A stretch of DNA of 64,000 nt from Piscinibacter gummiphilus (GTDB lineage: Bacteria > Pseudomonadota > Gammaproteobacteria > Burkholderiales > Burkholderiaceae_C). The notes beneath the pieces were generated by a model, which was not told where the DNA came from, did not search any database, and saw nothing but the letters and a program-made list of their open reading frames with translations. The first letter of the stretch is position 1. Every line of letters begins with the position of its first letter. The DNA lies in contig NZ_CP136336.1 in NCBI RefSeq assembly GCF_032681285.1, positions 310,001-374,000 on the forward strand, in the 5' to 3' direction. The position numbers and the translations under genes were made by a program. Positions 1-64,000 of the stretch are shown here, piece after piece.

Positions 1-711
1 AACATCCTGAAGGCGCGCGGGCTGGTCGACGGCGTGGGCATCCAGGCGCACCACTTCAGCATGGACAACCTGAGCGCCGCCACGATGAAGGCCAACCTCG
101 ACTCGCTGGCGCAGACGGGCGTGCCCATCTTCGTCTCGGAGCTCGACATGACCGGCGACGACTCGACCCAGCTCGCGCGTTACCAGCGCCTCTTCCCCGG
201 CCTGTGGACGCACCCCGGCGTGGCCCACGTGACGCTCTGGGGCTACATCGAAGGCCAGACCTGGGTCAACAACACCCACCTCGTGCGCCGCGACGGCAGC
301 GAGCGCCCGGCGATGGCCTGGCTCAAGAACTACGTGCGCACCACCACCATCGGCGGGGGCGGCAGTGGCGGCACCAGCAAGAACATCGTCGTGCGCGCTC
401 GCGGCACCACGGGCCAGGAAAGCGTGACGCTGCGCATCGGCGGCACGGCGGTGCGCACCTGGACGCTGAGCACCACGATGACCAACTACACGATCACCAC
501 CACGCTGTCGGGCGGCTCGACCGTGGAGTTCACCAACGACGCGACCGGCCGCGACGTGCAGGTCGACTACCTCAGCGTCAACGGCAGCGTGCGCCAGGCA
601 GAAGCCCAGAGCTACAACACCGGCGTCTACCAGAACGGCGCCTGCGGCGGCGGCAATGGCTTGAGCGAGTGGCTGCACTGCAACGGCGCCATCGGCTTCG
701 GCGACCTGTGA
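1..711 (+). CDS. Endo-1,4-beta-xylanase, GH10, C-terminal part with xylan-binding module (5' truncated)
   Basis: The reading frame is open from the first base, so the N-terminal part of the barrel lies outside the window; 236 residues are visible. The start matches the end of a GH10 (beta/alpha)8 domain: GIQAHHF (fragment residues 13-19) and VPIFVSELDM, whose Glu47 is the expected catalytic nucleophile of retaining GH10 xylanases. After a Gly/Ser linker (GGGGSGG, about residue 118) comes a roughly 110-residue beta-rich module with VDYLSVNG and SEWLHCNGAIGFGDL, resembling the calcium-dependent CBM36/CBM60 xylan binders. The predicted role is extracellular hydrolysis of xylan. The next gene encodes an arabinofuranosidase 26 bases downstream on the same strand, so the two probably form a xylan-degradation unit. 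The CBM family number is my inference from motif appearance. Confidence 0.9.
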   Translation, partial: NILKARGLVDGVGIQAHHFSMDNLSAATMKANLDSLAQTGVPIFVSELDMTGDDSTQLARYQRLFPGLWTHPGVAHVTLWGYIEGQTWVNNTHLVRRDGSERPAMAWLKNYVRTTTIGGGGSGGTSKNIVVRARGTTGQESVTLRIGGTAVRTWTLSTTMTNYTITTTLSGGSTVEFTNDATGRDVQVDYLSVNGSVRQAEAQSYNTGVYQNGACGGGNGLSEWLHCNGAIGFGDL

Positions 712-737
712 ACCCGCCGGCTGCGAAAGGACACCCG

Positions 738-2261
738 ATGAACCTCATCACCACCCGCGCGCGCCGCACGATCTCGGCGCTCGTCTTCGCGGCTGGCGCG
801 GCGTTGCTGCTGGGCCCCCGCTCGGCCGATGCCGCCATCACCATCGACACCAACGCCTGGTACGTGCTCGTCAACGCCAACAGCGGCAAGGCGCTCGACC
901 TCTACAACTGGGTCACCGCCGACGGCGCCGAATTCCGCCAGTGGACGCGCGCCGACGGCAACAACCAGCAGTTCCAGTTCGTGAGCTCCGGCAACGGCTA
1001 CTACCGGCTTCGCAACCGCCACTCCGGCAAGGTGGTGGGCGTGGCCGGCGCGTCGACGGCCAACGGCGCGGCCATCAACCAGTACACCGACCAGAACGCC
1101 GCCAGCCAGCAGTTCCGCCTGGCCGGCAGCGACAACAGCGCGGTGCGCTTCGTCAACGCCAATTCGGGCAAGGCGCTCGACGTGGTCGGTGGGTCCACCG
1201 CCGACGGTGGCGACATCCAGCAGTACACCGACTGGGCGGGCAGCAACCAGACCTGGGCGCTGGTGCCCGTCACCACGACCACGCCGCCACCCACCGGCGG
1301 CGTGAAGCTGCCGACGAGCTTCCGCTGGACGTCGAGCGCGGCGCTCATGGTGGCCAAGCCCTCGTCGCAGTACCCCGAGGTAGCGATCAAGGACCCGACC
1401 GTCGTCTACTACGGTGGCCGCTGGCATGTGTTCTCCACGCAGGCCAAGGGCAACGGCTGGGGGCTCGAATACCGCTCGTTCACCGACTGGTCGAACGCCG
1501 GCTCGGCCAACCCATATTTCCTCGACTCCACCGCCATCGGTGCGGGCTACCGCGCAGCGCCCTTCGTGTTCTATCACTCACCGTCTCGGCTCTGGTACCT
1601 CGTGTTCCAGAACGGCAACGCCGCCTACTCCACCAACCCCGACATCAACAACCCGGGCGGCTGGAGCGCGGTCAAGACCTTCTACAGCAGCGTGCCGAGC
1701 AACATCCAGGCTGACATTCGCGCCGGGGCCAACTGGCTCGATTTCGCGGTGGCTTGCGACACGGTCAACTGCCACCTCTTCTCGGCGGGCGACAACGGCA
1801 AGATCTACCGCTCGCAGACGACGCTGGCGAACTTCCCCAACGGCTTCGGCAGCACGGTGGTCACCTTGCAGGACTCGAACCGCAACAACCTCTTCGAGGC
1901 GCCGCAGGTCTACAAAGTGCGCGAGACGGGGCAGTACCTGATGATCGTCGAGGCCATCGGCAGCAGCGGGCGCTACTTCCGCTCGTTCACCTCACCGAGC
2001 CTGAGCGGCCCGTGGACGACGCTTGCCGCCACCGAGAGCAACCCCTTCGCCGGCGACGCCAACGTGAGTTTCCCCGCCGGCAAGTGGAGCCAGGGCATCA
2101 GCCACGGCGAGATCCTGCGCACCGGCTACGACCAGAACCTGGAGATCAGCGCCTGCAACATGCGCATGCTCTACCAGGGTCTCGCGCCGGGCGCGAGCGG
2201 CAGCTACGACCGGCTGCCGTACCGCCTGGGCCTGCTCACGCAGACCAATTCGCCCTGCTGA
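738..2261 (+). CDS. Secreted alpha-L-arabinofuranosidase, GH62, with ricin-type lectin (CBM13) domain
   Basis: A 507-residue protein. The ATG at 738 is chosen because GAAAGGA lies 8-14 bases upstream and it creates a clean signal peptide (basic RARR, hydrophobic LVFAAGAALLLG, cleavage near SADA-AI). Residues about 32-170 are a beta-trefoil lectin with three Q-x-F/W repeats (QQFQFV, QQFRLA, NQTWAL). A Thr/Pro linker (TTTTPPPTGG) leads into a GH62 domain: IKDPTVVYY with the conserved Asp, EAPQVYK, and GISHGEILR with the probable acid Glu. GH62 enzymes remove arabinose side chains from arabinoxylan, complementing the upstream GH10 xylanase. Domain order CBM13-GH62 is seen in actinobacterial and other xylanolytic secreted enzymes. 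Confidence 0.92.
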   Translation: MNLITTRARRTISALVFAAGAALLLGPRSADAAITIDTNAWYVLVNANSGKALDLYNWVTADGAEFRQWTRADGNNQQFQFVSSGNGYYRLRNRHSGKVVGVAGASTANGAAINQYTDQNAASQQFRLAGSDNSAVRFVNANSGKALDVVGGSTADGGDIQQYTDWAGSNQTWALVPVTTTTPPPTGGVKLPTSFRWTSSAALMVAKPSSQYPEVAIKDPTVVYYGGRWHVFSTQAKGNGWGLEYRSFTDWSNAGSANPYFLDSTAIGAGYRAAPFVFYHSPSRLWYLVFQNGNAAYSTNPDINNPGGWSAVKTFYSSVPSNIQADIRAGANWLDFAVACDTVNCHLFSAGDNGKIYRSQTTLANFPNGFGSTVVTLQDSNRNNLFEAPQVYKVRETGQYLMIVEAIGSSGRYFRSFTSPSLSGPWTTLAATESNPFAGDANVSFPAGKWSQGISHGEILRTGYDQNLEISACNMRMLYQGLAPGASGSYDRLPYRLGLLTQTNSPC

Positions 2262-2297
2262 GGGGCTGAGCGGGCCACGTGCGGCCCGCTCGTGTCT

Positions 2298-2450
2298 TCA
2301 CGACGCCGCGGGCGTCGGCGTCTTGAAGAGCGGCCCCAGTGCGGGCTGGGTGCCGTCGGACTTGCGGCGCTTGCGCCCGCTGGCCGTCTTGCGGACCTGG
2401 GCGGCCGAGATGGTTCGCTTGCCTACGCGCTTCTTTTTTGCCAGTGCCAT
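2298..2450 (-). CDS. Small highly basic protein (50 aa), unknown function
   Basis: A short frame that reads from ATG at 2450 to TGA at 2298. It is preceded by AAAGGA at an ideal distance, which is the main reason to call it a gene. The product begins MALAKKKRVGKR and contains a second basic cluster SGRKRRKS; about a third of the residues are Lys/Arg, and it ends with a Thr/Pro/Ala-rich tail. No enzyme motif, membrane segment or cysteine is present. Such composition suggests nucleic-acid binding or ribosome association, but that is inference. It faces the arabinofuranosidase gene convergently, and the terminator of the oxidoreductase operon lies between it and that operon, so it should have its own promoter. 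Confidence 0.6.
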   Translation of the reverse strand: MALAKKKRVGKRTISAAQVRKTASGRKRRKSDGTQPALGPLFKTPTPAAS

Positions 2451-2517
2451 GTCGATCCTTTCGAGTGAATGAGCCCGTCAGGATACAGGCGGCCCGGCGA
2501 TCGAATTCCCCAGCCGT

Positions 2518-2541
2518 AAAAAAGGCCACCCGAAGGTGGCC
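2518..2541 (-). terminator. Rho-independent terminator of the iorAB operon
   Basis: On the reverse strand a 7-bp stem GGCCACC/GGTGGCC with a four-base TTCG loop is followed by a run of six T. It lies 39 bases beyond the stop of the molybdopterin subunit gene, the expected position for its transcription stop. Confidence 0.85.
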
Positions 2542-2579
2542 TGGTCCCGCCATCAACAACCCCCATCCATTCGTTGGGG

Positions 2580-4730
2580 CTAGGCCGATTGGATCTTCTC
2601 CGGCGTGAAGGGCATCGAGCGCAGGCGCTTGCCCGTCGCCGCGAACACCGCGTTGCCCACTGCCGGCCCGATGAGCGCGGTGCCGGGCTCGCCCACGCCG
2701 CCAGGCTTCTCGGTGCTCGGCACGAGCACGGTCACCATCTCGGGCGACTCGTTCATGCGCAGCAGCCTGTACTGGTGGAAATTGGTCTGCTGCACCCGAC
2801 CCTTGTCGAGATTGATCTCGCCATAGAGCGCGGCCGTGAGGCCGAAGACGATGCTCGACTGGATCTGCGCCTCCACCGTGTCGGGGTTGACCATGCGGCC
2901 GAGGTCGGCCACGGTCGTCACCTTGTGCACGGTGATCGCGCCGTTGTTGAGCGAGATCTCGGCCACCATCGCCATGTAGGTGTCGTAGCCCTCCATCAGC
3001 GCGATGCCGCGTGAGCGGCCGGCCGGTGCCGCCGTGCCCCAGCCCGACTTCTCGGCCACCTGCTTGAGCACGTTGGCAAAGCGCGGCTTGCTGGTCAGCA
3101 GCGACATGCGGTACTGATACGGGTCCTGCTTGGCATTGGCCGCCAGCTCGTCGATGAAGGTCTCGTTGGCGAAGGCGTTGAGCGCGTGGCTCACGCTGCG
3201 CCAGTAGCCCACGCGCAGGCCGGCGTCGTGTTTCAGGATCTCGTGCTTGGTGGCCGGGATCTCGTACGCCGCCATCGCGGCCTCGGTCATCAGCGGGTCC
3301 TGCACCGGGGCGGGCAGGCCGAAGACACGGCCGGTGACCGACTGCGATGTCATGCGGAAGGTCATCGCGGTCGGCTTGCCGTCGTCGCCGATGGCGGCGG
3401 CCAGGTGGTGCACCGACTGCGGCCGGTAGAAGTCGTGCGTCATGTCGTCTTCACGCGTCCACACGAGCTTGACCGGCTTGCCCACGGCCTTGCTGATCTG
3501 CGCGGCCTGGATGATGAAGTCGATGTCGATGCGCCGGCCGAAACCGCCGCCGAGGAAGGTGGTGCGCAGCGTGACGTTCTCGATCGGCACGCCGCAGACC
3601 TTGGCCACGGTGCCGGCGGCGGCGTCCTGCCACTGCGTCGGGCCGATGAGGTCGACCTTGTTGTCGTGGTACCAGGCGGTGAAGTTCATCGGCTCCAGCG
3701 GCGAGTGCGACAGGAGCGGCATCACGTACTCGGCCTTGAAGACCTTGGCGCCCGCCGCCTTGATCACCGCATCGGCATCGCCGGCCTTGGGCAATGGCAG
3801 GGGCTTGGCGCCCTCGGCCACCGCGGCGGCCTTGATGCTCTCGAGCATGCTCTTGTCGGTGAGCGAAGCGCCCGCGCCTTCGTCCCACTCGATCTTCACG
3901 CCCGTGCGGGCCTTGTTGGCGTGCCACCAGGTGTCGGCGACGACGGCCACGCCGTCGGGGATCTGCACCACGTCGATCACGCCGGGCATCTTCTTCGCTG
4001 CGCTGGCGTCGAAGCTCTTCACCTTGCCGCCGATCACCGGGCACTGGTCGAGCGCGGCGTAGACCATGCCGGGCAGCTTGACGTCGATGCCGAACTCGGC
4101 GGTGCCGTTGGTCTTGGCAGGGGTGTCGAGCCGCTTGGTGGGCTTGCCGACGATGCGGAAGTCCTTCGGGTCCTTAAGCTTCGGGGTCTGCGGCACCGGC
4201 AGGCGGGCGGCGTCGGCCGCGAGCTGGCCGTAGGTGGCCTTCTTGCCCTTGGGGCCGAGCACCATGCCGTTCTCGGCACGGAGCTGGTCTTCCGGAATGT
4301 TCCATTTCAGCGCAGCGGCGCTCACGAGCATCATGCGCACCTGGGCGCCGGCCACGCGGAGCTTGTCCCAGCCGTCGCGCACGGAGGTGGAGCCGCCGGT
4401 GAGCTGCGGGCCGCCGAGCAGGGCGTTGCCGTAGATCTTGCCGTTGGGCGGCGCCATCGCGACGCGGATGTTCTTGATGTCGACGTTGAGCTCTTCGGCA
4501 ATGAGCATGGGCATGGAGGTGTAGACCCCCTGGCCCATCTCGGAGCGGGCCGAGATCAGCGTGATGGTGTTGTCGTCGCTGATGTGCACCCAGGCATTGG
4601 GCGTGTGCACGGTGCCGGCAGCCAGCGCCTTGCCGAGGCCGCCGACGTCGACGCCCAGCAGGAGGCCGCCCGAGGCGGCGAGGGTGGAGGCTTGCAGGAA
4701 GCCGCGGCGCGAGGTGGTGATGGTGGTCAT
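2580..4730 (-). CDS. iorB: Isoquinoline 1-oxidoreductase-type molybdopterin subunit (xanthine dehydrogenase family)
   Basis: A 716-residue large subunit with a twin-arginine motif at the start (TSRRGFLQAS, about residues 6-15), so the folded holoenzyme is probably exported. Molybdopterin-binding features of the xanthine oxidase family are visible: GGGFGRRID near residue 390 and, close to the C-terminus, GGVGEPGT, which carries the catalytic Glu. The family hydroxylates N-heterocycles or oxidises aldehydes and passes electrons to a [2Fe-2S] partner. That partner (iorA) is encoded 13 bases upstream in the same operon. AAGGAG precedes the ATG. The third, cytochrome c subunit of many such periplasmic enzymes is not present in the window. 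The substrate cannot be told from sequence. Confidence 0.9.
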   Translation of the reverse strand: MTTITTSRRGFLQASTLAASGGLLLGVDVGGLGKALAAGTVHTPNAWVHISDDNTITLISARSEMGQGVYTSMPMLIAEELNVDIKNIRVAMAPPNGKIYGNALLGGPQLTGGSTSVRDGWDKLRVAGAQVRMMLVSAAALKWNIPEDQLRAENGMVLGPKGKKATYGQLAADAARLPVPQTPKLKDPKDFRIVGKPTKRLDTPAKTNGTAEFGIDVKLPGMVYAALDQCPVIGGKVKSFDASAAKKMPGVIDVVQIPDGVAVVADTWWHANKARTGVKIEWDEGAGASLTDKSMLESIKAAAVAEGAKPLPLPKAGDADAVIKAAGAKVFKAEYVMPLLSHSPLEPMNFTAWYHDNKVDLIGPTQWQDAAAGTVAKVCGVPIENVTLRTTFLGGGFGRRIDIDFIIQAAQISKAVGKPVKLVWTREDDMTHDFYRPQSVHHLAAAIGDDGKPTAMTFRMTSQSVTGRVFGLPAPVQDPLMTEAAMAAYEIPATKHEILKHDAGLRVGYWRSVSHALNAFANETFIDELAANAKQDPYQYRMSLLTSKPRFANVLKQVAEKSGWGTAAPAGRSRGIALMEGYDTYMAMVAEISLNNGAITVHKVTTVADLGRMVNPDTVEAQIQSSIVFGLTAALYGEINLDKGRVQQTNFHQYRLLRMNESPEMVTVLVPSTEKPGGVGEPGTALIGPAVGNAVFAATGKRLRSMPFTPEKIQSA

Positions 4731-4743
4731 GGCGTCCGCTCCT

Positions 4744-5208
4744 TCAGGCCTTGTTCATCTCGGCCGCAGCGGTCTTGATCGCGGCCTTGATGCGGGAGTA
4801 GGTGCCACAGCGGCAGATGTTGCCGCTCATCGCGGCGTCGATGTCGGCATCGCTCGGGTTCTTGTTGGCCTTGAGCAGCGCGGCGGCGCTCATCAGCTGG
4901 CCGCTCTGGCAGTAGCCGCACTGCGGCACGTCGTGCGCGATCCAGGCCTTCTGCAGCGGGTGGGTGTTGTTGCGCGACAGGCTCTCGATGGTGTTGACCG
5001 ACTTGCCGGCCGCGGCCGACAGCGGGGTCTGGCACGAGCGCACGGGCTGGCCGTCGAGGTGCACGGTGCAGGCGCCGCACAAGGCCATGCCGCAACCGAA
5101 CTTGGTGCCGGTCAGGCCGACTTCATCGCGGATCACCCACAACAGCGGGGTGTCGGGTTCGGCCTTGACGGTCATCGTCTTGCCGTTGATCTTCAGGCTG
5201 GTGCTCAC
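4744..5208 (-). CDS. iorA: [2Fe-2S] subunit of isoquinoline 1-oxidoreductase-type enzyme
   Basis: A 154-residue ferredoxin-like small subunit. The N-terminal plant-type [2Fe-2S] cluster is shown by [16 protein letters not shown] and the C-terminal four-helix cluster by CGYCQSG and NICRCGTY. Length and arrangement match the small subunits of the xanthine dehydrogenase family without a fused FAD domain. The start codon is GTG at 5208, with AAGGAG eight bases upstream. It is the first gene of a two-gene operon with the molybdopterin subunit and transfers electrons away from that active site. It has no signal peptide of its own and is probably carried across the membrane with its Tat-marked partner. 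Confidence 0.92.
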
Positions 5209-5332
5209 GGTGGGGTCTCCTTGTTGTGGGACGTGCGATCACCGGGTGCTGCTGCTGTCGCACGGCTCGATCAAGCATCGGCCAAGCAAAGCGCGAAGTC
5301 CAACCTGGGCAAACCCCAAGGCGGGGCTGGGA

Positions 5333-6811
5333 TCAGGTGATGTCGGTCGGCTGGTGTTCGCTGGCGGGCGGCTCGGCATCACGCCGCACCACGCCTGCGC
5401 CGGGCGGCTGCATGCGCCAGCCTGCCACGATCGCCAGTGCGCAGATCGCACCGAGCAGCACGAACGTCTGATGAAACGCCCGCATGGGGTCGTCGACGTG
5501 CACCTTGAGCCGCCACTCGAGGAAGATGCCGGCCATCGCCACGCCCACCGCACCGCCGAGCTGGCGCAGGAAGTTGATGGTGCTCGAGCCGTGCGAGATG
5601 TTCTCCATCGGCAGGCGGCGGATGGCGCCCAGGTTGAGCGAGGGCAGCACGGTGCCGAGGCCGATGCGCCCGACGATGGCAAACGCCGTGATGACCCACA
5701 GCGAGGTCTGCAGGCCCACGAGCGCCATCAGCCAGAACGACAGCGTGAGCAGCGTGATGCCGATGGCGACCAGCTTGTTGAAGGGGTAATGGTCGGCCAG
5801 CCGCCCGCCCAGCGGCAGCATGAACGCGAGCACGATGCCCGCCGGCAGCAGCACCGCACCCGCCTGCGAGGGCGGCAGCTTCAAGCCGATCTGCATGAAC
5901 ACCGGCACGAGATACGTCGAGCCGAAGAGCGCCATGCCGTAGATGAAGGCCACACAGGCGCCCATGCGGAAGGAGCGGATGTCGAAGAGCTTGAACTCCA
6001 TCAGCGGGTGCTCGGCATGGCGTTGCCGCCAGATGAAGACCCCCGCCGTCACCGCCGAGACCACCAGCAGCACGTAGGCATGCGGCGTGGGGCTGTGCAG
6101 TTCCACCAGGCCGTTCATGCCGGTGACCACCGCGATGGCCAGCAGCACGAGCCCCGGCAGGTCGAAACGCCGCTCGCTCTGGTTCACCGACTCGGCACCG
6201 GGCGAGGTGTGCGGCAGGTAGACACGCCCCATCGCAAACGCTGCCAGGCAGAACGGCACCACCACGAAGAAGATCGAACGCCAGCCCCAGGCCTCGACCA
6301 GGATGCCGCCGATCGACGGCCCGAGCGCCGGTGCCAGCACCACGCCGAAGCCGAAGAGCCCCATCGCGCGGCCCTGCTCCTGGCGCCCGAACACGTGCAG
6401 CACGATCACCGGCGGGATGGGCTGCATGATGCCGGCCGCGAGGCCCTCGATGACACGCATCGCGAGCACCATCTCGAAGCTGGAACTCAGGCCGCCCGCG
6501 ATGCCGCCCACGAGCAGCATCCACACGCCGGCGAAGTAGGTGTGCCGGTAGCCGAAACGGCCGAGCAGCCAGGGCGTGGTCAGCATCGCCACCGTCACGG
6601 CCGCCATGAAGCCGGCCGACAGCCACTGCGCCCGTTCCTGGCCCAGCGTGAAGACATGGCTCATGTCGGGCAGGGCCACATTGACGATGGTCGACGCCAT
6701 GATCGACGCCATCGTGCCCAGCATCACCGTGATCAGCACCCGCCAGCGGTAGGCGGGGCCATGGCGCTCTTGCATCAGCGCAAGGCTGTGGGGATGGGAG
6801 GGGCCGGACAC
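5333..6811 (-). CDS. DHA2-family drug:H+ antiporter (14-TM MFS exporter)
   Basis: A 492-residue major facilitator. It opens with the family start YRWRVLITVMLGTMASIMAS, the motif A-like region LLGRFGYRHTYF and motif C-like GFGVVLAPALGPSIGG, which mark proton-driven drug exporters of the EmrB/QacA type. Hydrophobic segments suggest about 14 helices. No membrane-fusion (EmrA) gene is adjacent, so it may act alone in the inner membrane. An alternative start is Met13. It diverges from the patatin gene, and a 15-bp palindrome lies in the shared upstream region. The iorA gene begins 124 bases downstream on the same strand. The exported compound is unknown. Confidence 0.85.
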   Translation of the reverse strand: MSGPSHPHSLALMQERHGPAYRWRVLITVMLGTMASIMASTIVNVALPDMSHVFTLGQERAQWLSAGFMAAVTVAMLTTPWLLGRFGYRHTYFAGVWMLLVGGIAGGLSSSFEMVLAMRVIEGLAAGIMQPIPPVIVLHVFGRQEQGRAMGLFGFGVVLAPALGPSIGGILVEAWGWRSIFFVVVPFCLAAFAMGRVYLPHTSPGAESVNQSERRFDLPGLVLLAIAVVTGMNGLVELHSPTPHAYVLLVVSAVTAGVFIWRQRHAEHPLMEFKLFDIRSFRMGACVAFIYGMALFGSTYLVPVFMQIGLKLPPSQAGAVLLPAGIVLAFMLPLGGRLADHYPFNKLVAIGITLLTLSFWLMALVGLQTSLWVITAFAIVGRIGLGTVLPSLNLGAIRRLPMENISHGSSTINFLRQLGGAVGVAMAGIFLEWRLKVHVDDPMRAFHQTFVLLGAICALAIVAGWRMQPPGAGVVRRDAEPPASEHQPTDIT

Positions 6812-6937
6812 CCCGGCATCCTAAGCGGTGGTTCGTGCCCTGCCTGTCATGAAGGCGGCAGGCCGGCGTGTCCCCAAGCCTTGCGACATGCCGGCCCCTG
6901 GTGCACAAGTGCTGGGTGCAGACAGGCCCCGGGGTGA

Positions 6938-6952
6938 AACGAATACTTCGTT
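6938..6952. promoter_or_regulatory. Perfect 15-bp palindrome between divergent MFS and patatin genes
   Basis: AACGAATACTTCGTT is an exact dyad (6-bp half sites, 3-base centre). It lies 127 bases upstream of the exporter start and 33 bases upstream of the phospholipase start. Its form suits a dimeric repressor such as a TetR-family protein, but no regulator gene is adjacent. This is a candidate operator only. Confidence 0.35.
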
Positions 6953-6984
6953 CGCCTTCTTCACCTGCTTTCGGAGTTCCTGCC

Positions 6985-7935
6985 ATGCAGCCCCAGACCC
7001 CTTCTTCACCTTCGTCTCATCCCCTCAACGGCCACGCCGTGGCCGCCGCCTACCCGCGCGCTGGCGTGCCGGTGCAGCCCCCCAAGCGCCGCCCGCGCGT
7101 GGCCCTGGTGCTGGGCAGCGGCGGCGTGCGCAGCATCGCGGCCGTCGGCATCGTCGAGCGCCTGCGCCACGAAGGCATCTGGCCCGACCTGGTGGTGGGT
7201 TGCAGCTCGGGCGCGCTCTTCGGCGCCACCATCGCGATGGAGATGTCGCCGAAGGACGCGCTGCACGCCGCCACCACGCTGTGGTCGGCCGAGCTCACGC
7301 AGCAGCCGCGCTGGCGCGCCTACCCGCAGATGGTGGCGCCCAAGCTGATGGGCTTCGATGCCGACTTCGGGCTGCGCGACAACAGCCTCATCGCCCTGCG
7401 CCTGGAGGCGGCCTTCGGTGGCCGCAAGATCGAATCGCTGCCCACGCAGCTGCGGGTGGCGGCCACCGATGCCACCACGGGCAAGCCGGTCGTGCTGGCG
7501 GAAGGGTTGCTCACGCAGGCGCTGCTGGCGAGCATGGCCGTGCCCTTCATCTTCCCGAGCGTCGAGGTCGACGGGCGGCGCCTGGTGGACGGCGTGGTGT
7601 CGGACCCCTTGCCGCTCGATGCGGCCCGCGATGCCGAAGTCATCCTCGCGCTGGGCTTCGAAGGGGCAATGCCGCGGCGTGTCGACCGCGCCTCGCGCCT
7701 GGTCGCCCAGGCCACCACCTCGCTCATCAACAACCTGATGCAGGCGCGGCTCGAAGCCGCCGTGGCGCGGGGCCAGCGCATCGTCAGCATCGAACTGGGC
7801 CTGGAGCGCAAGGTGGGCCTGTGGGAGACCGGCGCGCTGCCCTACCTCTATGAAGCCGGCCGCCGCGCGGCGACGCACCATCTGCCGCGCATCCTCGACC
7901 AACTCGAAGGCCGGGCGCAGCGCGAGGTGGCGTGA
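6985..7935 (+). CDS. Patatin-like phospholipase
   Basis: A 316-residue patatin-fold acyl hydrolase. The oxyanion-hole loop GSGGVRS, the nucleophile elbow VVGCSSGALFG (Ser of GxSxG) and the dyad Asp in VDGVVSD are all present, so it should be catalytically competent against phospholipids or other acyl esters. ATG at 6985 is preferred because CGGAG lies upstream and the sequence before it (from 6868) is not conserved-looking. The first 40 residues are Pro/Ser-rich without a clear signal peptide. There is no neighbour in the same operon. Bacterial members of this RssA/YchK-like group are mostly uncharacterised. Confidence 0.88.
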   Translation: MQPQTPSSPSSHPLNGHAVAAAYPRAGVPVQPPKRRPRVALVLGSGGVRSIAAVGIVERLRHEGIWPDLVVGCSSGALFGATIAMEMSPKDALHAATTLWSAELTQQPRWRAYPQMVAPKLMGFDADFGLRDNSLIALRLEAAFGGRKIESLPTQLRVAATDATTGKPVVLAEGLLTQALLASMAVPFIFPSVEVDGRRLVDGVVSDPLPLDAARDAEVILALGFEGAMPRRVDRASRLVAQATTSLINNLMQARLEAAVARGQRIVSIELGLERKVGLWETGALPYLYEAGRRAATHHLPRILDQLEGRAQREVA

Positions 7936-7939
7936 GCGC

Positions 7940-7984
7940 GGCTTCGACGGCGCGGCACTGGATTGACGCCCGCCAGTCGAAGCC
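7940..7984. repeat. 9-bp inverted repeat flanking the response-regulator promoter
   Basis: GGCTTCGAC at 7940-7948 is matched by GTCGAAGCC at 7976-7984. The right arm ends within the spacer of the proposed promoter just upstream of the response regulator, so it could be an autoregulatory binding site. The spacing of 27 bases is long for a single dimer. Confidence 0.35.
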
Positions 7985-7991
7985 CTAGCGT
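7963..7991 (+). promoter_or_regulatory. Sigma-70-type promoter of the two-component operon
   Basis: TTGACG (7963-7968) and TAGCGT (7986-7991) are separated by 17 bases. They lie 24 bases before the ATG of the response regulator. The -35 element is a strong match and the -10 moderate. Confidence 0.5.
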
Positions 7992-8014
7992 CGCGCCATC
8001 GAGAGGGCCGATCC

Positions 8015-8695
8015 ATGAACGCTGACACCGCCACCGCACCGCCGAGCGCGCTGCCGATCGCCGTGGCGATCGTCGAAGACGAACGCGAGGTGCGGCAGCG
8101 CTTCGAGGACGCGGTGCGCGCCCATCCGCGCCTGTCGTGGCAGTTCTCGGCGGGCAGCGTGTCGGAGGCGATGGCCCTGGTGGCGCAGCGCCAGGCCGAT
8201 GTGTACCTGGTGGACCTTGGCCTGCCCGACCGCGACGGGCGCGACTTCATCCGCTGGCTGGTGCGGCAATGCCCCGACGCGCTGCCGATGGTGGTCACCG
8301 TCTTCGGCGACGACGAACACGTGCTCACGAGCCTGGAGGCCGGCGCAATGGGCTACCTGCTGAAAGACTCGCCGAGCAGCGAGATCGCGGGCCGCATCGT
8401 CGAGCTCTTCGAAGGCGGCTCGCCGATCAGCCCGTCAGTGGCGCGCTCGGTGATCCGGCGCTTCGTGAAGCCGGCCGCCGGCGCGCAGGAGCCGCCGGAA
8501 GACAACCCGCTGAGCCAGCGCGAGCTGGAGGTGCTGCGCCTCATCGAGAAAGGCATGACCTACGACGAGGTGGCGCAGGTGCTCGCGCTGTCATGGCACA
8601 CCGTCACCGCCTACCTGCGGCGCGTCTACCGCAAGCTGCAGGTGCACTCGCGCGGCGAGGCGGTCTTCGAGGCACGCCAGCGCGGAATTCTCTAG
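8015..8695 (+). CDS. NarL/LuxR-family response regulator
   Basis: A 226-residue two-domain regulator. The receiver domain (about residues 14-130) has the acidic pair EDE, the phospho-acceptor Asp in YLVDLGLPDRDG, a Thr/Val switch region (MVVTVFGDD) and the Lys in YLLKDSP. The C-terminal LuxR helix-turn-helix (about 160-226) reads LSQRELEVLRLIEKGMTYDEV. The regulator should activate or repress promoters once phosphorylated by the sensor kinase encoded directly after it. The stop TAG is followed immediately by the kinase ATG with no spacer, which implies coupled translation and stoichiometric expression. Confidence 0.95.
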   Translation: MNADTATAPPSALPIAVAIVEDEREVRQRFEDAVRAHPRLSWQFSAGSVSEAMALVAQRQADVYLVDLGLPDRDGRDFIRWLVRQCPDALPMVVTVFGDDEHVLTSLEAGAMGYLLKDSPSSEIAGRIVELFEGGSPISPSVARSVIRRFVKPAAGAQEPPEDNPLSQRELEVLRLIEKGMTYDEVAQVLALSWHTVTAYLRRVYRKLQVHSRGEAVFEARQRGIL

Positions 8696-10582
8696 ATGTG
8701 GCGCGGTGCGGCGCTGTGCCTCGCGCTCGTGATGGGCGCGCTGCCCTGCGCGCCGGCCCGGGCGGCGTCGCCCGAGGCGCTGGCCCTGCGCATCGACCAC
8801 GCCACCCTGCATGAGTTGGGCGACGCCGGCTCGACGCTGGAGCTGACCACGCTGCCGGCACGGCTCACGCGAGCGCCGCGTGTCTTCCGCCACTACCGGC
8901 TCGAAGCAGGGTTCGATCTGCCCGACAAGACGGCCGCGCCGCTGTGGGCGATCTACCACCACCAGCTCAGCGACGGCGCCCGTGTGCGGGTGAACGGCGT
9001 GGTGGTCGGCGACGTGGCCACCTCCACGCCCACGACCGCCGTGCTCAACGTGCGGCCCTACATGTTCGTGCTGCCGGTGGAGCTGCTGCGCAACGGGCCC
9101 AACCGGATCGAGATGGAATGGGCCACGCACGACTCGATGGTCCACGTGGCCGGCATGGTGGTGGGGCCTTTCGACTTGGTGCGCGCCCATTACGAGCGCC
9201 GCTTCTTCTGGCAGAACACGATGGCCCAGGTGGGCCTCGACTTCGCGCTCGTCAACGCGGCGATGCTGATGGGCATCTTCGCGTTGCGCCGCAGCGAGGT
9301 GCGCTACCTGCTGATGGGCCTGACGGCGCTGAGCTGGGCCAACGTGTGCTTCGCCTACCTGCTGCCACCGATGCCGGCCGCGCTGTACCCGTACTGGCTC
9401 TTCGTGCGCATCCTCGGCATCTCGGGCGTGGCCGCCTGCTGCTGGCTGGTGCTGTGGCTCGAGACCGCGCCCGAGCGCCAGGGCTTCGGGCGCTTGTGCG
9501 TCGCGTGGGCGATGGTGGGGCCGCTGTGGTACCTGGGTGATCTCTGGCTTCACAACAGCACGGACTCGAGCCGCCTGGAGGCGGTGTGGGGCAGCGCGCT
9601 GCTCGCGCTCGGCCTGTACCCGCTCTTCCGGCTGGCGCGGGCGCTGCTGCGCCGGTGGGACTGGCGGCGCGGCGTGTACCTGATCGCCGCCGTGGCCGGC
9701 ATCCTCACCGGCGGCGCCGACCTGCTCATGTCGGCCACCGGCCAGAGTGTGTTCGGCGCCATCGGCTATTCGGCGCAGGCCACCTCGCCCTTGTGGTTCA
9801 CGGCGATGGTGGCGGTGCTGGTGAAGGACTTCGCCACCTTCCTCGTCGCCCAGCGCCAGCAGAACGAGCTGATGGCCCGCAAGCTCGAAGAGCAGCAGCT
9901 CACCCTGCAACGCCTGCACGAGCAGAGCCAGCAGCGCGAGCGGGAGCGCGCGGCGCTGGAAGAGCGCCAGCGCATCATGCAAGACATCCACGACGGCCTC
10001 GGCTCGCAGCTCGTGAGCTCGCTGGCCCTCAGCGAGCGGGGCGAGCTCGATGCGCAGCAGACGAGTGCACTGCTGCGCGAGTGCATCGACGACCTGCGCC
10101 TGGCCATCGACAGCCTGTCGGGCGACGAAGATGCGTTTGCCGTGATGGCCGGCAACCTGCGCTTCCGCATGGCGCCGCGCCTGCGTGCCGCCGGCATCAC
10201 GCTCACCTGGCACAGCGCCGGCCTGCAGGACTCGGCCGTGATCCCGGCCGCGCATGCGCTGCCGCTGCTGCGCATCCTGCAGGAGAGTCTCAGCAACGCG
10301 CTCAAGCACTCGCAGGCCACCCGCATCGCGGTGACGCTCACGAGCGACGCCGACCACCTTCACATCACGGTGCAGGACAACGGACGTGGCCTGTCGGAGC
10401 AGCCGGCCTCGCGCGGCAAGGGCGTGGGCATCATGGAAAAGCGTGCCCGCAGCATCGGCGCGCGCTTGCGCATCGAGAGTTCGGAGGGCACCACCGTGCA
10501 GGTGTTCCTGCCGCTCGCGCCGCATCGCAGCGCGCCCACCGGCGTCGACGGTCACGCGGCGGGTGGTGTCAGCGCTCTCTGA
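8696..10582 (+). CDS. 7TMR-DISM-type sensor histidine kinase (HisKA_3)
   Basis: A 628-residue membrane sensor. A signal peptide (cleavage near ARAAS) precedes a roughly 170-residue periplasmic beta domain of 7TMR-DISM type, then about seven transmembrane helices (residues about 185-380), a coiled coil rich in Gln/Glu (about 385-425), the HisKA_3 phospho-acceptor DIHDGLGSQL and an ATPase domain with the N box ESLSNALKHS and glycine motifs DNGRGLS and GKGVGIM. The extracellular domain type usually binds carbohydrates or other small ligands. It pairs with the response regulator encoded directly upstream. The patatin and xylanase genes nearby are possible targets, but the sequence does not show this. 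Confidence 0.93.
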   Translation: MWRGAALCLALVMGALPCAPARAASPEALALRIDHATLHELGDAGSTLELTTLPARLTRAPRVFRHYRLEAGFDLPDKTAAPLWAIYHHQLSDGARVRVNGVVVGDVATSTPTTAVLNVRPYMFVLPVELLRNGPNRIEMEWATHDSMVHVAGMVVGPFDLVRAHYERRFFWQNTMAQVGLDFALVNAAMLMGIFALRRSEVRYLLMGLTALSWANVCFAYLLPPMPAALYPYWLFVRILGISGVAACCWLVLWLETAPERQGFGRLCVAWAMVGPLWYLGDLWLHNSTDSSRLEAVWGSALLALGLYPLFRLARALLRRWDWRRGVYLIAAVAGILTGGADLLMSATGQSVFGAIGYSAQATSPLWFTAMVAVLVKDFATFLVAQRQQNELMARKLEEQQLTLQRLHEQSQQRERERAALEERQRIMQDIHDGLGSQLVSSLALSERGELDAQQTSALLRECIDDLRLAIDSLSGDEDAFAVMAGNLRFRMAPRLRAAGITLTWHSAGLQDSAVIPAAHALPLLRILQESLSNALKHSQATRIAVTLTSDADHLHITVQDNGRGLSEQPASRGKGVGIMEKRARSIGARLRIESSEGTTVQVFLPLAPHRSAPTGVDGHAAGGVSAL

Positions 10583-11243
10583 GCAGCAGGGCCCGTGCGC
10601 GCTGCAGCTCGGGCCCTTTGAAGCGGTGCGCGAGTTCGGCCTCTTGCGCCGCGGCCGGCAAGGGCTGCAAGGCGGCCCGGGCCTCGTCGAGCCGGCGCGT
10701 CCAGTCCCAGCGGGCAAGGTCCTGGGCGCGCAGCCGCTCCGCCGCGGCGGCTCCGAACTGGCTGGCACGCTGGGTGTGCAATGCCTGGGCGTCGGCCTCG
10801 GTGGCGGGCGGGTCGGGGATGAGCAGCGCGCGGGGAGCGGCGGTGGGCCGCTTCGGCGTGGGCGGTGTGGCCTCGGGCGCCGGGTTGTTCGGCAGCTGCG
10901 CCTGCGGCTCGCCGCGCAGCACGGCGAGGTGGGCGTCCCACGCGGCCAGCGTTTCCGTGGCGACGGTGGCGCCACGCTCGCGCGTCACCTCACGTTCGAT
11001 GAAACGGCGCAGCTCGGGCAGGCTGGTCTCGCCGAGCGCGGTGAGCAGGTGGTCGAAGCGGCGCAGCAGCAGCGATTCGGCCTCGCGGCGCTGGCCGGGT
11101 GCGGCCCAGGCGCCGTCGAGGTCGGTGCCGCGCAGCGAGCCGCGGGCGCGCACGTCATCCACGCTGCGCGGGGCATGGGCGGGCGGCGCGGCACACGCGG
11201 CGAGGCCGGTGGTGAGCAGGCACAGCATCAGCACGCGCTTCAT
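10569..11243 (-). CDS. Shortened lipase foldase (Lif/LipB family), probable lipoprotein
   Basis: A 224-residue protein, against about 310-350 for typical Lif proteins. It contains the Lif signature form RFDHLLTALGE (family pattern RxxFDYxLSAxGE) near residue 80 and ends like its upstream paralogue (GPELQRARALLL). Unlike normal foldases, which have an N-terminal transmembrane anchor, this copy begins with a lipoprotein signal (LTTGLAAC, Cys17), followed by a short Pro/Ala-rich linker where the helical extended domain should be. It starts two bases after the stop of the second lipase. It may be a minimal steric chaperone for that lipase or a decaying duplicate. The frame is intact and coding-like. 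Confidence 0.75.
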   Translation of the reverse strand: MKRVLMLCLLTTGLAACAAPPAHAPRSVDDVRARGSLRGTDLDGAWAAPGQRREAESLLLRRFDHLLTALGETSLPELRRFIEREVTRERGATVATETLAAWDAHLAVLRGEPQAQLPNNPAPEATPPTPKRPTAAPRALLIPDPPATEADAQALHTQRASQFGAAAAERLRAQDLARWDWTRRLDEARAALQPLPAAAQEAELAHRFKGPELQRARALLLRER

Positions 11244-11245
11244 CG

Positions 11246-12169
11246 TCACAGCCCCAGCTTGCGCAAGCGGTTGGCGTGCAGCCGGTAGACCGCCAGCGGG
11301 TCGGGCGACAGTGGCGCGCGCAGGCCCAGCGCCTGGTTCACCTCGTCGAGGTGGTTCCACTCGTAGTCGTCGCGCAGCACCGTGCCCCAGTGGCTGGAGC
11401 AGCGGCCGACGAGCCCGTCGTTGGGTTCGTCACCGAAGTCGCGGCTGGTGATGGCCAGCACGGCGTCGCTGGCGTCGAGCGCGTTGGTGGTGACGCGCGT
11501 GCCACTCATCGAAAAGTAGTGCACGCCGTTGACTACCGCCGCCCCTTCGCCGCAGGGCGTGAACGGCATGGCCTGCGGGAAGCGGCGGTTGAACACGGCG
11601 GCGCCGGCACTGTCGAGTGAGGCCAGCGCGCCCAGCGCGTCTTGCGGCAGGCTCGGCTGCCCCGCGAGCCACGACAGGGCGCCCGACAAGGTGTTGGCCA
11701 GCCATGCCGGCACGCTGCTGCTGCGCGAGAGGTCCTTCATCGCATCGGCGGTCTTGCTGCCGGTGTGCGGCGAGCCGATGGTGGTCACCGAGGCCACGAG
11801 CTCGGGCGCCACAGCGGCGACATAGCGCGCGGTGGGGCCGCCGTGGCTGTGGCCGATCAGGTGGAATTTCTCGTGGCCGTAGGCGGCCTTCAGCGCGAGC
11901 AGTTCCTGCAGCAACTGCTCGCCGCGCACTTCGGACAGGTTCGCTGCCGACACCGCCGGCGCGTAAACCGTGGCGCCGCCCTCGCGCAACGCATCGGCGA
12001 TGCCGTGAAAGTAGTCGAGCGGCCCGATGGTGTGGAAGCCGAAGAGGCCATGCACCAGCACGATCGGGTAGCGCGTGGCGGTGTAGCCGTCGGCAGCGTG
12101 GGCGTGGGTCGCGCACGCCAGCATCACGGTCAGCAGCAGGCGCAGCAGGCGGGCGGTGAGAGTCGTCAC
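11246..12169 (-). CDS. Secreted triacylglycerol lipase, family I.1/I.2, second copy
   Basis: A 307-residue alpha/beta hydrolase with signal peptide (cleavage near AHAAD). The oxyanion motif IVLVHGLFGF, nucleophile GHSHGG (Ser about residue 115), Asp in EPNDGLVG and His in WNHLDEVNQ form the triad and calcium region of foldase-dependent bacterial lipases. Two cysteines (PCGEG and GRCSSHWG) can form the conserved disulfide. It closely resembles the first lipase of this operon over its full length. Secretion probably follows the Sec/type II route after foldase-assisted folding. It begins 16 bases after the upstream foldase gene. Confidence 0.92.
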   Translation of the reverse strand: MTTLTARLLRLLLTVMLACATHAHAADGYTATRYPIVLVHGLFGFHTIGPLDYFHGIADALREGGATVYAPAVSAANLSEVRGEQLLQELLALKAAYGHEKFHLIGHSHGGPTARYVAAVAPELVASVTTIGSPHTGSKTADAMKDLSRSSSVPAWLANTLSGALSWLAGQPSLPQDALGALASLDSAGAAVFNRRFPQAMPFTPCGEGAAVVNGVHYFSMSGTRVTTNALDASDAVLAITSRDFGDEPNDGLVGRCSSHWGTVLRDDYEWNHLDEVNQALGLRAPLSPDPLAVYRLHANRLRKLGL

Positions 12170-12185
12170 GCCCGCGATTGTGGCG

Positions 12186-13133
12186 TCAGCGTTCTTTCAG
12201 CAACAAGGCGCGCGCGCGTTGCAGCTCCGAGCCGCTGAAGTGTTGGGCGAGGTGGTCTTCCTGCGCCTGCTGGCGTTGCGGGGCCGACAAGTTCGGGGCC
12301 GCGGCGAGTGTGTTCAGCGTCTGCTGTGCGGCGGCGAGGCGGCGCTCCCAATCGGCCCAGGCCTGGTCTTCGTTGCGCAGGCGCTCGGCAGCGTCGGCCC
12401 CCAGTTGTTGCACACGTTGGGCATGCAGCTGGTCGGCGTTCGTGTTGGCGTTGGCGACGAGCAAGGCGGTGTGCTCGGGTTCGACGCTCACACCGGCCTT
12501 GCGTTGTTCGATGTGCTGCGCGAAGGCGGCTTCTTCGTCGGCGTAGAACGCCTGCGCCCAGTCGCGGCCCAGCAGCTGTTGGCGCACCTGGCTGCGCTCG
12601 GCCAGCGCAGCGGCCCAGGTCGTCGGGTCGGCCACGTTCGGTGCGTGGCGGAAGCGGTGTTGCTGCAGGGCGATGTAGCGGTCCCATACGGCCAGCACCT
12701 GGCGTGCGGCGGCAGCGCTTTTCTGTGCGGTGACTTCCTGCTCGATCCAGTGGCGCAGTTGCGCGGGGTCGGCTTCGCCGAGCGAGGTGAGCAGGTAGTC
12801 GAAGCGCTGGCGGAGCGTTCGGCTCGGCTGCAGTTGCCCATCGACCCAGCGGCCCCAGTCGCCATCGAGCTCCGACTCGCGCAGCGAGCCGCGCTCGAGG
12901 ACGGTTTGCACGTGGGCGCGTGCGGCATCGGCGGCGCGCGCCGCATCGGCGTTGTGCTGCACGGCTGGCAGCGGCTCGCCGCGTGCGTAGGGGCTGAAGT
13001 TCCAGTCGGTGAAGACCGGCGCAGCCGCTTGTGGCCGCTGGCCGTCTTCGGATGAGAGCCACCCGTAGGCGGCCCACACCAATGCAAGTGCGAGCGGCAC
13101 CGCGCCGTAGAGCCAACGGTGCCGCGCGAGCAT
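12186..13133 (-). CDS. lifO: Lipase-specific foldase (steric chaperone)
   Basis: A 315-residue protein with an N-terminal membrane anchor (LYGAVPLALALVWAAYGW), then a periplasmic part with the Lif signature RQRFDYLLTSLGE, long Gln/Glu/Arg/Ala-rich helices and the family's C-terminal end. Lif proteins clamp around the secreted lipase in the periplasm and allow it to reach the active fold. Its ATG overlaps the stop of the first lipase by one base (TGATG), an arrangement expected for 1:1 expression of enzyme and chaperone. Full length for the family, so this is the canonical copy. Confidence 0.92.
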   Translation of the reverse strand: MLARHRWLYGAVPLALALVWAAYGWLSSEDGQRPQAAAPVFTDWNFSPYARGEPLPAVQHNADAARAADAARAHVQTVLERGSLRESELDGDWGRWVDGQLQPSRTLRQRFDYLLTSLGEADPAQLRHWIEQEVTAQKSAAAARQVLAVWDRYIALQQHRFRHAPNVADPTTWAAALAERSQVRQQLLGRDWAQAFYADEEAAFAQHIEQRKAGVSVEPEHTALLVANANTNADQLHAQRVQQLGADAAERLRNEDQAWADWERRLAAAQQTLNTLAAAPNLSAPQRQQAQEDHLAQHFSGSELQRARALLLKER

Positions 13134-14080
13134 CACAGGCCGGCCGACTTGATGCGGTTGGCCTGGGCGCGATAGAACGCCACCGGGTCCTGCGAGAAGA
13201 GGCCCCGCAGGCCGAAGGCCTGGTTCACCTCGTCGAGGTGGTTCCATGCGTAGTTGTCTTTAAGCACCGTGCCCCAGTGGCTGGAGCACTGGCCCACGAG
13301 ACCATCGTTCTGCTCGAAGCCGAAGACCACGCTGCTGCCCACCAGCAGCGCGTCGCTCACGTCGAGCACGTTGGTCGCGACGCTCGTGCCGCCGACCGAC
13401 CAGTAGCGGATGTTGTTCACCGAGGCCGGGCCCTGGCCGCACGACGAGGTGGGCTTGCCTTGCGGAAAGCGCCGGTTGAAGTCGGCCGCACCCCGCGTGC
13501 TGAGCGACTTGAGCGAGCCCAGCGCATCCTGCGGCAGCGTCGGCGAGCCGGAGAGGAAGGCGATGGTGGCGGCAAGGCCGTTGGCGAGCGTGGCGGCGAA
13601 GCCGGTGGTGCCAGTCCACGAGGTCACGGTCTCGATCGCATCGGCCACCTTGCTGCCGGCGTGCGGCGAGCCGACCGTCGTCACCGAGGCGATGAGTTCA
13701 GGTGCAACTGCCGCGACGTAGCGTGCGGTGGGCCCGCCGTGGCTGTGGCCGATGAGGTTGAACTTCTGGTGGCCGTAGGCGGCCTTGTACGAGCGCAATG
13801 CGCGCAGCAGTTGTTCACCGCGCGCTTCGGACGTTTCCGCCCCCGACACGCTCGGTGTGTAGACGGTGGCGCCGCCACTGCGGAGCGCGCTCACGATGCC
13901 GTACCAGTAGCTCACCGGCCCGATGGCATCGAAGCCGAAGGCGCCGTGCACGAGCACGACGGGGTACTTGGTCTGGGTGTAGGTGTCGGCGGCAACGGCG
14001 TGCGTGGCGGCGCCGAACGAAAGGCCTGCAGCGAGCGCGGCACTGCACAGGCCGCGCATCAGGCGATGGCGAAAGGTCAT
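13133..14080 (-). CDS. lipA: Secreted triacylglycerol lipase, family I.1/I.2, first copy
   Basis: A 315-residue lipase: signal peptide ending near HAVAAD, oxyanion YPVVLVHGAFGF, nucleophile IGHSHGGPTARY, Asp in EQNDGLVG, His in WNHLDEVNQ, and two cysteines that can form the conserved disulfide. CAGGAGA precedes the ATG. It is the first gene of a four-gene operon (lipase, foldase, lipase, foldase) with spacings of -1, 16 and 2 bases. It hydrolyses long-chain triacylglycerols outside the cell. The region between this gene and malate synthase holds a large inverted-repeat structure. Confidence 0.93.
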   Translation of the reverse strand: MTFRHRLMRGLCSAALAAGLSFGAATHAVAADTYTQTKYPVVLVHGAFGFDAIGPVSYWYGIVSALRSGGATVYTPSVSGAETSEARGEQLLRALRSYKAAYGHQKFNLIGHSHGGPTARYVAAVAPELIASVTTVGSPHAGSKVADAIETVTSWTGTTGFAATLANGLAATIAFLSGSPTLPQDALGSLKSLSTRGAADFNRRFPQGKPTSSCGQGPASVNNIRYWSVGGTSVATNVLDVSDALLVGSSVVFGFEQNDGLVGQCSSHWGTVLKDNYAWNHLDEVNQAFGLRGLFSQDPVAFYRAQANRIKSAGL

Positions 14081-14277
14081 GGATTTGTCTCCTGTTTGGG
14101 GTGAGCTGCGTCACGCTCTCCCGGCGATGACGATCACCGCTCGGCCACTGACGGGTCGATACGTTGATGGAGAAATTCTTGAACTGCGGCGTGGTTGGCG
14201 TAAGTGGCAATCCGCGCCAAAGGCTGGCGTGCTGTGCCAACCGGGGAGGGAGTTTCCCTGCTTCGTTGTTCGGAGCG

Positions 14278-14540
14278 GCGCCAAGGGGCTGGGGTGAGTG
14301 AATCCCTCCGTGTCCCCCGCGTTTGATCGCTCCCGCGATCAAACGCTCCTCCTTTACCTGCGGGATTCACTCACCCCAGCCCCTTGGCGCGACGCACCGT
14401 GCCCGCTCGAAAACTAACGCAGGGCACCGTGTGTCGCGAGAAGGGTTTGGGGACGCGGATTCCGTAAGTAAAGGAGGAGGGCTGGGCTGCAAGCCCAGCC
14501 CGGGGGACATGGAGGAATCCGCGTCCCCAAACCCTTCTCG
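14278..14540. repeat. Nested inverted-repeat array (two palindromic elements in opposite orientation)
   Basis: Element A: perfect 29-bp arms at 14278-14306 and 14362-14390 enclose a 12-bp-stem hairpin (14319-14330/14335-14346). Element B: perfect 27-bp arms at 14437-14463 and 14514-14540 enclose a 10-bp-stem hairpin (14479-14488/14492-14501). Both carry the same blocks around the inner hairpin, TGTCCCCCG and CTCCTCCTTTAC, but on opposite strands (14311-14319 and 14346-14357; reverse at 14501-14509 and 14468-14479). The link between them holds a 15-of-17 inverted repeat (14388-14404/14422-14438). Arm sequences differ between A and B while pairing stays perfect. No gene is supported here; frames on both strands are by-products of the symmetry. 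Confidence 0.85.
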
Positions 14541-14560
14541 TCGCGCCAATCCACGCACAC

Positions 14561-14589
14561 AAAGAAAAACGGCGCCCCAATGGACGCCG
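14561..14589 (-). terminator. Terminator of malate synthase
   Basis: On the reverse strand CGGCGTCC pairs with GGGCGCCG (one G-T wobble) around ATTG and is followed by TTTTTCTTT. It begins 22 bases after the glcB stop codon. Confidence 0.8.
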
Positions 14590-14610
14590 CTTTCAATCAA
14601 CGAAGAAGAA

Positions 14611-16809
14611 TCAGCGCGAAGCCGCCTTCAACTTCAAGCGCCACGCATGCAGCAACGGCTCGGTGTAGCCGCTCGGCTGTTCCTTGCCCTTGAAGACGAG
14701 GTCGAGCGCCGCTTGGTAGGCCATCGAAGTCTTCGCGTTGCCCGCGAGCTTCTTGTAGAGCGGGTCACCGGCGTTCTGCTTGTCGACCACCGTCGCCATG
14801 CGTTCAAAGGTGTCGCGCACCTGCTTCTCGGTCACGACCTTGTGCTCCAGCCAGTTGGCGATGTGCTGGCTGCTGATGCGCAGCGTGGCACGGTCTTCCA
14901 TCAGGCCGACGTTGTGGATGTCGGGCACCTTGGAGCAGCCCACGCCCTGGTCGATCCAGCGCACCACGTAGCCGAGGATGCCCTGCACGTTGTTGTCGAG
15001 CTCTTGTTGACGCTCGGCGGCCGACCAAGTCGCTTCCTTCACCACCGGAACTTGCAGCAGGCCCTTGAGCAGCTCGTCGCGCATCTCGTCGGCGTCGGTC
15101 TTTTCCAGTTGCTTCTGCACGTCGCTCACCTTCACCTGGTGATAGTGCAGGGCGTGCAGCGTGGCGGCCGTCGGCGAAGGCACCCAGGCGGTGTTGGCGC
15201 CGGCCTTGGGGTGCACGATCTTCTGCTCCAGCATGCCGGCCATCAGGTCGGGCATGGCCCACATGCCCTTGCCGATCTGTGCGCGGCCACGCAGGCCCAT
15301 GCCGAGGCCGACGAGCACGTTGCTCTTCTCGTAGGCCTGGATCCAGGCGCTGGTCTTCATGTCGCCCTTGCGCATCATCGGACCGGCCAGCATCGCGGTG
15401 TGCATCTCGTCGCCGGTGCGGTCGAGGAAGCCGGTGTTGATGAAGGCGACGCGGCTGGCAGCCGCGGCGATGCAGGCCTTGAGGTTGACGCTGGTGCGGC
15501 GCTCCTCGTCCATGATGCCGAGCTTCACGGTGCTGTCGGCAAGGCCCAGCAGTTGCTCAACGCGGCTGAAGAGTTCGGCGGCGAAGGCCACTTCATCGGG
15601 GCCGTGCATCTTCGGCTTCACGATGTAGACGCTGCCGGTGCGCGAGTTGCGGATTTTCTTGTTGCCGGTGCGCTTCAAGTCGTGCAGCGCGATCGTGGTC
15701 GTGACGACCGCGTCCATGATGCCTTCCGGAATTTCCTTTCCGTCACCGTAGAGGATCGCCGGGTTGGTCATCAGGTGGCCCACGTTGCGCACGAAGAGCA
15801 GTGAGCGGCCATGCAGCACCACTTCGCCCTTGCCCTTCGGTGCGGTGTACACGCGGTCTTCGTTCAGGCCGCGGGTGAAGGTCTTGCCGCCCTTGCTCAC
15901 CTCTTCGGTCAGCGTGCCCTTCAGGATGCCGAGCCAGTTGCTGTAGGCCAGCAGCTTGTCTTCGGCGTCCACCGCGGCGACGGAGTCCTCGAGGTCGAGG
16001 ATGGTCGAGAGCGCGGCTTCGAGCACCAGGTCGCTCACGCCGGCAGGGTCGGTCTTGCCGATGGGGGTGTTGCGGTCGATGCGGATGTCGAGGTGCAGGC
16101 CGTTGTGCGCGAGCAGCACCGACGTGGGCGACTTTGCGTCACCCTGGTAGCCGACGAACTGGTCCTTCTCTTCGAGGCCGGTGGTCTTGCCGTTCTTGAG
16201 TGTGACGACGAGCTTGCCGTCTCCGACGGCGTAGCCCACGGAGTCGATGTGCGAGCCCTTCTTCAGCGGCGCGGTGCGATCGAGCACGTAGCGGGCGTAC
16301 TCGATGACCTTGGCGCCGCGCACCGGGTTGTAGGCCCCGGCACGCTCGGCGCCATCCTTTTCGCTGATGGCGTCGGTGCCGTAGAGCGCGTCGTACAGCG
16401 AACCCCAGCGGGCGTTGGCGGCGTTGAGCGCATAACGCGCATTGAGGATGGGCACCACCAGCTGCGGGCCGGCCTGCGTCGCCAGTTCTGCGTCGACGTT
16501 CTTGGTCGTGGCCTTGGCCTTCTTGGGCGGGGGCACGAGGTAGCCGATCTTCTCGAGGTGGGCGCGGTAGGCCTTCATGTTGGAGATCGGGCCGGGGTTG
16601 GCGGTGTGCCACTGGTCCATCTCGGTCTGCAGGCGGTCGCGCTCGGCCAGCAGGGCGATGTTCTTCGGCGCGAGGTCGCGCACGATGGCGTCGAAGCCCT
16701 TCCAGAAATCGGCAGCGGCGACGCCCGTGCCGGGCAGCACCTCGGTTTCGATGAAGCGGTGCAGGTTGGAATCGACCTGCAGGCCGTGGACGGTGGTGCG
16801 TGCGGACAT
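14611..16809 (-). CDS. glcB: Malate synthase G
   Basis: A 732-residue enzyme of the glyoxylate cycle that condenses glyoxylate with acetyl-CoA to malate in the cytoplasm. The length and motifs are those of the G isoform: VLRFD-type barrel regions such as [45 protein letters not shown] near the C-terminus, and the [12 protein letters not shown] segment. AAAGGAGAGG precedes the ATG at 16809. It stands alone with its own terminator and is divergently transcribed from a LysR-type regulator gene, which is the likely controller. No isocitrate lyase gene is in the window. Fatty-acid use via fadD (33 kb) would feed this pathway. Confidence 0.97.
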
Positions 16810-16911
16810 GAGCCCTCTCCTTTTATGTGCGGTGCAAAAAGACGAAAGGCGCCAATCTATTCGATCTCGCTGGAGAGAGTAAGTGGGCTCGAAGTTCGGG
16901 ATTCATGACTT

Positions 16912-16935
16912 GGAAGGGGGTAATCTCCGCCTTCC
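16912..16935. promoter_or_regulatory. Inverted repeat immediately before the LysR gene
   Basis: GGAAGG (16912-16917) and CCTTCC (16930-16935) form a dyad with a 12-base centre in the 126-base glcB/lysR intergenic region, ending at the LysR start codon. Its position suits autoregulation, but it does not fit the T-N11-A form well. Weak candidate. Confidence 0.25.
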
Positions 16936-17853
16936 ATGGACAAGCTCAAACAACTCGAATCCTTCGTCGCGGTGGCCGCCAAGGGCAGCCTGACCGCTGC
17001 CGCCGCCGCCGAGGGCATCGCCCCGGCGGTGGTGGGCCGGCGCATCGATGCGCTGGAAGAGCGGCTCGGCGTGAAGCTGCTCGTGCGCACCACCCGGCGC
17101 ATCACGCTCACCCACGAGGGCAGCGCCTTCCTCGAAGACTGCCAGCGCCTGCTGGCCGACCTGGCCACGGCCGAGGCGAGCGTCAGCGCCGGTGGCGTGA
17201 AAGCCAGTGGCTACTTGCGTATCACCGCGCCGGCCGGTTTCGGGCGCCGCCACGTGGCGCCGCTGGTGCCCGGCTTCGTGGCCCAGCACCCGGACGTGAA
17301 CGTGTCGCTCAACCTGTCGGACCGGCTGGTGGACATCGTGAACGAGGGCTACGACTGCGCCGTGCGCGTGGGCGACCTGCCCGAGAGCAGCCTCGTCAGC
17401 GTGCGCCTGGCCGACAACCGGCGGCTGTGCGTGGCGTCACCGAGCTACCTGGCCCGCGCCGGCACGCCGAAGCACCCGAACGACCTTGCCCAACACGACT
17501 GCCTCACCTTGAGCACCGAGGCCAGCCAGACCCGCGGCTGGGCCTTCACGCTCGATGGCGAGGTGAACCACCTGCGCCTGACCGGGCGACTCTCGTGCAA
17601 CGACGGGCAGGTGCTGCACGACTGGTGTCTCGCTGGCCTCGGCTTGGCGTGGCGTTCGACCTGGGAGGTGGAAAGCCACCTCGCGAGCGGCGACCTGGTG
17701 AGCGTGCTCGACGAGTACGCTGCGCCACCCAACGGCATCTACGCCGTGTTCGCGCAGCGCAAGCACCTGCCGCTGCGCGTGCGCTTGTGGGTCGACCACC
17801 TGAAGCAGACCTATGGCGACGCGGCGTACTGGAAGACGGTGAGCACGCCATGA
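16936..17853 (+). CDS. LysR-family transcriptional regulator
   Basis: A 305-residue LTTR. The N-terminal winged helix-turn-helix is clear (LKQLESFVAVAAKGSLTAAA, then VVGRRIDALEERLGVKLLVR). It is followed by the periplasmic-binding-like effector domain with GYLRITAPAGFGRRHVAPL, typical of the large CrgA/DsdC-like group of Burkholderiales regulators. It is transcribed away from glcB and probably regulates it or its own promoter through the 126-base shared region. Effector unknown. Its stop overlaps the bidirectional-looking terminator of the next gene. Confidence 0.93.
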   Translation: MDKLKQLESFVAVAAKGSLTAAAAAEGIAPAVVGRRIDALEERLGVKLLVRTTRRITLTHEGSAFLEDCQRLLADLATAEASVSAGGVKASGYLRITAPAGFGRRHVAPLVPGFVAQHPDVNVSLNLSDRLVDIVNEGYDCAVRVGDLPESSLVSVRLADNRRLCVASPSYLARAGTPKHPNDLAQHDCLTLSTEASQTRGWAFTLDGEVNHLRLTGRLSCNDGQVLHDWCLAGLGLAWRSTWEVESHLASGDLVSVLDEYAAPPNGIYAVFAQRKHLPLRVRLWVDHLKQTYGDAAYWKTVSTP

Positions 17854-17878
17854 AAAACGCCCGGCGATGCCGGGCGTT
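17852..17878 (-). terminator. Terminator of psiF (may also serve lysR)
   Basis: A 10-bp perfect stem AACGCCCGGC/GCCGGGCGTT with a three-base loop (17856-17878). On the reverse strand it is followed by a T run (TTTCA). It lies between the convergent lysR and psiF genes. Confidence 0.75.
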
Positions 17879-17896
17879 GGATCGAGGGCCGTCGGC

Positions 17897-18196
17897 TTAC
17901 TTCGAGAGGCACTCTTTCATGAAGGCCTGGCGCTCGCTGCCGGGCTTCTTGGTCGCCTTGAAGTCGGCGCTGCAGGTCTTCATCTTGTTCTGCTGCGCGG
18001 TCTTTGCGTCTTTCTCTTTCTTCAGACAGTCGGACATGAACGCCTTGCGCTCGTCGCCCTTCTTGTCGCCGGCTTCCTTGTTGCAGGAAACCATCTTGTT
18101 CTGCTGCTTGGTGGGGCCCGAGGCCGCATCGGCGGCGTGTGCGGAGCCTGCGAAGCCGGCCACGGCCAGGGCGATCGCGCTGAGAAGTGTCTTCAT
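17897..18196 (-). CDS. psiF: PsiF-repeat periplasmic protein
   Basis: A 99-residue secreted protein with a signal peptide (MKTLLSAIALAVAGFAGSAHA). Two PsiF repeats follow (KMVSCNKEAGDKKGDERKAF and KMKTCSADFKATKKPGSERQ), each with a pair of cysteines and Lys-rich surface; the C-terminus is FMKECLSK. In E. coli psiF is phosphate-starvation inducible but its function is unknown. The ATG at 18196 has GGAAGGA upstream. Monocistronic with its own terminator. Confidence 0.88.
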   Translation of the reverse strand: MKTLLSAIALAVAGFAGSAHAADAASGPTKQQNKMVSCNKEAGDKKGDERKAFMSDCLKKEKDAKTAQQNKMKTCSADFKATKKPGSERQAFMKECLSK

Positions 18197-18316
18197 GGAG
18201 TAGTCCTTCCTTCCCGGTGGGGTGTTGACGAGGGTTTCGCCGGGTCGGATTGAAGCACTGCCCCAGAGGCCCAGCAAGGGCTACAACGCAACAGCGCGTT
18301 GTGCGGCTGACGCAGA

Positions 18317-19708
<1,392 letters not shown>

Positions 19709-19840
19709 CTTGGCACCGGCGCCAAGGCCCTGCTTGCCAAATTGAGCACAAAACGTAGCCCATTTTCCCTGGGTCAAACACCGCGCGAGGTCGCTCTTGT
19801 GCAGTGCGGGAGGCCGGGTGTGCCCACTTAGAATCCGCCG

Positions 19841-21511
19841 ATGATCCAAGCCAAACAGGAGCTGCTCGCCGCGCTGGCCGAAGCGCTCGCCGAACTTGCG
19901 CCCGGCACCGCGGTGCCCGCGGCGTTCGAGTCGCCCAAACAAGCCGCCCATGGCGACCTGGCCTGCACGGCTGCGATGCAGCTGGCCAAGCCGCTCAAGA
20001 AGAACCCGCGCGAATTCGCGCAGGCGCTGATCGCCGCACTGCAGCAACGCGCCGCGGTGCAGCAGTGGGTCGACGCGATGGAGATCGCCGGCCCCGGCTT
20101 CATCAACCTGCGCCTGAAAGCCGCTGCCAAGCAGGCCATCGTGCCGCAGGTGCTGCGCGAGGCCGAAGACTTCGGCCGCAAGAGTGCCAACGGGCAGAAG
20201 CTGATGGTCGAGTTCGTCTCGGCCAACCCGACCGGCCCGCTGCACGTGGGCCACGCGCGCCAGGGCGCCCTCGGTGACTCGATCTGCCACCTCTTCGAGA
20301 CACAAGGTTGGAAGGTCCAGCGCGAGTTCTACTACAACGACGCCGGCGTGCAGATCGCCACGCTGGCGATGTCGACACAGGCACGCATCAAGGGCCTGAA
20401 GCCCGGCGACGCCGAGTGGCCCGAGAACGCCTACAACGGCGACTACATCGCCGACGTGGCGGCCGACTACCTCGCGAAGAAGACCATCAAGGCCGACGAC
20501 CGCGAGTTCACCGCCTCGGGCGACCCCGACGACCTCGACAACATCCGCCAGTTCGCCGTGGCCTATCTGCGCCACGAGCAGGACCTCGACCTGCAGGCCT
20601 TCGGCGTGAAGTTCGACCACTACTTCCTCGAGTCGAGCCTGTACACCGACGGCAAGGTCGAGGCCACGGTGCAGAAGCTCATCGCCGCCGGCAAGACCTA
20701 CGAGCATGAAGGCGCGCTGTGGCTCAAGACCACCGACGACGGTGACGACAAGGACCGCGTGATGCGCAAGTCCGACGGCACCTACACCTACTTCGTGCCC
20801 GACGTGGCCTACCACGTGAGCAAATGGGAGCGTGGCTTCACCAAGGTGATCAACTGCCAGGGCACCGACCACTACGGCACCATCGCGCGCGTGCGCGCCG
20901 GCCTGCAAGGCATGGGTGTGGGAATTCCCAAGGGCTACCCCGACTACGTGCTCAACACCATGGTGCGCGTGGTGCGCGACGGCGCCGAGGTGAAGATCAG
21001 CAAGCGAGCGGGCAGCTACGTGACGCTGCGCGACCTCATCGAGTGGACGAGCCGCGACGCGGTGCGCTTCTTCCTCATCAGCCGCAAGGCCGACACCGAG
21101 TTCACCTTCGACGTGGACCTCGCGCTCAAGCAGAACGACGAGAACCCGGTGTTCTACGTGCAGTACGCGCATGCGCGCATCTGCTCGGTGCTGGCGCAGC
21201 GTGCCGACGAAGACCTGGCGCAAGCCGACTTCGCGCTGCTCGGCGCGCCGACCGAGGTGGCGCTGATGCAAAAGCTCGCCGAATACCCCGAGATGCTGGA
21301 GCGTGCCGCCAACGACCTCGCGCCGCACGATGTGGCCTTCTATTTGCGCGACGTGTCGGCCAGCTTCCACAGCTACTATGCCGCCGAGCGTTTCCTGCTG
21401 GACGACAACGCCGCGCTCACCCGGGCCCGGCTGGCGCTGCTGGCTGCGACACGCCAGGTGCTGCGCAACGGCCTCACGCTCCTCGGCGTGAGCCACCCCG
21501 ACAAGATGTGA
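19841..21511 (+). CDS. argS: Arginyl-tRNA synthetase
   Basis: A 556-residue class Ia synthetase that charges tRNA-Arg. The HIGH motif is [15 protein letters not shown], preceded by a YNDAG-containing insert typical of ArgRS ([10 protein letters not shown]). The KMSKS-like region is [10 protein letters not shown], as in many ArgRS enzymes. The C-terminal DALR-like anticodon domain contains [19 protein letters not shown] at 19829-19834 lies only 6 bases before the ATG, so if it is a -10 element the mRNA would be nearly leaderless. First gene of the forward run argS-SPOR-dsbA. Confidence 0.97.
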
Positions 21512-21521
21512 CGGAGACCGA

Positions 21522-22166
21522 ATGAAAAAGCTTGTTCGTAGCACCCCTGGCCGCCAGCGCGGCAGCTTCGTGCTGGGCCTGATCGTCGGCCTGCTGGTCG
21601 GTCTGGCGCTGGCGCTCGGCGTCGCGCTCTACATCGCCAAGGTGCCGGTGCCCTTCGTCAACAAGGTGCCGCAGCGCACCGCCGAGCAGGACGCCGCCGA
21701 AGCCGAGAAAAACAAGAATTGGGATCCGAACAGCTCGCTCTACAACAAGGTGCCGGTGGCGCGCCCCGGCGCCACCTCCAGCGGCGTGGTGAGCCCGCCG
21801 CCGGCCGGGTCGGCCGTGCTGCCGCCCGGTGGCGCACCCAATGCGGCCGCGAGCGCAACCAAGCCCGACCCGGCGGCCATCCTGGCGGGCAAGTTGCCGC
21901 CCGACGCGTCCACCAAACCCGGCAGCGATGCGTTGAGCTATTTCATCCAGGCCGGCGCCTTCGGGCGCATCGAAGATGCGGAGGCCCAGCGCGCGAAGCT
22001 GGCGATGTCGGGCTACCAGGCCAAGGTCACCGAGCGCGAGCAGTCCGGCCGCACGGTGTACCGCGTGCGGCTCGGGCCCTTCGACAAGAAGGAAGAAGCC
22101 GCACAAGTGAAGGAAAAGCTCGAAAGCACCGGCGTGGAGTCGGCGCTGGTGCAGGTCCAGAAATGA
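21522..22166 (+). CDS. SPOR-domain membrane protein (FtsN-like)
   Basis: A 214-residue protein. It has a short basic cytoplasmic start, one transmembrane helix (GSFVLGLIVGLLVGLALALGV), a Pro/Ala-rich periplasmic linker and a C-terminal SPOR domain (about residues 140-214: SYFIQAGAFGRIEDAEAQRA ... VYRVRLGPF). SPOR domains bind denuded septal peptidoglycan, so a role at the division site is likely. It begins 10 bases after argS and 77 bases before dsbA. In many betaproteobacteria a SPOR gene sits between argS and dsbA, so the order is conserved rather than unusual. Confidence 0.9.
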   Translation: MKKLVRSTPGRQRGSFVLGLIVGLLVGLALALGVALYIAKVPVPFVNKVPQRTAEQDAAEAEKNKNWDPNSSLYNKVPVARPGATSSGVVSPPPAGSAVLPPGGAPNAAASATKPDPAAILAGKLPPDASTKPGSDALSYFIQAGAFGRIEDAEAQRAKLAMSGYQAKVTEREQSGRTVYRVRLGPFDKKEEAAQVKEKLESTGVESALVQVQK

Positions 22167-22243
22167 TCCAGACATGAAGGTTTGAACCAATCGAGGCCAG
22201 CTGTACTCCACACCCCGTCCAATCACCCCAACTCACACACCAC

Positions 22244-22894
22244 ATGAACCGTCGCGACTTCTCTGCACACCTGATGGGCCTGGGGCTCGGTGCCACCGCC
22301 CTGTCGGCCAGCCTGCCCGCGCTGGCGCAGGAAAAGCCTGTCGAAGGCAAGCAATACGTGAAGCTGGGGTCGCCGGCGCCCGTGAGCGCCCCGGCCGGCA
22401 AGATCGAGGTCATCGAGTTCTTTTGGTACAACTGCCCGCACTGCGCCGCCTTCGAGCCCAACCTCGACGCCTGGCAGAAGAAGCTGCCCGCCGACGTGGC
22501 CTTCCGCCGCGTGCCGGTGGCCTTCCGCGAGATGTATGCGCCGCAGCAGCAGTTCTTCTACGCGATCGAAGCGCTGGGCAAGGTCGAGGCGCTGCACCGC
22601 AAGGTCTTCTATTCCATCCACAACGAGCGCGCCCCGCTGGAGAAGCCCGACCAGATGGTCGCCTTCATGGAAAAGAACGGCGTGCCCAAGGCGCAATTCC
22701 TCGAGGTCTTCAACTCCTTCGCGGTGCAGACCAAGGCCAAACAGGCGACCCGCCTGGCCGACGCCTACAAGATCGACGGCGTGCCCGCCATGGGCATCCA
22801 CGGCAAGTTCTTCACCTCGGGCACCATCGCCGGCACGCCGGAGAAGGCCTTGCAGGTCACCGAATACCTGGTGCAGACGCTGCGCAAGGGCTGA
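22244..22894 (+). CDS. dsbA: Thiol:disulfide interchange protein DsbA
   Basis: A 216-residue periplasmic oxidase. The signal peptide carries a twin-arginine-like motif NRRDFSAHL before a hydrophobic stretch ending at LPALAQ, so Tat export is possible. The thioredoxin fold active site is YNCPHCAAF (CPHC, as in E. coli DsbA) near residue 63, and the cis-Pro loop is DGVPAMGI. It introduces disulfides into exported proteins, which in this genome would include the two lipases with paired cysteines. A strong terminator follows 13 bases after the stop. Confidence 0.93.
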   Translation: MNRRDFSAHLMGLGLGATALSASLPALAQEKPVEGKQYVKLGSPAPVSAPAGKIEVIEFFWYNCPHCAAFEPNLDAWQKKLPADVAFRRVPVAFREMYAPQQQFFYAIEALGKVEALHRKVFYSIHNERAPLEKPDQMVAFMEKNGVPKAQFLEVFNSFAVQTKAKQATRLADAYKIDGVPAMGIHGKFFTSGTIAGTPEKALQVTEYLVQTLRKG

Positions 22895-22906
22895 TCGGTT
22901 CTGCGT

Positions 22907-22935
22907 GAAAAGGCCGCTGGGAAGCGGCCTTTTTT
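22907..22935 (+). terminator. Terminator after dsbA
   Basis: AAAAGGCCGCT and AGCGGCCTTTT form an 11-bp stem around a four-base loop, followed by further T. It ends the argS-SPOR-dsbA run and separates it from lptA. Confidence 0.85.
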
Positions 22936-22998
22936 CCCTGCGATCCGGGCGTGTTCCGCGGATCTGTGGCTAGAATGGCCTGCAAGTTTCATGCCGCC

Positions 22999-23621
22999 AT
23001 GAGCCATCTTTCATCCCCCATTTTGGTCAGTTCGAAAGCCCGCCACTGGCTGGTCACGGGCTTGTTGCTGTGCAGCATCGTGCTGCCCGCCCAGGCCGAG
23101 AAGGCCGATCGCTTCCAGAAGATGGAGGTCGAGTCCGACCAGCCGGGCAAGGTCGACCTGCAGAACCAGATCGTCGTCTTCAACGGCAATGTGGTGGTGA
23201 GCAAGGGCACGATGAGCATCCGCGCCGGCCGCATCGAGGTGCGCGAGACGCCCGATGGCTACCACCACGCCACGGCCCTCGGGGCACCCGGCGCGCTTGC
23301 CACCTTCCGCCAGAAGCGCGAGGGGGTCGACGAGTACATCGAAGGCGAGGCCGAGAAGCTGGAATACGACAGCAAGGCCGACACCATCCGCTTCACCGGC
23401 AAGGCGTCGGTGAAACGCCTGCGCGGCAAGACGGTGGCCGACGAGGTGAGCGGCGCGCAGATCACCTACGACAACACCGCCGAACTCTTCACCGTGGCCG
23501 GCGGCGCGTCCGCCGTGACCCCCGGCAACCCGACCGGCCGCGTGCGCGCCGTGCTCTCGCCGCGCCAGGACAGCCCGGCGGCGGCCGAGGCCGCCTCAGC
23601 CGTGCCCCCGGGAGCACGCCG

Positions 23622-23625
<4 letters not shown>
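22999..23625 (+). CDS. lptA: Lipopolysaccharide transport periplasmic protein LptA
   Basis: A 208-residue periplasmic OstA-fold protein that bridges inner and outer membrane during LPS transport. Signal segment HWLVTGLLLCSIVLPAQA is followed by ADRFQKMEVESDQ and typical jellyroll strands (VVFNGNVVVSKGTMSIRAGR, EYIEGEAEKLEYD, DTIRFTGKASVKR). The ATG at 22999 is preferred; 22978 is an in-frame alternative. TAGAAT at 22971-22976 could be its -10 element. The gene overlaps lptB. The usual upstream lptC is absent from this locus. Confidence 0.9.
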
Positions 23626-24401
<776 letters not shown>

Positions 24402-24410
24402 GGGTCGAGC

Positions 24411-25931
24411 ATGAAGCCGTCCCTGCAGGTCCGCCTTTCCCAGCATCTCGCGCTCACGCCGCAACTGCAGCAGTCCATCCGGCTGCTGCAACTCTCGACG
24501 CTCGAGCTGCACCAGGAAGTCGAGCAGATGCTCGAGGCCAACCCCTTCCTTGAAGTGGAAGAGGACAGCGGCCCCGCGTTCGAGCCGATGACCGAGCGCC
24601 TGAGTGCGTCCGAGCAGGCCGGCGAGCGCGAGACCGAGCGCGCCAGCGAAGTCGACTCCGGCGGCAGCGACGACACCCCCGGCGTCGACAACGTCGAACT
24701 CGGTGCCACCGAGCGCGACGACTGGGAGAACGGCACCGAGCGCGACGATTTCGACGGCATCCGCGAGCAGCCGAGCAGCAGCTCGTCGAGCAACAACGAC
24801 AACGACGACTTCGACCCCCACGAGCGCAACAACGTCGGCGAGAGCCTGCAGGACCACCTGCATCGCCAGCTGCTGGGCATGCGCCTGTCCGGCGAAGACA
24901 CCGCCGCGGTGAAGGTGCTGATCGAGTCGCTCAACGACGACGGCTACCTCGACGATCCTCTGGAAGACATCGCCGCGAGCCTCGCCGAAGGCGAAGAGGA
25001 ACGCGAAGAGCTGCTCGAGCGCCTGCGCTGCGCCCTCAAGTGGCTGCAGAACATGGAGCCGCTCGGCGTGGGCGCACGCGACCTCTCCGAATGCCTGTCG
25101 CTTCAGCTGCGCGCCACGCCGCGCTGCGAGGCGCAGATGATCGCCATCATGATCTGCAAGCAGCACCTGGAGCTGCTCGCCCGGCGCGACCTGAAGAAGC
25201 TCATGGCCGCCACCGGCGCCGACGAAGACCTCATCAAGGAAGCGCAGGCGCTGATCGTGACCTGCGAGCCCAAGCCCGGCCGCCAGTTCGCGCGTGCCGA
25301 GGCCAACATCATCGTGCCCGACGTGATCGTGCAGAAGGCGGGTCGCAACTGGAAGGTGGTGCTCAACCCGGAGGTGATGCCCAAGCTGCGCATCAACGAC
25401 CTCTACGCACAGGCCATCCGCGGCAACCGCGGCGCGGGCGGTGCCAACGGGGCTTTGAGCTCGCGTCTGCAGGAAGCGCGCTGGTTCATGAAGAACATCC
25501 AGCAGCGCTTCGACACCATCCAGCGTGTGAGCCAGGCCATCGTCGAGCGCCAGAAGAGTTTCTTCACCCACGGCGAGATCGCGATGAAGCCGCTGGTGCT
25601 GCGCGAGATCGCCGACGAGCTCGGCCTGCATGAGTCGACCATCTCGCGCGTGACCACCGCCAAGTACATGGCGACGATGTTCGGCACCTTCGAGCTCAAG
25701 TACTTCTTCGGCTCCTCGCTCAACACCGAGGCCGGCGGCAACGCGTCGAGCACCGCGGTGCGGGCGCTCATCAAGCAGCTCGTGGCCGCCGAAGACACCG
25801 CCAAGCCGCTGTCGGACAGCCAGCTCTCGAAGATGCTCGAAGAGCAGGGCATCCAGGTGGCGCGACGCACGGTCGCGAAGTACCGCGAAGCGCTGCGCAT
25901 CGCACCGGCCAACCTGCGAAAGGCGATGTGA
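24411..25931 (+). CDS. rpoN: RNA polymerase sigma-54 factor
   Basis: A 506-residue sigma factor for -24/-12 promoters. Region I is Gln/Leu-rich (SLQVRLSQHLALTPQLQQSI, LEANPFLE). An acidic, Ser/Asn-rich region II (residues about 45-150) is long. The core-binding domain, the extended helix-turn-helix (HESTISRVTTAKYM) and the RpoN box ARRTVAKYRE near the C-terminus are intact. It begins 9 bases after lptB. In most proteobacteria hpf, ptsN and hprK follow directly; here they lie about 25 kb away on the other strand, and an RNA methyltransferase gene follows instead. Confidence 0.97.
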   Translation: MKPSLQVRLSQHLALTPQLQQSIRLLQLSTLELHQEVEQMLEANPFLEVEEDSGPAFEPMTERLSASEQAGERETERASEVDSGGSDDTPGVDNVELGATERDDWENGTERDDFDGIREQPSSSSSSNNDNDDFDPHERNNVGESLQDHLHRQLLGMRLSGEDTAAVKVLIESLNDDGYLDDPLEDIAASLAEGEEEREELLERLRCALKWLQNMEPLGVGARDLSECLSLQLRATPRCEAQMIAIMICKQHLELLARRDLKKLMAATGADEDLIKEAQALIVTCEPKPGRQFARAEANIIVPDVIVQKAGRNWKVVLNPEVMPKLRINDLYAQAIRGNRGAGGANGALSSRLQEARWFMKNIQQRFDTIQRVSQAIVERQKSFFTHGEIAMKPLVLREIADELGLHESTISRVTTAKYMATMFGTFELKYFFGSSLNTEAGGNASSTAVRALIKQLVAAEDTAKPLSDSQLSKMLEEQGIQVARRTVAKYREALRIAPANLRKAM

Positions 25932-25943
25932 GGTGACAAGCTA

Positions 25944-27188
25944 ATGGCGCTGCCACTCTTCCTGCCTTGCGCGGCCGGTGTCGAGCCGCTGCTGGCCGAC
26001 GAGGTGAAGCGCATCCTGCCGGGCCGCGAGGTGCATGTCGGCCGTGGGGGCGTGGGCGTCGATGGCGACCCGGCCGACGTGATGGCGCTCAACCTGGAAA
26101 GCCGCCTCGCGCAGCGTGTGCTGGCCGAAGTGGCCTCGGGCCCGTACTTCGCCGAAGACGACATCTACGCGCTGGCCCGAGGTGTGGACTGGACGCAATG
26201 GATCACCCCGCAGCACACGCTGCGTGTGGACACCACCGCCCACCGCAGCCCGCTGCGCAGCCTGAACTTCGTCGCGCTTCGCGTGAAAGACGCAGTCTGC
26301 GACGTGCTGCGCGACGCGACCGGCGAGCGCCCGAGCGTCGACACGCGCCACCCCGACCTGCCCCTCTCGCTGCACCTCGGCGAAACCCACGCTTCGGTCT
26401 ACGTCGACACCTCCGGCGAAGCGCTCTTCAAGCGTGGCTGGCGCGAAGACAAGGGTGAGGCCCCGCTCAAGGAAACACTCGCCGCGGCGATGCTCGCGGC
26501 CGCCGGCTGGCGAGGCACGCCCGAGGCGGGTGGCGCCTTGCACGACCCGTGCTGCGGCTCCGGCACGATCGCCATCGAGGCAGCGCAGATCGCCTGCGGC
26601 GTGGCGCCCGGCCTGAAGCGCCGCTTCGCCTTCGAGCGCCTGCTGCCCTTCGCCGACGCCGACAGCCGTGCGCAGTGGCAGCGGCTCAAGAGCCATGCGC
26701 AGTCGCGCATCCACGCGAGTGCGGTGCCGATCTACGCGAGCGATGTGTCGTTTCGCATGGTCGACTTCGCGCGCCGCAACGCGCAGCGCGCAGGGGTGGA
26801 GCACGCCATCCAGTTCAACGGCGGCGATGCGCTGGAGCGGCCGGCTCCGCAGCTGCCCGAAGGCCTCGCCGGCACGCTGATGATCAACCCGCCGTATGGC
26901 GAGCGCATCGACGTGGCCGGCAAGGCGGCGCGGCCGTCGGTGCACGAGCACCCCGACGACAACCGAGCCGCGCCCGACGATTTCTTCCCGCGCCTGGCTG
27001 CGCATTGGAAACGCGCCTACACCCAGCACCCCGCGGGCTGGACGGCCTGGGTGCTGAGCCCCGACATGAAGCTGCCGAGCGCGATGCGCCTGAAGGAATC
27101 GCGCCGCGTGCCGATGTGGAACGGCCCCATCGAGTGCCGCCTCTTCCGCTTCGACCTCGTGGCCGGCTCCGCGCGATCAGTGGTGTGA
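25944..27188 (+). CDS. THUMP-domain 23S rRNA methyltransferase (RlmL N-terminal-like)
   Basis: A 414-residue class I methyltransferase. The N-terminal THUMP RNA-binding domain is followed by a SAM domain with DPCCGSGTIAIEAAQ (motif I) and the catalytic NPPYGERID. This is the arrangement of the RlmL half of E. coli RlmKL, which makes m2G2445 in 23S rRNA; the RlmK half is absent, as in many proteobacteria. It starts 12 bases after rpoN and is probably cotranscribed. Which nucleotide is modified here is inference from homology. Confidence 0.88.
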   Translation: MALPLFLPCAAGVEPLLADEVKRILPGREVHVGRGGVGVDGDPADVMALNLESRLAQRVLAEVASGPYFAEDDIYALARGVDWTQWITPQHTLRVDTTAHRSPLRSLNFVALRVKDAVCDVLRDATGERPSVDTRHPDLPLSLHLGETHASVYVDTSGEALFKRGWREDKGEAPLKETLAAAMLAAAGWRGTPEAGGALHDPCCGSGTIAIEAAQIACGVAPGLKRRFAFERLLPFADADSRAQWQRLKSHAQSRIHASAVPIYASDVSFRMVDFARRNAQRAGVEHAIQFNGGDALERPAPQLPEGLAGTLMINPPYGERIDVAGKAARPSVHEHPDDNRAAPDDFFPRLAAHWKRAYTQHPAGWTAWVLSPDMKLPSAMRLKESRRVPMWNGPIECRLFRFDLVAGSARSVV

Positions 27189-28556
27189 CGGCAGGCTGAA
27201 GTAGAACGTGGCGCCTTGATGGCGCTTGGCCTGTGCCCAAAGGCGCCCACCGTGCCGCTCGACGATGCGCTTGACGATGCTCAGGCCCACCCCGTGCCCC
27301 GGGAATCGCTGGCCGTGCAGACGCTGGAAGGGTTGAAACAGGCGCTCGGCCTCGTCGGCGTCGAAGCCCACGCCGTTGTCGCGCACGAAGCACACCTGCT
27401 CGCCGTCGCGCTCGAAGGCGCCCACCTCCACCTGCGGCGCCGCACCCTCGCGGCTGAACTTGAGCGCGTTGCCGAGCAGGTTCACGTACACCTGCCGCAG
27501 CAGGCCCGGGTCGGCCTCGACCGTGGGAAGCTCGCCCACGCGCACCGGCAGGTCGGCCGCTTCGGGCTGCGCCTGGCGCATCTGCTCCAGCGTGTCGCGT
27601 ACGAAGGCCTGCAGGTCGATCGGTTGCAGGGCCAGGTCGGCATCGTTCACCCGCGCCAGTGCCAGCAGGTCGTTGACGAGCTGCCCGGAGGAATCGGCCT
27701 GCGTGGCGATGACCGCGAGCATGCGCTCGACCGTCGGCAGGTCGTGGCGGGCGAGTGCCTCGCTGGCAAGGCGCGACACCCCGGCGATGCCGCCGAGCGG
27801 GCCGCGCAGGTCGTGCGAGACGCTGCGGTTGAAGCTCTCCAGCCCGGCGACCATCTCGCGCAGCTCGGCGGTGCGCTGGGCCACGCGCTGCTCCAGCGTG
27901 TCGTTGAGCGACTGCAGGGCCGCCTCGGCCTGCTGGCGCCGGGCCAGCTCGTCGGCCGCTTGCTGCTGGGCCCGCAGAAGGCCGGTGGTGAGCACCGTCG
28001 TGCCGCTCACCACCATCGGCACGATCACCGCATAGCGCAGCAGCGGCACGTCGATCAGCCCCTGCCACGCGGCCACCAGCACGGCGGGGTACAGCATCAT
28101 CGCGAGGAACACCAGGCTGTGGCCACGGCCCGGCTCCCGCCGCATGGCCCACAGGGCCAGCAGGCCATGGAAGGTGAGAAAGCCCGCAAACCCCGTGAAC
28201 ATGCCGAGCCGGCCAACCTGGCCGGTGTGCCCCATGACGAGCAGCGCCAGCGCGACCGCCGATGCCACCGCGGCGATGCGCCGGGCGGCCCGCTGCGGCA
28301 CGCCGACGTACTGCACCAGTCCGAGGGTGAACAGCAGCACGGCCGGCACCGCGATGGTCCGCGCCACCAGGTTGGACCTGTCGCCCACGGGCTGCAGCTG
28401 CTGGTCGAAGGCGTAGACCACGCCGATCAGCAGATAGCTCAAGGCGAAGTACGCCGACCACGGCTCACGCTGGCGGCGCCACACGAGGAAGTGCAGCACG
28501 CTCAGCATGCCCGTCGTCAGCGCACCCGCGAGGGCGTAGACCTCGGTCATCTGCAT
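27177..28556 (-). CDS. Membrane sensor histidine kinase (HisKA/HATPase_c)
   Basis: A 459-residue kinase. About six to seven hydrophobic helices occupy residues 5-200. A coiled coil with AEAALQSLNDTLEQRVAQRT precedes the H box SVSHDLRGPLGG (phospho-acceptor His about residue 238). The ATPase domain has NLLGNALKFS, DNGVGFD and GHGVGLSIV. The short linker sequence is typical of phytochrome-like kinases that lack a receiver domain. The start at 28556 follows from the membrane segment beginning VYALAGALTTGM. It ends in a 12-base overlap with the convergent methyltransferase gene. No response regulator is adjacent, so it is an orphan kinase. Confidence 0.88.
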   Translation of the reverse strand: MQMTEVYALAGALTTGMLSVLHFLVWRRQREPWSAYFALSYLLIGVVYAFDQQLQPVGDRSNLVARTIAVPAVLLFTLGLVQYVGVPQRAARRIAAVASAVALALLVMGHTGQVGRLGMFTGFAGFLTFHGLLALWAMRREPGRGHSLVFLAMMLYPAVLVAAWQGLIDVPLLRYAVIVPMVVSGTTVLTTGLLRAQQQAADELARRQQAEAALQSLNDTLEQRVAQRTAELREMVAGLESFNRSVSHDLRGPLGGIAGVSRLASEALARHDLPTVERMLAVIATQADSSGQLVNDLLALARVNDADLALQPIDLQAFVRDTLEQMRQAQPEAADLPVRVGELPTVEADPGLLRQVYVNLLGNALKFSREGAAPQVEVGAFERDGEQVCFVRDNGVGFDADEAERLFQPFQRLHGQRFPGHGVGLSIVKRIVERHGGRLWAQAKRHQGATFYFSLPSHH

Positions 28557-28597
28557 CGTGTCAGTGAACGCCGGAACGGCACATCCGCTGCCTGGGG

Positions 28598-29770
28598 CTA
28601 ACCAGCAGTGGCGAGCGCTCGCCGCTGCCGGCCCAGCCAGATCAGCGTGCCGGCCAGCACGGCCAGCGGCACCAGGGTGCCGAGGTTCATCCAGGTCCAG
28701 CCACCGGTGGTGACGAGCGCACCGGAGCCGAAGGCGGTGAGGGCCATGGTGATGTAGACCCAGAAATCCATGGCTGCCTGCGCGGTCGTGCGCTCTTCTG
28801 GACGGTAGGCTTCGGTGAAGAGCGTGGTGCCGCCGACGTAGAGGAAATTCCAGCCCACGCCGAGCAGCAGCAGGGCGCCGATGAAGTGCATGAGGTCGAT
28901 GCCCGACAGCGCGATCACGACACACGCGATGTTGAGCACCAGGCCCACGACGAGGATCGGCATCACGCCGAAGCGCTTGATGAGGCTGCCGGTGAAGAAG
29001 CTCGGCACGAACATGCCGAGCACGTGCCACTCGAGCACCAGCGCGGCGCTGGAGAACGGGTGCTTGCACTGCGCCATCGCGATCGGCGTGGCCGTCATCA
29101 GCAGGCTCATCACGCCGTAACCGAGCGCACACGCCATCACCGAGGCGATGAACACCGGCTGGCGGGCGATCTCGCGCAGGGGCCGCCCCGGGTGGGTGGC
29201 ACTCGGCAGCGGCAGGGGCGGGAACGGGATGAAGGAGATCACCGCGAGCGCCATCACGGCCACCACGACCAGCGCCGCATACGCGCCGGCAAAGGGCACC
29301 GGCAGCACGTCGCGCGTGAGGTTGGCGAGCTGCGGGCCCACCACGCCGCCGAGGATGCCGCCGGCCAGCACCCAGGAGATCGCACGCTCCTTGAAGGCGG
29401 GCGTGACGAGTTCGGTCGCCGCGAAGCGGTAGAGGCCGGCGCTCGCGTTGTAGTAGCCCGCGATCACCGTGCCGGCCACCAGCCACCAGAACTGGTGGGC
29501 CATTGCGGCCCAGGCGCACAGTGCGGTCGAGACCATCGCCACCAGCAGGCTCACCTGGAACGCGCGCCTTCGGCCCCAGGCTCGGTGATGGCGGGCCACG
29601 AGGCCGGTGAAGAGCGCGCCGCCCGCCACGTAGCCCATCACCGGCAGCGTGGCCAGCCAGATGTTGGGTGCGAGCTGCAGGCCGACCAGGCCGTTGATCG
29701 CGATGAAGGTGACGTTGTTGATCAGCAGGAAACCCTGGCAGAGGGTCAGCCACAGCAGCGATGCATTCAT
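28598..29770 (-). CDS. MFS transporter (12-TM)
   Basis: A 390-residue major facilitator with about 12 hydrophobic helices, opening LWLTLCQGFLLINNVTFIAI. The loop RHHRAWGRRRAFQ corresponds to motif A between helices 2 and 3. Charged residues within helices are few, and the substrate cannot be inferred. It lies in a reverse gene run between rsmE (10 bases upstream) and the histidine kinase (41 bases downstream), so these are probably cotranscribed. Confidence 0.82.
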   Translation of the reverse strand: MNASLLWLTLCQGFLLINNVTFIAINGLVGLQLAPNIWLATLPVMGYVAGGALFTGLVARHHRAWGRRRAFQVSLLVAMVSTALCAWAAMAHQFWWLVAGTVIAGYYNASAGLYRFAATELVTPAFKERAISWVLAGGILGGVVGPQLANLTRDVLPVPFAGAYAALVVVAVMALAVISFIPFPPLPLPSATHPGRPLREIARQPVFIASVMACALGYGVMSLLMTATPIAMAQCKHPFSSAALVLEWHVLGMFVPSFFTGSLIKRFGVMPILVVGLVLNIACVVIALSGIDLMHFIGALLLLGVGWNFLYVGGTTLFTEAYRPEERTTAQAAMDFWVYITMALTAFGSGALVTTGGWTWMNLGTLVPLAVLAGTLIWLGRQRRALATAG

Positions 29771-29780
29771 GGGGCGACTT

Positions 29781-30497
29781 TCAAAGCGAACGCAGGGAGA
29801 GATGGGCCAGCACGGCGAGCGGCGCGGTGTCGGCGCGCAGCACCCGCGGGCCGAGGCCCACGCGGCGGAAGCCGGCGGCTTCGGCGAGTTGCACTTCGGC
29901 GTCGCTCAGGCCGCCTTCGGGGCCGCTCAGGAACAAGGCCGCGCCCGTCTCTGGCAGGGCCGCGGTGCCGGCGCGGGGGTCGAGCACGCAGGCCGACATC
30001 CCGTCACGCACCGGCCCGTTCGCCAGCCATGCAGGCAAGGTGAGCACCGGCGCGATGGTGGGCACGCGGGTGCGCCCGCTCTGCTCACAGGCCGCGACCG
30101 CCACCGCCTGCCAGTGGGCCTGGCGTTTCTCGGCACGCTCGCCGGCCAGGCGCAGCACCGAGCGCTCGCACACGAGCGGCTGCAGCGCGGCCACGCCAAG
30201 CTCGGTGGCCTTCTCGACGAGCGTGTCCATGCGCTCGTTGGCCGGCATGCCGACCGCCAGCGTGACGTGCCGGGCCAGCTCGCGGTCGACCGGATCGTGC
30301 GTCAGGATCTGCACGCTCACCTGGCTGCGCCCCATCTGTTGCACGCGGGCCGAGCATTCGCCGCCCTGGCCATTGAAGAGCGTGAGGGCGTCGCCGGGCT
30401 GCAGGCGCAGCACCTGCACGTGCCGGGCCGGGCCGGGCGGCAGGTCGATCACGGTCTCGAGAGGAAGGGCTTGGTCGACGAACACGCGGGCGGGCAT
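29781..30497 (-). CDS. rsmE: 16S rRNA m3U1498 methyltransferase
   Basis: A 238-residue SPOUT methyltransferase. The N-terminal PUA-like start is MPARVFVDQ, and the trefoil-knot C-terminus contains FLSGPEGGLSDAEV and GLGPRVLRADTAPLAVLAHL, both RsmE hallmarks. The ATG at 30497 is chosen over one 18 bases upstream because the family begins here. RsmE methylates U1498 in the decoding region of the small subunit. Confidence 0.95.
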   Translation of the reverse strand: MPARVFVDQALPLETVIDLPPGPARHVQVLRLQPGDALTLFNGQGGECSARVQQMGRSQVSVQILTHDPVDRELARHVTLAVGMPANERMDTLVEKATELGVAALQPLVCERSVLRLAGERAEKRQAHWQAVAVAACEQSGRTRVPTIAPVLTLPAWLANGPVRDGMSACVLDPRAGTAALPETGAALFLSGPEGGLSDAEVQLAEAAGFRRVGLGPRVLRADTAPLAVLAHLSLRSL

Positions 30498-30544
30498 CCG
30501 GCGAGTGTGCCGCAAGCCGCACCGAGCAGCTCACTCCGCGCGCT

Positions 30545-31045
30545 TCAGCGCGCGATCCGGCGCAGCATCAGCCGCACACGTCGACGCAGCGCCTGCAGTG
30601 TGCGCCACAGCGCCGAGCGGTGCAGCGCGGCTTTCACGCGCGCCTTCGTCGCGATCCACCAGCCGAGCGCCCGCGCGAACCAGGCGTACTGCATCAGCTG
30701 CGCCTGTGTGAGCAGGTAGATGCGGCCCACGAGCGCGGTGCCGACGAGTTTCGCCACGACGATGACCAGGAGGCCGAGGCCGGCCTGGCCCCGGTGCATC
30801 AGCCACAGCGCGGCCAGCTTCACCGGGAAGAGCAGCACCGCGGGCACGATGAAGAGCAGCAGCGCGCCGAGCGGCGGCAGGCGCCGGATCGCGGCTTCGA
30901 GCCGTGCGAGCGGCGGCCAGCGGGCGCTCCACGCGACGCAGGCCGCGAGCGGGCGCCAGCCCCACTCCTCGACGAAGAGCACGACGGCGGCAACGCTCAG
31001 CAGCACGGCCCGAAGGCCGCGCCGCAGCGCTTGCACGAAATTCAA
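30545..31045 (-). CDS. Hypothetical membrane protein
   Basis: About 166 residues with a hydrophobic N-terminal helix (GLRAVLLSVAAVVLFVEEWGW) and two further membrane stretches (LGALLLFIVPAVLLFPVKLAAL and LGLLVIVVAKLVGTALVGRI). The C-terminus is very basic (LRRRVRLMLRRIAR). No ATG is available near the first helix; TTG at 31045 or GTG at 31036 is the likely start, and neither has a good ribosome-binding site. It lies between the preceding hypothetical gene and rsmE. No family recognised beyond a small inner-membrane protein common in Burkholderiales. Confidence 0.65.
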   Translation of the reverse strand: MNFVQALRRGLRAVLLSVAAVVLFVEEWGWRPLAACVAWSARWPPLARLEAAIRRLPPLGALLLFIVPAVLLFPVKLAALWLMHRGQAGLGLLVIVVAKLVGTALVGRIYLLTQAQLMQYAWFARALGWWIATKARVKAALHRSALWRTLQALRRRVRLMLRRIAR

Positions 31046-31070
31046 GATAAGCGGCCGGTCAGCCCGCCGG

Positions 31071-31571
31071 TCAACTGCCGTAGAGGGTGCGGCGGGCCTT
31101 GTCGGCGACGGCCACGCCCTTGCGCTCGCGGATCTGCTCGAGCACCCGGTCACCCACCGCGCGCAGCTCCTCGATGGTCGAGGCCTTCTCGACCGCAAGC
31201 GTGAGCGTGAAGCCGCGCAGGCCGAGTTCGCTCGAGATGAGCTGCGTCAGCCTGGCGGTGAACTGACCGTAGTCCATCTCCCCGGCTTCTTCGAGCGGCG
31301 GGGGCAGCGTCATCGGCTGGGTCGCGGCGCCGCCGCGGTCAGACGACGAGCCGGACGAACGCCCGTTCGACGACGAGGCGACCGGGGCGATCAATTGCAG
31401 CGATTCGAGGAACTTGAAGTCCTCGGGCTTCAGTCCGACCACGTTGGCCAGCAGCATCTCTTCGGTCTTGACCCCGTCGATCAGCAGCAGCAGGTTGCGC
31501 TGCAGGCGCTCTTTCACCAGCGCGCGTGCCTGCACTTCGGCTCGTCCTGCTTCGGTCTTGCTCCAGATCAC
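31071..31571 (-). CDS. Conserved hypothetical protein (166 aa)
   Basis: Start GTG at 31571 is chosen because GGGAGG stands six bases before it; a GTG at 31592 is less likely. The N-terminus (KTEAGRAEVQARAL, then LLLLIDGVKTEEML) resembles the start of a Burkholderiales family with a winged-helix-like region. A Ser/Gly-rich linker (about residues 70-95) leads to a helical C-terminal domain (GQFTARLTQLISSELGLRGF). No catalytic motif is visible. Possibly a regulatory or sensory accessory protein; function unknown. Confidence 0.7.
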   Translation of the reverse strand: MIWSKTEAGRAEVQARALVKERLQRNLLLLIDGVKTEEMLLANVVGLKPEDFKFLESLQLIAPVASSSNGRSSGSSSDRGGAATQPMTLPPPLEEAGEMDYGQFTARLTQLISSELGLRGFTLTLAVEKASTIEELRAVGDRVLEQIRERKGVAVADKARRTLYGS

Positions 31572-31766
31572 TGACAACCTCCCGTGGACCACGTGGTTTC
31601 GGCGACGGGGCTCGGTTGGCCCCTCACCAAACTCCCTTGGGGTCTGTATGCACCCCTTCGGTCACCCGCGCGCGGCGACGTTCCGCATTAGAACCGCCTC
31701 GCCACGAAATTTTCACGAATTCCCGCCGCTTGCGAAGGTATTGCGTCACGGCGGGCCAGGCGGAAG

Positions 31767-33440
31767 TCAGGCGGCCTTGTCGCGCAGCTCGCGACGCAGG
31801 ATCTTTCCGACCGGCGTCTTAGGCAGCTCGTTGCGGAACTCCACCACCTTGGGCCGTTTGTAGCCCGTCATGTTGGCCTCGCAATAGGCCCGCACATCGG
31901 CTTCGGTGACGGCGGGGTTGCTGCGCACGATGACGAGCTTCACCGCCTCGCCGGCCTTCGCGTCGGGCACGCCGACTGCGGCGCATTCGAGCACGCCGGG
32001 CATCTGCGTCACCACGTCTTCGACCTCGTTCGGGTACACGTTGAAGCCGCTCACGAGGATCATGTCCTTCTTGCGGTCGACGATGCGGAAGAAGCCGCGG
32101 TCGTCCACGGTGCCGATGTCGCCGGTGCGGAAGAAGCCGTCGGCCGTCATCACCTTCGCGGTCTCGTCGGGGCGCTGCCAGTAGCCGGCCATCACCTGCG
32201 GGCCGCGGATGGCGATCTCGCCCGGCGTGCCGGGCGGCACTTCGTTGCCGTCGTCATCGAGCAGCTTGAGCTCGGTGCCCGGCAGCGGCAGGCCGATGGT
32301 GCCGGTGAACTTGTCGCTGTCGGTCGGGTTGCAGGTGGCGGTGGGCGAGGTCTCCGACAGGCCGTAGCCTTCGACGATCGGGCAGCCGGTCTTCTCGAGC
32401 CACAGCTTAGCGGTGGCCTGCTGCACGGCCATGCCGCCACCCACCGAGATCCTGAGGTGGCTCCAGTCGACGGTGTTGAAGTCGGGGTGGTTGGCCATCG
32501 CCATGAAGAGCGTGTTCACCGCCGGGAAGCTGTGGATGCGCTCGCGCGACAGGTCCTTGAACACGGCGGGGATGTCGCGCGGGTTCGGGATGAGGATGTT
32601 GCAGCCGCCCATGCGCATACCGAGCATCATGTTCGAGGTGAAACCGAAGATGTGATACAGCGGCAGTGCGGCCACGGTGGTGATCTGCTCGCCGGGCGTC
32701 ATCTTCTTCAGCGCCGGCTGGTACCAGGCTTCGCACTGCAACGTGTTGGCCACGAGGTTGCGATGCAGCAGCACCGCGCCCTTGCTCACGCCAGTGGTGC
32801 CGCCGGTGTACTGCAGCACGGCGATGTCGGTCGGCTTGGTGTCGGGTGCGCGGTAGGCGGCCTTGCGGCCGGCGGCCACGGCGTCCTTGAAGCGCACGGC
32901 GTTGGGCAGGCTGAACGCCGGCACCATCTTCTTCACGTTGCGCACGACGTAGTTGACGATCAGGCCCTTCAGGCCAAGCATGTCGCCCATCGAGGCGAGG
33001 ATCACCTTCTTGGTCGGCACGGCGGCATAACAGGCCTGCAGCGTGGCGGCGAAGTTCTCGATGATGACGATGGCCTTGGCGCCCGAGTCCTTCAACTGGT
33101 GCTCGAGCTCGCGCGGGGTGTAGAGCGGGTTCACGTTCACCACCACCAGGCCGGCGCGGATGATCGCGGCCACGGCCACGGGGTACTGCGGCACGTTGGG
33201 CATCATGATCGCCACGCGGTCGCCCTTCTCCAGGCCCTGCGACTGCAGGTAGGCGGCAAGCGCCCGCGACTGCTCGTCGATCTGGGCGAAGGTGAAGCCC
33301 TTGCCCATGAACTTGTAGGCCGTGGCCGAGGCGTGCTTCTTGAACGACTCTTCGAGCAGGGCCAGCAACGACGGGTACTGCCCGAAGTCGATCTGCTCAG
33401 GCACGCTGGCCGGGTACTGCTTGAGCCACACTTTTTCCAT
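31767..33440 (-). CDS. fadD: Long-chain fatty acid-CoA ligase
   Basis: A 557-residue acyl-adenylate-forming enzyme that activates fatty acids to acyl-CoA for beta-oxidation. AMP-binding P-loop YTGGTTGVSKGAVLLHRN, EGYGLSETSP, FRTGDIGTVDDRGFF, DRKKDMILVSGFNVYPNEVE and the C-terminal Lys in TPVGKILRREL are all present. ATG at 33440 has GGAG upstream; it gives the family start MEKVWLKQYPASVP. A perfect 12-bp palindrome lies about 100 bases upstream. It stands alone and links to the lipases (fatty-acid release) and malate synthase (acetyl-CoA assimilation) elsewhere in this window. Confidence 0.95.
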   Translation of the reverse strand: MEKVWLKQYPASVPEQIDFGQYPSLLALLEESFKKHASATAYKFMGKGFTFAQIDEQSRALAAYLQSQGLEKGDRVAIMMPNVPQYPVAVAAIIRAGLVVVNVNPLYTPRELEHQLKDSGAKAIVIIENFAATLQACYAAVPTKKVILASMGDMLGLKGLIVNYVVRNVKKMVPAFSLPNAVRFKDAVAAGRKAAYRAPDTKPTDIAVLQYTGGTTGVSKGAVLLHRNLVANTLQCEAWYQPALKKMTPGEQITTVAALPLYHIFGFTSNMMLGMRMGGCNILIPNPRDIPAVFKDLSRERIHSFPAVNTLFMAMANHPDFNTVDWSHLRISVGGGMAVQQATAKLWLEKTGCPIVEGYGLSETSPTATCNPTDSDKFTGTIGLPLPGTELKLLDDDGNEVPPGTPGEIAIRGPQVMAGYWQRPDETAKVMTADGFFRTGDIGTVDDRGFFRIVDRKKDMILVSGFNVYPNEVEDVVTQMPGVLECAAVGVPDAKAGEAVKLVIVRSNPAVTEADVRAYCEANMTGYKRPKVVEFRNELPKTPVGKILRRELRDKAA

Positions 33441-33536
33441 TTTTGATTTCTCCGAAAGAGAGTCCGAGACCGCGGTCTGCATGAAGCGGGCGATTCTGAC
33501 GTGGAACTGACGTGTACTCCATCAGGGGTTTCGAGC

Positions 33537-33548
33537 GAACGATCGTTC
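33537..33548. promoter_or_regulatory. Perfect palindrome upstream of fadD, candidate TetR-family operator
   Basis: GAACGATCGTTC lies 97 bases upstream of the fadD start. TetR-type fatty-acid regulators of proteobacteria bind similar short palindromes, so this could mediate acyl-CoA control of fadD. No regulator gene is adjacent. Confidence 0.4.
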
Positions 33549-33589
33549 TTTTCTGAGTTTTTGCCTCTAGAAAGGGCCCCAAAAGACAT

Positions 33590-33622
33590 CGGCCCAGACC
33601 CCCTTTGGAAGGGTCTGGGCCG
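33590..33622 (-). terminator. Terminator after pntB
   Basis: A 12-bp perfect stem CGGCCCAGACCC/GGGTCTGGGCCG with a nine-base loop, 30 bases after the pntB stop. The T stretch following on the reverse strand (ATGTCTTTT) is interrupted, so termination may be partial. Confidence 0.65.
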
Positions 33623-33651
33623 AGAACTACGTCACGACTGGCGAGGCGTGC

Positions 33652-35076
33652 CTACTCGACCGCCTTCACCATGTCTTCCACGACCTTCTTCGCATCGCCG
33701 AAGACCATCATGGTCTTGTCCATGTAGAAGAGTTCGTTGTCAAGGCCGGCATAACCGGCGGCCATCGAGCGCTTGTTGACGATGATGGTCTTGGCCTTGT
33801 ACGCCTCGAGGATGGGCATGCCGTAGATCGGGCTGCCCTTCACGTGCGCAGCCGGGTTCACCACGTCGTTGGCGCCGAGGATGATGGCCACGTCGGCCTG
33901 GCCGAATTCGCCGTTGATGTCTTCCATCTCGAAGACCTGGTCGTAGGGCACTTCGGCTTCGGCGAGCAGCACGTTCATGTGGCCCGGCATGCGGCCGGCC
34001 ACCGGGTGGATGGCGTACTTCACCGTCACGCCCTTCTCGGTCAGCTTGGCGGCGAGTTCCTTCACCGCGTGCTGGGCGCGGGCGACGGCCAGGCCATAGC
34101 CCGGCACGATCACCACCGTCTCGGCATTGCCGAGCACGAAGGCTGCGTCGTCGGCGCTGCCGCTCTTCACGTTGCGCTGCTGCTGAGCGCCGCCCACCGC
34201 CGCCGTGGCGTCACCGCCAAAGCCGCCGAGGATCACGTTGAAGAACGAGCGGTTCATCGCCTTGCACATGATGTAGCTCAGGATCGCGCCCGACGAGCCC
34301 ACCAGCGAACCGGCAATGATCAGCATGCTGTTGTTGAGCGAGAAGCCGATGCCGGCTGCCGCCCAGCCCGAGTAGCTGTTGAGCATCGACACCACCACCG
34401 GCATGTCGGCGCCGCCGATCGGGATGATGATCAGCACGCCCATCACGAAGCTCAGCGCGAGCATCGCGAAGAAGGCGTTCCAGTTGCCGGTGAACATGAA
34501 CACGAGGCCGAGGCCCACGGTGGCCAGGCCCAGCACCAGGTTCAGCATGTGCTGGCCGGCGAACACGACCGGCGCACCCTGGAACAGGCGGAACTTGTAC
34601 TTGCCCGAGAGCTTGCCGAAGGCGATCACCGAGCCGCTGAAGGTGATGGCGCCGATGGCCGCACCGAGGAAGAGCTCCAGCCGGTTGCCGGTGGGGATCG
34701 GGTCGCCCTTGGCCGCGATGTTGAACGCATGCGGCTCGGCCACGGCGGCCACCGCGATGAACACCGCGGCCAGGCCGATCATGCTGTGCATGAAGGCGAC
34801 CAGCTCGGGCATCTTGGTCATCTCGACGCGCTTGGCCATGATGGCGCCGGCCGTGCCGCCCACCAGCAGGCCCAGCAGCACCCAGCCGAGGCCGAGGGCG
34901 CTGCCGCCGGCCAGCTTGACGATCAGGGCGCCGGTGGTCACCACGGCGATGGCCATGCCGACCATGCCGAAGAGGTTGCCGCGGATCGACGTGGTCGGGT
35001 GGCTCAGGCCCTTCAGGGCCTGGATGAAGCAGATGCTCGCAACGAGGTAGAGCAGCGTGACGACATTCATGCTCAT
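33652..35076 (-). CDS. pntB: NAD(P) transhydrogenase beta subunit
   Basis: A 474-residue membrane subunit. About nine transmembrane helices (residues 5-265) form the proton channel with the PntA2 subunit. The C-terminal NADP-binding dIII domain has VIVPGYGLAVARAQH, HPVAGRMPGHMNVLLAEA, GANDVVNPAA and NKRSMAAGYAGLDN. The enzyme reduces NADP+ with NADH using the proton gradient. Its start overlaps the end of pntA2 by four bases (35073-35076). Last gene of a four-gene operon that also includes panD. Confidence 0.96.
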   Translation of the reverse strand: MSMNVVTLLYLVASICFIQALKGLSHPTTSIRGNLFGMVGMAIAVVTTGALIVKLAGGSALGLGWVLLGLLVGGTAGAIMAKRVEMTKMPELVAFMHSMIGLAAVFIAVAAVAEPHAFNIAAKGDPIPTGNRLELFLGAAIGAITFSGSVIAFGKLSGKYKFRLFQGAPVVFAGQHMLNLVLGLATVGLGLVFMFTGNWNAFFAMLALSFVMGVLIIIPIGGADMPVVVSMLNSYSGWAAAGIGFSLNNSMLIIAGSLVGSSGAILSYIMCKAMNRSFFNVILGGFGGDATAAVGGAQQQRNVKSGSADDAAFVLGNAETVVIVPGYGLAVARAQHAVKELAAKLTEKGVTVKYAIHPVAGRMPGHMNVLLAEAEVPYDQVFEMEDINGEFGQADVAIILGANDVVNPAAHVKGSPIYGMPILEAYKAKTIIVNKRSMAAGYAGLDNELFYMDKTMMVFGDAKKVVEDMVKAVE

Positions 35077-35393
35077 TTCGCGCCCTCCTTGGCGGGGGCC
35101 TTCTTCTCTTTCTTCTTGAACATCTCGAGCATTCGCCGTGTGACCAGGAAGCCGCCGAAGACGTTGACCGCGGCCAGCGCCACGGCGAGCACGCCCATGG
35201 TCTTGCCAAGCGGTGTCTCGGTGAGTGCGGCGGCCAGCATGGCGCCCACGATCACGATGGCCGAGATGGCGTTGGTCACGGCCATCAGCGGGGTGTGCAG
35301 GGCGGGGGTGACCGTCCAGACCACGTGGTAGCCCACGTAGATCGCGAGCACGAAGATGATGAGGTTGGTGATGGTCGGCGAGATGATGTCCAT
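35073..35393 (-). CDS. pntA2: NAD(P) transhydrogenase alpha subunit, membrane part
   Basis: A 106-residue protein with three hydrophobic helices (TNLIIFVLAIYVGYHVVW, then MAVTNAISAIVIVGAMLAAA and MGVLAVALAAVNVFGGFLVT) and a Lys-rich C-terminus. This is the membrane segment of the split alpha subunit found in many bacteria in which PntA is encoded by two genes. It is encoded between panD (18 bases upstream) and pntB. Confidence 0.93.
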   Translation of the reverse strand: MDIISPTITNLIIFVLAIYVGYHVVWTVTPALHTPLMAVTNAISAIVIVGAMLAAALTETPLGKTMGVLAVALAAVNVFGGFLVTRRMLEMFKKKEKKAPAKEGAK

Positions 35394-35411
35394 CCGACGT
35401 TCTCCTTGTGA

Positions 35412-35777
35412 TTAGAGCTTGCGAATTTCTTTGACGTGGTTGCGCTCGTCGAGCAGCACCACGGTCGGCTTGTAGGTGGCGGAGTTGACCTCGCTCATCG
35501 TCGCGTAGGTGCAGATGATGAGCAGGTCGCCCACATGTGCACGGCGGGCGGCGGCGCCGTTCAGGGAGATCGTCCCCGAGCCGCGCGGCGCCTTGATGAT
35601 GTAGGTCGAGAAGCGCTCGCCGTTGTTGATGTTGTAGAGCTCGATGCGCTCGTACTCCACCATGTTGGCGGCTTCCAGCAGGTCTTCATCGATGCCGCAC
35701 GAGCCCTCGTAGTGCAGGTCGGCTTCAGTGACGGTGGCGCGGTGCAACTTCGCCCGCAGCATCACTCGGTTGTTCAT
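35412..35777 (-). CDS. panD: Aspartate 1-decarboxylase
   Basis: A 121-residue precursor of the pyruvoyl enzyme that makes beta-alanine for pantothenate. The self-cleavage site is Gly25-Ser26 in [31 protein letters not shown] is the second family hallmark. Full length compared with the usual about 126. It lies between pntA1 (9 bases upstream) and pntA2 (18 bases downstream), so it is transcribed inside the transhydrogenase operon. The pathway's ketopantoate reductase uses NADPH, which the transhydrogenase supplies, but the functional link is inference. Confidence 0.95.
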
Positions 35778-35786
35778 GCTGGCCTC

Positions 35787-36902
35787 TTACTTCCGCTTCA
35801 CTTCGCCGCCCTGCGTCATCAGGCAGGCGGCCACGATGTCGTCGTCCATCGGCACGTTGAAGCCACCTTCCTTGGTGATGACGAGCTTCAGGAAGTCGAG
35901 CACGTTGCGCGCGTAGAGCGCGCTGGCATCGGCGGCCACGAGTGCCGGCAGGTTGGTCTCGCCGACCAGCGTGACGCCGTGCTTCACGACCGTCTTGTTG
36001 GCCTCGGTCAGCGGGCAGTTGCCGCCTTGCGCGGCGGCGAGGTCAACGATCACCGAGCCCGGCTTCATCGCCTTGACCATCTCTTCGGTCACGAGCACCG
36101 GCGCGGCGCGGCCGGGGATGAGGGCGGTGGTGATGACGATGTCGGCCGCGGCCACACGCTTGGCCACCTCGACCTTCTGGCGGTCGAGCCAGCTCTGCGG
36201 CATCGGCTTGGCGTAGCCGCCCACACCTTCGGCGGCTTCCTTCTCTTCCGGCGTGTCGTAGGACACGTCGATGAACTTCGCGCCCAGCGACTCGACCTGT
36301 TCCTTCACCGAAGGCCGCACGTCGGAGGCCTCGATCACCGCGCCCAGGCGCTTGGCGGTGGCAATCGCCTGCAGGCCAGCCACGCCCACGCCGAGGATCA
36401 CGACGCGCGCGGCCTTCACCGTGCCGGCGGCGGTCATCAGCATCGGGAAGAAGCGCTGGTACTTGTCGGCGGCGATCATCACAGCCTTGTAGCCGGCGAT
36501 GTTGGCCTGCGAGGACAGCACGTCCATGCTCTGCGCACGCGTCGTGCGCGGCGCGGCTTCGAGCGCGAAGCTCGTGAGGCCGGCGCGGGCGATGCGCTGC
36601 AGGCCGGCGGCGTCAAAGGGGTTGAGCATGCCGACGAGGTTGGCGCCGCTCTTCATCAGCGACAGCTCGGAGTCGACCGGCGCGCGCACCTTGAGCACCA
36701 GGTCGGCGCCCAAGGCCCCGGCCTGGTCGGTGATCTCGGCACCGGCGGCGATGTAGGCCTCGTCGGTGGCACTGGCGGCCACGCCGGCACCCGACTGGAT
36801 GCGCAGGGTGTGCCCCTGGGCCTTGAGTTTCTTCGCGGTTTCAGGCGTGACGGCCACGCGCGTCTCACCGGCCACCGTCTCGAGCGGTACCCCAATCAAC
36901 AT
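35787..36902 (-). CDS. pntA1: NAD(P) transhydrogenase alpha subunit, soluble NAD-binding part
   Basis: A 371-residue dI domain: MLIGVPLETVAGETRVAVTP, the NAD-binding Rossmann motif VVILGVGVAGLQAIATAKRLG, the RQD-loop region, SVIVDLAAAQGGNC and GFNVPMDDDIVA near the end. GGAGGAG lies eight bases before the ATG at 36902. It binds NADH and transfers hydride to NADP on PntB. First gene of the pntA1-panD-pntA2-pntB operon, divergent from the Nudix gene. Confidence 0.95.
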   Translation of the reverse strand: MLIGVPLETVAGETRVAVTPETAKKLKAQGHTLRIQSGAGVAASATDEAYIAAGAEITDQAGALGADLVLKVRAPVDSELSLMKSGANLVGMLNPFDAAGLQRIARAGLTSFALEAAPRTTRAQSMDVLSSQANIAGYKAVMIAADKYQRFFPMLMTAAGTVKAARVVILGVGVAGLQAIATAKRLGAVIEASDVRPSVKEQVESLGAKFIDVSYDTPEEKEAAEGVGGYAKPMPQSWLDRQKVEVAKRVAAADIVITTALIPGRAAPVLVTEEMVKAMKPGSVIVDLAAAQGGNCPLTEANKTVVKHGVTLVGETNLPALVAADASALYARNVLDFLKLVITKEGGFNVPMDDDIVAACLMTQGGEVKRK

Positions 36903-37029
36903 GGAACTGACTCCTCCGTCGCGGGCGCAGCCCATCGAGCTTGCGCTGAACTTACAAAAACACGCGAGCGTAACGCATCGCGCGCACGTCGTCGTCGCCT
37001 TGGTGTCACAGGAGAGACACGCGACTACC

Positions 37030-37542
37030 ATGCCGCCCATGTCTGAACGTTGGAAGCCCAGTGTCACCGTGGCCGCGGTCATCGAGCGCGTGGTTGACGG
37101 CGAGAGCCGCTTTCTGTTGGTGGAAGAAGACACCGCCGAAGGTCTGAAGCTCAACAACCCGGCCGGCCACCTTGAAGAGGGCGAGACGCCCGAGCAGGGC
37201 GTGCAGCGCGAGGTGCTCGAAGAGACGGCCTGCGCCTTCGCGCCGCAGTGCGTGGTGGGTGTGTACCTGTCGCGTTTCCAGCGGCCGGCCACCGGCGAAG
37301 ACGTGACCTATGTGCGCCTGGCCTACGGCGGCACCGTCGGCGCGCCCGACCCGGCCCGCCGGCTCGACGAAGGCATCGTGCGCACCCTGTGGATGAGCCT
37401 GCCCGAGCTGCGCGCGAGCCGCGAGCGCCACCGCAGCGCCCTCGTGCTCGCCTGCATCGAAGACTATCTCGCCGGCCGGCGCCACCCGCTCTCGCTCGTG
37501 CACGCCGATGCGACGGTGCACACGCCCGAGATCAAGCGCTGA
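37030..37542 (+). CDS. nudJ: Nudix hydrolase (NudJ-like phosphatase)
   Basis: A 170-residue Nudix protein. The Nudix box GHLEEGETPEQGVQREVLEE is intact with the metal-binding Glu residues. Flanking sequence (SVTVAAVIE, LNNPAGHLE, YLSRFQ) matches the NudJ/YmfB group, which removes terminal phosphates from thiamine pyrophosphate, dGTP and prenyl diphosphates. Start at 37030 is favoured by AGGAGA 13 bases upstream; 37039 is an alternative. In many proteobacteria nudJ sits next to mnmA; here mnmA is 5 kb downstream. Confidence 0.88.
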   Translation: MPPMSERWKPSVTVAAVIERVVDGESRFLLVEEDTAEGLKLNNPAGHLEEGETPEQGVQREVLEETACAFAPQCVVGVYLSRFQRPATGEDVTYVRLAYGGTVGAPDPARRLDEGIVRTLWMSLPELRASRERHRSALVLACIEDYLAGRRHPLSLVHADATVHTPEIKR

Positions 37543-37624
37543 GCGGCACCCGTCCTGACAGGCCGTTGGCAGCAGCCCCCGCCCACGATCGGCCCTTTCG
37601 CCGCACAAGCACAGGAGCCGACAC

Positions 37625-38116
37625 ATGCCATTGCCCACCGCCCCCACCGCCCCCCACGATTTCGACTTCATCGTCGGCGACTGGCGCGTGCAGCACCGCC
37701 GCCTGAACGCCCGCCTCGCAGGCTGCACGGAATGGACCGCGTTCGAGGGCCTGTCGTCCACACGCCCGACCCTGGGGGGCTTCGGCAACCTCGAAGACAA
37801 CCTGCTGCACTTGCCCGACGGCGAGGTGCGCGCCATCGCGGTGCGGTCCTACGACCCGGCGAGTGCCACCTGGGCGATCTGGTGGCTCGACGGCCGCCAC
37901 CCGCATCGGCTCGACGTGCCGGTGGTGGGCCGGTTCTCCGAGGGCGTGGGGGTCTTCCACGCCGACGACACCCTCGACGGGCGGCCCATCCGCGTGCGCT
38001 TCATCTGGCGCCCCAACCCCGGGGCTCACCCGACCTGGGAGCAAGCCTTCTCGCCCGATGCCGGCGCCACCTGGGAAACCAACTGGACCATGGAGTTCAC
38101 ACGCCTTGAACGCTGA
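37625..38116 (+). CDS. DUF1579-like protein
   Basis: A 163-residue protein starting with a Pro/Ala stretch and HDFDFIVGDWRVQHRRL, the pattern of the DUF1579/lipocalin-like family that forms a small beta barrel. Conserved features are WWLDGRHPH and WEQAFSPDAGATWETNW. No signal peptide is visible, so it is probably cytoplasmic. Ligand unknown. AGGAG is present upstream. Its last codons overlap the next gene by 11 bases. Confidence 0.75.
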   Translation: MPLPTAPTAPHDFDFIVGDWRVQHRRLNARLAGCTEWTAFEGLSSTRPTLGGFGNLEDNLLHLPDGEVRAIAVRSYDPASATWAIWWLDGRHPHRLDVPVVGRFSEGVGVFHADDTLDGRPIRVRFIWRPNPGAHPTWEQAFSPDAGATWETNWTMEFTRLER

Positions 38117-38510
38117 GCGCATCCGCCACGCCCTGCTGTGCGGCCTTGGCTGGCTGGCGCTCACCGGCCCGGCCGGCGCGCAGGTGGCCGGCGGCTGCAA
38201 CTGCTTCCCGCCCGAGGTGCAGGAGAAGACCGCGCGCGAGGCGCTCGACAAGGCGCGGCTGGCGGTCTACGGCCGGGTGGTCGAGGTCGACGCCGCCACC
38301 GGCCGGGCGCTCTTGAGGGTGCTCGAATCGTTCAAGGGGCCGGCGAACGACGCGCTGGTGCCGCTCCTGCCCGCCACGGCGGCGTGCCTGGCGAGCAGCG
38401 TGAGGGTGGGCGACGAACGCCTGCTGCTCGCCTTCGACGAGCCGACGAGCGCCTGCGACACCCACCCGCCCGAGCACTATTTGCTCGCGGCCTTCCGCGC
38501 GCTGCGCTGA
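38106..38510 (+). CDS. Secreted cysteine-containing protein, possible NTR/TIMP-like domain
   Basis: A 134-residue protein with a TTG start at 38106 inside the end of the previous gene; GGAG lies 10 bases upstream and no ATG is available. A signal peptide (HALLCGLGWLALTGPAGA) is followed by GGCNCFPPE with two close cysteines, then ARLAVYGRVVEVD and LRVLESFKGP, and a Cys-containing C-terminal part (ACLASS, SACDTHPPEH). The CxC start followed by a beta-barrel-like GxVVxV strand resembles the tissue-inhibitor/netrin fold found in some secreted bacterial proteins. This fold guess is tentative. Confidence 0.6.
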   Translation: MNAERIRHALLCGLGWLALTGPAGAQVAGGCNCFPPEVQEKTAREALDKARLAVYGRVVEVDAATGRALLRVLESFKGPANDALVPLLPATAACLASSVRVGDERLLLAFDEPTSACDTHPPEHYLLAAFRALR

Positions 38511-38526
38511 CGGCCGCGGCCTCGCG

Positions 38527-39222
38527 TCACTTCGACGCGATCACTTCCAGCAGTTCCACCTCGAAGACGAGCGCCATGCTCGGCTCGATCTTGCCGCCGG
38601 GCGCGCCGCGCTTGCCGTAGCCGAGCTCGGGCGGAATGAAGAGCTTCCACTTGTCGCCGACCTTCATCTTCTGCAGCGCCTGCGTCCAGCCCGGGATCAC
38701 CTGGTCGACCTGGAAGGTGGCCGGCTCGCCGCGCTTGATGGAGCTGTCGAACACCGTGCCGTCGAGCAGCGTGCCGGTGTAGTGCACCTTCACGCGGTCG
38801 GTCGCCTTCGGGCTTGCGCCCTTGCCACTTGCGATCACCTGGTACTGCAGGCCGCTCGGCAGCGCCGTCACGCCGGGCTTCTTGGCGTTCTCGGCCATGA
38901 ACTTGGCGGCGGCTTCGCTGTTCTTCTTTTCGGCGGCTTCCATGCGGGCGGTGCGCTGCGCCATCAGCTGCTGCTGGAACTTGCCCATCACCTCGGCCTG
39001 CTGCTCCTGCGTGAGCGCGGGCTGCTTCTTCTTCAACGCGTCCTGCACGCCGCGCTGCAGCGCTTCGGTGTCGATGTCGGGCACCTCCTTGCTGACCGAC
39101 GAGCCGAAGTTGAAGCCGATGGAATAGGCGGCCTTCTGCGCATCGGTGGTGAGCTTGGGCGCCGGGTCGGCGGCGAAGGCGGGCAGGGCGAGGCACAGGG
39201 CCAGGGCGAGGACGTGTTTCAT
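38527..39222 (-). CDS. fkpA: FKBP-type peptidyl-prolyl isomerase, periplasmic
   Basis: A 231-residue protein with signal peptide (MKHVLALALCLALPAFA). The N-terminal helical dimerisation region (TTDAQKAAYSIGFNFG, Lys/Gln-rich helix to about residue 115) is followed by a C-terminal FKBP domain: VKVHYTGTLLDGTVFDSS, PGWTQALQKMKVGDKWKLFIP, GYGKRGAPG. This FkpA/Mip-like layout acts as a periplasmic or surface folding chaperone. Monocistronic, divergent from the merR gene. Confidence 0.92.
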   Translation of the reverse strand: MKHVLALALCLALPAFAADPAPKLTTDAQKAAYSIGFNFGSSVSKEVPDIDTEALQRGVQDALKKKQPALTQEQQAEVMGKFQQQLMAQRTARMEAAEKKNSEAAAKFMAENAKKPGVTALPSGLQYQVIASGKGASPKATDRVKVHYTGTLLDGTVFDSSIKRGEPATFQVDQVIPGWTQALQKMKVGDKWKLFIPPELGYGKRGAPGGKIEPSMALVFEVELLEVIASK

Positions 39223-39321
39223 GTCTCGGGGGTGTTGTAGTAGAGCGAGGCGCGAGTATCCTCTGTCCGCCGGTCGCGGCCGCGACCCTCGCACAGTGCG
39301 AGGCTTGCTAAGGTTGCCCGC

Positions 39322-39735
39322 ATGAAGATTTCCGAACTGGCCCGCCGCACCGGCGTCTCGGTGCACCGACTGCGGCGCTACGAAGACGCCGGGCTGATCC
39401 ACGCCGAACGCCAGCCTTCGGGCTACCGCGAGTTCGGCGAGCGCGCGGTGCGCGAGGTGGTGTTCCTCTCGATGGGCCGCGACCTCGGCTTTTCGCTCCA
39501 GGACCTCGGCGACGCCGTGCCGCGCTACCGGGCCGGCACGCTCACCTTCGAGCAAATGATCGAGGCCATGCAGGTGCGCATCGCCGAGGTCGACGCGCTC
39601 GTCGCCGAGCAGCGCGCGCTGCGCAAGAAGCTGGTCTCGCACATCGCCTGGCTGCAGCAACGCCAGCGCGAGGCCGACAAGCACCGCCTGGCCCCAAAGG
39701 GTGGCTGGGTTCGACCCCGAAAGGACCGACCATGA
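39322..39735 (+). CDS. MerR-family transcriptional regulator
   Basis: A 137-residue regulator. The winged helix-turn-helix (MKISELARRTGVSVHRLRRY, GYREF) is followed by a coiled-coil dimerisation helix. It has no cysteine, so a metal sensor role is excluded and the effector is probably an organic molecule or redox-independent signal. Its stop overlaps the start of the thioesterase gene by four bases (ATGA), so it most likely controls that gene and itself. Confidence 0.9.
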   Translation: MKISELARRTGVSVHRLRRYEDAGLIHAERQPSGYREFGERAVREVVFLSMGRDLGFSLQDLGDAVPRYRAGTLTFEQMIEAMQVRIAEVDALVAEQRALRKKLVSHIAWLQQRQREADKHRLAPKGGWVRPRKDRP

Positions 39736-40142
39736 CCCCCGAAGGCTATGCGCGCCACACGCGGCGCAGCCCACTCACCGATCCCTGGGAGCCACTGCTT
39801 TCCCGCGAGACGGCCGACTCGGTGCAGCTGGCGGTCGAGGTCCGCGACGCGCATTGCAATGGGCGTGGCTTCGCCCACGGCGGGCTCATCAGTGCCCTGG
39901 CCGACAACGCGATGGGCCTGTCGATCGTGCGCCTCGCACGCCAGCAGCCGGGGCAGGAGCAGGCCAGCGCCGTGACGGTGACGCTGGCGCTGGACTTCCT
40001 CGACGCCGCGCGCATCGGCGAATGGCTGGAGGTGCAGCCGAACGTGCTCAAGCTCGGCCGCACCCTGGCGTTCGCCGAATGCCGCGTGGTCTGTGGCGAG
40101 CGCCTCATCGCACGCGGCAACGCCAGCTTCAGGATGGTCTGA
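39732..40142 (+). CDS. PaaI-family hotdog thioesterase
   Basis: A 136-residue hotdog-fold protein. GRGFAHGGLISALADNAMGL is the 4HBT/PaaI motif with the HGG loop that positions the thioester. It probably hydrolyses an acyl- or aryl-CoA. It is translationally coupled to the upstream MerR regulator, and its 3' end overlaps the convergent DUF1330 gene by 14 bases. Substrate unknown. Confidence 0.85.
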   Translation: MTPEGYARHTRRSPLTDPWEPLLSRETADSVQLAVEVRDAHCNGRGFAHGGLISALADNAMGLSIVRLARQQPGQEQASAVTVTLALDFLDAARIGEWLEVQPNVLKLGRTLAFAECRVVCGERLIARGNASFRMV

Positions 40143-40425
40143 GGCCTCGCAACAGCAGCACCACCGCGTCCGCGCCGGCTTTGCGGTCGCGTGAGATCTC
40201 CTGGTACTCGGGCGACTCGGCAAACGCGCGGTAGGCCCCCTGGTCGGGGAAGGACATGAGCACCACCTTGTCGCGCGGCCACTCGCCTTCCACCACCAGG
40301 GGCGCCTCGTCGGCCACGAGCAGCGTGCCCTGGAAGCGCGAGAACACGCCGAAGAAGCGCGACTGGTACCGGTCGTAGGCGGCGCGGTCGGTGAACTTCA
40401 GCTGCGCCATCACGTAGACGGTCAT
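40129..40425 (-). CDS. DUF1330 protein
   Basis: A 98-residue ferredoxin-fold protein of the DUF1330 family, recognised by the start [19 protein letters not shown] and by [21 protein letters not shown]. Family members form small dimers similar to Dabb/ABM monooxygenases, but lack a proven function. It follows ribB with 12 bases between them on the same strand, so the FMN riboswitch may affect its transcript too. Confidence 0.85.
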
Positions 40426-40437
40426 CGCGGCACCTCC

Positions 40438-41082
40438 TCAGGCCAGTGCCGGCTCGCTCTGGCGCCGCCAGTGCACGATCTCGGCGATGGTGAGCGTGGG
40501 CAGGCCGTGGGCGAGCGCGAATCGGGTCACGTCTTCGCCGCGCGCCATCGTGCCGTCGGGATTCATCAGCTCGCACAGCACCGCGGCAGGCTTGAGGCCC
40601 GCCATGCACATGAGGTCGACCGAGCCTTCGGTGTGGCCGTCGCGCTCCAGCACGCCGCCGGGGCGTGCGCAGAGCGGGAAAACATGGCCTGGCCTCACCA
40701 GATCGCTGGGCTGCGCGCCCTCGGCAATCGCCGCGCGGATCGTCGTCACCCGGTCGGCCGCGCTCACGCCGGTGGCCACGCCATGCCGCGCTTCGATCGA
40801 CACGGTGAAGGCCGTGCCGTAGCGGCTCTCGTTGCACGGCACCATGGGTTGCAGCGCGAGCTGATCCAGTCGATCGGGCGGCAGGCACAGGCAGACGATG
40901 CCGCTGCCCTCGCGGATGAACATCGCCATCACCTCGGGCGTGATGTGTTCGGCGGCGACGATGAGGTCGGCCTCGTTCTCGCGCTCGTCGTCGTCGAAGA
41001 GCAGGATGGGCCGGCCCGCGTAGAGCGCACGTAGCGCGGTTCGCAGTCGATGGGGGTAGGTGTTAAAGGTCGGTTGAGACAT
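40438..41082 (-). CDS. ribB: 3,4-dihydroxy-2-butanone-4-phosphate synthase
   Basis: A 214-residue RibB, the monofunctional form without a fused GTP cyclohydrolase II. It converts ribulose 5-phosphate to the four-carbon precursor of riboflavin. [13 protein letters not shown] (metal and substrate binding), [14 protein letters not shown] and [10 protein letters not shown] are family hallmarks. GAGGAG lies six bases before the ATG at 41082. The upstream leader contains an FMN riboswitch, so the gene is repressed when FMN is plentiful. Confidence 0.96.
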
Positions 41083-41088
41083 GAAACG

Positions 41089-41143
41089 CTCCTCGTGGGT
41101 TGACGAAAAACGTTCCAGGGCGCGCAAACGCATGACACCCACG
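41089..41143 (-). promoter_or_regulatory. Proposed expression platform of the ribB riboswitch
   Basis: CGTGGGT (reverse strand, 41143-41137) can pair with ACCCACG (41100-41094), whose last bases touch the Shine-Dalgarno sequence GAGGAG (41094-41089). The same CGTGGGT can instead join a CCAC-CGGC-GTGG hairpin. These two mutually exclusive helices suggest control of translation start rather than a terminator, for which no T run is visible. Confidence 0.45.
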
Positions 41144-41174
41144 CCGGTGGCCCGACTGGGCAGCCATGTGTCGG

Positions 41175-41323
41175 CACATCTTCTTGCATCCGGACTGTGA
41201 CCGTCGGCCCTGGCCTTGCACCAGGTCTGCTGACCCTCACCCTGAGAAGAGCGAGGCGCTCGCGGGCTCGCGGCTTGCGCCGCATACCGCCGGTGGGGAA
41301 TTTCGCCCCGCCCTGAAGACGTG
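41175..41323 (-). ncRNA. FMN riboswitch (RFN element)
   Basis: The reverse strand carries the RFN consensus in order: AGGGCGGGGCGAAATTCCCC, ACCGGCGGTA, GAGCCCGCGAGCG, GGTCAGCAGA, GGGCCGACGGTCACAGTCCG and GATGCAAGAAGA. P1 is formed by 41323-41315 and 41183-41175 (CACGTCTTC/GAAGATGTG with one G-U). The aptamer lies 92 bases upstream of ribB and should down-regulate it upon binding FMN. Confidence 0.95.
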
Positions 41324-41512
41324 TGCCGGCCTGAAGGCCGGCGCTGCGATCTTTGGTCAGCTCGCGCGCCGCGGCTGTCATCTGCACGACACCACGCGCC
41401 GTGTGACACACGCCACGGCATCGATTTTTCCGATGCCGCGACCGAAAAACTTTCCATCCACGGCGCGGGCCATGCGCTCCACCATGCGGCCACCGCCACG
41501 ACAGGAGGCCCC

Positions 41513-42490
41513 ATGCGACGCCGTCACCTGCTGCTCACCGCCGCCGCTACCCTCGCGCCTACCGCGGGCCGGGCCGCCGCGACAACCTGGACGCTGCCCA
41601 CCGGCTACAAGGCCGATTCCTTCCAGGGCCAGAACGTCGCGCGTTTCGCGCGGATGGTGGAGGCCGGCACCGGCGGGAGCCTGCGCATCGAGGTGCAGCC
41701 CGACAACCAGGGCGTGCCGCTGGCGCAGATCGCCGCCGCCGTTCGTGCCGGCCGCGTGCAGGCGGGCGAGGTCATCATGACCGGCTTGGCGCAGGACATC
41801 CCCATCGCCGGCGCCGACGCCGTGCCCTTCGTCGTCGCCAGCTACGAGGACGCACAGCGCCTGTGGCAGCACCAGCGCCCGCTGGTCGAGCGCCACTTCG
41901 AGGCGCGCGGCTTGAAGCCGCTTTTTGCCGTGCCGTGGCCGCCGCAGGGGCTCTACACCATCCGCCCGGTGCGCAGCGCCGACGACCTGCGCGGCACCCG
42001 CATGCGCACCTACAACGCCACCACCGTGCGCATCGCGCAGCTGCTCGGCGCCGAGCCGGTCGACGTGCCGATGTCCAAGGTGGGCCAGGCGCTCGCCGAG
42101 GGTCGCATCGACACCATGATCACCTCCGCCGTGACCGGCGTGGAGAACAAGGTCTGGAGCGCCTTCAAGTTCTTCTACGAGATCAACGCCTGGTTCCCGA
42201 AGAACCTCACCTTCGCCAACGCCGCGGCGTATGCGGCGCTGTCGGACGCGCAGCGACAGGCGGTGCTTCAGTCCGCCAGCGCCGCCGAAACCGCCGGCTG
42301 GGCGGCCAGCCGCGTGGCCGCCACCGAATCGGCGCAGGAGCTGCGGCGCAACGGCCTGCGCACGGAGCCGGCGCCGCCGCTGCTGCAGCCGGTCATCCGC
42401 CGGCTCGGCGAGCGCTTCTCGCTCGAATGGCTGCATAGCGTGGGGCGCGAGGCCAACGAGGTGTTCGTGCCCTTCTACGCCGCGCGTTGA
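41513..42490 (+). CDS. TRAP-type transporter substrate-binding protein (DctP family)
   Basis: A 325-residue periplasmic binding protein. Start ATG 41513 follows AGGAGG; signal peptide [20 protein letters not shown], with an arginine-rich start. The family's central signature region is seen around [23 protein letters not shown] and [22 protein letters not shown]. The binding-site Arg in RMRTYN suggests a carboxylate ligand. No TRAP membrane genes (DctQM) are nearby, so it is an orphan that must use a transporter encoded elsewhere or act as a sensor partner. Confidence 0.85.
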
Positions 42491-42561
42491 GGGCGGCGCG
42501 AGAAGGCCCGCAGTCTCCCTGCGCCAGCGCCGCCGGGGCGCGCTTCCTACAATCGCAACCC

Positions 42562-43689
42562 ATGGTGAAAGAGCGTGTGGTCGTGGGCCTGAGCGGCGGT
42601 GTCGATTCCGCGGTGAGCGCGCACCTGCTCAAACAGCAGGGCCACGAGGTCATCGGCATCTTCATGAAGAACTGGGAAGACGATGACGACGACGAATACT
42701 GCTCGTCGCGCCAGGACTTTCTCGATGCCGCCTCGGTGGCCGACGTGCTCGGCATCGAGATCGAGCACGTGAACTTCGCCGCCGAGTACAAAGACCGCGT
42801 CTTCGCCGAGTTCCTGCGCGAGTACCAGGCCGGCCGCACACCCAATCCCGACGTGCTGTGCAATGCCGAGATCAAGTTCAAGGCCTTCCTCGACCACGCG
42901 ATGCGCCTGGGCGCCGGGAAGATCGCGACCGGCCACTACGCCCGTGTGCGTGAGGTGAAGGGCGAATTCCAGCTGCTCAAGGGCCTGGATCCGTTGAAGG
43001 ACCAGAGCTACTTCCTGCACCGCCTGACGCAGGCGCAGTTGAGCAAGACCATGTTCCCGGTCGGCGAGCTGCCCAAGACCGAGGTGCGCCGCATCGCCGC
43101 CGAGATCGGCCTGCCGAACGCGAAGAAGAAAGACTCGACCGGCATCTGCTTCATCGGCGAACGGCCGTTCCGCGAGTTCCTCAACCGCTACCTCGCCAAC
43201 CAGCCCGGCCCCATCCTCGACGACCGTGGCCGCAAGGTGGGCGAGCACGTGGGCCTTTCCTTCTACACGCTGGGCCAGCGCAAGGGCATCGGCATCGGCG
43301 GCCTGAAGGAGCGCGGTGCGGCCAAGGGCGGCAGCGAGCACGAGCCCTGGTTCGTGGCGCGCAAGGACATGGCGCGCAACACGCTCTCGGTGGTGCAGGG
43401 CCATGACCACCCGTGGCTGCTCTCGTCGGGCCTCGCCGCCGACGACCTGAGCTGGGTGGCCGGCCAGCCGCCGAGGGCCGGCCCGGTGGCAGCCAAGACC
43501 CGCTATCGGCAGAGCGATGCGCCCTGCACCATCGCCCCGACGGCGAGCGGCTTCACGCTGCACTTCGACAGCCCGCAATGGGCCGTGACCCCCGGCCAGT
43601 CGGCCGTGATCTACGACGGCGAGGTCTGTCTGGGTGGGGGCGTGATCTCGGCGGCGATCACCGAGCCCGAGACGGCCGAAGCCAGGTAA
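42562..43689 (+). CDS. mnmA: tRNA-specific 2-thiouridylase
   Basis: A 375-residue enzyme that thiolates U34 of tRNAs for Lys, Glu and Gln. The ATP pyrophosphatase P-loop is [10 protein letters not shown], the catalytic cysteines are in [12 protein letters not shown] and [12 protein letters not shown], and [11 protein letters not shown] and [17 protein letters not shown] mark the C-terminal domains. The ATG at 42562 gives the standard start [19 protein letters not shown] at 42548-42553 could be a -10 element very close to the start. Confidence 0.97.
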
Positions 43690-43842
43690 GCCAGCGCTCA
43701 TCAACACACGGCCAGGGAAATGACCGTGAACTGCTGCACGCCCCGGCGTGTGAGGGCTCGCGCGTCTTCAAGTCCCCCGGTTGCAAGCCGATACACCGAG
43801 GAGCCCGACCAACCGGCCGGGCGCTGCTGTCGACGCGCCCAC

Positions 43843-44448
43843 ATGCCCCGAATTCCTCTTGCCTTCGTCCTTGCGTTCAGCGTGCTGGTGCCGGCGCTCG
43901 CCCACGCCGCGGTCCACGTGGCCGTCACCGATGAGGGCGGGCGGCCGCTGGCGGACGCGGTGGTGATGCTCGACGCGACCGGCCCACGTCCGCCGGTCAA
44001 ACCCATGCCCATGGTCGAGATCGCGCAGGCGCAGCGCAAATTCAACCCGAGCCTCACCGTGGTCACGGTCGGCACGCCGGTGAGCTTCCCGAACTTCGAC
44101 ACCGTGCGCCACCACGTGTATTCGTTCTCGCCGATCAAGACCTTCGAGCTGAAGCTCTACGCCGGCGTGCCCGCCAAGCCCATCGTGTTCGACAAGCCCG
44201 GCGCCGCCGTGCTCGGCTGCAACATCCACGACCGCATGGCGGCCTGGGTGGTGGTGGTCGACACGCCGTATTTCGCGCGCACCGATGCCCAGGGCCAGGT
44301 GCGGCTCGAGGGCGTGCCGCCCGGCCCCTACCGCCTGCGCGCCTGGCACGCCGGGGTGCCGGCGGGCAAGGAGCCGGCGCCCGTGGCCTTCACGGTCGCA
44401 GGGGGCGACGCCCGCGCCCAACTCAGCCTGCCGGCGGCGCCGCTGTGA
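43843..44448 (+). CDS. Secreted cupredoxin-like protein
   Basis: A 201-residue protein with signal peptide (IPLAFVLAFSVLVPALAHAA). Residues about 70-140 form a cupredoxin-like domain: the first His lies in FDTVRHHVYSFS, and the others in VLGCNIHDRMAAWVVV (Cys-x2-His-x2-Met), as in plastocyanin-like methylamine-utilisation proteins, so a type 1 copper site is plausible. A carboxypeptidase-regulatory-like segment (GQVRLEGVPPGPYRLRAWHAG) follows. It is translationally coupled to the downstream GGDEF-EAL gene, so the two probably act together. Confidence 0.8.
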   Translation: MPRIPLAFVLAFSVLVPALAHAAVHVAVTDEGGRPLADAVVMLDATGPRPPVKPMPMVEIAQAQRKFNPSLTVVTVGTPVSFPNFDTVRHHVYSFSPIKTFELKLYAGVPAKPIVFDKPGAAVLGCNIHDRMAAWVVVVDTPYFARTDAQGQVRLEGVPPGPYRLRAWHAGVPAGKEPAPVAFTVAGGDARAQLSLPAAPL

Positions 44449-46919
44449 GCCATACGACCATGAGCGCCCCGTCGCCCCGCCCCGGACCGATCGCGCGGGT
44501 GCGGCGCTGGCTGCGCAAGTCGCTCAGCGCCCGCATCGTGTTCGTGTTCCTCGGCCTGCTGCTGGTGGTGCAGGGCCTGAGCTTCCTCGCCATCCGCGCC
44601 AGCATCGACCACAACGCGCGTGCCGCGATCGCAGGCGATCTCGAAGTGGGCGAGCGGCTGCTCAGGCGCCTGCTGCTGCAAAACGCCGCCAAGCTCACCG
44701 AGGGCGCGACGTTGCTCGCCGCCGACTACGGTTTCCGCTCGGCCGTGACGAGCGGCGACGAGGCCACCATCGGCTCGGTGCTCGGCAACCACGGCGAGCG
44801 CATCGGCGCGAGCGTTGCCGCGCTGCTCGACACCGACTTCAAGCTGCGCGCCTCGGCCCAGGCCGATGCGCGCTCGCTGCAGCCGGTGTTGAACCGCCTG
44901 GGCCAGCTGCACGATCGCAAGGCTGCGGGCGACGTGGTGATGGTCGACAACCGGCCCTTCCAGTTCGTGCTGGTGCCGCTGCGAGCGCCCGTCACGGTGG
45001 GCTGGGTGCTGATGGGCTTTCCGGTCGACCAGCGGCTGGTCGACGAAATGCTCGGCTATTCGTCGCTGCACGTCATTCTGGAAGCGCGGCCCACGCCGCA
45101 GGCGCCGTGGACGCTGCTGCTGTCGACGCTGCCGCAGGAGTCGCGCAGCGCCTTTTTGCGGCTGGAACAGGGCGTCGACCGCGACCAGTCCGGCAGCGTC
45201 GTGCTGCCCAGCGGCGAATACCAGACCCGCGCCGTGCCGCTGACCGAAGGCGACGTGCCCGGCCCCGCGGTCTCGGCCTTGCTGATGCTCTCGGTCGACG
45301 AGGCGGTGGCCCCGTTCCGCCAGCTGCAGCTTGGCCTGGCCGCGCTCACGGTGCTCGGCGTGCTGGTGTTCGGCATCGGCAGCGTGCTCACGGCGCGCCG
45401 GGTCACGACGCCGCTGCGTCGCCTGGCCGCCGCGGCCGAACGCCTGGGCGCGGGCGACTACGCCACCCCGCTCGGCGGCCAGCACCGCACCGACGAGGTC
45501 GGCGACCTGGCCCACGCCTTCGAACGCATGCGCATCAACGTGGCTGGCCAGCAGGAAGAGATCCTCAAGCTCGCCTATTGGGACAGCCTCACCGGCCTGC
45601 CCAACCGCGTGCAGTTCCGCAACGCGGTGGTCGAGGCGATGGTGCAGGCGCAGGCCGACCGCCGCTCCATCGCCGTGGTGATGCTCGACCTCGACCGCTT
45701 CAAGCACGTCAACGACGTGCTGGGTTACCGCTTCGGCGACCTCATGCTCAAGGGCGTGGCCGAGCGCCTGTCGCAACAGGCGGTGCGCAACGGCGACCTG
45801 GTGGCACGCCTGGGCGGCGACGAGTTCGCCGTGTTGCTGGCCGACCTGGAGCCGAACGACGACCTCGCCCACACCCGCTCGGTGGCCCAACGCCTGCATG
45901 CGGCGTTCGCCGACGTGATGACGCTCGAAGACCACACCGTCGACATGAACGCGAGCTTCGGCATGGCGGTGTGGCCTCACCACGCGCAGGACGCCGACGG
46001 CCTGCTCAATCGCGCCGAAGTGGCGATGTACCAGTCCAAACGGCGCAACGACGGGCCGGTGCTCTACGACCCCGCGTTCGACGCCGCCAGCAGCCAGACG
46101 CTCACGCTGCTGGGCGAGCTGCGCCATGCCGTCGACCACCGCGAGCTGCGCCTGTACCTGCAGCCCAAGCTCGCGCTCGACACGGGCCACGTCGTCGGCG
46201 CCGAGGCGCTGCTGCGCTGGGAGCATCCGCGGCGCGGGCTGGTGCCGCCGATGGAGTTCATTCCGTTTGCCGAGCAGACCGGCTTCATCCGCACGCTCAC
46301 GCTGTGGGTGTTCGAAGAGGCGGCGCGCATGTGGCGCGTGCTCAACGAGGCGGGGCTGCGCATCACCATCTCCGTCAACCTCTCGACACGAGACCTGCTC
46401 GACGTGGAACTGCCGCAGAAGTTCGAGGCCCTGCTCGTCAAGCACATCGTGCCGGCCGAGGGCTTCTGCCTGGAGATCACCGAGAGCTCGATCATGGACG
46501 ACCCCCAGCGTGCGATGAGCACGCTGGAGCGCCTGTCGGGCCTGGGCTTTCGCCTGTCGATCGACGACTTCGGTACCGGCTATTCCTCGCTCGCCTACCT
46601 GAAGCGCCTGCCGGTCGACGAGATCAAGATCGACCGCTCGTTCGTGATGAGCATGGAGAAAGACCCCAACGATGCGCGCATCGTGCGCTCGACCATCGAC
46701 CTCGCGCACGGCCTGGGCCTCACCGTGGTGGCCGAGGGGGTGGAGAACGCGCAGGTGTGGCAGTTGCTGCGCGAGCAGGCGTGCGACGAAGCGCAGGGTT
46801 TCCACATGAGCCGGCCGCTGCCGAGCAGCGAATTCATCTCGTGGTCCACCGGCTGGACGACGCGCCTGTCGGCGATGAAGCTCAAGGGCGAGAGCCGGAT
46901 GAACGTCACCTTGCACTGA
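44445..46919 (+). CDS. Membrane GGDEF-EAL cyclic-di-GMP protein with periplasmic sensor
   Basis: An 824-residue signalling protein: transmembrane helix (IVFVFLGLLLVVQGLSFLAI), a periplasmic domain of about 250 residues, a second helix near residue 300, a HAMP-like linker (RRVTTPLRRLAAAAERLGAG), a GGDEF domain with intact RLGGDEFAVLL, and an EAL domain with EALLRWEHP, DDFGTGYSSL and VAEGVEN. Both domains look complete, so it may make or degrade c-di-GMP, or both. GTG at 44445 overlaps the cupredoxin stop (GTGA); ATG at 44460 is an alternative. The periplasmic part may sense the state of the coupled cupredoxin protein. Confidence 0.92.
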   Translation: MSHTTMSAPSPRPGPIARVRRWLRKSLSARIVFVFLGLLLVVQGLSFLAIRASIDHNARAAIAGDLEVGERLLRRLLLQNAAKLTEGATLLAADYGFRSAVTSGDEATIGSVLGNHGERIGASVAALLDTDFKLRASAQADARSLQPVLNRLGQLHDRKAAGDVVMVDNRPFQFVLVPLRAPVTVGWVLMGFPVDQRLVDEMLGYSSLHVILEARPTPQAPWTLLLSTLPQESRSAFLRLEQGVDRDQSGSVVLPSGEYQTRAVPLTEGDVPGPAVSALLMLSVDEAVAPFRQLQLGLAALTVLGVLVFGIGSVLTARRVTTPLRRLAAAAERLGAGDYATPLGGQHRTDEVGDLAHAFERMRINVAGQQEEILKLAYWDSLTGLPNRVQFRNAVVEAMVQAQADRRSIAVVMLDLDRFKHVNDVLGYRFGDLMLKGVAERLSQQAVRNGDLVARLGGDEFAVLLADLEPNDDLAHTRSVAQRLHAAFADVMTLEDHTVDMNASFGMAVWPHHAQDADGLLNRAEVAMYQSKRRNDGPVLYDPAFDAASSQTLTLLGELRHAVDHRELRLYLQPKLALDTGHVVGAEALLRWEHPRRGLVPPMEFIPFAEQTGFIRTLTLWVFEEAARMWRVLNEAGLRITISVNLSTRDLLDVELPQKFEALLVKHIVPAEGFCLEITESSIMDDPQRAMSTLERLSGLGFRLSIDDFGTGYSSLAYLKRLPVDEIKIDRSFVMSMEKDPNDARIVRSTIDLAHGLGLTVVAEGVENAQVWQLLREQACDEAQGFHMSRPLPSSEFISWSTGWTTRLSAMKLKGESRMNVTLH

Positions 46920-46947
46920 GCCTCGGTGCCGGGCGCGTGGCCGCAGC

Positions 46948-47382
<435 letters not shown>

Positions 47383-47385
47383 CGC

Positions 47386-48051
47386 TCAAGCCTCGGTTTG
47401 AGTGGCCGAGGGCTCGGCCAGCAGCTCGCGCAGGTCGTGGGCGAAGCCTTCGAGATCGGCTTCGCAGGCGGCCACGCGCTTGTTGTAGACGTTGTAGGCC
47501 AGTACCGCCGGAATGGCGACGGCCAGGCCCGCGGCCGTCATCACGAGCGCTTCACCGACCGGGCCCGACACGCGGTCGATCGTCACCGTGCCGGCGGCCG
47601 AGATGCTGAGCAGCGCGTGGTAGATGCCCCAGACCGTGCCGAAGAGGCCGATGAAGGGCGCGGTGCTGCCGATGGAGGCGAGCATCACCTGGCCGAACTG
47701 CAGCTGCGTGAGCACGCGGTGCAGCGCGTCGCGCAGGCGGCGCGTGAGCTGCGAGGCGAGGTGGCCGCGCGATTCGAGCGTCTGGCCCGCGTGCGAGGCG
47801 GTGGCGGCGGCGAGCAAGGGGCGCAGCACACCTTCGCGGTCGAACACGGCGAGCTGCTTTTCACCGTCGTCGAGCGACCCGGCGCCCCAGAAGGCCGGCA
47901 CCGCACGCGCGATGTCGCGCTTCACGCGGCCCAGCACCCAGCCCTTCCAGAAGATCAGCACCCAGGCGCTGATCGACATGAGCAACAGCAGCACGGCCAC
48001 CGCACGCGTGATGGCGTCGCCCTGTTGCCAGAACTGTGCGAAGCCGCCCAT
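47386..48051 (-). CDS. exbB: ExbB/TolQ/MotA-family proton channel protein
   Basis: A 221-residue protein with three hydrophobic helices: AITRAVAVLLLLMSISAWVLI near the start, then SIGSTAPFIGLFGTVWGI and EALVMTAAGLAVAIPAVLAY, the conserved channel helices of the family. It forms the pentameric stator of the ExbBD motor in the inner membrane. It follows dapB with two bases between stop and start, so it belongs to the bamE-dapB-exbB-exbD reverse run. Confidence 0.92.
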   Translation of the reverse strand: MGGFAQFWQQGDAITRAVAVLLLLMSISAWVLIFWKGWVLGRVKRDIARAVPAFWGAGSLDDGEKQLAVFDREGVLRPLLAAATASHAGQTLESRGHLASQLTRRLRDALHRVLTQLQFGQVMLASIGSTAPFIGLFGTVWGIYHALLSISAAGTVTIDRVSGPVGEALVMTAAGLAVAIPAVLAYNVYNKRVAACEADLEGFAHDLRELLAEPSATQTEA

Positions 48052-48053
48052 GT

Positions 48054-48866
48054 TCAGCGCAGCCCCAGCACGTCGTTCATGGTGAAGAGGCCGCTTTGCT
48101 TGTCTCGCAGGAAGCGCGCGGCGCGCACGCTGCCTTGCGCATAGCCGGCGCGGCTGCCGCTCTTGTGCGAGATCTCGATGCGCTCGCCGGTGCCGGCGAA
48201 GAGGGCAGTGTGGTCGCCGATGATGTCGCCGCCGCGAATGGTGGCGAAGCCGATGGTCGAGGGGTCGCGCTCGCCGGTCACGCCTTCGCGCGCATAGACG
48301 GCGCAGTCTTTCAGGTTCTTGCCGAGGGCCGCGGCGATGGTCTCGCCCATCGCGAGTGCCGTGCCGCTCGGCGCGTCAACCTTGTGGCGGTGGTGGGCTT
48401 CGATGATCTCGATGTCGTAGCCCTCGCTGAGCGCGCGGGCGGCGACGTCGAGCAGTCGCATCAGCACGTTGACGCCCACGCTCATGTTGGGCGACTGCAC
48501 GATGGCGATGTGCTTGGCCTGGGCGGCGATCTCGGCCTTCTGCGTGTCGGAGAGGCCGGTGGTGCCGATGACGAGCTTCACGCCCAGCTCGCGGCACACC
48601 GCCAGGTGCGCCATCGTGCCTTCGGGACGGGTGAAGTCGATCAGCACCTCGGCGTTCGCGAGGCCGCTTTTCAAGTCGGCCGTGATGTGCACGCCGCTCG
48701 TGCGGCCGAGGAAGCCGGCGGCGTCTTGCCCGAGGGCGGGGCTGCCGGGCACGTCGAGCGCGCCGGCGAGTTGGCAGTCGTCGGCGGCCATCACCGCTTC
48801 GATCAGCATGCGGCCCATGCGGCCGGAGGCGCCGGCAACGGCGATGCGCAGGGGAGCGTTGCTCAT
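48054..48866 (-). CDS. dapB: 4-hydroxy-tetrahydrodipicolinate reductase
   Basis: A 270-residue enzyme of lysine and diaminopimelate synthesis. The NAD(P) motif is [16 protein letters not shown], the active-site region [19 protein letters not shown] contains the catalytic His and Lys, and the C-terminus has [20 protein letters not shown]. It overlaps the upstream bamE gene by four bases (ATGA). Confidence 0.97.
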
Positions 48867-49390
48867 GTGCGGGGCTCCAGCGGCGGATAGGTGCGCGCCG
48901 GGCCTTCAGGCGCAGAGGCGGCCGGCTCGGGCTTGGGCGGCACCGGCAGGGCCTTGATCTCCTCCGGCGTCAGCGCGAGCTTGGGCGCCTTGCGCGGCGT
49001 CTTCGCGGTGTCGATCGACGACACGAAATCGCGCTCGGAGGGCAGGTCGGGGGCGTCGAGGCTCTTCAGCTTCTCGCCTTCGAAGAGTGCCACCACCTTG
49101 CGCTGCTGGGGCTCGGCGCCCTGGCGGCGGATGGTGAAGACGTAGTCCCAACGGTCGGCATGGAAGACGTCGGTGAGCAGCGGCGAGCCGAGGATGTCGC
49201 GCACCTGGGTGCGCGTCTGTCCGGGTTTGACGAGCGCGACCTGCTCCTGGGTCAGCACGTTGCCCTGCACGACCTCGATGCGGTAGGGGGTGATGAAGCC
49301 GAGGAAGTGGTCGCTGGATTGCAGCGAACTGCAGCCCGCGAGCAGGATGGCGGCCAGCGGGCTGGCAATGCGAGGAAACGACATGCGCAT
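48863..49390 (-). CDS. bamE: Outer membrane assembly lipoprotein BamE
   Basis: A 175-residue lipoprotein of the BAM complex. Signal and lipobox are [11 protein letters not shown]. The SmpA/OmlA domain follows: [51 protein letters not shown] Pro/Ala-rich C-terminal extension of about 60 residues exceeds E. coli BamE. A second in-frame ATG lies at 49384. It is divergent from fur, as in several betaproteobacteria. Confidence 0.93.
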
Positions 49391-49488
49391 GGGGCGTTGC
49401 AGAAGGGGTGGCGGCCTGCTGAGGTGAGGCCAACCTCGATATGATCCGCGGATTCTAGGGGTGCGTTGCGCCCTGCTGGACAGCCCCC

Positions 49489-49920
49489 ATGTCAAACGCC
49501 GAAGACCTCAAGAGCAGTGGCCTCAAGGCCACGCTCCCCCGCATCAAGATCCTGGACGTGTTCCACCAGTCCAGCCAACGGCACATGACCGCGGAAGACG
49601 TGTTCAAGTCGCTGCTGACGGAAGGGGCCGACATCGGCCTGGCCACGGTCTACCGGGTGCTGATGCAGTTCGAGCAGGCGGGCATCCTGTCGCGCAACCA
49701 TTTCGAGTCGGGCAAGGCGGTATTCGAGCTCAACGAGGGCAAGCACCACGACCACCTGGTGTGCATCGACTGCGGGCGTGTGGAGGAGTTCTACGACCCC
49801 GAGATCGAGAAGCGGCAGAACGCCATTGCCGAAACCAAGGGCTTTCAGCTGCAGGACCACGCGCTGTCGCTCTACGCGGTCTGCACCAAGAAGAACTGCC
49901 AGTACAAGACCGGCAAGTAA
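49489..49920 (+). CDS. fur: Ferric uptake regulator
   Basis: A 143-residue Fur protein. The N-terminal winged helix is followed by the metal-binding [16 protein letters not shown] with the conserved His cluster and zinc cysteine pair, and a second cysteine pair in CTKKNC. It represses iron-uptake genes with Fe2+ as co-repressor. TATGAT at 49440-49445 may be its -10 element with a poor -35. It converges with hprK, five bases away. Confidence 0.96.
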
Positions 49921-49925
49921 AGGCC

Positions 49926-50876
49926 CTATTCGGGCTTCTGCATGGCCTTCTGGTGCCGCTCGATGAACTCGCGGTAGGTGTCGATGCCGCGCAGCTGCAG
50001 GATGGTGTTGCGCACGGCCGCCTCGACCAGCACAGCCAGGTTGCGGCCGGCGTCCACCGCGATCACCACCTTGCGGATCGGGACGCTGAGCACGTCTTCG
50101 TTCAGCGGCTCGTAGGGCAGGCGTTCGAAGTCGCGCTCCAGCGTCTCCTTGCGCACCAGGTGCACGATGAGCTTCAAGCGCATCTTGCGGCGCACCGCGG
50201 TCTCGCCAAAGATCGACTTGATGTCGAGCAGGCCGATGCCGCGCACTTCGAGCAGGTTCATCAGCAGCTCGGGGCAGCGGCCTTCGATGGCGGTCTGCGA
50301 GATGCGGTAGAGGTCGACGGCATCGTCGGCCACCAGGCCGTGGCCGCGCGAGATCAGTTCCAGGCCGAGTTCGCTCTTGCCGAGGCCCGATTCGCCGGTC
50401 AGCAGGACGCCCACGCCCAGGATGTCCATGAAGACCCCATGCCGCGTCGTGCGCTCTGCGAACAGCTGCGCCAGGTAGCCGCGCACCACGTCGATCACGT
50501 GGCCGGCCGAGCCGTCGGTGACGAAGAGCGGGATGTCGGCGCGGTCGCACAGCGCCACCAGCTTGTCGGGTGGCGTCTGGTTGTCGGCCACGATGACCAC
50601 CGGCGGCTCCAGCGTCACGATGCGCTGGATGCGGCGTTCCTGGTCTTCGGGAGACGAGTCCTGCAGGTAGGCGACCTCACGCCGGCCGACGATCTGCACC
50701 CGGTAGGGGTGGATGTAGTTGAGGTAGCCCACCAGGTCGGCCGCCGATTGCGCATTGCGCACAGCGGCTTCGTCGAAGCGACGCTCGGGGTGGGCATGGC
50801 CGGCAACCCATTCCCAACGCAGGGCCGGCCGGTGTTCTTCGAACAGCGCTTCCGCGCTGATGACTGAGGGCTTCAC
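49926..50876 (-). CDS. hprK: HPr kinase/phosphorylase
   Basis: A 316-residue enzyme that phosphorylates HPr on serine. Walker A is [17 protein letters not shown], and the family signature [19 protein letters not shown] follows. The N-terminal domain is complete. In betaproteobacteria it links the nitrogen-PTS state to metabolism. It is encoded 34 bases after ptsN on the same strand. Confidence 0.96.
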
Positions 50877-50910
50877 GCGGCGAGGATAAACCGAGTGGCG
50901 AGCTGGCCGC

Positions 50911-51381
50911 TCAGGCGACCGACTTCAACGGTTCCCAGTTGGAGATCAGCTCATGCACCTTCGCTGCCGTGTGCTCGGTCTTGAGACGCTCGCGCAACTC
51001 GCGATCGCTCAGCATCTCGGCGATCTCGGACAGGATCTCGAGGTGGCGCTGGGTGGCCGCTTCGGGCACCAGCAGGAAGATCAGGAGGCTCACCGGCTCG
51101 TCGTCCGGTGCGTCGAAGGGAATCGGCTGCTGGACGCGCACCACCGCAGCCAGCGGATTCTTCAAACCCTTGATGCGGCCGTGGGGGATGGCCACGCCAT
51201 GGCCGAGGCCGGTGGAGCCGAGCCGCTCGCGCGCAAACAGGTTGTCGGTGACCGTGGCACGCGCGATGGAGTGCTGGTTTTCGAACAGCAGACCGGCGTG
51301 CTCGAACGCGCGCTTCTTGCTGGTGGCCTCTACGTCAACGAGTACGTTGGCGAGCGGCAGGATGGCGGACAGTCGGTTCAT
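50911..51381 (-). CDS. ptsN: Nitrogen-PTS EIIA protein
   Basis: A 156-residue EIIA of the fructose/mannitol family. The phosphorylation His is in [16 protein letters not shown]. Family regions ALLFENQHS and [19 protein letters not shown] are present. EIIANtr regulates K+ transport and other targets by protein contact according to its phosphorylation. It is separated from hpf by a terminator and a hairpin, so it probably has its own promoter, unlike the usual hpf-ptsN coupling. Confidence 0.95.
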
Positions 51382-51500
51382 CGCAGGTCACGTTCGAGCC
51401 TCGCAAGAGGCGCCTGGTTCCACGGGCGACCAGGGTGACCGATCATAGAACCGGGCCCTTTCCTTGCGCACGCTCGTGCATCGGCAATGCGAGGAATTGT

Positions 51501-51531
51501 GCACTCGCTGCTGCGCAGCAGCAACGAGTGC
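51501..51531. repeat. Bulged hairpin between hpf terminator and ptsN
   Basis: GCACTCG (51501-51507) pairs with CGAGTGC (51525-51531); inside them CTGCTGCGCAGCAG is a perfect palindrome, with CAA as a one-sided bulge. On the reverse strand the hairpin would lie in the ptsN leader, about 120 bases before its start. Function unknown; no T run follows. Confidence 0.5.
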
Positions 51532-51582
51532 TGCTCACCGGGCCCCTGTGTGTGGTGAACGTGCGAAAACGGAGCGCGCACG

Positions 51583-51606
51583 AAAAAGCGGCCCGTGGGC
51601 CGCTTT
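51583..51606 (-). terminator. Terminator of hpf
   Basis: AAAGCGGCCC and GGGCCGCTTT form a 10-bp stem with a two-base GT/AC centre (in practice a four-base loop), followed on the reverse strand by TTTTTCG. It begins 25 bases after the hpf stop. Confidence 0.8.
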
Positions 51607-51630
51607 CATGCACTGGAAAGAGGCGTTGCC

Positions 51631-51969
51631 TCAGAGCGTGGCATCCATGCGCTTGGGCGCGAGGTGGTGGTGGTCCTGCAGCTTGTCCTTGTGCCGCATG
51701 ACCTGGCGGTCGAGCTTGTCCATCAGCTGGTCGATCGCGGCGTAGAGGTCTTCGTGCGAGTGCTCGACGAAGATGTCCTTGCCCTTCACGTGCAGCGTGA
51801 CCTCGGCCTTCTGCCTTCGTTCCTTCTCCTTCAGCTTCTCTACCGACAGCAGCACGTTGATGTCCACGACTTGATCGAAGTGACGCGTGATCCGGTCCAA
51901 TTTCGTAAGCACGTACTCACGCAGGGCTGGGCTCACATCGAGGTGATGGCCGCTGATCGTCAAATTCAT
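51631..51969 (-). CDS. hpf: Ribosome hibernation promoting factor (short form)
   Basis: A 112-residue protein that binds 30S subunits in stationary phase. It starts [20 protein letters not shown] and contains [20 protein letters not shown] and [21 protein letters not shown], all typical of HPF. AGGAG stands eight bases before the ATG at 51969. The usual neighbour rpoN is absent upstream; instead a 480-base region with a polypurine tract on the opposite strand precedes it. Own terminator. Confidence 0.95.
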
Positions 51970-51989
51970 CGGGGACTCCTTTCGCAAGG

Positions 51990-52050
51990 CGGGTGGGAAA
52001 AGCGGGGAAGGAAGAGAGAGAGGAGGGGGAGGCGGGGAAGAGGGGGCGGA
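51990..52050. other. Polypurine/polypyrimidine tract in the hpf upstream region
   Basis: The forward strand is almost entirely G and A across about 60 bases, with several G runs of three to five. The reverse (hpf coding) strand is therefore a pyrimidine tract just upstream of the hpf ribosome-binding site. The rest of the 483-base hpf-corA gap holds the corA promoter and leader; I see no further gene. Confidence 0.6.
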
Positions 52051-52215
52051 AATCGCAGTGGTCGAGACCAGTGTGCGCCCGAAACCGGAGAGTGACAAGC
52101 GGGTGACAACGACGTTCGCAGGCTTGTTCGCGCGCATTCCTGCGTCGGATCAAGCCGCTGTCTTTTCCATCACGGAAGCAGCGTTTTTCGACGGGCTTTC
52201 GCGGGTTGACTCGGC

Positions 52216-52245
52216 TTGATGACCGTGCAGAACGGGTGTGATAAT
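52216..52245 (+). promoter_or_regulatory. Promoter of corA with extended -10
   Basis: TTGATG (52216-52221), 18-base spacer, GATAAT (52240-52245) preceded by TGT, that is an extended -10 (TGnGATAAT). Transcription from here would give a leader of about 200 bases before corA. Confidence 0.55.
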
Positions 52246-52284
52246 CCGCCGTTTTCGTACACGGAGTGCGACCCCCGCATATGG

Positions 52285-52380
52285 ACAGCAGTCACCCTCG
52301 GTGACCGTCCGCTCTGACGCTCGACAGGTGCCCACCCCTCGGTGAAGCGCCCGTGGCCCTGGGTGAGACGGTTCCCCGCG
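52285..52380 (+). promoter_or_regulatory. Structured corA leader (candidate)
   Basis: The leader contains a small hairpin GTCACC-CTC-GGTGAC (about 52290-52304), and the CCCTCGGTGA motif occurs twice (about 52295 and 52336). Further GC-rich pairing is possible. Mg2+ transporters are often controlled by leader RNAs, but I cannot match this one to a known riboswitch family. Confidence 0.3.
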
Positions 52381-52453
52381 TTAGCCCCTCTCCCTTTATT
52401 GGCCACCACCCCACGGCGCCCCATGCAGCCCGTGCGGACCTGTCGGAGCCCGC

Positions 52454-53416
52454 ATGCTCAACGTCTTTACGCTGGCCAATGGCCGGCTGTTCCAGGAAGA
52501 AATCGAAAACCCCGGCGCACTCGCCAACGTGCGCCCGGTGTGGGTCGACCTGGAAGCCCCCACCCCCGAAGAGAAGACCTGGATCGCCGAACGTTTCGGC
52601 GTGACCATCCCCGAAGACGTGGTCGACGACGACCTGGAGGAATCGGCCCGCTTCTATGAGGAAGACAACGGCGAGCTGCACATCCGCTCGGACTTCCTGA
52701 TCGACGATGACGATACCCGCCGCAACGTGCGGGTCGCCTTCATCCTGCACAACAAGGTGCTGTTCTCGATCCACGGCGAAGACCTGCCCGTCTTCCGCCT
52801 GCTGCGCCTGCGCGCGCGCCGCATCCCCGCGCTGATCGAAGACGCGAAGGACGTGCTGCTCAAGCTCTACGACGCCGACGCCGAGTACAGCGCCGATGCA
52901 CTCGAAGGCATCTACGACAACCTCGAAAAAGTCAGCGCGCGTGTGCTGAAGGAAGAGGTCAACGACCAGGCCGCCGGCCAGGCGCTCGCCGCCATCGCCA
53001 AAGAGGAAGACTTGAACGGCCGCATCCGCCGCAACGTGATGGACACGCGCCGTGCCTTGAGCTTCATGATGCGCAGCCGCATGCTCAATGCGGAGCAGTT
53101 CGAGGAGGCCCGCCAGATCCTGCGCGACATCGACTCGCTCGACTCGCACACCGCCTTCCTCTTCGACAAGATCAACTTCCTGATGGACGCCACCGTCGGC
53201 TTCATCAACATCAACCAGAACAAGATCATCAAGATCTTCTCGGTGGCGAGCGTGGCCTTGCTGCCGCCGACGCTGATCGCGAGCATCTACGGCATGAACT
53301 TCCAGGCCATGCCCGAGCTGACCTGGCGTTTCGGCTATCCGTTCGCCATCGGCCTGATGATCGTCAGCATCGTGTCGCCCTTCTGGTACTTCAACCGCAA
53401 GGGCTGGCTCAAGTAA
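52454..53416 (+). CDS. corA: CorA magnesium/cobalt transporter
   Basis: A 320-residue pentameric channel subunit. A large acidic cytoplasmic domain (EDVVDDDLEESARFYEEDNG) and long helix precede two C-terminal transmembrane helices. The selectivity motif is IASIYGMNFQAMPEL, and the end RKGWLK is typical. It carries Mg2+ into the cell. It is monocistronic or followed by the secreted hydratase-like gene 30 bases downstream. Confidence 0.95.
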   Translation: MLNVFTLANGRLFQEEIENPGALANVRPVWVDLEAPTPEEKTWIAERFGVTIPEDVVDDDLEESARFYEEDNGELHIRSDFLIDDDDTRRNVRVAFILHNKVLFSIHGEDLPVFRLLRLRARRIPALIEDAKDVLLKLYDADAEYSADALEGIYDNLEKVSARVLKEEVNDQAAGQALAAIAKEEDLNGRIRRNVMDTRRALSFMMRSRMLNAEQFEEARQILRDIDSLDSHTAFLFDKINFLMDATVGFININQNKIIKIFSVASVALLPPTLIASIYGMNFQAMPELTWRFGYPFAIGLMIVSIVSPFWYFNRKGWLK

Positions 53417-53446
53417 GGTGTGACCACATCCGGAGGAGAGCTCGCC

Positions 53447-54313
53447 ATGACCGTTCTGCGTTTCGTCGTTGCCCTGGTTCTTGTTGCCGCCGCCGCGGCG
53501 TCGCAGGCCGAGTGCCTGAGCGATGCCCAGGCTGCGGCCCTCGTCGACGCCTTCGTCGCCAAGACACCTGCCGCCAACCCGGAGGGTCTCAACGAGGCCG
53601 ACGGCGCTTGCAGCCGCGCCAAGGTCAACGCGGCGCTCGCCAAGCGCTACGGCACGGTGGTCGGCTACAAGGCCGGCCTCACCAACCCGGCGGTGCAGAA
53701 GCGCTTCAACTACGACCGCCCGGTGTGGGGCGTGCTCTACCAGGGCATGCTGCTGCCCAATGGCAGCACTGTCGAAGCAGGCTTCGGGGCGCGGCCGCTG
53801 TACGAGGCCGACCTGCTGGTGCGTGTGAAGAGCGCCGCGGTCAACGATGCCAAGACCCCGGAAGACGTGCTGGCGGCCATCGACCAGCTCATACCCTTCA
53901 TCGAGCTGCCCGACCTCATGGTGCAGGCGCCGCCCAAGCTCAACGGCCCGGCGATCAGCGCGATCAACGTCGGCGCACGGCTCGGCGTGACGGGCACGCC
54001 GGTCGCGATTCCGCTGTATCGGGCCGAGCGTTTTGCGATGCTCGATGCGCTGCGCGACATGACGGTGGTGCTGAGCGACGCGAGCGGTGCCGAGCTGGCA
54101 CGCGGCAAGGGCAGCGACATCCTCGGCCACCCGCTCAACGCCGTCGTGTGGCTGGCCGAGGCGCTGGCCAAAGAGGGCAAGGCCATGAAGCCGGGTGACC
54201 TGATCAGCCTCGGCTCCTTCTCGCCGCTGCTGCCGCCCAAGGCCGGCGCGGGCGCCACCGTCACCTACATCGGACTGCCCGATGCCAAGCCGGTGTCGGT
54301 GAGCTTCAAGTAG
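53447..54313 (+). CDS. Secreted 2-keto-4-pentenoate hydratase-like protein (FAH fold)
   Basis: A 288-residue protein. GGAGGAG precedes the ATG at 53447. An unmistakable signal peptide (TVLRFVVALVLVAAAAASQA) is followed by a Cys-containing start (ECLSDAQAAALVDAF) and a hydratase/fumarylacetoacetase-like domain: VVGYKAGLTNPAVQKRF, RPLYEADLLVRV, PFIELPDLM and LGHPLNAVVWLAEAL. Members of the MhpD/DmpE/HpcG group act in the cytoplasm on meta-cleavage products; export to the periplasm is unusual. No aromatic degradation genes are adjacent. Substrate unknown. Confidence 0.82.
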   Translation: MTVLRFVVALVLVAAAAASQAECLSDAQAAALVDAFVAKTPAANPEGLNEADGACSRAKVNAALAKRYGTVVGYKAGLTNPAVQKRFNYDRPVWGVLYQGMLLPNGSTVEAGFGARPLYEADLLVRVKSAAVNDAKTPEDVLAAIDQLIPFIELPDLMVQAPPKLNGPAISAINVGARLGVTGTPVAIPLYRAERFAMLDALRDMTVVLSDASGAELARGKGSDILGHPLNAVVWLAEALAKEGKAMKPGDLISLGSFSPLLPPKAGAGATVTYIGLPDAKPVSVSFK

Positions 54314-54634
54314 TCAGCGCGCCGGCTTCTTCTTCGAAGCCGCGAGCGCCTTGCTTTCCTTCTTGAGCCCCCGCGACACCGGGCACACCACCTGCATGAA
54401 CGACGCCAGCGTGCTGGCGAGGTTGTCGCCCTGCAGTCGGTAAAACACGAACTGCCCGCGCTTCTCGCCGGTCACGAGCCCGGCCGACTCCAGGATCTTC
54501 AGGTGCTTGGACAGCGAGGGCTTCGTCATGTCGAAGCGCGAAGCGATCTCGCCGGCGGACAACTCCGTCTCGGCGAGGTACGCGAGGATCTTGCGGCGCG
54601 GCGTGGACGCCAGGGCTTCGAACACTTTGTCCAT
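54314..54634 (-). CDS. ArsR-family transcriptional regulator (SdpR-like)
   Basis: A 106-residue winged-helix repressor: FEALASTPRRKILAYLAETE, SAGEIASRFDMTKPSLSKHL, SAGLVTGEKRGQFVFYRL. There is only one cysteine (VVCPVSR), so it is not a typical metal sensor. A Lys-rich tail follows. Its stop abuts the end of the hydratase gene. It diverges from the DCC-family gene, and the AT-rich space between them carries an inverted repeat suited to binding it. Confidence 0.9.
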   Translation of the reverse strand: MDKVFEALASTPRRKILAYLAETELSAGEIASRFDMTKPSLSKHLKILESAGLVTGEKRGQFVFYRLQGDNLASTLASFMQVVCPVSRGLKKESKALAASKKKPAR

Positions 54635-54666
54635 GGCGGCAGATGATAGCGCTGCTAGTTGATTAT

Positions 54667-54690
54667 TTAATTAGGCAGTTAGCTAATTAA
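54667..54690. promoter_or_regulatory. ArsR-type operator between divergent genes
   Basis: TTAATTAG (54667-54674) and CTAATTAA (54683-54690) form an exact inverted repeat with an eight-base centre, inside a markedly AT-rich stretch in otherwise GC-rich DNA. It lies 33 bases from the arsR start and 7 bases before the DCC-gene start, so binding would block both promoters. Confidence 0.6.
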
Positions 54691-54696
54691 CGCTTT

Positions 54697-55128
54697 ATGA
54701 TGGGCGCCATGGAAGCGACCCACTCCACTCGCCAGACGCCCGTTCCCCCTGCCACCGCAGAGCCGGCACCCGATGCCGCGGCCACCGTCTACTACAACAG
54801 CGCCTGCCCGGTGTGTGACGCCGGCATCCGATCGCAGCGCGAGCGCATGCAAGGCTGCAACGTGCACTGGGTCGACGTGCACCAGAACCCGCAATCCGCC
54901 CAGGCGCTGGGCCTCGATCTGGAGCAAGTGCGCGAGCGCCTGCATGTCCGCGCCGCGGACGGGCACATGCACATCGGCGCCGATGCGCTGGCCGCACTCT
55001 GGTCGCAGTCGCCCGGCCAACGCTGGCTGGGTGCGCTGGCGCGCCGCCTGCGCTGGCTCGGCCGGCCGCTCTACAACGCCTTCGCCCGCGGCCTCTATCG
55101 CTGGAATCGCCGGCGCGGCCATTGGTGA
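54697..55128 (+). CDS. DCC-family (DUF393) thiol-disulfide protein
   Basis: A 143-residue protein of the DUF393 family: VYYNSACPVCDAGI with the characteristic CxxC near residue 37, then a short thioredoxin-like core and a C-terminal basic amphipathic helix (RWLGRPLYNAFARGLYRWNR) that may touch the membrane. Start may also be 54700 or 54709. It faces an ArsR regulator across a candidate operator and is 29 bases before ubiG. Family function is unproven; a redox role is assumed from the CxxC. Confidence 0.82.
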   Translation: MMGAMEATHSTRQTPVPPATAEPAPDAAATVYYNSACPVCDAGIRSQRERMQGCNVHWVDVHQNPQSAQALGLDLEQVRERLHVRAADGHMHIGADALAALWSQSPGQRWLGALARRLRWLGRPLYNAFARGLYRWNRRRGHW

Positions 55129-55157
55129 CATACCGTCTTCGCCACAAGGAGGGAGCC

Positions 55158-55871
55158 ATGAGCACACTCAACGCCGACCCCGCGGAACTCGCCCGTTTCA
55201 ACGCCCTGGCCGAGCGCTGGTGGGACGAAGACTCCGAATTCCGCCCCCTGCACCGCATCAACCCGCATCGCCTCGACTGGATCGATGCCCTGGCTGGCCT
55301 TCGCGGCAAGCAGGTGCTCGACGTCGGCTGCGGCGGCGGCATCCTCGCGGAAAGCATGGCCCGGCGTGGCGCCCGGGTGGATGGCATCGACATGGCCGCG
55401 ATGCCCTTGCGCATCGCGCGCGCCCATGCCGAGCGGGTGGGCGAAGCGAACGTCGCCTACGCCGACAGCAGCGCCGAAGACTGGGCGCAGCATCACGCCG
55501 GCCGCTACGACGTGGTCACCTGCATGGAGATGCTGGAGCACGTGCCCGACCCCGCCGCCGTGGTGGCAGCCTGCGCACGCCTGGCCAGGCCGGGCGGCTG
55601 GGTGTTCTTCTCCACCATCAACCGCAACCCGTTGAGCTACCTCGTGGCGATCGTCGGTGCGGAGCGGGTGCTGCGCCTCTTGCCGCGAGGCACCCACACC
55701 TACTCGCGCCTCATCAGGCCGGCCGAACTGCGGGGCATGGCCACACGTGCCGGCTTGTCGCTGCACGAGCAGCGCGGCCTCGGCTACAACCCGCTGACGC
55801 AGCGCTTCCGCCTGCACCGCTTCATGGGCATCGGCTACCTGCTGGCGATGCGGGCCGGCGCTTCAGCCTGA
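55158..55871 (+). CDS. ubiG: Ubiquinone biosynthesis O-methyltransferase
   Basis: A 237-residue class I methyltransferase that performs both O-methylations of ubiquinone synthesis. The UbiG start FNALAERWWDEDSEFRPLH, SAM motif VLDVGCGGGILAE, and MEMLEHVPDP, INRNPLSYL and GTHTYSRLIRPAEL are diagnostic. ATG at 55158 has GGAGGGAG upstream. It overlaps the convergent end of the lipid operon by nine bases. Confidence 0.94.
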   Translation: MSTLNADPAELARFNALAERWWDEDSEFRPLHRINPHRLDWIDALAGLRGKQVLDVGCGGGILAESMARRGARVDGIDMAAMPLRIARAHAERVGEANVAYADSSAEDWAQHHAGRYDVVTCMEMLEHVPDPAAVVAACARLARPGGWVFFSTINRNPLSYLVAIVGAERVLRLLPRGTHTYSRLIRPAELRGMATRAGLSLHEQRGLGYNPLTQRFRLHRFMGIGYLLAMRAGASA

Positions 55872-56303
55872 CGCGCGCTTCTTCAGCCAGCGCATCAGGC
55901 TGCCCACCAGCGGCAGCTTCTCGTACAGCTCTTCGGCAGCGTCCCAGTAGTCGCGGTGGTGCAGGATGAGTCCGATCGCGTCGAGCTGCAGCTGCGAGCC
56001 GCCGTGCACCGTCTGCAGGCCCTCGCGGTAGCGCTTGAAGCGGAAGAGAAAGTCCCAGCTCAGGAAACACTGATCGCCTTGCACGATGACGTCGCGCACC
56101 ACGAAGCGCGGCTCGTCGAGCGCGTCGAACATGTGGCGGAAGACCTGCTGGACCGCCGACAGGCCGCGCACGTCGTTGAACGGGTCCTTGAAGTGCGCCT
56201 TTGCCGCATAGAACTCGCCGAGCCGCGCCACGTCGTCGCGCGTGAAGTGCTCGAAAAGCTCGACGATGCGTGCGACACGCGGATCGGCCGTCTTCTGCGT
56301 CAC
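55863..56303 (-). CDS. NTF2/SnoaL-like protein, last gene of the lipid operon
   Basis: A 146-residue NTF2-fold protein: RVARIVELFEHFTRDDVARL, FYAAKAHFKDPFNDVRG, and RDYWDAAEELYEKLP, typical of the nuclear-transport-factor-2-like proteins found next to CFA/DUF1365 genes. The GTG at 56303 overlaps the SDR stop (GTGA) with GGAG ten bases upstream; ATG at 56318 is an alternative. NTF2-like proteins act as isomerases, dehydratases or ligand holders. Here the role is unknown but surely linked to the operon. Confidence 0.82.
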   Translation of the reverse strand: MTQKTADPRVARIVELFEHFTRDDVARLGEFYAAKAHFKDPFNDVRGLSAVQQVFRHMFDALDEPRFVVRDVIVQGDQCFLSWDFLFRFKRYREGLQTVHGGSQLQLDAIGLILHHRDYWDAAEELYEKLPLVGSLMRWLKKRASG

Positions 56304-57073
56304 AGGCCCGTGCTCCATCGGATGGCGCGGAAGTAGAGCGCGTCGCTCACGTGCGTCAATGCCTTCAGGCACAAGGTGAAGCGCTTGGGGAAATGGATCT
56401 CGAAGCGCCCTTGCGCCCAGCCCTTCAGGATCTCTTCGGCCGCCTGCTCGGGTGTGAGCAAGGCCGGCATCGCGAATTCGTTCTGCGCGGTGAGCGGCGT
56501 TTCGACAAACCCGGGGTTGATGACCGACGCTCCGATGCCCAGCGGCTCCAGGTCGAGATAGAGCGTCTGGGCGAGATTGATGAGGGCCGCTTTGGTCGGC
56601 CCATACGCGAGCGAATTGGGCAGTCCGCGGTAGCCGGCCACGCTGGAGACGAGGCTCAGGTGCCCGCTCTTTTGCTGCAGCAGCACCGGCAGCACCGCAT
56701 CGAGCAGGTGCAGGGCGCCGATGTAGTTGACCTGCTGGTGGCGCACCGCTTCGTCGAGGTCGAACTGCGTGGCCCGCAGCGCCTTGTAGTAGCCGGCGCA
56801 GTAGAGCGCGAGGTCGATGCGGCCGTGGTGCAGCACCAGCTGCTGCGCCGCGCGTGACACCGCATCGCGGTCCGTCACGTCCAGCGGCAGCCCCACGCTG
56901 CCGGGGTGGCTCTTCTCGAAGGCCTTGAGCGCGCCCTCGTTGCGGGCCGACACGATGACCTGTGCGCCGCGGGCATGCAGTGCGGCGGCGGTGGCGCGGC
57001 CGATGCCGGTCGAGGCGCCGACGAGCCAGACCACCTGGCCGTTCCAGTCGGTGATGCGAGGGTTGAGTGGCAT
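56300..57073 (-). CDS. Short-chain dehydrogenase/reductase
   Basis: A 257-residue SDR. The cofactor motif is WLVGASTGIGRATAAAL, the NNAG-like region YCAGYYK, and the catalytic Ser and YxxxK are in SSVAGYRGLPNSLAYGPTK. The TGxxxGxG and downstream features suit NADP(H). It probably reduces or oxidises a hydroxy/keto group of a lipid intermediate or a related metabolite. It follows the DUF3833 gene by one base and precedes the NTF2-like gene with a four-base overlap. Confidence 0.9.
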   Translation of the reverse strand: MPLNPRITDWNGQVVWLVGASTGIGRATAAALHARGAQVIVSARNEGALKAFEKSHPGSVGLPLDVTDRDAVSRAAQQLVLHHGRIDLALYCAGYYKALRATQFDLDEAVRHQQVNYIGALHLLDAVLPVLLQQKSGHLSLVSSVAGYRGLPNSLAYGPTKAALINLAQTLYLDLEPLGIGASVINPGFVETPLTAQNEFAMPALLTPEQAAEEILKGWAQGRFEIHFPKRFTLCLKALTHVSDALYFRAIRWSTGL

Positions 57074-57074
57074 G

Positions 57075-57602
57075 TCAGTGGGCCTTCTGGAACGCGAGCG
57101 TGACTTCGCCGAGGCGGATGCCGAACTTGCTCATCACCGCGCGGTTGAGCATCACACGCTCGTCCATCAGGTACATCCAGTCGTCGAACTGCACCTCGTA
57201 GACCTTGCCGTCCACCGGCAGCTTCAGCGTGTAGTTCCACTGGAAGGCGTTGCCGGCCACCTGGCCGTTGGCCGTGCCGACCACGTCGTCGGCCGTGCCG
57301 GTGTAGCGCCCGCCGTCGAGCTTCTTCAGGCGCCAGATGCGGCGGTCGGTCTTGCCGTCGCTGTAGGTGAAGGCCTCGTCGAGCGTGCCTTCGTTGCCCA
57401 CCCATTGGCACTTCATCAGCACGGTGAAGCGGCGCACGACCTTGCCGGAGCGGTCGCTGAAGATGCCGTGGGCGACCACGTCGCCATTGAAATAGCGCTG
57501 CAGGTCGAGCGTGGGTTTCTCCGCGGCGTAGTCTTGCGGCGTTGGCGATGCGCACCCGGTGAGGGCGAGTGCGCAAGCGAGGGTGAGGGCGAGTCTTTTC
57601 AT
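57075..57602 (-). CDS. DUF3833 lipoprotein
   Basis: A 175-residue lipoprotein: signal with lipobox LALTGCAS (Cys17), then DUF3833 hallmarks LDLQRYFNGDVVAHGIFSDR, VVRRFTVLMKCQWVGNEGTL, RIWRLKKLDGGRYTGTADDV and WMYLMDERVMLNRAVMSKFG. The predicted fold is a lipocalin-like barrel, so lipid binding at a membrane face is plausible. The start overlaps the MFS stop by four bases (ATGA). Confidence 0.9.
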   Translation of the reverse strand: MKRLALTLACALALTGCASPTPQDYAAEKPTLDLQRYFNGDVVAHGIFSDRSGKVVRRFTVLMKCQWVGNEGTLDEAFTYSDGKTDRRIWRLKKLDGGRYTGTADDVVGTANGQVAGNAFQWNYTLKLPVDGKVYEVQFDDWMYLMDERVMLNRAVMSKFGIRLGEVTLAFQKAH

Positions 57603-58873
57603 TGAAGTTCCCGGTGACGCCACAGCAGCGCTGCGGCAATGAGCTTGAGCACGCACGGCAAGACGCAGTACGCGAGGGTGAGGGCCTGCAAGGCGTCGGC
57701 ACCCTTCGTGCCGGGCGCATAACCGAAGGCCTGGAGCACCGGCAGGGCGATGCCCGCGGCGAGCGCGAGGTTGAGCTTGGTCGCGAAGTTCCACCAGCCG
57801 AAGTACGCCCCTTCGGCGCGGCCCGCATGCCCTGCGCGCTGCACGACGCCGGCCAGCAGCGCAGCCGGCAGGGCGAGGTCGGCGCCCAGCGCGATACCGC
57901 TCAGCACGCAGATGGCGGTGTAGGCGGCGACGTCACCGGCCGACAGCACGGCCGCCCAGGCGAACACCAGCACCGACAGCCCCATGCCCACGAGCCAGCT
58001 GCGCGCCAGGCCTAGGCGCGCCACGAGCCGCACCCACAGCGGCACCGACACGGCCGCCGCGGCGAAGTAGCTGGCAAGGAAGAGCGGCTCGTAGGCTGGT
58101 GCCTGCAGGCGGTCTCGGATGAAGAAGAGCACCAGCGTGGCGGGCACCGCACTCGCGATGCCGTTGAGCAGGTAGACGGCGAGCAGGCGGCGAAACGCCG
58201 GGGTGCCGAACGGCAGGGCGAGCGAGTGCGTGGGCCACACCGCCAGCCGGCGCGGTGCGGGCGCCTGCCGCATGAGCGCCAGTGCGAGGCACAGCACGAT
58301 GGCAAACACCAGCGTGCTCACCTGCAGGCCGGCCGTCGACGGCAGCACGCTGGCCACCAACACGCCGCACAGCGCGAGGCCTTCGCGCCAGGCGACGACC
58401 CCCGCGCGCTCCTGTTCGTTGCCGCCCAGCCGCGCGCCCCAGGCCTGGTGGATGACGCTGATCACGCTGTAGGCGAGGTAGGTGACGACGAGCAGCCCCC
58501 CGCACCACACGAGCAGCGACGTGGTGCTCGCCGACACCGCGGGAAAGAAGAGCCCGCGAAAGCCGAGGGCCAGCACCACGGCGGCGCCGGCCATCGCGAG
58601 CCAGGCGGCGCGGGCCGAGCGGTCGAGCAGCGCATCGGCCCAGCGGCCGATCCACGGGTCGACGAACGCGTCGAGCAGGCGGGCGGCGAGCAACACGGCG
58701 CCGAGCGCGGCGAGTGGCACGCCGAACTCGGCGGCGTAGTGGTTGGGTAGGGTGACGTAGAGCGGCAGCGCGACGAAGGCCAGCGGGAAGCCGGGCGCGC
58801 CGTAGCGCAGGCCCTGCCAACCCCGCGCCGGCGGCGACGAGGACGCTGACGACGATGAAGCGAGGGCGCTCAT
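57599..58873 (-). CDS. MFS transporter, GPH-type carrier
   Basis: A 424-residue carrier with about 12 helices. The start LRYGAPGFPLAFVALPLYV and loop RLLDAFVDPWIGRWADALL match the glycoside-pentoside-hexuronide:cation symporter group (melibiose-type). In Rhodobacter sphaeroides a protein of this type is encoded inside the RpoE-controlled operon with the same partners, so a role in moving a lipid or lipid precursor, rather than sugar, is plausible but unproven. Both ends overlap their neighbours by four bases. Confidence 0.85.
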   Translation of the reverse strand: MSALASSSSASSSPPARGWQGLRYGAPGFPLAFVALPLYVTLPNHYAAEFGVPLAALGAVLLAARLLDAFVDPWIGRWADALLDRSARAAWLAMAGAAVVLALGFRGLFFPAVSASTTSLLVWCGGLLVVTYLAYSVISVIHQAWGARLGGNEQERAGVVAWREGLALCGVLVASVLPSTAGLQVSTLVFAIVLCLALALMRQAPAPRRLAVWPTHSLALPFGTPAFRRLLAVYLLNGIASAVPATLVLFFIRDRLQAPAYEPLFLASYFAAAAVSVPLWVRLVARLGLARSWLVGMGLSVLVFAWAAVLSAGDVAAYTAICVLSGIALGADLALPAALLAGVVQRAGHAGRAEGAYFGWWNFATKLNLALAAGIALPVLQAFGYAPGTKGADALQALTLAYCVLPCVLKLIAAALLWRHRELQ

Positions 58874-59397
58874 GCCAGGCCCAGCAAGGACCGCCGCAGC
58901 GCCGGTTCGGAGCTGCGGGGCGACAGCCAGATGCCGATGAAGAGCCGCGCGAACGCGGCATCGCGCACCTCGCGCCCGGCCTTGCCGTTGACGAAGAAGC
59001 GAATGCCTTCGCCGGGCCGGTAGAGGCCGGTGATGCGGTCGCCGGCCTTCACGTCGGGAAAGGCCTGCTCCATCGCGGCGAGCCAGGCGTTGCCCTTGTC
59101 GGCAGGCACCTCGCCGACCTTGCGCATTTCGACCAGCGACCGTTCGGCGATCAGCTTGCCGACGAGTTCACGCGCGTATTCGAGTTCGAGCGCCACCGGG
59201 TGCAGGGCGTAGTCGTCGGGCTTGAAGCCCTCGGTCACCCACAGGCGGGCGTCGTAGACACGCAGGCCGAAGAAGCGCAGCAGGCCCTGGCCCTGCAGCT
59301 TGGCGCCCGGCAGCTCGGCGCTCAGCTCGACCGGCCGCGACTGTGCCGCCCAGGGTAGGGCCAGCAAGGCGGCGAGGAGCGGGCGGCGCGCGAGCAT
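58870..59397 (-). CDS. Chalcone-isomerase-like periplasmic protein
   Basis: A 175-residue protein with signal peptide (RRPLLAALLALPWAAQSRP). The chalcone isomerase fold region reads LQGQGLLRFFGLRVYDARLWV, LELEYARELVGKLIAERSLVEM and GLYRPGEGIRFFVNGK. Bacterial and plant members of this fold without the catalytic residues bind fatty acids, so this may be a periplasmic fatty-acid carrier for the operon. It starts two bases after the CFA-family gene and overlaps the MFS gene by four. Confidence 0.87.
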   Translation of the reverse strand: MLARRPLLAALLALPWAAQSRPVELSAELPGAKLQGQGLLRFFGLRVYDARLWVTEGFKPDDYALHPVALELEYARELVGKLIAERSLVEMRKVGEVPADKGNAWLAAMEQAFPDVKAGDRITGLYRPGEGIRFFVNGKAGREVRDAAFARLFIGIWLSPRSSEPALRRSLLGLA

Positions 59398-59399
59398 GG

Positions 59400-60626
59400 T
59401 CAGTCGCGCTGCAGGGTGAACTGCATGACGCCGGTGTTGCCGGTGGCGAACGCGGCCTCGCAGTAGCCGAGGTAGAACTCCCAGATGCGCATGAAGCGGG
59501 TGTCGAAGCCGAGGCGGCGCACCTTGGTTTCTTCGGCGAGGAAACGCTCGCGCCAGCGCTTGAGCGTCTCGGCGTAGTCGGCGCCGAATGAGAGCTCATT
59601 CACCACACGCAGGCCGGCTTTCGCTGCGGCTTCGCGGAAGGCGCTCGGGCTCGGCAGCAGGCCGCCGGGGAAGATGTACTGCTGGATGAAGTCGGTCGAC
59701 TTCACGTAGCGCTCGAAGAGGTCGTCGCGGATCGTGATGCTCTGGATGCAGGCCTTGCCGCCGGGCTTGAGGTTGCGCTTGAGCGTGTCGAAGTAGCCGC
59801 TCCAGTATTCGCGGCCGACGGCTTCGAACATCTCGATCGAGCAGATGGCATCGAAGGGGCCGTCGGTGATGTCGCGGTAGTCCTGGAAGCGCAGCTCGCC
59901 CGCGAGGCCGGCGTCGCGCAGGCGCTGCTGGCCCCAGGCGAGTTGTTCGCTGGAGAGCGTCACGCCGGTCACGCTGGCGTTGAAATCACGCGCCGCGCTT
60001 TCCGCGAGTGCACCCCAGCCGCAGCCGATCTCGAGCACGCGGTCGCCGGCCTTCACATCGCATTCACGCAGGGCGCGCCGCACCTTGGCCCATTGCGCGC
60101 CGACGAGGTCACCGCTCGCATCGCCCTCGAACCAGGCGCTCGAGTAGTTCATCGTCGGGTCGAGCCAGAGGCGATAGAAGTCGTTGCCCAGGTCGTAGTG
60201 GGCGTGGATGTTCTTCTTGCTGCCGGTGCGCGAGTTGCGGTTGAAGAGGTGCCGCACGCGGTAGAGCAGCGAACCGCACCAGCTGCCGTAGACCACCTGC
60301 TCGATCTCGTCGCGGTTGGCGATGAAGAGCTTGAGCAGCGTGGTGAGGTCGGGCGTCGTCCAGTCGCCGGCGATGAAGGTCTCGGCGAAACCGATGTCGC
60401 CCGACTTGAGTGCGGCGCCGCAGACGTTCCAGTTGCGCAGGCGAATGGCGGCGCGCAGACCTTGGGTCTGGCCGAAATGGAGTTGCGTGCCGTCAGGCAA
60501 CTGCACGTCGAGGCTGCCGTGGCGCAACTGGGCCAGCAGGCGGAAGACAGCGCGTGCGGTGGCCGGGGCGCTGTCGGGCAACGACCGCTGCAGCGGGTTG
60601 AGGGAGGCGTGGGTGGTGGTGTTCAT
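59400..60626 (-). CDS. CFA-synthase-family phospholipid methyltransferase with altered active site
   Basis: A 408-residue SAM enzyme of the cyclopropane-fatty-acid-synthase family: HYDLGNDFYRLWLD, VLEIGCGWGALAE, FEAVGREYWSGYF, DFIQQYIFPGG. In true synthases a bicarbonate is held by Cys in YSCAYW, Glu in MFEHxG, His in LLHTI and Tyr near the C-terminus. Here the first site is YSSAWF (Cys to Ser), the Glu in MFEAVG and the Tyr (ADYAETL) are kept, and the His is replaced by Gln (IQSIT). This suggests methyl transfer to an unsaturated chain without ring closure, as for UfaM of furan fatty acid synthesis. Third gene of the operon, 24 bases after DUF1365. Confidence 0.9.
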   Translation of the reverse strand: MNTTTHASLNPLQRSLPDSAPATARAVFRLLAQLRHGSLDVQLPDGTQLHFGQTQGLRAAIRLRNWNVCGAALKSGDIGFAETFIAGDWTTPDLTTLLKLFIANRDEIEQVVYGSWCGSLLYRVRHLFNRNSRTGSKKNIHAHYDLGNDFYRLWLDPTMNYSSAWFEGDASGDLVGAQWAKVRRALRECDVKAGDRVLEIGCGWGALAESAARDFNASVTGVTLSSEQLAWGQQRLRDAGLAGELRFQDYRDITDGPFDAICSIEMFEAVGREYWSGYFDTLKRNLKPGGKACIQSITIRDDLFERYVKSTDFIQQYIFPGGLLPSPSAFREAAAKAGLRVVNELSFGADYAETLKRWRERFLAEETKVRRLGFDTRFMRIWEFYLGYCEAAFATGNTGVMQFTLQRD

Positions 60627-60650
60627 CGTCTGGGTCTCTCGCAGGGGCGC

Positions 60651-61442
60651 TCAGCGGGTGATGAAGGCCCGAGGCGGCTCGGGCTTGCGAAAGAACGGCA
60701 CGTGCCGGGTCCACAACTTGAGCGCCTGCCAATGGATGCGCGCGACGACGAAGACCGTCATCAGCGGCATGCCGAAGAAGGCGCGCAGCGCCGAAGACCG
60801 GGTCAGCGGCTCCAGCCGGCCCGCCACGCTGGTCTTCAGCAGCGGGCCCTGCTCGTCGTCGTGGTCGATCCGAACCACCGTTCTTTGTGCGTCCTTACGC
60901 GCGCCGTCCGCCTGTGGATGCAGTGCGGTGCGCAGGAAGCGAAAGCGGTAGCGGCCGCTGACGCTGCAAAAAGGCGAAACGTGGAAAACCTTGTCGGCCT
61001 GCAGTTCCTGCCCGAAGGCGAGGTGCTCGCCGCGCAGCAGGTAGCAGTGGCGTTCGCCGAAGGTGTTGTTGACCTCGACCACGATGGCGGCGAGCGAGTC
61101 GTCGCGGCGGTGGCAGTACCAGAAGCTCACCGGCTTGAAGGTGTGGCCGAGCACGCGCGGGTAGCAGTGCAGCCAGACCTCGCCGTCGGCGTCGGTGATG
61201 CCTTCGCTCGTCAACAGGTCGTCGACCCAGGCGAGGCTGTCGTTGCGGCCGTCGCCATGGTCGCGGTCGTGGAAGCTGATGAGGCCGAAGCGGTTGCGCC
61301 TGAGCTGCGTCGACGCCTGCGCGCGCAGGCTGCGCATCGGCAGCATGAGGAAGTAGGTGCGGTAGCTGAAGTCGTTCACCACCGGGCGCAGGCGCGTGTG
61401 GCGCACCTGGCCGGAGCCGATCATCGGAGCGGCGGTGCTCAT
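60651..61442 (-). CDS. DUF1365 protein (UfaO-like)
   Basis: A 263-residue protein. DUF1365 is recognised by GQVRHTRLRPVVNDFSYRTY, KPVSFWYCHRRDD and VEVNNTFGERHCYLL. ATG at 61442 overlaps the stop of the FAD gene (ATGA), so the two are coupled, as almost everywhere this family occurs. In Rhodobacter sphaeroides a protein from the corresponding operon is needed for oxygen insertion during furan fatty acid formation; assigning the same role here is inference. No signal peptide; an amphipathic C-terminal part could touch the membrane. Confidence 0.88.
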   Translation of the reverse strand: MSTAAPMIGSGQVRHTRLRPVVNDFSYRTYFLMLPMRSLRAQASTQLRRNRFGLISFHDRDHGDGRNDSLAWVDDLLTSEGITDADGEVWLHCYPRVLGHTFKPVSFWYCHRRDDSLAAIVVEVNNTFGERHCYLLRGEHLAFGQELQADKVFHVSPFCSVSGRYRFRFLRTALHPQADGARKDAQRTVVRIDHDDEQGPLLKTSVAGRLEPLTRSSALRAFFGMPLMTVFVVARIHWQALKLWTRHVPFFRKPEPPRAFITR

Positions 61443-62752
61443 GCGGCCTCGCGCGCCGGCTCGTGCAAGCGCACAGGCAGCGATTCGCCGACCCAGCGGC
61501 GCCGCATGCCGTTGACCACCGCCTGCGCCGACATCAGGCCGTCTTCGTGGAAGCCGTAGCGTGTCCACGCGCCGCAGAACCAGGTGTGTTGCTGGCCTTG
61601 CAGGGCTGGCACCTTCGCCTGCGCTGCAATCGCGGCGCGGTCGAACACCGGGTGGGCGTAGTCGATCTCGGCGTGCACGCTGGCCGCGTCGGGCTCACGC
61701 ACCGGGTTCAGCGACACCAGCACCGGCTGCTGGAAGGGCAGCGGCTGCAGCTTGTTGAGCAGGTAGTGCAGGCAGACCGCGGCTTCTTCGCGCGGGGCGT
61801 CGGTGGCGCGCTCGTAGTTCCACGCTGCCCAGGCGAGCGGGCGTTGGGGCAGCACCGAGGTGTCGGTGTGCAGCACGGCGCGGTTGCGGTGGTAGCGGAC
61901 GGCGCCGAGCACGGCGCGCTCGTCGGGCGTGGCGTCGGCCAGCAGCGCAAGCGACTGGTCGCTGTGGCAGGCGAGCACCACTTCGTCGAAGCGCTCGCTG
62001 CCGTGGTCGGTGACGACGGTCGCCCCCTGCGGGGTGCGGCGCACGCTGCGCACGGGGGTGTTGAGACGCCGGTCGGCGATGCGCGGCAGCATCTTGCGCA
62101 CGTATTCGCGGGCACCGCCCGTGACGGTGAACCAGCGCGGCCGGTTCGCGACCTGCAGCAGCCCGTGGTTGTGGCAGAAGCGGATCATGGTCGCGATCGG
62201 GAAACGCAACATCTGGTCGGTCGGGCATGACCAGATGCAGCCGATCATGGGCAGGAAGTACCAGTCGCGGAACGCGGCCGAGAAACGGTGTTCGGCGAGG
62301 AACTCGCCGATGGGCTGCTGCAGTTGGGCGTCATCGCCGCGCACGGCGAGCGTGGTGGTGAGCCGGTTGAAGCGCAGGATGTCGCGCAGCATGCCGAGGA
62401 AAGCCGGCCTCAGGAGGTTGCGGCGCTGCGCGAAGACGGTGTTGAGGTCGCTGCCGCTCCATTCCAGGCCGAGGTCGGGCACCTGCACGGAAAACGACAT
62501 GTCCGACGGGACCGTGGCCACCCCGAGTTCACCGAAGAGGCGGATCAGCTGGGGATAGGTGCGCTCGTTGAAAACGAGGAAGCCGGTGTCGACACCGTGC
62601 GTCACCCCATCGAGCGTGAGATCGACGGTGTTGGTGTGGCCCCCGAAATAAGAGCCGGCCTCGAACAGCGTGACGTGGGTGTCGTCGGCCAGCGAGTACG
62701 CGGTGGCCAGACCCGAGATGCCCGAGCCGATGACAGCGACGCGGCGGCTCAT
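61439..62752 (-). CDS. FAD-dependent oxidoreductase/desaturase (flavin amine oxidase family, UfaD-like)
   Basis: A 437-residue flavoprotein. The N-terminal dinucleotide motif is RVAVIGSGISGLATAYSLAD, then the EAGSYFGGHTNTV region; the C-terminal FAD contact is CGAWTRYGFHEDGLMSA. This amine-oxidase-type family is always found next to DUF1365 and CFA-like genes and includes a desaturase acting on methylated phospholipid chains in Rhodobacter. It is the first gene of the eight-gene operon. A 309-base region upstream holds a promoter-like site resembling extracytoplasmic sigma factors, and a G-rich tract. Confidence 0.9.
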   Translation of the reverse strand: MSRRVAVIGSGISGLATAYSLADDTHVTLFEAGSYFGGHTNTVDLTLDGVTHGVDTGFLVFNERTYPQLIRLFGELGVATVPSDMSFSVQVPDLGLEWSGSDLNTVFAQRRNLLRPAFLGMLRDILRFNRLTTTLAVRGDDAQLQQPIGEFLAEHRFSAAFRDWYFLPMIGCIWSCPTDQMLRFPIATMIRFCHNHGLLQVANRPRWFTVTGGAREYVRKMLPRIADRRLNTPVRSVRRTPQGATVVTDHGSERFDEVVLACHSDQSLALLADATPDERAVLGAVRYHRNRAVLHTDTSVLPQRPLAWAAWNYERATDAPREEAAVCLHYLLNKLQPLPFQQPVLVSLNPVREPDAASVHAEIDYAHPVFDRAAIAAQAKVPALQGQQHTWFCGAWTRYGFHEDGLMSAQAVVNGMRRRWVGESLPVRLHEPAREAA

Positions 62753-62836
62753 GCCACCGCCCGCGTCAGGCTGTGAGGGGCGTGCGGCGCGCCGGAACGT
62801 GCGGGCCGCGAAATAAAGATTGCTGCACAGCGCCCC

Positions 62837-62871
62837 GGGGGGAACAAGGGAGGGAGGAGGGAGGAGGAAAA
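62837..62871 (+). other. G-quadruplex-forming motif upstream of the lipid operon
   Basis: Four G tracts of at least three (six G, then GGG, GGG, GGG with loops of 5, 1 and 4 bases) fit the canonical G3N1-7 pattern on the forward strand, which is the template strand for the operon. The motif lies between the proposed promoter and the first gene. Confidence 0.5.
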
Positions 62872-62958
62872 CCGCCCCGGGATTCCAACCGGATCAACCG
62901 GCTGGCTGTGCAGCATAGAACTGGTCGCTACCGGCCCACAGTGTGCGCCGGCCTGGGG

Positions 62959-62986
62959 TTTGAAGCACTCCCCAGGTCGAAGTTCC
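62959..62986 (-). promoter_or_regulatory. ECF (RpoE-like) promoter of the lipid operon, candidate
   Basis: On the reverse strand GGAACTT (62986-62980), a 16-base spacer and TCAAA (62963-62959) match the consensus of E. coli-type RpoE promoters. It lies about 200 bases before the FAD gene. The remaining 62753-63061 region has no other gene I can support. Confidence 0.5.
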
Positions 62987-63061
62987 CTGAATCTGATGTT
63001 GGCGTCGGCCATGGCCCACTCCGTTGTGAACTGAGTGGTATGAAATATAACTCATCAGTCT

Positions 63062-63616
63062 TCATTTTGCATCAAGCAGTTTCTCGACCGTGCTGACGAA
63101 GACGCTGCTGTCGGGTGACGTGGTGCTGCCGAAACTGTGGACGCTGCGTCCGTCGCGAGCGACCACATACTTATGGAAGTTCCAGCGGGGCGCTTCGCCG
63201 GTGATCTGCTGCAGCTCGGCGTAGAGCGGATGGCGCTGTGGACCGGCGGCCGCCGCCACGCGCGTCTTCACGAACATCGGGAACTTGACGCCGTAGGTGT
63301 TCTCGCAGAACTCGGCGATGGTCTTGTTGTCGCCCGGCTCCTGCGAGAAGTCGTTGGACGGGAAGCCCAGCACCACGAGGCCGCGGTCCTTGTACTTGCT
63401 GTGCAGCGCCTCCAGCCCCTTGTACTGGCCGGTGAAGCCGCAAAAGCTCGCGGTGTTGACGATCACCACGACCTTGCCGGCGTACTGGCACAGGTTTTGG
63501 GGTTTCTCGTCCTGCAGGCGCGGCACCTCGCGCTTGAGCAGAGGCGGGCACTCCGCCGCCTGGGAGGCGCCGGCCACGAGGGCGAGGCAGACGAACAGCA
63601 GGTGTCGAACGGGCAT
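63062..63616 (-). CDS. Periplasmic glutathione peroxidase family protein
   Basis: A 184-residue protein with signal peptide (RHLLFVCLALVAGASQAAEC). The peroxidatic Cys is in NTASFCGFTGQYKGLE, and the Trp/Asn region in PRWNFHKYVV is kept. The usual FPCNQF is FPSNDF here. GGAGG precedes the ATG at 63616. Members reduce lipid hydroperoxides, using thioredoxin more often than glutathione. Periplasmic location beside a membrane-lipid operon on the same strand suggests a shared role in protecting envelope lipids. Confidence 0.9.
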   Translation of the reverse strand: MPVRHLLFVCLALVAGASQAAECPPLLKREVPRLQDEKPQNLCQYAGKVVVIVNTASFCGFTGQYKGLEALHSKYKDRGLVVLGFPSNDFSQEPGDNKTIAEFCENTYGVKFPMFVKTRVAAAAGPQRHPLYAELQQITGEAPRWNFHKYVVARDGRSVHSFGSTTSPDSSVFVSTVEKLLDAK

Positions 63617-63775
63617 GGTGGGTCCTCCACAGAAACTAGAGAGCGCAATGCTGCGCCCTTCCTGGCGCTTACGCACGCGCCGAAAGTCCGGATGCGCGCC
63701 CGGGATGGTGGCGCGTGCACACGCCTGTCACATCCGACCCCCGTAAAATGCGGGGTCTACCTTTGAAAGCTGATC

Positions 63776-64000
63776 ATGCTTTACCCCGAACTTTTCAAGC
63801 AGCTCGAAGCCGTGCGCTGGAACATGGACACGGACATCCCTTGGGATCAGTTCGATGGCAGCCAGCTCAGCGAAGAGCAAGCCCAGACCATCAAGATGAA
63901 CGCGATCACCGAGTGGTCGGCGTTGCCCGCGACCGAGATGTTCCTGCGCGACAACCGCGATGACAGCGACTTCTCGGCCTTCATGAGCGTGTGGTTCTTC
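63776..64000 (+). CDS. Ferritin-like domain protein (3' truncated by window end)
   Basis: Only 75 codons are in the window, starting MLYPELFKQLEAVRWNMDTD with GAAAG upstream. The sequence includes NAITEWSALPATEMFLRDN and DFSAFMSVWFF, which resembles the first two helices of a ferritin-like di-iron protein (Glu in the TEWSAL and TEMF region). Full-length members in Burkholderiales are about 280 residues and uncharacterised. A -10-like TAAAAT lies at 63744-63749 inside a GACCCC...GGGGTC hairpin. Confidence 0.75.
   Translation, partial: MLYPELFKQLEAVRWNMDTDIPWDQFDGSQLSEEQAQTIKMNAITEWSALPATEMFLRDNRDDSDFSAFMSVWFF

Follow-up and report, generated by a model that had tools for sequence, protein, structure and literature searches.

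A conserved structured RNA in front of a probable extended furan-fatty-acid operon in Piscinibacter gummiphilus

The main new item in the window (the whole 64,000-nucleotide stretch of Piscinibacter gummiphilus DNA analyzed here) is a conserved RNA with a three-way junction (model R1; 62812-62931, minus strand; CM score 120.4 bits), located directly in front of an eight-gene operon on the same strand. R1 is a conserved putative regulator that apparently has no name, its newness being judged against Rfam and against literature titles and abstract starts. Taken as a whole, the locus is likely to combine an extended furan-fatty-acid operon with a gene for a sigma-E-type structured sRNA in front of it. 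The original prediction placed an operon at 55863..62986, and its eight genes are present, but the conserved RNA gene within 62752-62986 went unmentioned. The GGAACTT box of the putative R1 promoter starts exactly at the upper limit of that prediction, base 62986.

Structure, distribution, and promoter of R1

Three helices are delineated by alignment and covariation on the minus strand: P1 (62915-62905/62831-62821), P2 (62901-62898/62892-62889), and P3 (62882-62873/62842-62833). The alignment also defines a CCUCC-rich pyrimidine loop of about 29 nt (62872-62843), and a U-rich tail is evident in the sequence from 62820. Across an alignment of 33 sequences, 22 of the 25 pairs show double changes, with 122 covariation cells compared to 31.2 when shuffled and at most 23 when slid, and RNAalifold recovered the same helices from this alignment. 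When 93 sequences were fitted to the model, the covariation cells rose to 320 (vs. 61.9); CCTCC is present in the loop of all 93, and TTT in the tail of 79. The terminator has the shape of a three-way junction rather than of a classic hairpin, and was not picked up by a simple terminator scan.

In a survey of 299 genomes of the family, R1 was found in 216 (~72%), as one copy each except for G693, which has two; the large R1 surveys used stricter filters, by which weak matches were lost. Genomic context was read at 93 loci: four came from the order survey, another 29 were the next best matches, and the remaining 60 were chosen along the list of matches, with the weakest rows unrepresented. Weak matches also occur outside the family, in L034 (43.5 bits) and L223 (titled Oxalobacteraceae; 44.5 bits). 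No family in Rfam 15 matched R1 on its strand, either for window positions 62650-63120 (up to E 10) or for 20 R1 loci (up to E 1), and the sole overlapping match was a weak one on the opposite strand (RF01075, 14.6 bits; gathering 80). Among the literature matches listed, as judged from titles and abstract starts, none concerned the R1 RNA or the function of DUF3833; the Burkholderiales-1 motif (Weinberg 2010) is listed without an Rfam number in the excerpt of its source (PMC2864571).

A sigma-E-like promoter, GGAACTT-N16-TCAAA, precedes R1 at 62959-62986 (minus strand), and agrees with the sigma-E (ECF02) pattern of GAACTT, a 16-17 nt spacer, and a TC-type -10 box, the consensus being taken from an excerpt of PMC4336711. 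By itself, the window pattern GGAACT-N16-18-TC is not significant (5 sites vs. 2.98 expected), and it is only the conservation that is: GGAAC-N17-19-TC occurs before R1 in 82 of the 93 loci, whereas 2-mer block shuffles gave a mean of 2.4 and a largest value of 7. Among named relatives, the pattern occurs in only 29 of the 39 loci with R1, and in one of 35 ufaD upstream regions where R1 is absent. Transcription of R1 is predicted to depend on RpoE. A further element upstream of R1, TTATATTTCATACC, was dropped, as it is present in only 3 of the 93 loci.

Gene order and accessory proteins

The eight genes all lie on the minus strand, and a Pfam search of the window together with ORF coordinates re-found every family and all seven junctions of the original prediction (-4, 24, 2, -4, -4, 1, and -4 bases). 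The first three encode a UfaD-like FAD oxidoreductase (62752-61439, 437 aa; PF01593, Amino_oxidase, and PF13450, NAD_binding_8), a UfaO-like DUF1365 protein (61442-60651, 263 aa; PF07103, 269.6 bits), and a UfaM-like SAM methyltransferase of the CFA superfamily (CMAS; 60626-59400, 408 aa; PF02353, 275 bits). These are followed by a Chalcone_3 protein with a signal-like N terminus (59397-58870, 175 aa; 54.3 bits), an MFS_2 (GPH) carrier (58873-57599, 424 aa; PF13347, 156.1 bits), a DUF3833 lipoprotein with the lipobox LTGC and Cys17 (57602-57075, 175 aa; PF12915, 244.6 bits), an RSP1087-like SDR oxidoreductase (57073-56300, 257 aa; PF00106, adh_short), and a SnoaL/NTF2-like protein (56303-55863, 146 aa; PF12680, SnoaL_2, 58.7 bits). 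The upstream neighbor of the operon is a glutathione peroxidase (Gpx) with a signal-like N terminus (63616-63062, minus strand; PF00255, 103.9 bits).

We compared gene order in three sets of loci. The order survey covered 150 genomes, 64 of them with DUF1365, and 60 of the 63 loci other than our own were fetched (G027, G086, and G127 were left out); the phylum survey covered 299 genomes, 94 with DUF1365 (G412 falls below the cut-off and G268 is a fragment), and its 60 loci were taken from 88 not yet fetched (88 by recount). UfaD-UfaO-UfaM occur in this order on one strand in 59/60 order-level, 47/60 phylum-level, and 76/80 named loci, and all eight genes occur in the exact order of the window in 30/60, 3/60, and 47/80, respectively. 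Given this recurrence of both the trio and the full order, the eight-gene arrangement is more than chance; a scattered order would have spoken against the operon, and the order is kept. The SDR is on the same strand in 46 of the 60 order-level loci, and Gpx in 34/80 named, 14/60 order-level, and 2/60 phylum-level loci.

Comparable gene sets have been described elsewhere. In Rhodobacter sphaeroides, according to excerpts of PMC5507510 and PMC7380195, RSP1091-1087 encode UfaD and UfaO, then the RSP1088 lipoprotein and the RSP1087 SDR, with ufaM located separately as RSP2144. Two of our loci (L141 and L148) resemble this operon when compared by gene order and sizes: they show UfaD-UfaO-MFS_2-DUF3833-SDR, with UfaO of 250/252 aa, DUF3833 of 191/186 aa, and SDR of 245/243 aa (250, 186, and 245 aa in the portion of the R. 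sphaeroides paper available), although the carrier ORF is longer (428/432 vs. 402 aa). From place and size, RSP1089 would be the carrier and RSP1088 the DUF3833 protein. Relative to R. sphaeroides and Rhodopseudomonas palustris, the window has a single operon including ufaM, additional Chalcone_3 and SnoaL-like genes, and Gpx upstream; relative to R. sphaeroides, it also has R1 with its sigma-E-like promoter in place of the ECF11 promoter. The gamma cfa/phr clusters (Shewanella SO_3374-3386, Pseudomonas syringae PSPTO_1121-1114, and the Pseudomonas pmlR1 region) have core genes in common with the window and, as excerpted, are controlled by light or oxidative stress (PMC4336711, PMC5507510, PMC9758184). 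In the gamma-type loci read here, the SnoaL-like gene also adjoins the SDR; these loci differ in that the SnoaL-SDR pair leads the gene order and none of the genes was assigned to MFS_2.

Several lines of indirect evidence favor a lipid-handling role for the accessory proteins. Searched against the PDB, the family profile of the carrier has MFSD2A, a lysophosphatidylcholine symporter, as its best solved, though distant, relative (8.9e-32, vs. 9.6e-20 for MelB), closer than the sugar carriers of known structure, which makes lysolipid transport a candidate role; single-sequence PDB searches with the window carrier and the Chalcone_3 protein gave no match. The Chalcone_3 protein is predicted to have the chalcone-isomerase/fatty-acid-binding-protein (CHI) fold, and its matches of this fold, which include Aim18/Aim46, are mostly isomerases. 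The DUF3833 lipoprotein is modeled as a lipocalin/calycin-like beta barrel (pLDDT 91.2), with structural matches that include the spirocyclases OssO/OlmO and nitrobindins, and its lipobox Cys17 is invariant in 41 of 41 sequences. DUF3833 co-occurs with DUF1365 in 51/51 order genomes (Fisher 3e-28, kinship ignored) and in 66/69 phylum genomes, a pairing that holds even when the genes are unlinked. In three genomes, Chalcone_3 and DUF3833 are located away from DUF1365 yet close to each other: they are adjacent in G031 and G076, and ~1.3 kb apart in G111.

An alternative is that the accessory proteins do not move lipid, and instead act on oxidized furan-fatty-acid products by detoxifying or sequestering them, or else serve as ligand-binding enzymes. 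We regard this as a real possibility, on balance somewhat doubtful. The CHI and calycin folds also cover isomerases, spirocyclases, and haem proteins, as the matches above illustrate, and single deletions of RSP1087, RSP1088, and RSP1089 left the fatty acid profile of R. sphaeroides unchanged in the available part of PMC7380195; these genes are therefore not needed for synthesis there, and the transport reading may be wrong or conditional. Against this alternative stand the MFSD2A-like carrier profile and the placement of the carrier between two secreted proteins in a conserved order, which fits a transport module. The literature searched gave no function for accessory proteins of furan fatty acid operons.

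Mode of action of R1

R1 is probably a stand-alone sRNA, which in the window would also be an operon leader. With the downstream gene taken as the longest ORF starting within 1.6 kb, and with flanks of only 1.5 kb for 33 of the 93 loci, 37 of the 93 copies have no ufaD or ufaO start on the same strand within that distance. Two genomes (G093 and G348) have R1 and show no DUF1365, and in G133 the two are on different contigs. In 20 of the 93 loci, the next gene belonging to any of the five families sought is a convergent GST; in L241 it lies ~50 nt from R1. A stand-alone sRNA is made probable by the R1 copies that are not near ufaD or that belong to genomes lacking DUF1365. The promoter pattern is also equally frequent in copies with ufa genes downstream (50/56) and in those without (32/37).

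These observations make it unlikely that R1 is solely a cis-acting leader of the ufa operon, that is, a riboswitch or attenuator which sets read-through into ufaD in response to a ligand or to ribosomes. Such a leader would nonetheless agree with the terminator-like stem and U tail, with the scarcity of space for a second promoter, and with the position of ufaD, whose longest-ORF start follows the end of the model by 6-90 nt in 46 of 47 measured loci (and falls 6 nt inside the model in one). Sequestration of the ufaD Shine-Dalgarno by the loop in cis was rejected for the window, where the 55 bases up to the ufaD start contain no GGAGG. Spurious ORFs, which arise in GC-rich DNA, made the clustering of nearest neighbors around R1 noisy, and it served for hints only.

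The loop is CCUCC-rich and resembles the 16S anti-Shine-Dalgarno, and its sequence alone suggests that R1 may act by anti-Shine-Dalgarno pairing. The sigma-E-dependent sRNAs of Escherichia coli, MicA, RybB, and MicL, are like R1 in having a sigma-E-type promoter and a U-rich 3' end, and differ in structure and loop sequence. In the alpha-r14/cuckoo RNAs (NfeR1, CcsR), the CCUCCUCCC anti-Shine-Dalgarno motif is unpaired while the stems vary in sequence, and alpha-r14 has three hairpins with the motif on each (PMC10746234, in part). R1 likewise has an anti-Shine-Dalgarno-type motif in an unpaired region, but folds into a three-way junction bearing one long pyrimidine loop instead of three hairpins, and also differs in its sigma-E-like promoter, its bacterial order, and the absence of an Rfam match.

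Proposed furan chemistry, stress control, and a combined model

The first three operon genes are supported as the UfaD, UfaO, and UfaM types of the methylated-furan fatty acid pathway, whose FAD oxidoreductase, DUF1365 protein, and CMAS are encoded together in the window; a profile search of the genome gave one DUF1365 match. As reported in the excerpted source, RPA2571, RPA2570, and RPA2569 of R. palustris are enough to give methylated furan fatty acid in R. sphaeroides, where the furan-forming enzyme is UfaO, a member of DUF1365 (PMC7380195). By family, the UfaD-like protein is proposed to be a methyl-acyl desaturase, and the UfaO-like protein a furan-forming oxygenase. The methylated or furan lipid chemistry first guessed for the operon gains support from the families of the trio, their order, and the UfaM residues. 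The enzyme side is less new than had been suggested, however, because the RpoE-ChrR core regulon as published already includes counterparts of five of the eight genes, namely UfaD, UfaO, UfaM, the lipoprotein, and the SDR (PMC5507510, in part).

A different methylated lipid (cyclopropane or branched) as the product is improbable. The methyltransferase does match CFA synthase models (NF053839, 271.6 bits), yet far under their cut-offs. Cys139, Glu239, His266, and Tyr317 are active-site residues of E. coli CFA. Across 186 UfaM-type proteins (a set in which the window is counted twice and near relatives are included; of 16 low-scoring rows, 14 are paralogues and 2 are fragments), the His266 position holds Gln in all 186, which departs from a CFA synthase active site, and the His240 position holds Ala in 185. 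The Cys139 position is Ser, Ala, or Gly in 181, Ser being common in paralogues as well, while the Glu and Tyr are retained in 186 and 183, respectively. UfaD and DUF1365 are, moreover, constant partners of the methyltransferase, and the DUF1365 protein forms the furan in R. sphaeroides (PMC7380195, as excerpted).

Singlet-oxygen control by RpoE-ChrR (ECF11), the arrangement of R. sphaeroides, is very unlikely and was discarded after motif and model searches of the genome were negative. In its favor, the ECF11 core regulon of other bacteria includes five of the gene families (PMC5507510, also PMC6852236, both in part). Full TGATCC-N16-CGTA sites precede UfaD in 8 of 120 loci, all eight from other classes of the phylum, and in none of 1,200 single-base shuffles, and the genome encodes an ECF sigma factor whose gene is followed by one for a Cupin_7 protein. 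Against it, the ChrR model TIGR02451 reaches 22.3 bits in this genome against a cut-off of 124.5, and no such promoter precedes the operon, the best window site (8/10) having a score that shuffles often reach and lying inside R1.

In the model that we favor, UfaM would methylate an unsaturated phospholipid acyl chain, UfaD would then desaturate the methylated chain, and UfaO would close the furan ring using O2. These steps have been demonstrated in R. sphaeroides, also by use of genes from R. palustris; for the window organism we infer them from the protein families, the order of the genes, and the residues. Furan lipid, or its oxidized or lyso products, would then most likely be bound and moved between membranes by three proteins, namely the MFSD2A-like carrier, the CHI-fold protein of the periplasm, and the DUF3833 lipoprotein, and the SDR and SnoaL-like proteins probably process oxidized products. 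R1, presumably about 150 nt long, would be transcribed from the sigma-E-type promoter, end in the stem and U-rich tail, and most likely act in trans, as an sRNA of the envelope-stress response, by pairing of its CCUCC-rich loop with Shine-Dalgarno sequences; transcripts reading through its end may continue into ufaD. More tentatively, at slightly less than even confidence, R1 may represent a new envelope-stress sRNA family (three-way junction, sigma-E promoter, single copy per genome) that has turned, in a large part of the bacterial family, into the read-through leader of a complete furan-lipid operon with a dedicated export route for oxidized or furan lipids, made up of the carrier, the CHI-fold protein, and the DUF3833 lipoprotein.

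While the enzyme core is known, the accessory proteins provide a testable hypothesis of lipid handling through their tie to DUF1365, their two folds of lipid-binding type, and the MFSD2A-like profile of the carrier. R1, a putative regulator, occurs in most of the genomes sampled from a large family of environmental bacteria, and its targets would reveal how envelope stress, translation, and membrane-lipid chemistry are coupled. If the combined reading is true, a single stress signal would have two effects, broad repression of translation in trans and activation of membrane-lipid repair in cis.

Probable furan-forming genes and their order

The operon, which runs from 62752 to 55863 on the minus strand, is probably a new version of an already described furan-lipid system, and the eight gene families originally predicted (FAD oxidoreductase [UfaD], DUF1365 [UfaO], CFA-family methyltransferase [UfaM], chalcone-isomerase-like [Chalcone_3], GPH/MFS carrier [MFS_2], DUF3833 lipoprotein, SDR and NTF2-like [SnoaL-like]), with their junction lengths, were matched exactly. 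A glutathione peroxidase gene (Gpx) precedes it on the same strand, and a plus-strand UbiG/UbiE-like methyltransferase gene converges on its end, overlapping the SnoaL-like gene tail to tail by 9 bases (55863-55871). Cis-vaccenyl chains are reported to become methylated furan fatty acid via UfaM, UfaD (RSP1091), and UfaO (RSP1090, the DUF1365 protein), with RPA2569-2571 of R. palustris described as enough for the same conversion (PMC7380195). DUF1365 has a single match in the window genome, within the gene order UfaD-UfaO-UfaM. Aligned with E. coli CFA (6bqc), the window CMAS-family protein has Gln at the position of His266 and Ala at that of His240; UfaM-type proteins have this Gln in 186/186 cases and this Ala in 185/186, and the CMAS paralogues found near ufa genes elsewhere keep both histidines (14/14). 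All NCBIfam CFA models matching the window protein scored far below their cut-offs. Judged by its sequence, this protein is not an ordinary cyclopropane synthase. The second CMAS-family gene with CFA-type histidines, seen near ufa genes at L033, L035, L036, L040, L044, L101-L106, L115, L119, and L142, could encode a FufM-like (dimethyl furan) enzyme or a true CFA synthase.

The original prediction of one coupled operon was not refuted by a synteny search for the eight families across Burkholderiales, in which the exact order recurred. DUF1365 is present in 64/150 genomes of the order; the UfaD-UfaO-UfaM trio stands in order at 59/60 of the order loci, and all eight genes keep the window's exact order at 30/60, as they do at 47/80 loci from named close relatives, several of the remainder running into a contig edge. 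At loci from the phylum survey the trio is in order in 47/60 and the full order in 3/60 (L114, L124, and L126, all from the window's own order). Gamma-type loci mostly read SnoaL-SDR-UfaD-UfaO-UfaM, many followed by a gap and then Chalcone_3-DUF3833, and loci from another class, such as L141, L146, and L148, show the arrangement UfaD-UfaO-MFS_2-DUF3833-SDR, consistent with the R. sphaeroides operon. The ufa genes of L202 and L220, from records titled Akkermansia and Methylotenera, are Burkholderiales-like; these are probably binning errors.

Accessory proteins

DUF3833 occurs in 51/150 order genomes, all 51 with DUF1365, and in 69/299 phylum genomes, 66 with DUF1365 (Fisher 3e-28 and 1e-39, values inflated by kinship). 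Of the three genomes that break this pattern, G183 has a copy interrupted by internal stops, and the matches in G299 (48 bits) and G369 (24.3 bits) score low. The rule is kept where the genes lie far apart, e.g., in G031, G076, G111, and several gamma-class genomes, but its converse fails, as 13/64 (order) and 28/94 (phylum) DUF1365 genomes are without DUF3833. Because Chalcone_3 and DUF3833 lie near each other far from DUF1365 in G031, G076, and G111, the pair behaves as its own module. Operonic Chalcone_3 proteins form a divergent set (25-68 bits), while other copies score mostly 108-195 bits and a few 77-81; one low-scoring copy lies away from the operon (G113:C126), and the window genome has two canonical genes outside it (C1:5036422-5036925 and C1:244289-244777).

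Structure models give a calycin-like barrel for DUF3833 (pLDDT 91.2) and a chalcone-isomerase fold for Chalcone_3 (pLDDT 90.6). The carrier's family profile matches MFSD2A (8.9e-32) and MelB (9.6e-20); the DxxxD motif lines up, as does a late Lys, residues whose roles we presume. These modeled folds and the MFSD2A-like profile fit lipid handling, although a shared fold does not establish function. Deletions of RSP1087, RSP1088, and RSP1089 in R. sphaeroides are reported to lack a fatty acid phenotype (PMC7380195).

A predicted three-way junction RNA before ufaD

The Gpx-ufaD interval folds far better than its own shuffles (z -3.24), and the sequence upstream of ufaD in relatives has the same layout with different stem letters. 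An alignment of 33 sequences places helices P1, P2, and P3 around a junction (62812-62931, minus strand), and RNAalifold returned the same helices. Double changes occur in 22/25 pairs, with 122 covariation cells vs. 31.2 ± 5.5 when shuffled and at most 23 when slid; the signal holds in 93 members fitted to the model (320 vs. 61.9). The loop contains CCTCC in 93/93 RNAs, and CTCCTCC is present in 91/93 RNAs; conservation is higher in the loop (0.89) than in the paired columns (0.80). The covariance model matches 40/81 sources (window plus named loci), 2/60 order loci (one weak), and 1/60 phylum loci. Across whole genomes, the RNA was found in 4/150 of the order, all four from the window's family, and in 216/299 of that family, as a single copy except in one genome with two.

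No Rfam family matched the RNA, and no title or abstract opening among the literature matches listed describes it. The Burkholderiales-1 motif, listed in 2010 without an Rfam number (PMC2864571), is a candidate for the same RNA. The alpha-r14/cuckoo anti-Shine-Dalgarno RNAs, described as having fixed loops and variable stems (PMC10746234), are alike in principle but differ in fold, promoter, and lineage.

Regulation and the role of the RNA

The ECF11 core regulon of other bacteria is reported to include five of the operon's gene families (PMC5507510), and the furan genes are placed likewise in PMC6852236. Full TGATCC-N16-CGTA sites occur upstream of UfaD at 8/120 loci (0 in 1,200 shuffles), all eight from other classes of the phylum; the window genome has no full site and no ChrR match above the model cut-off. 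Far from the operon, at the start of C1 (L032:500-1995), a Cupin_7 (ChrR-cupin-like) protein that scores under the ChrR equivalog cut-off is encoded behind an ECF sigma gene; the two may form a redox sigma/anti-sigma pair. At L246:1709-3124 a divergent MerR-type regulator (PF13411) adjoins Gpx upstream of the RNA; ORFs resembling it make up a cluster of 17 nearest neighbors across 93 RNA loci, a call that includes ORFs antisense to Gpx. Pseudomonas ufaM is reported to be under light control by LitR-type regulators (PMC9758184).

A GGAAC-N17-19-TC element, matching the sigma-E consensus given in PMC4336711, precedes the RNA at 82/93 loci (shuffles: mean 2.4, largest 7). It is about equally frequent with ufa genes downstream (50/56) and without (32/37), and upstream of ufaD in named relatives it occurs at 29/39 loci with the RNA (3.9 expected) and 1/35 without (3.2 expected); this promoter therefore goes with the RNA. 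In 46/93 loci a Gpx gene is found no more than 700 nt upstream, and a convergent glutathione S-transferase comes next among five families looked for (20/93, e.g., G093 and G133, where we take the gene ahead of the RNA to encode GlnE). The RNA is probably a stand-alone gene, and acting as a riboswitch for ufaD is unlikely to be its sole role, since the promoter goes with the RNA, 37/93 copies have no ufa gene start within 1.6 kb, and two genomes (G093 and G348) have the RNA while DUF1365 is absent. Because ufaD starts within 90 nt of the RNA model end (47 loci measured, longest ORFs), transcription probably enters the operon by read-through from the RNA.
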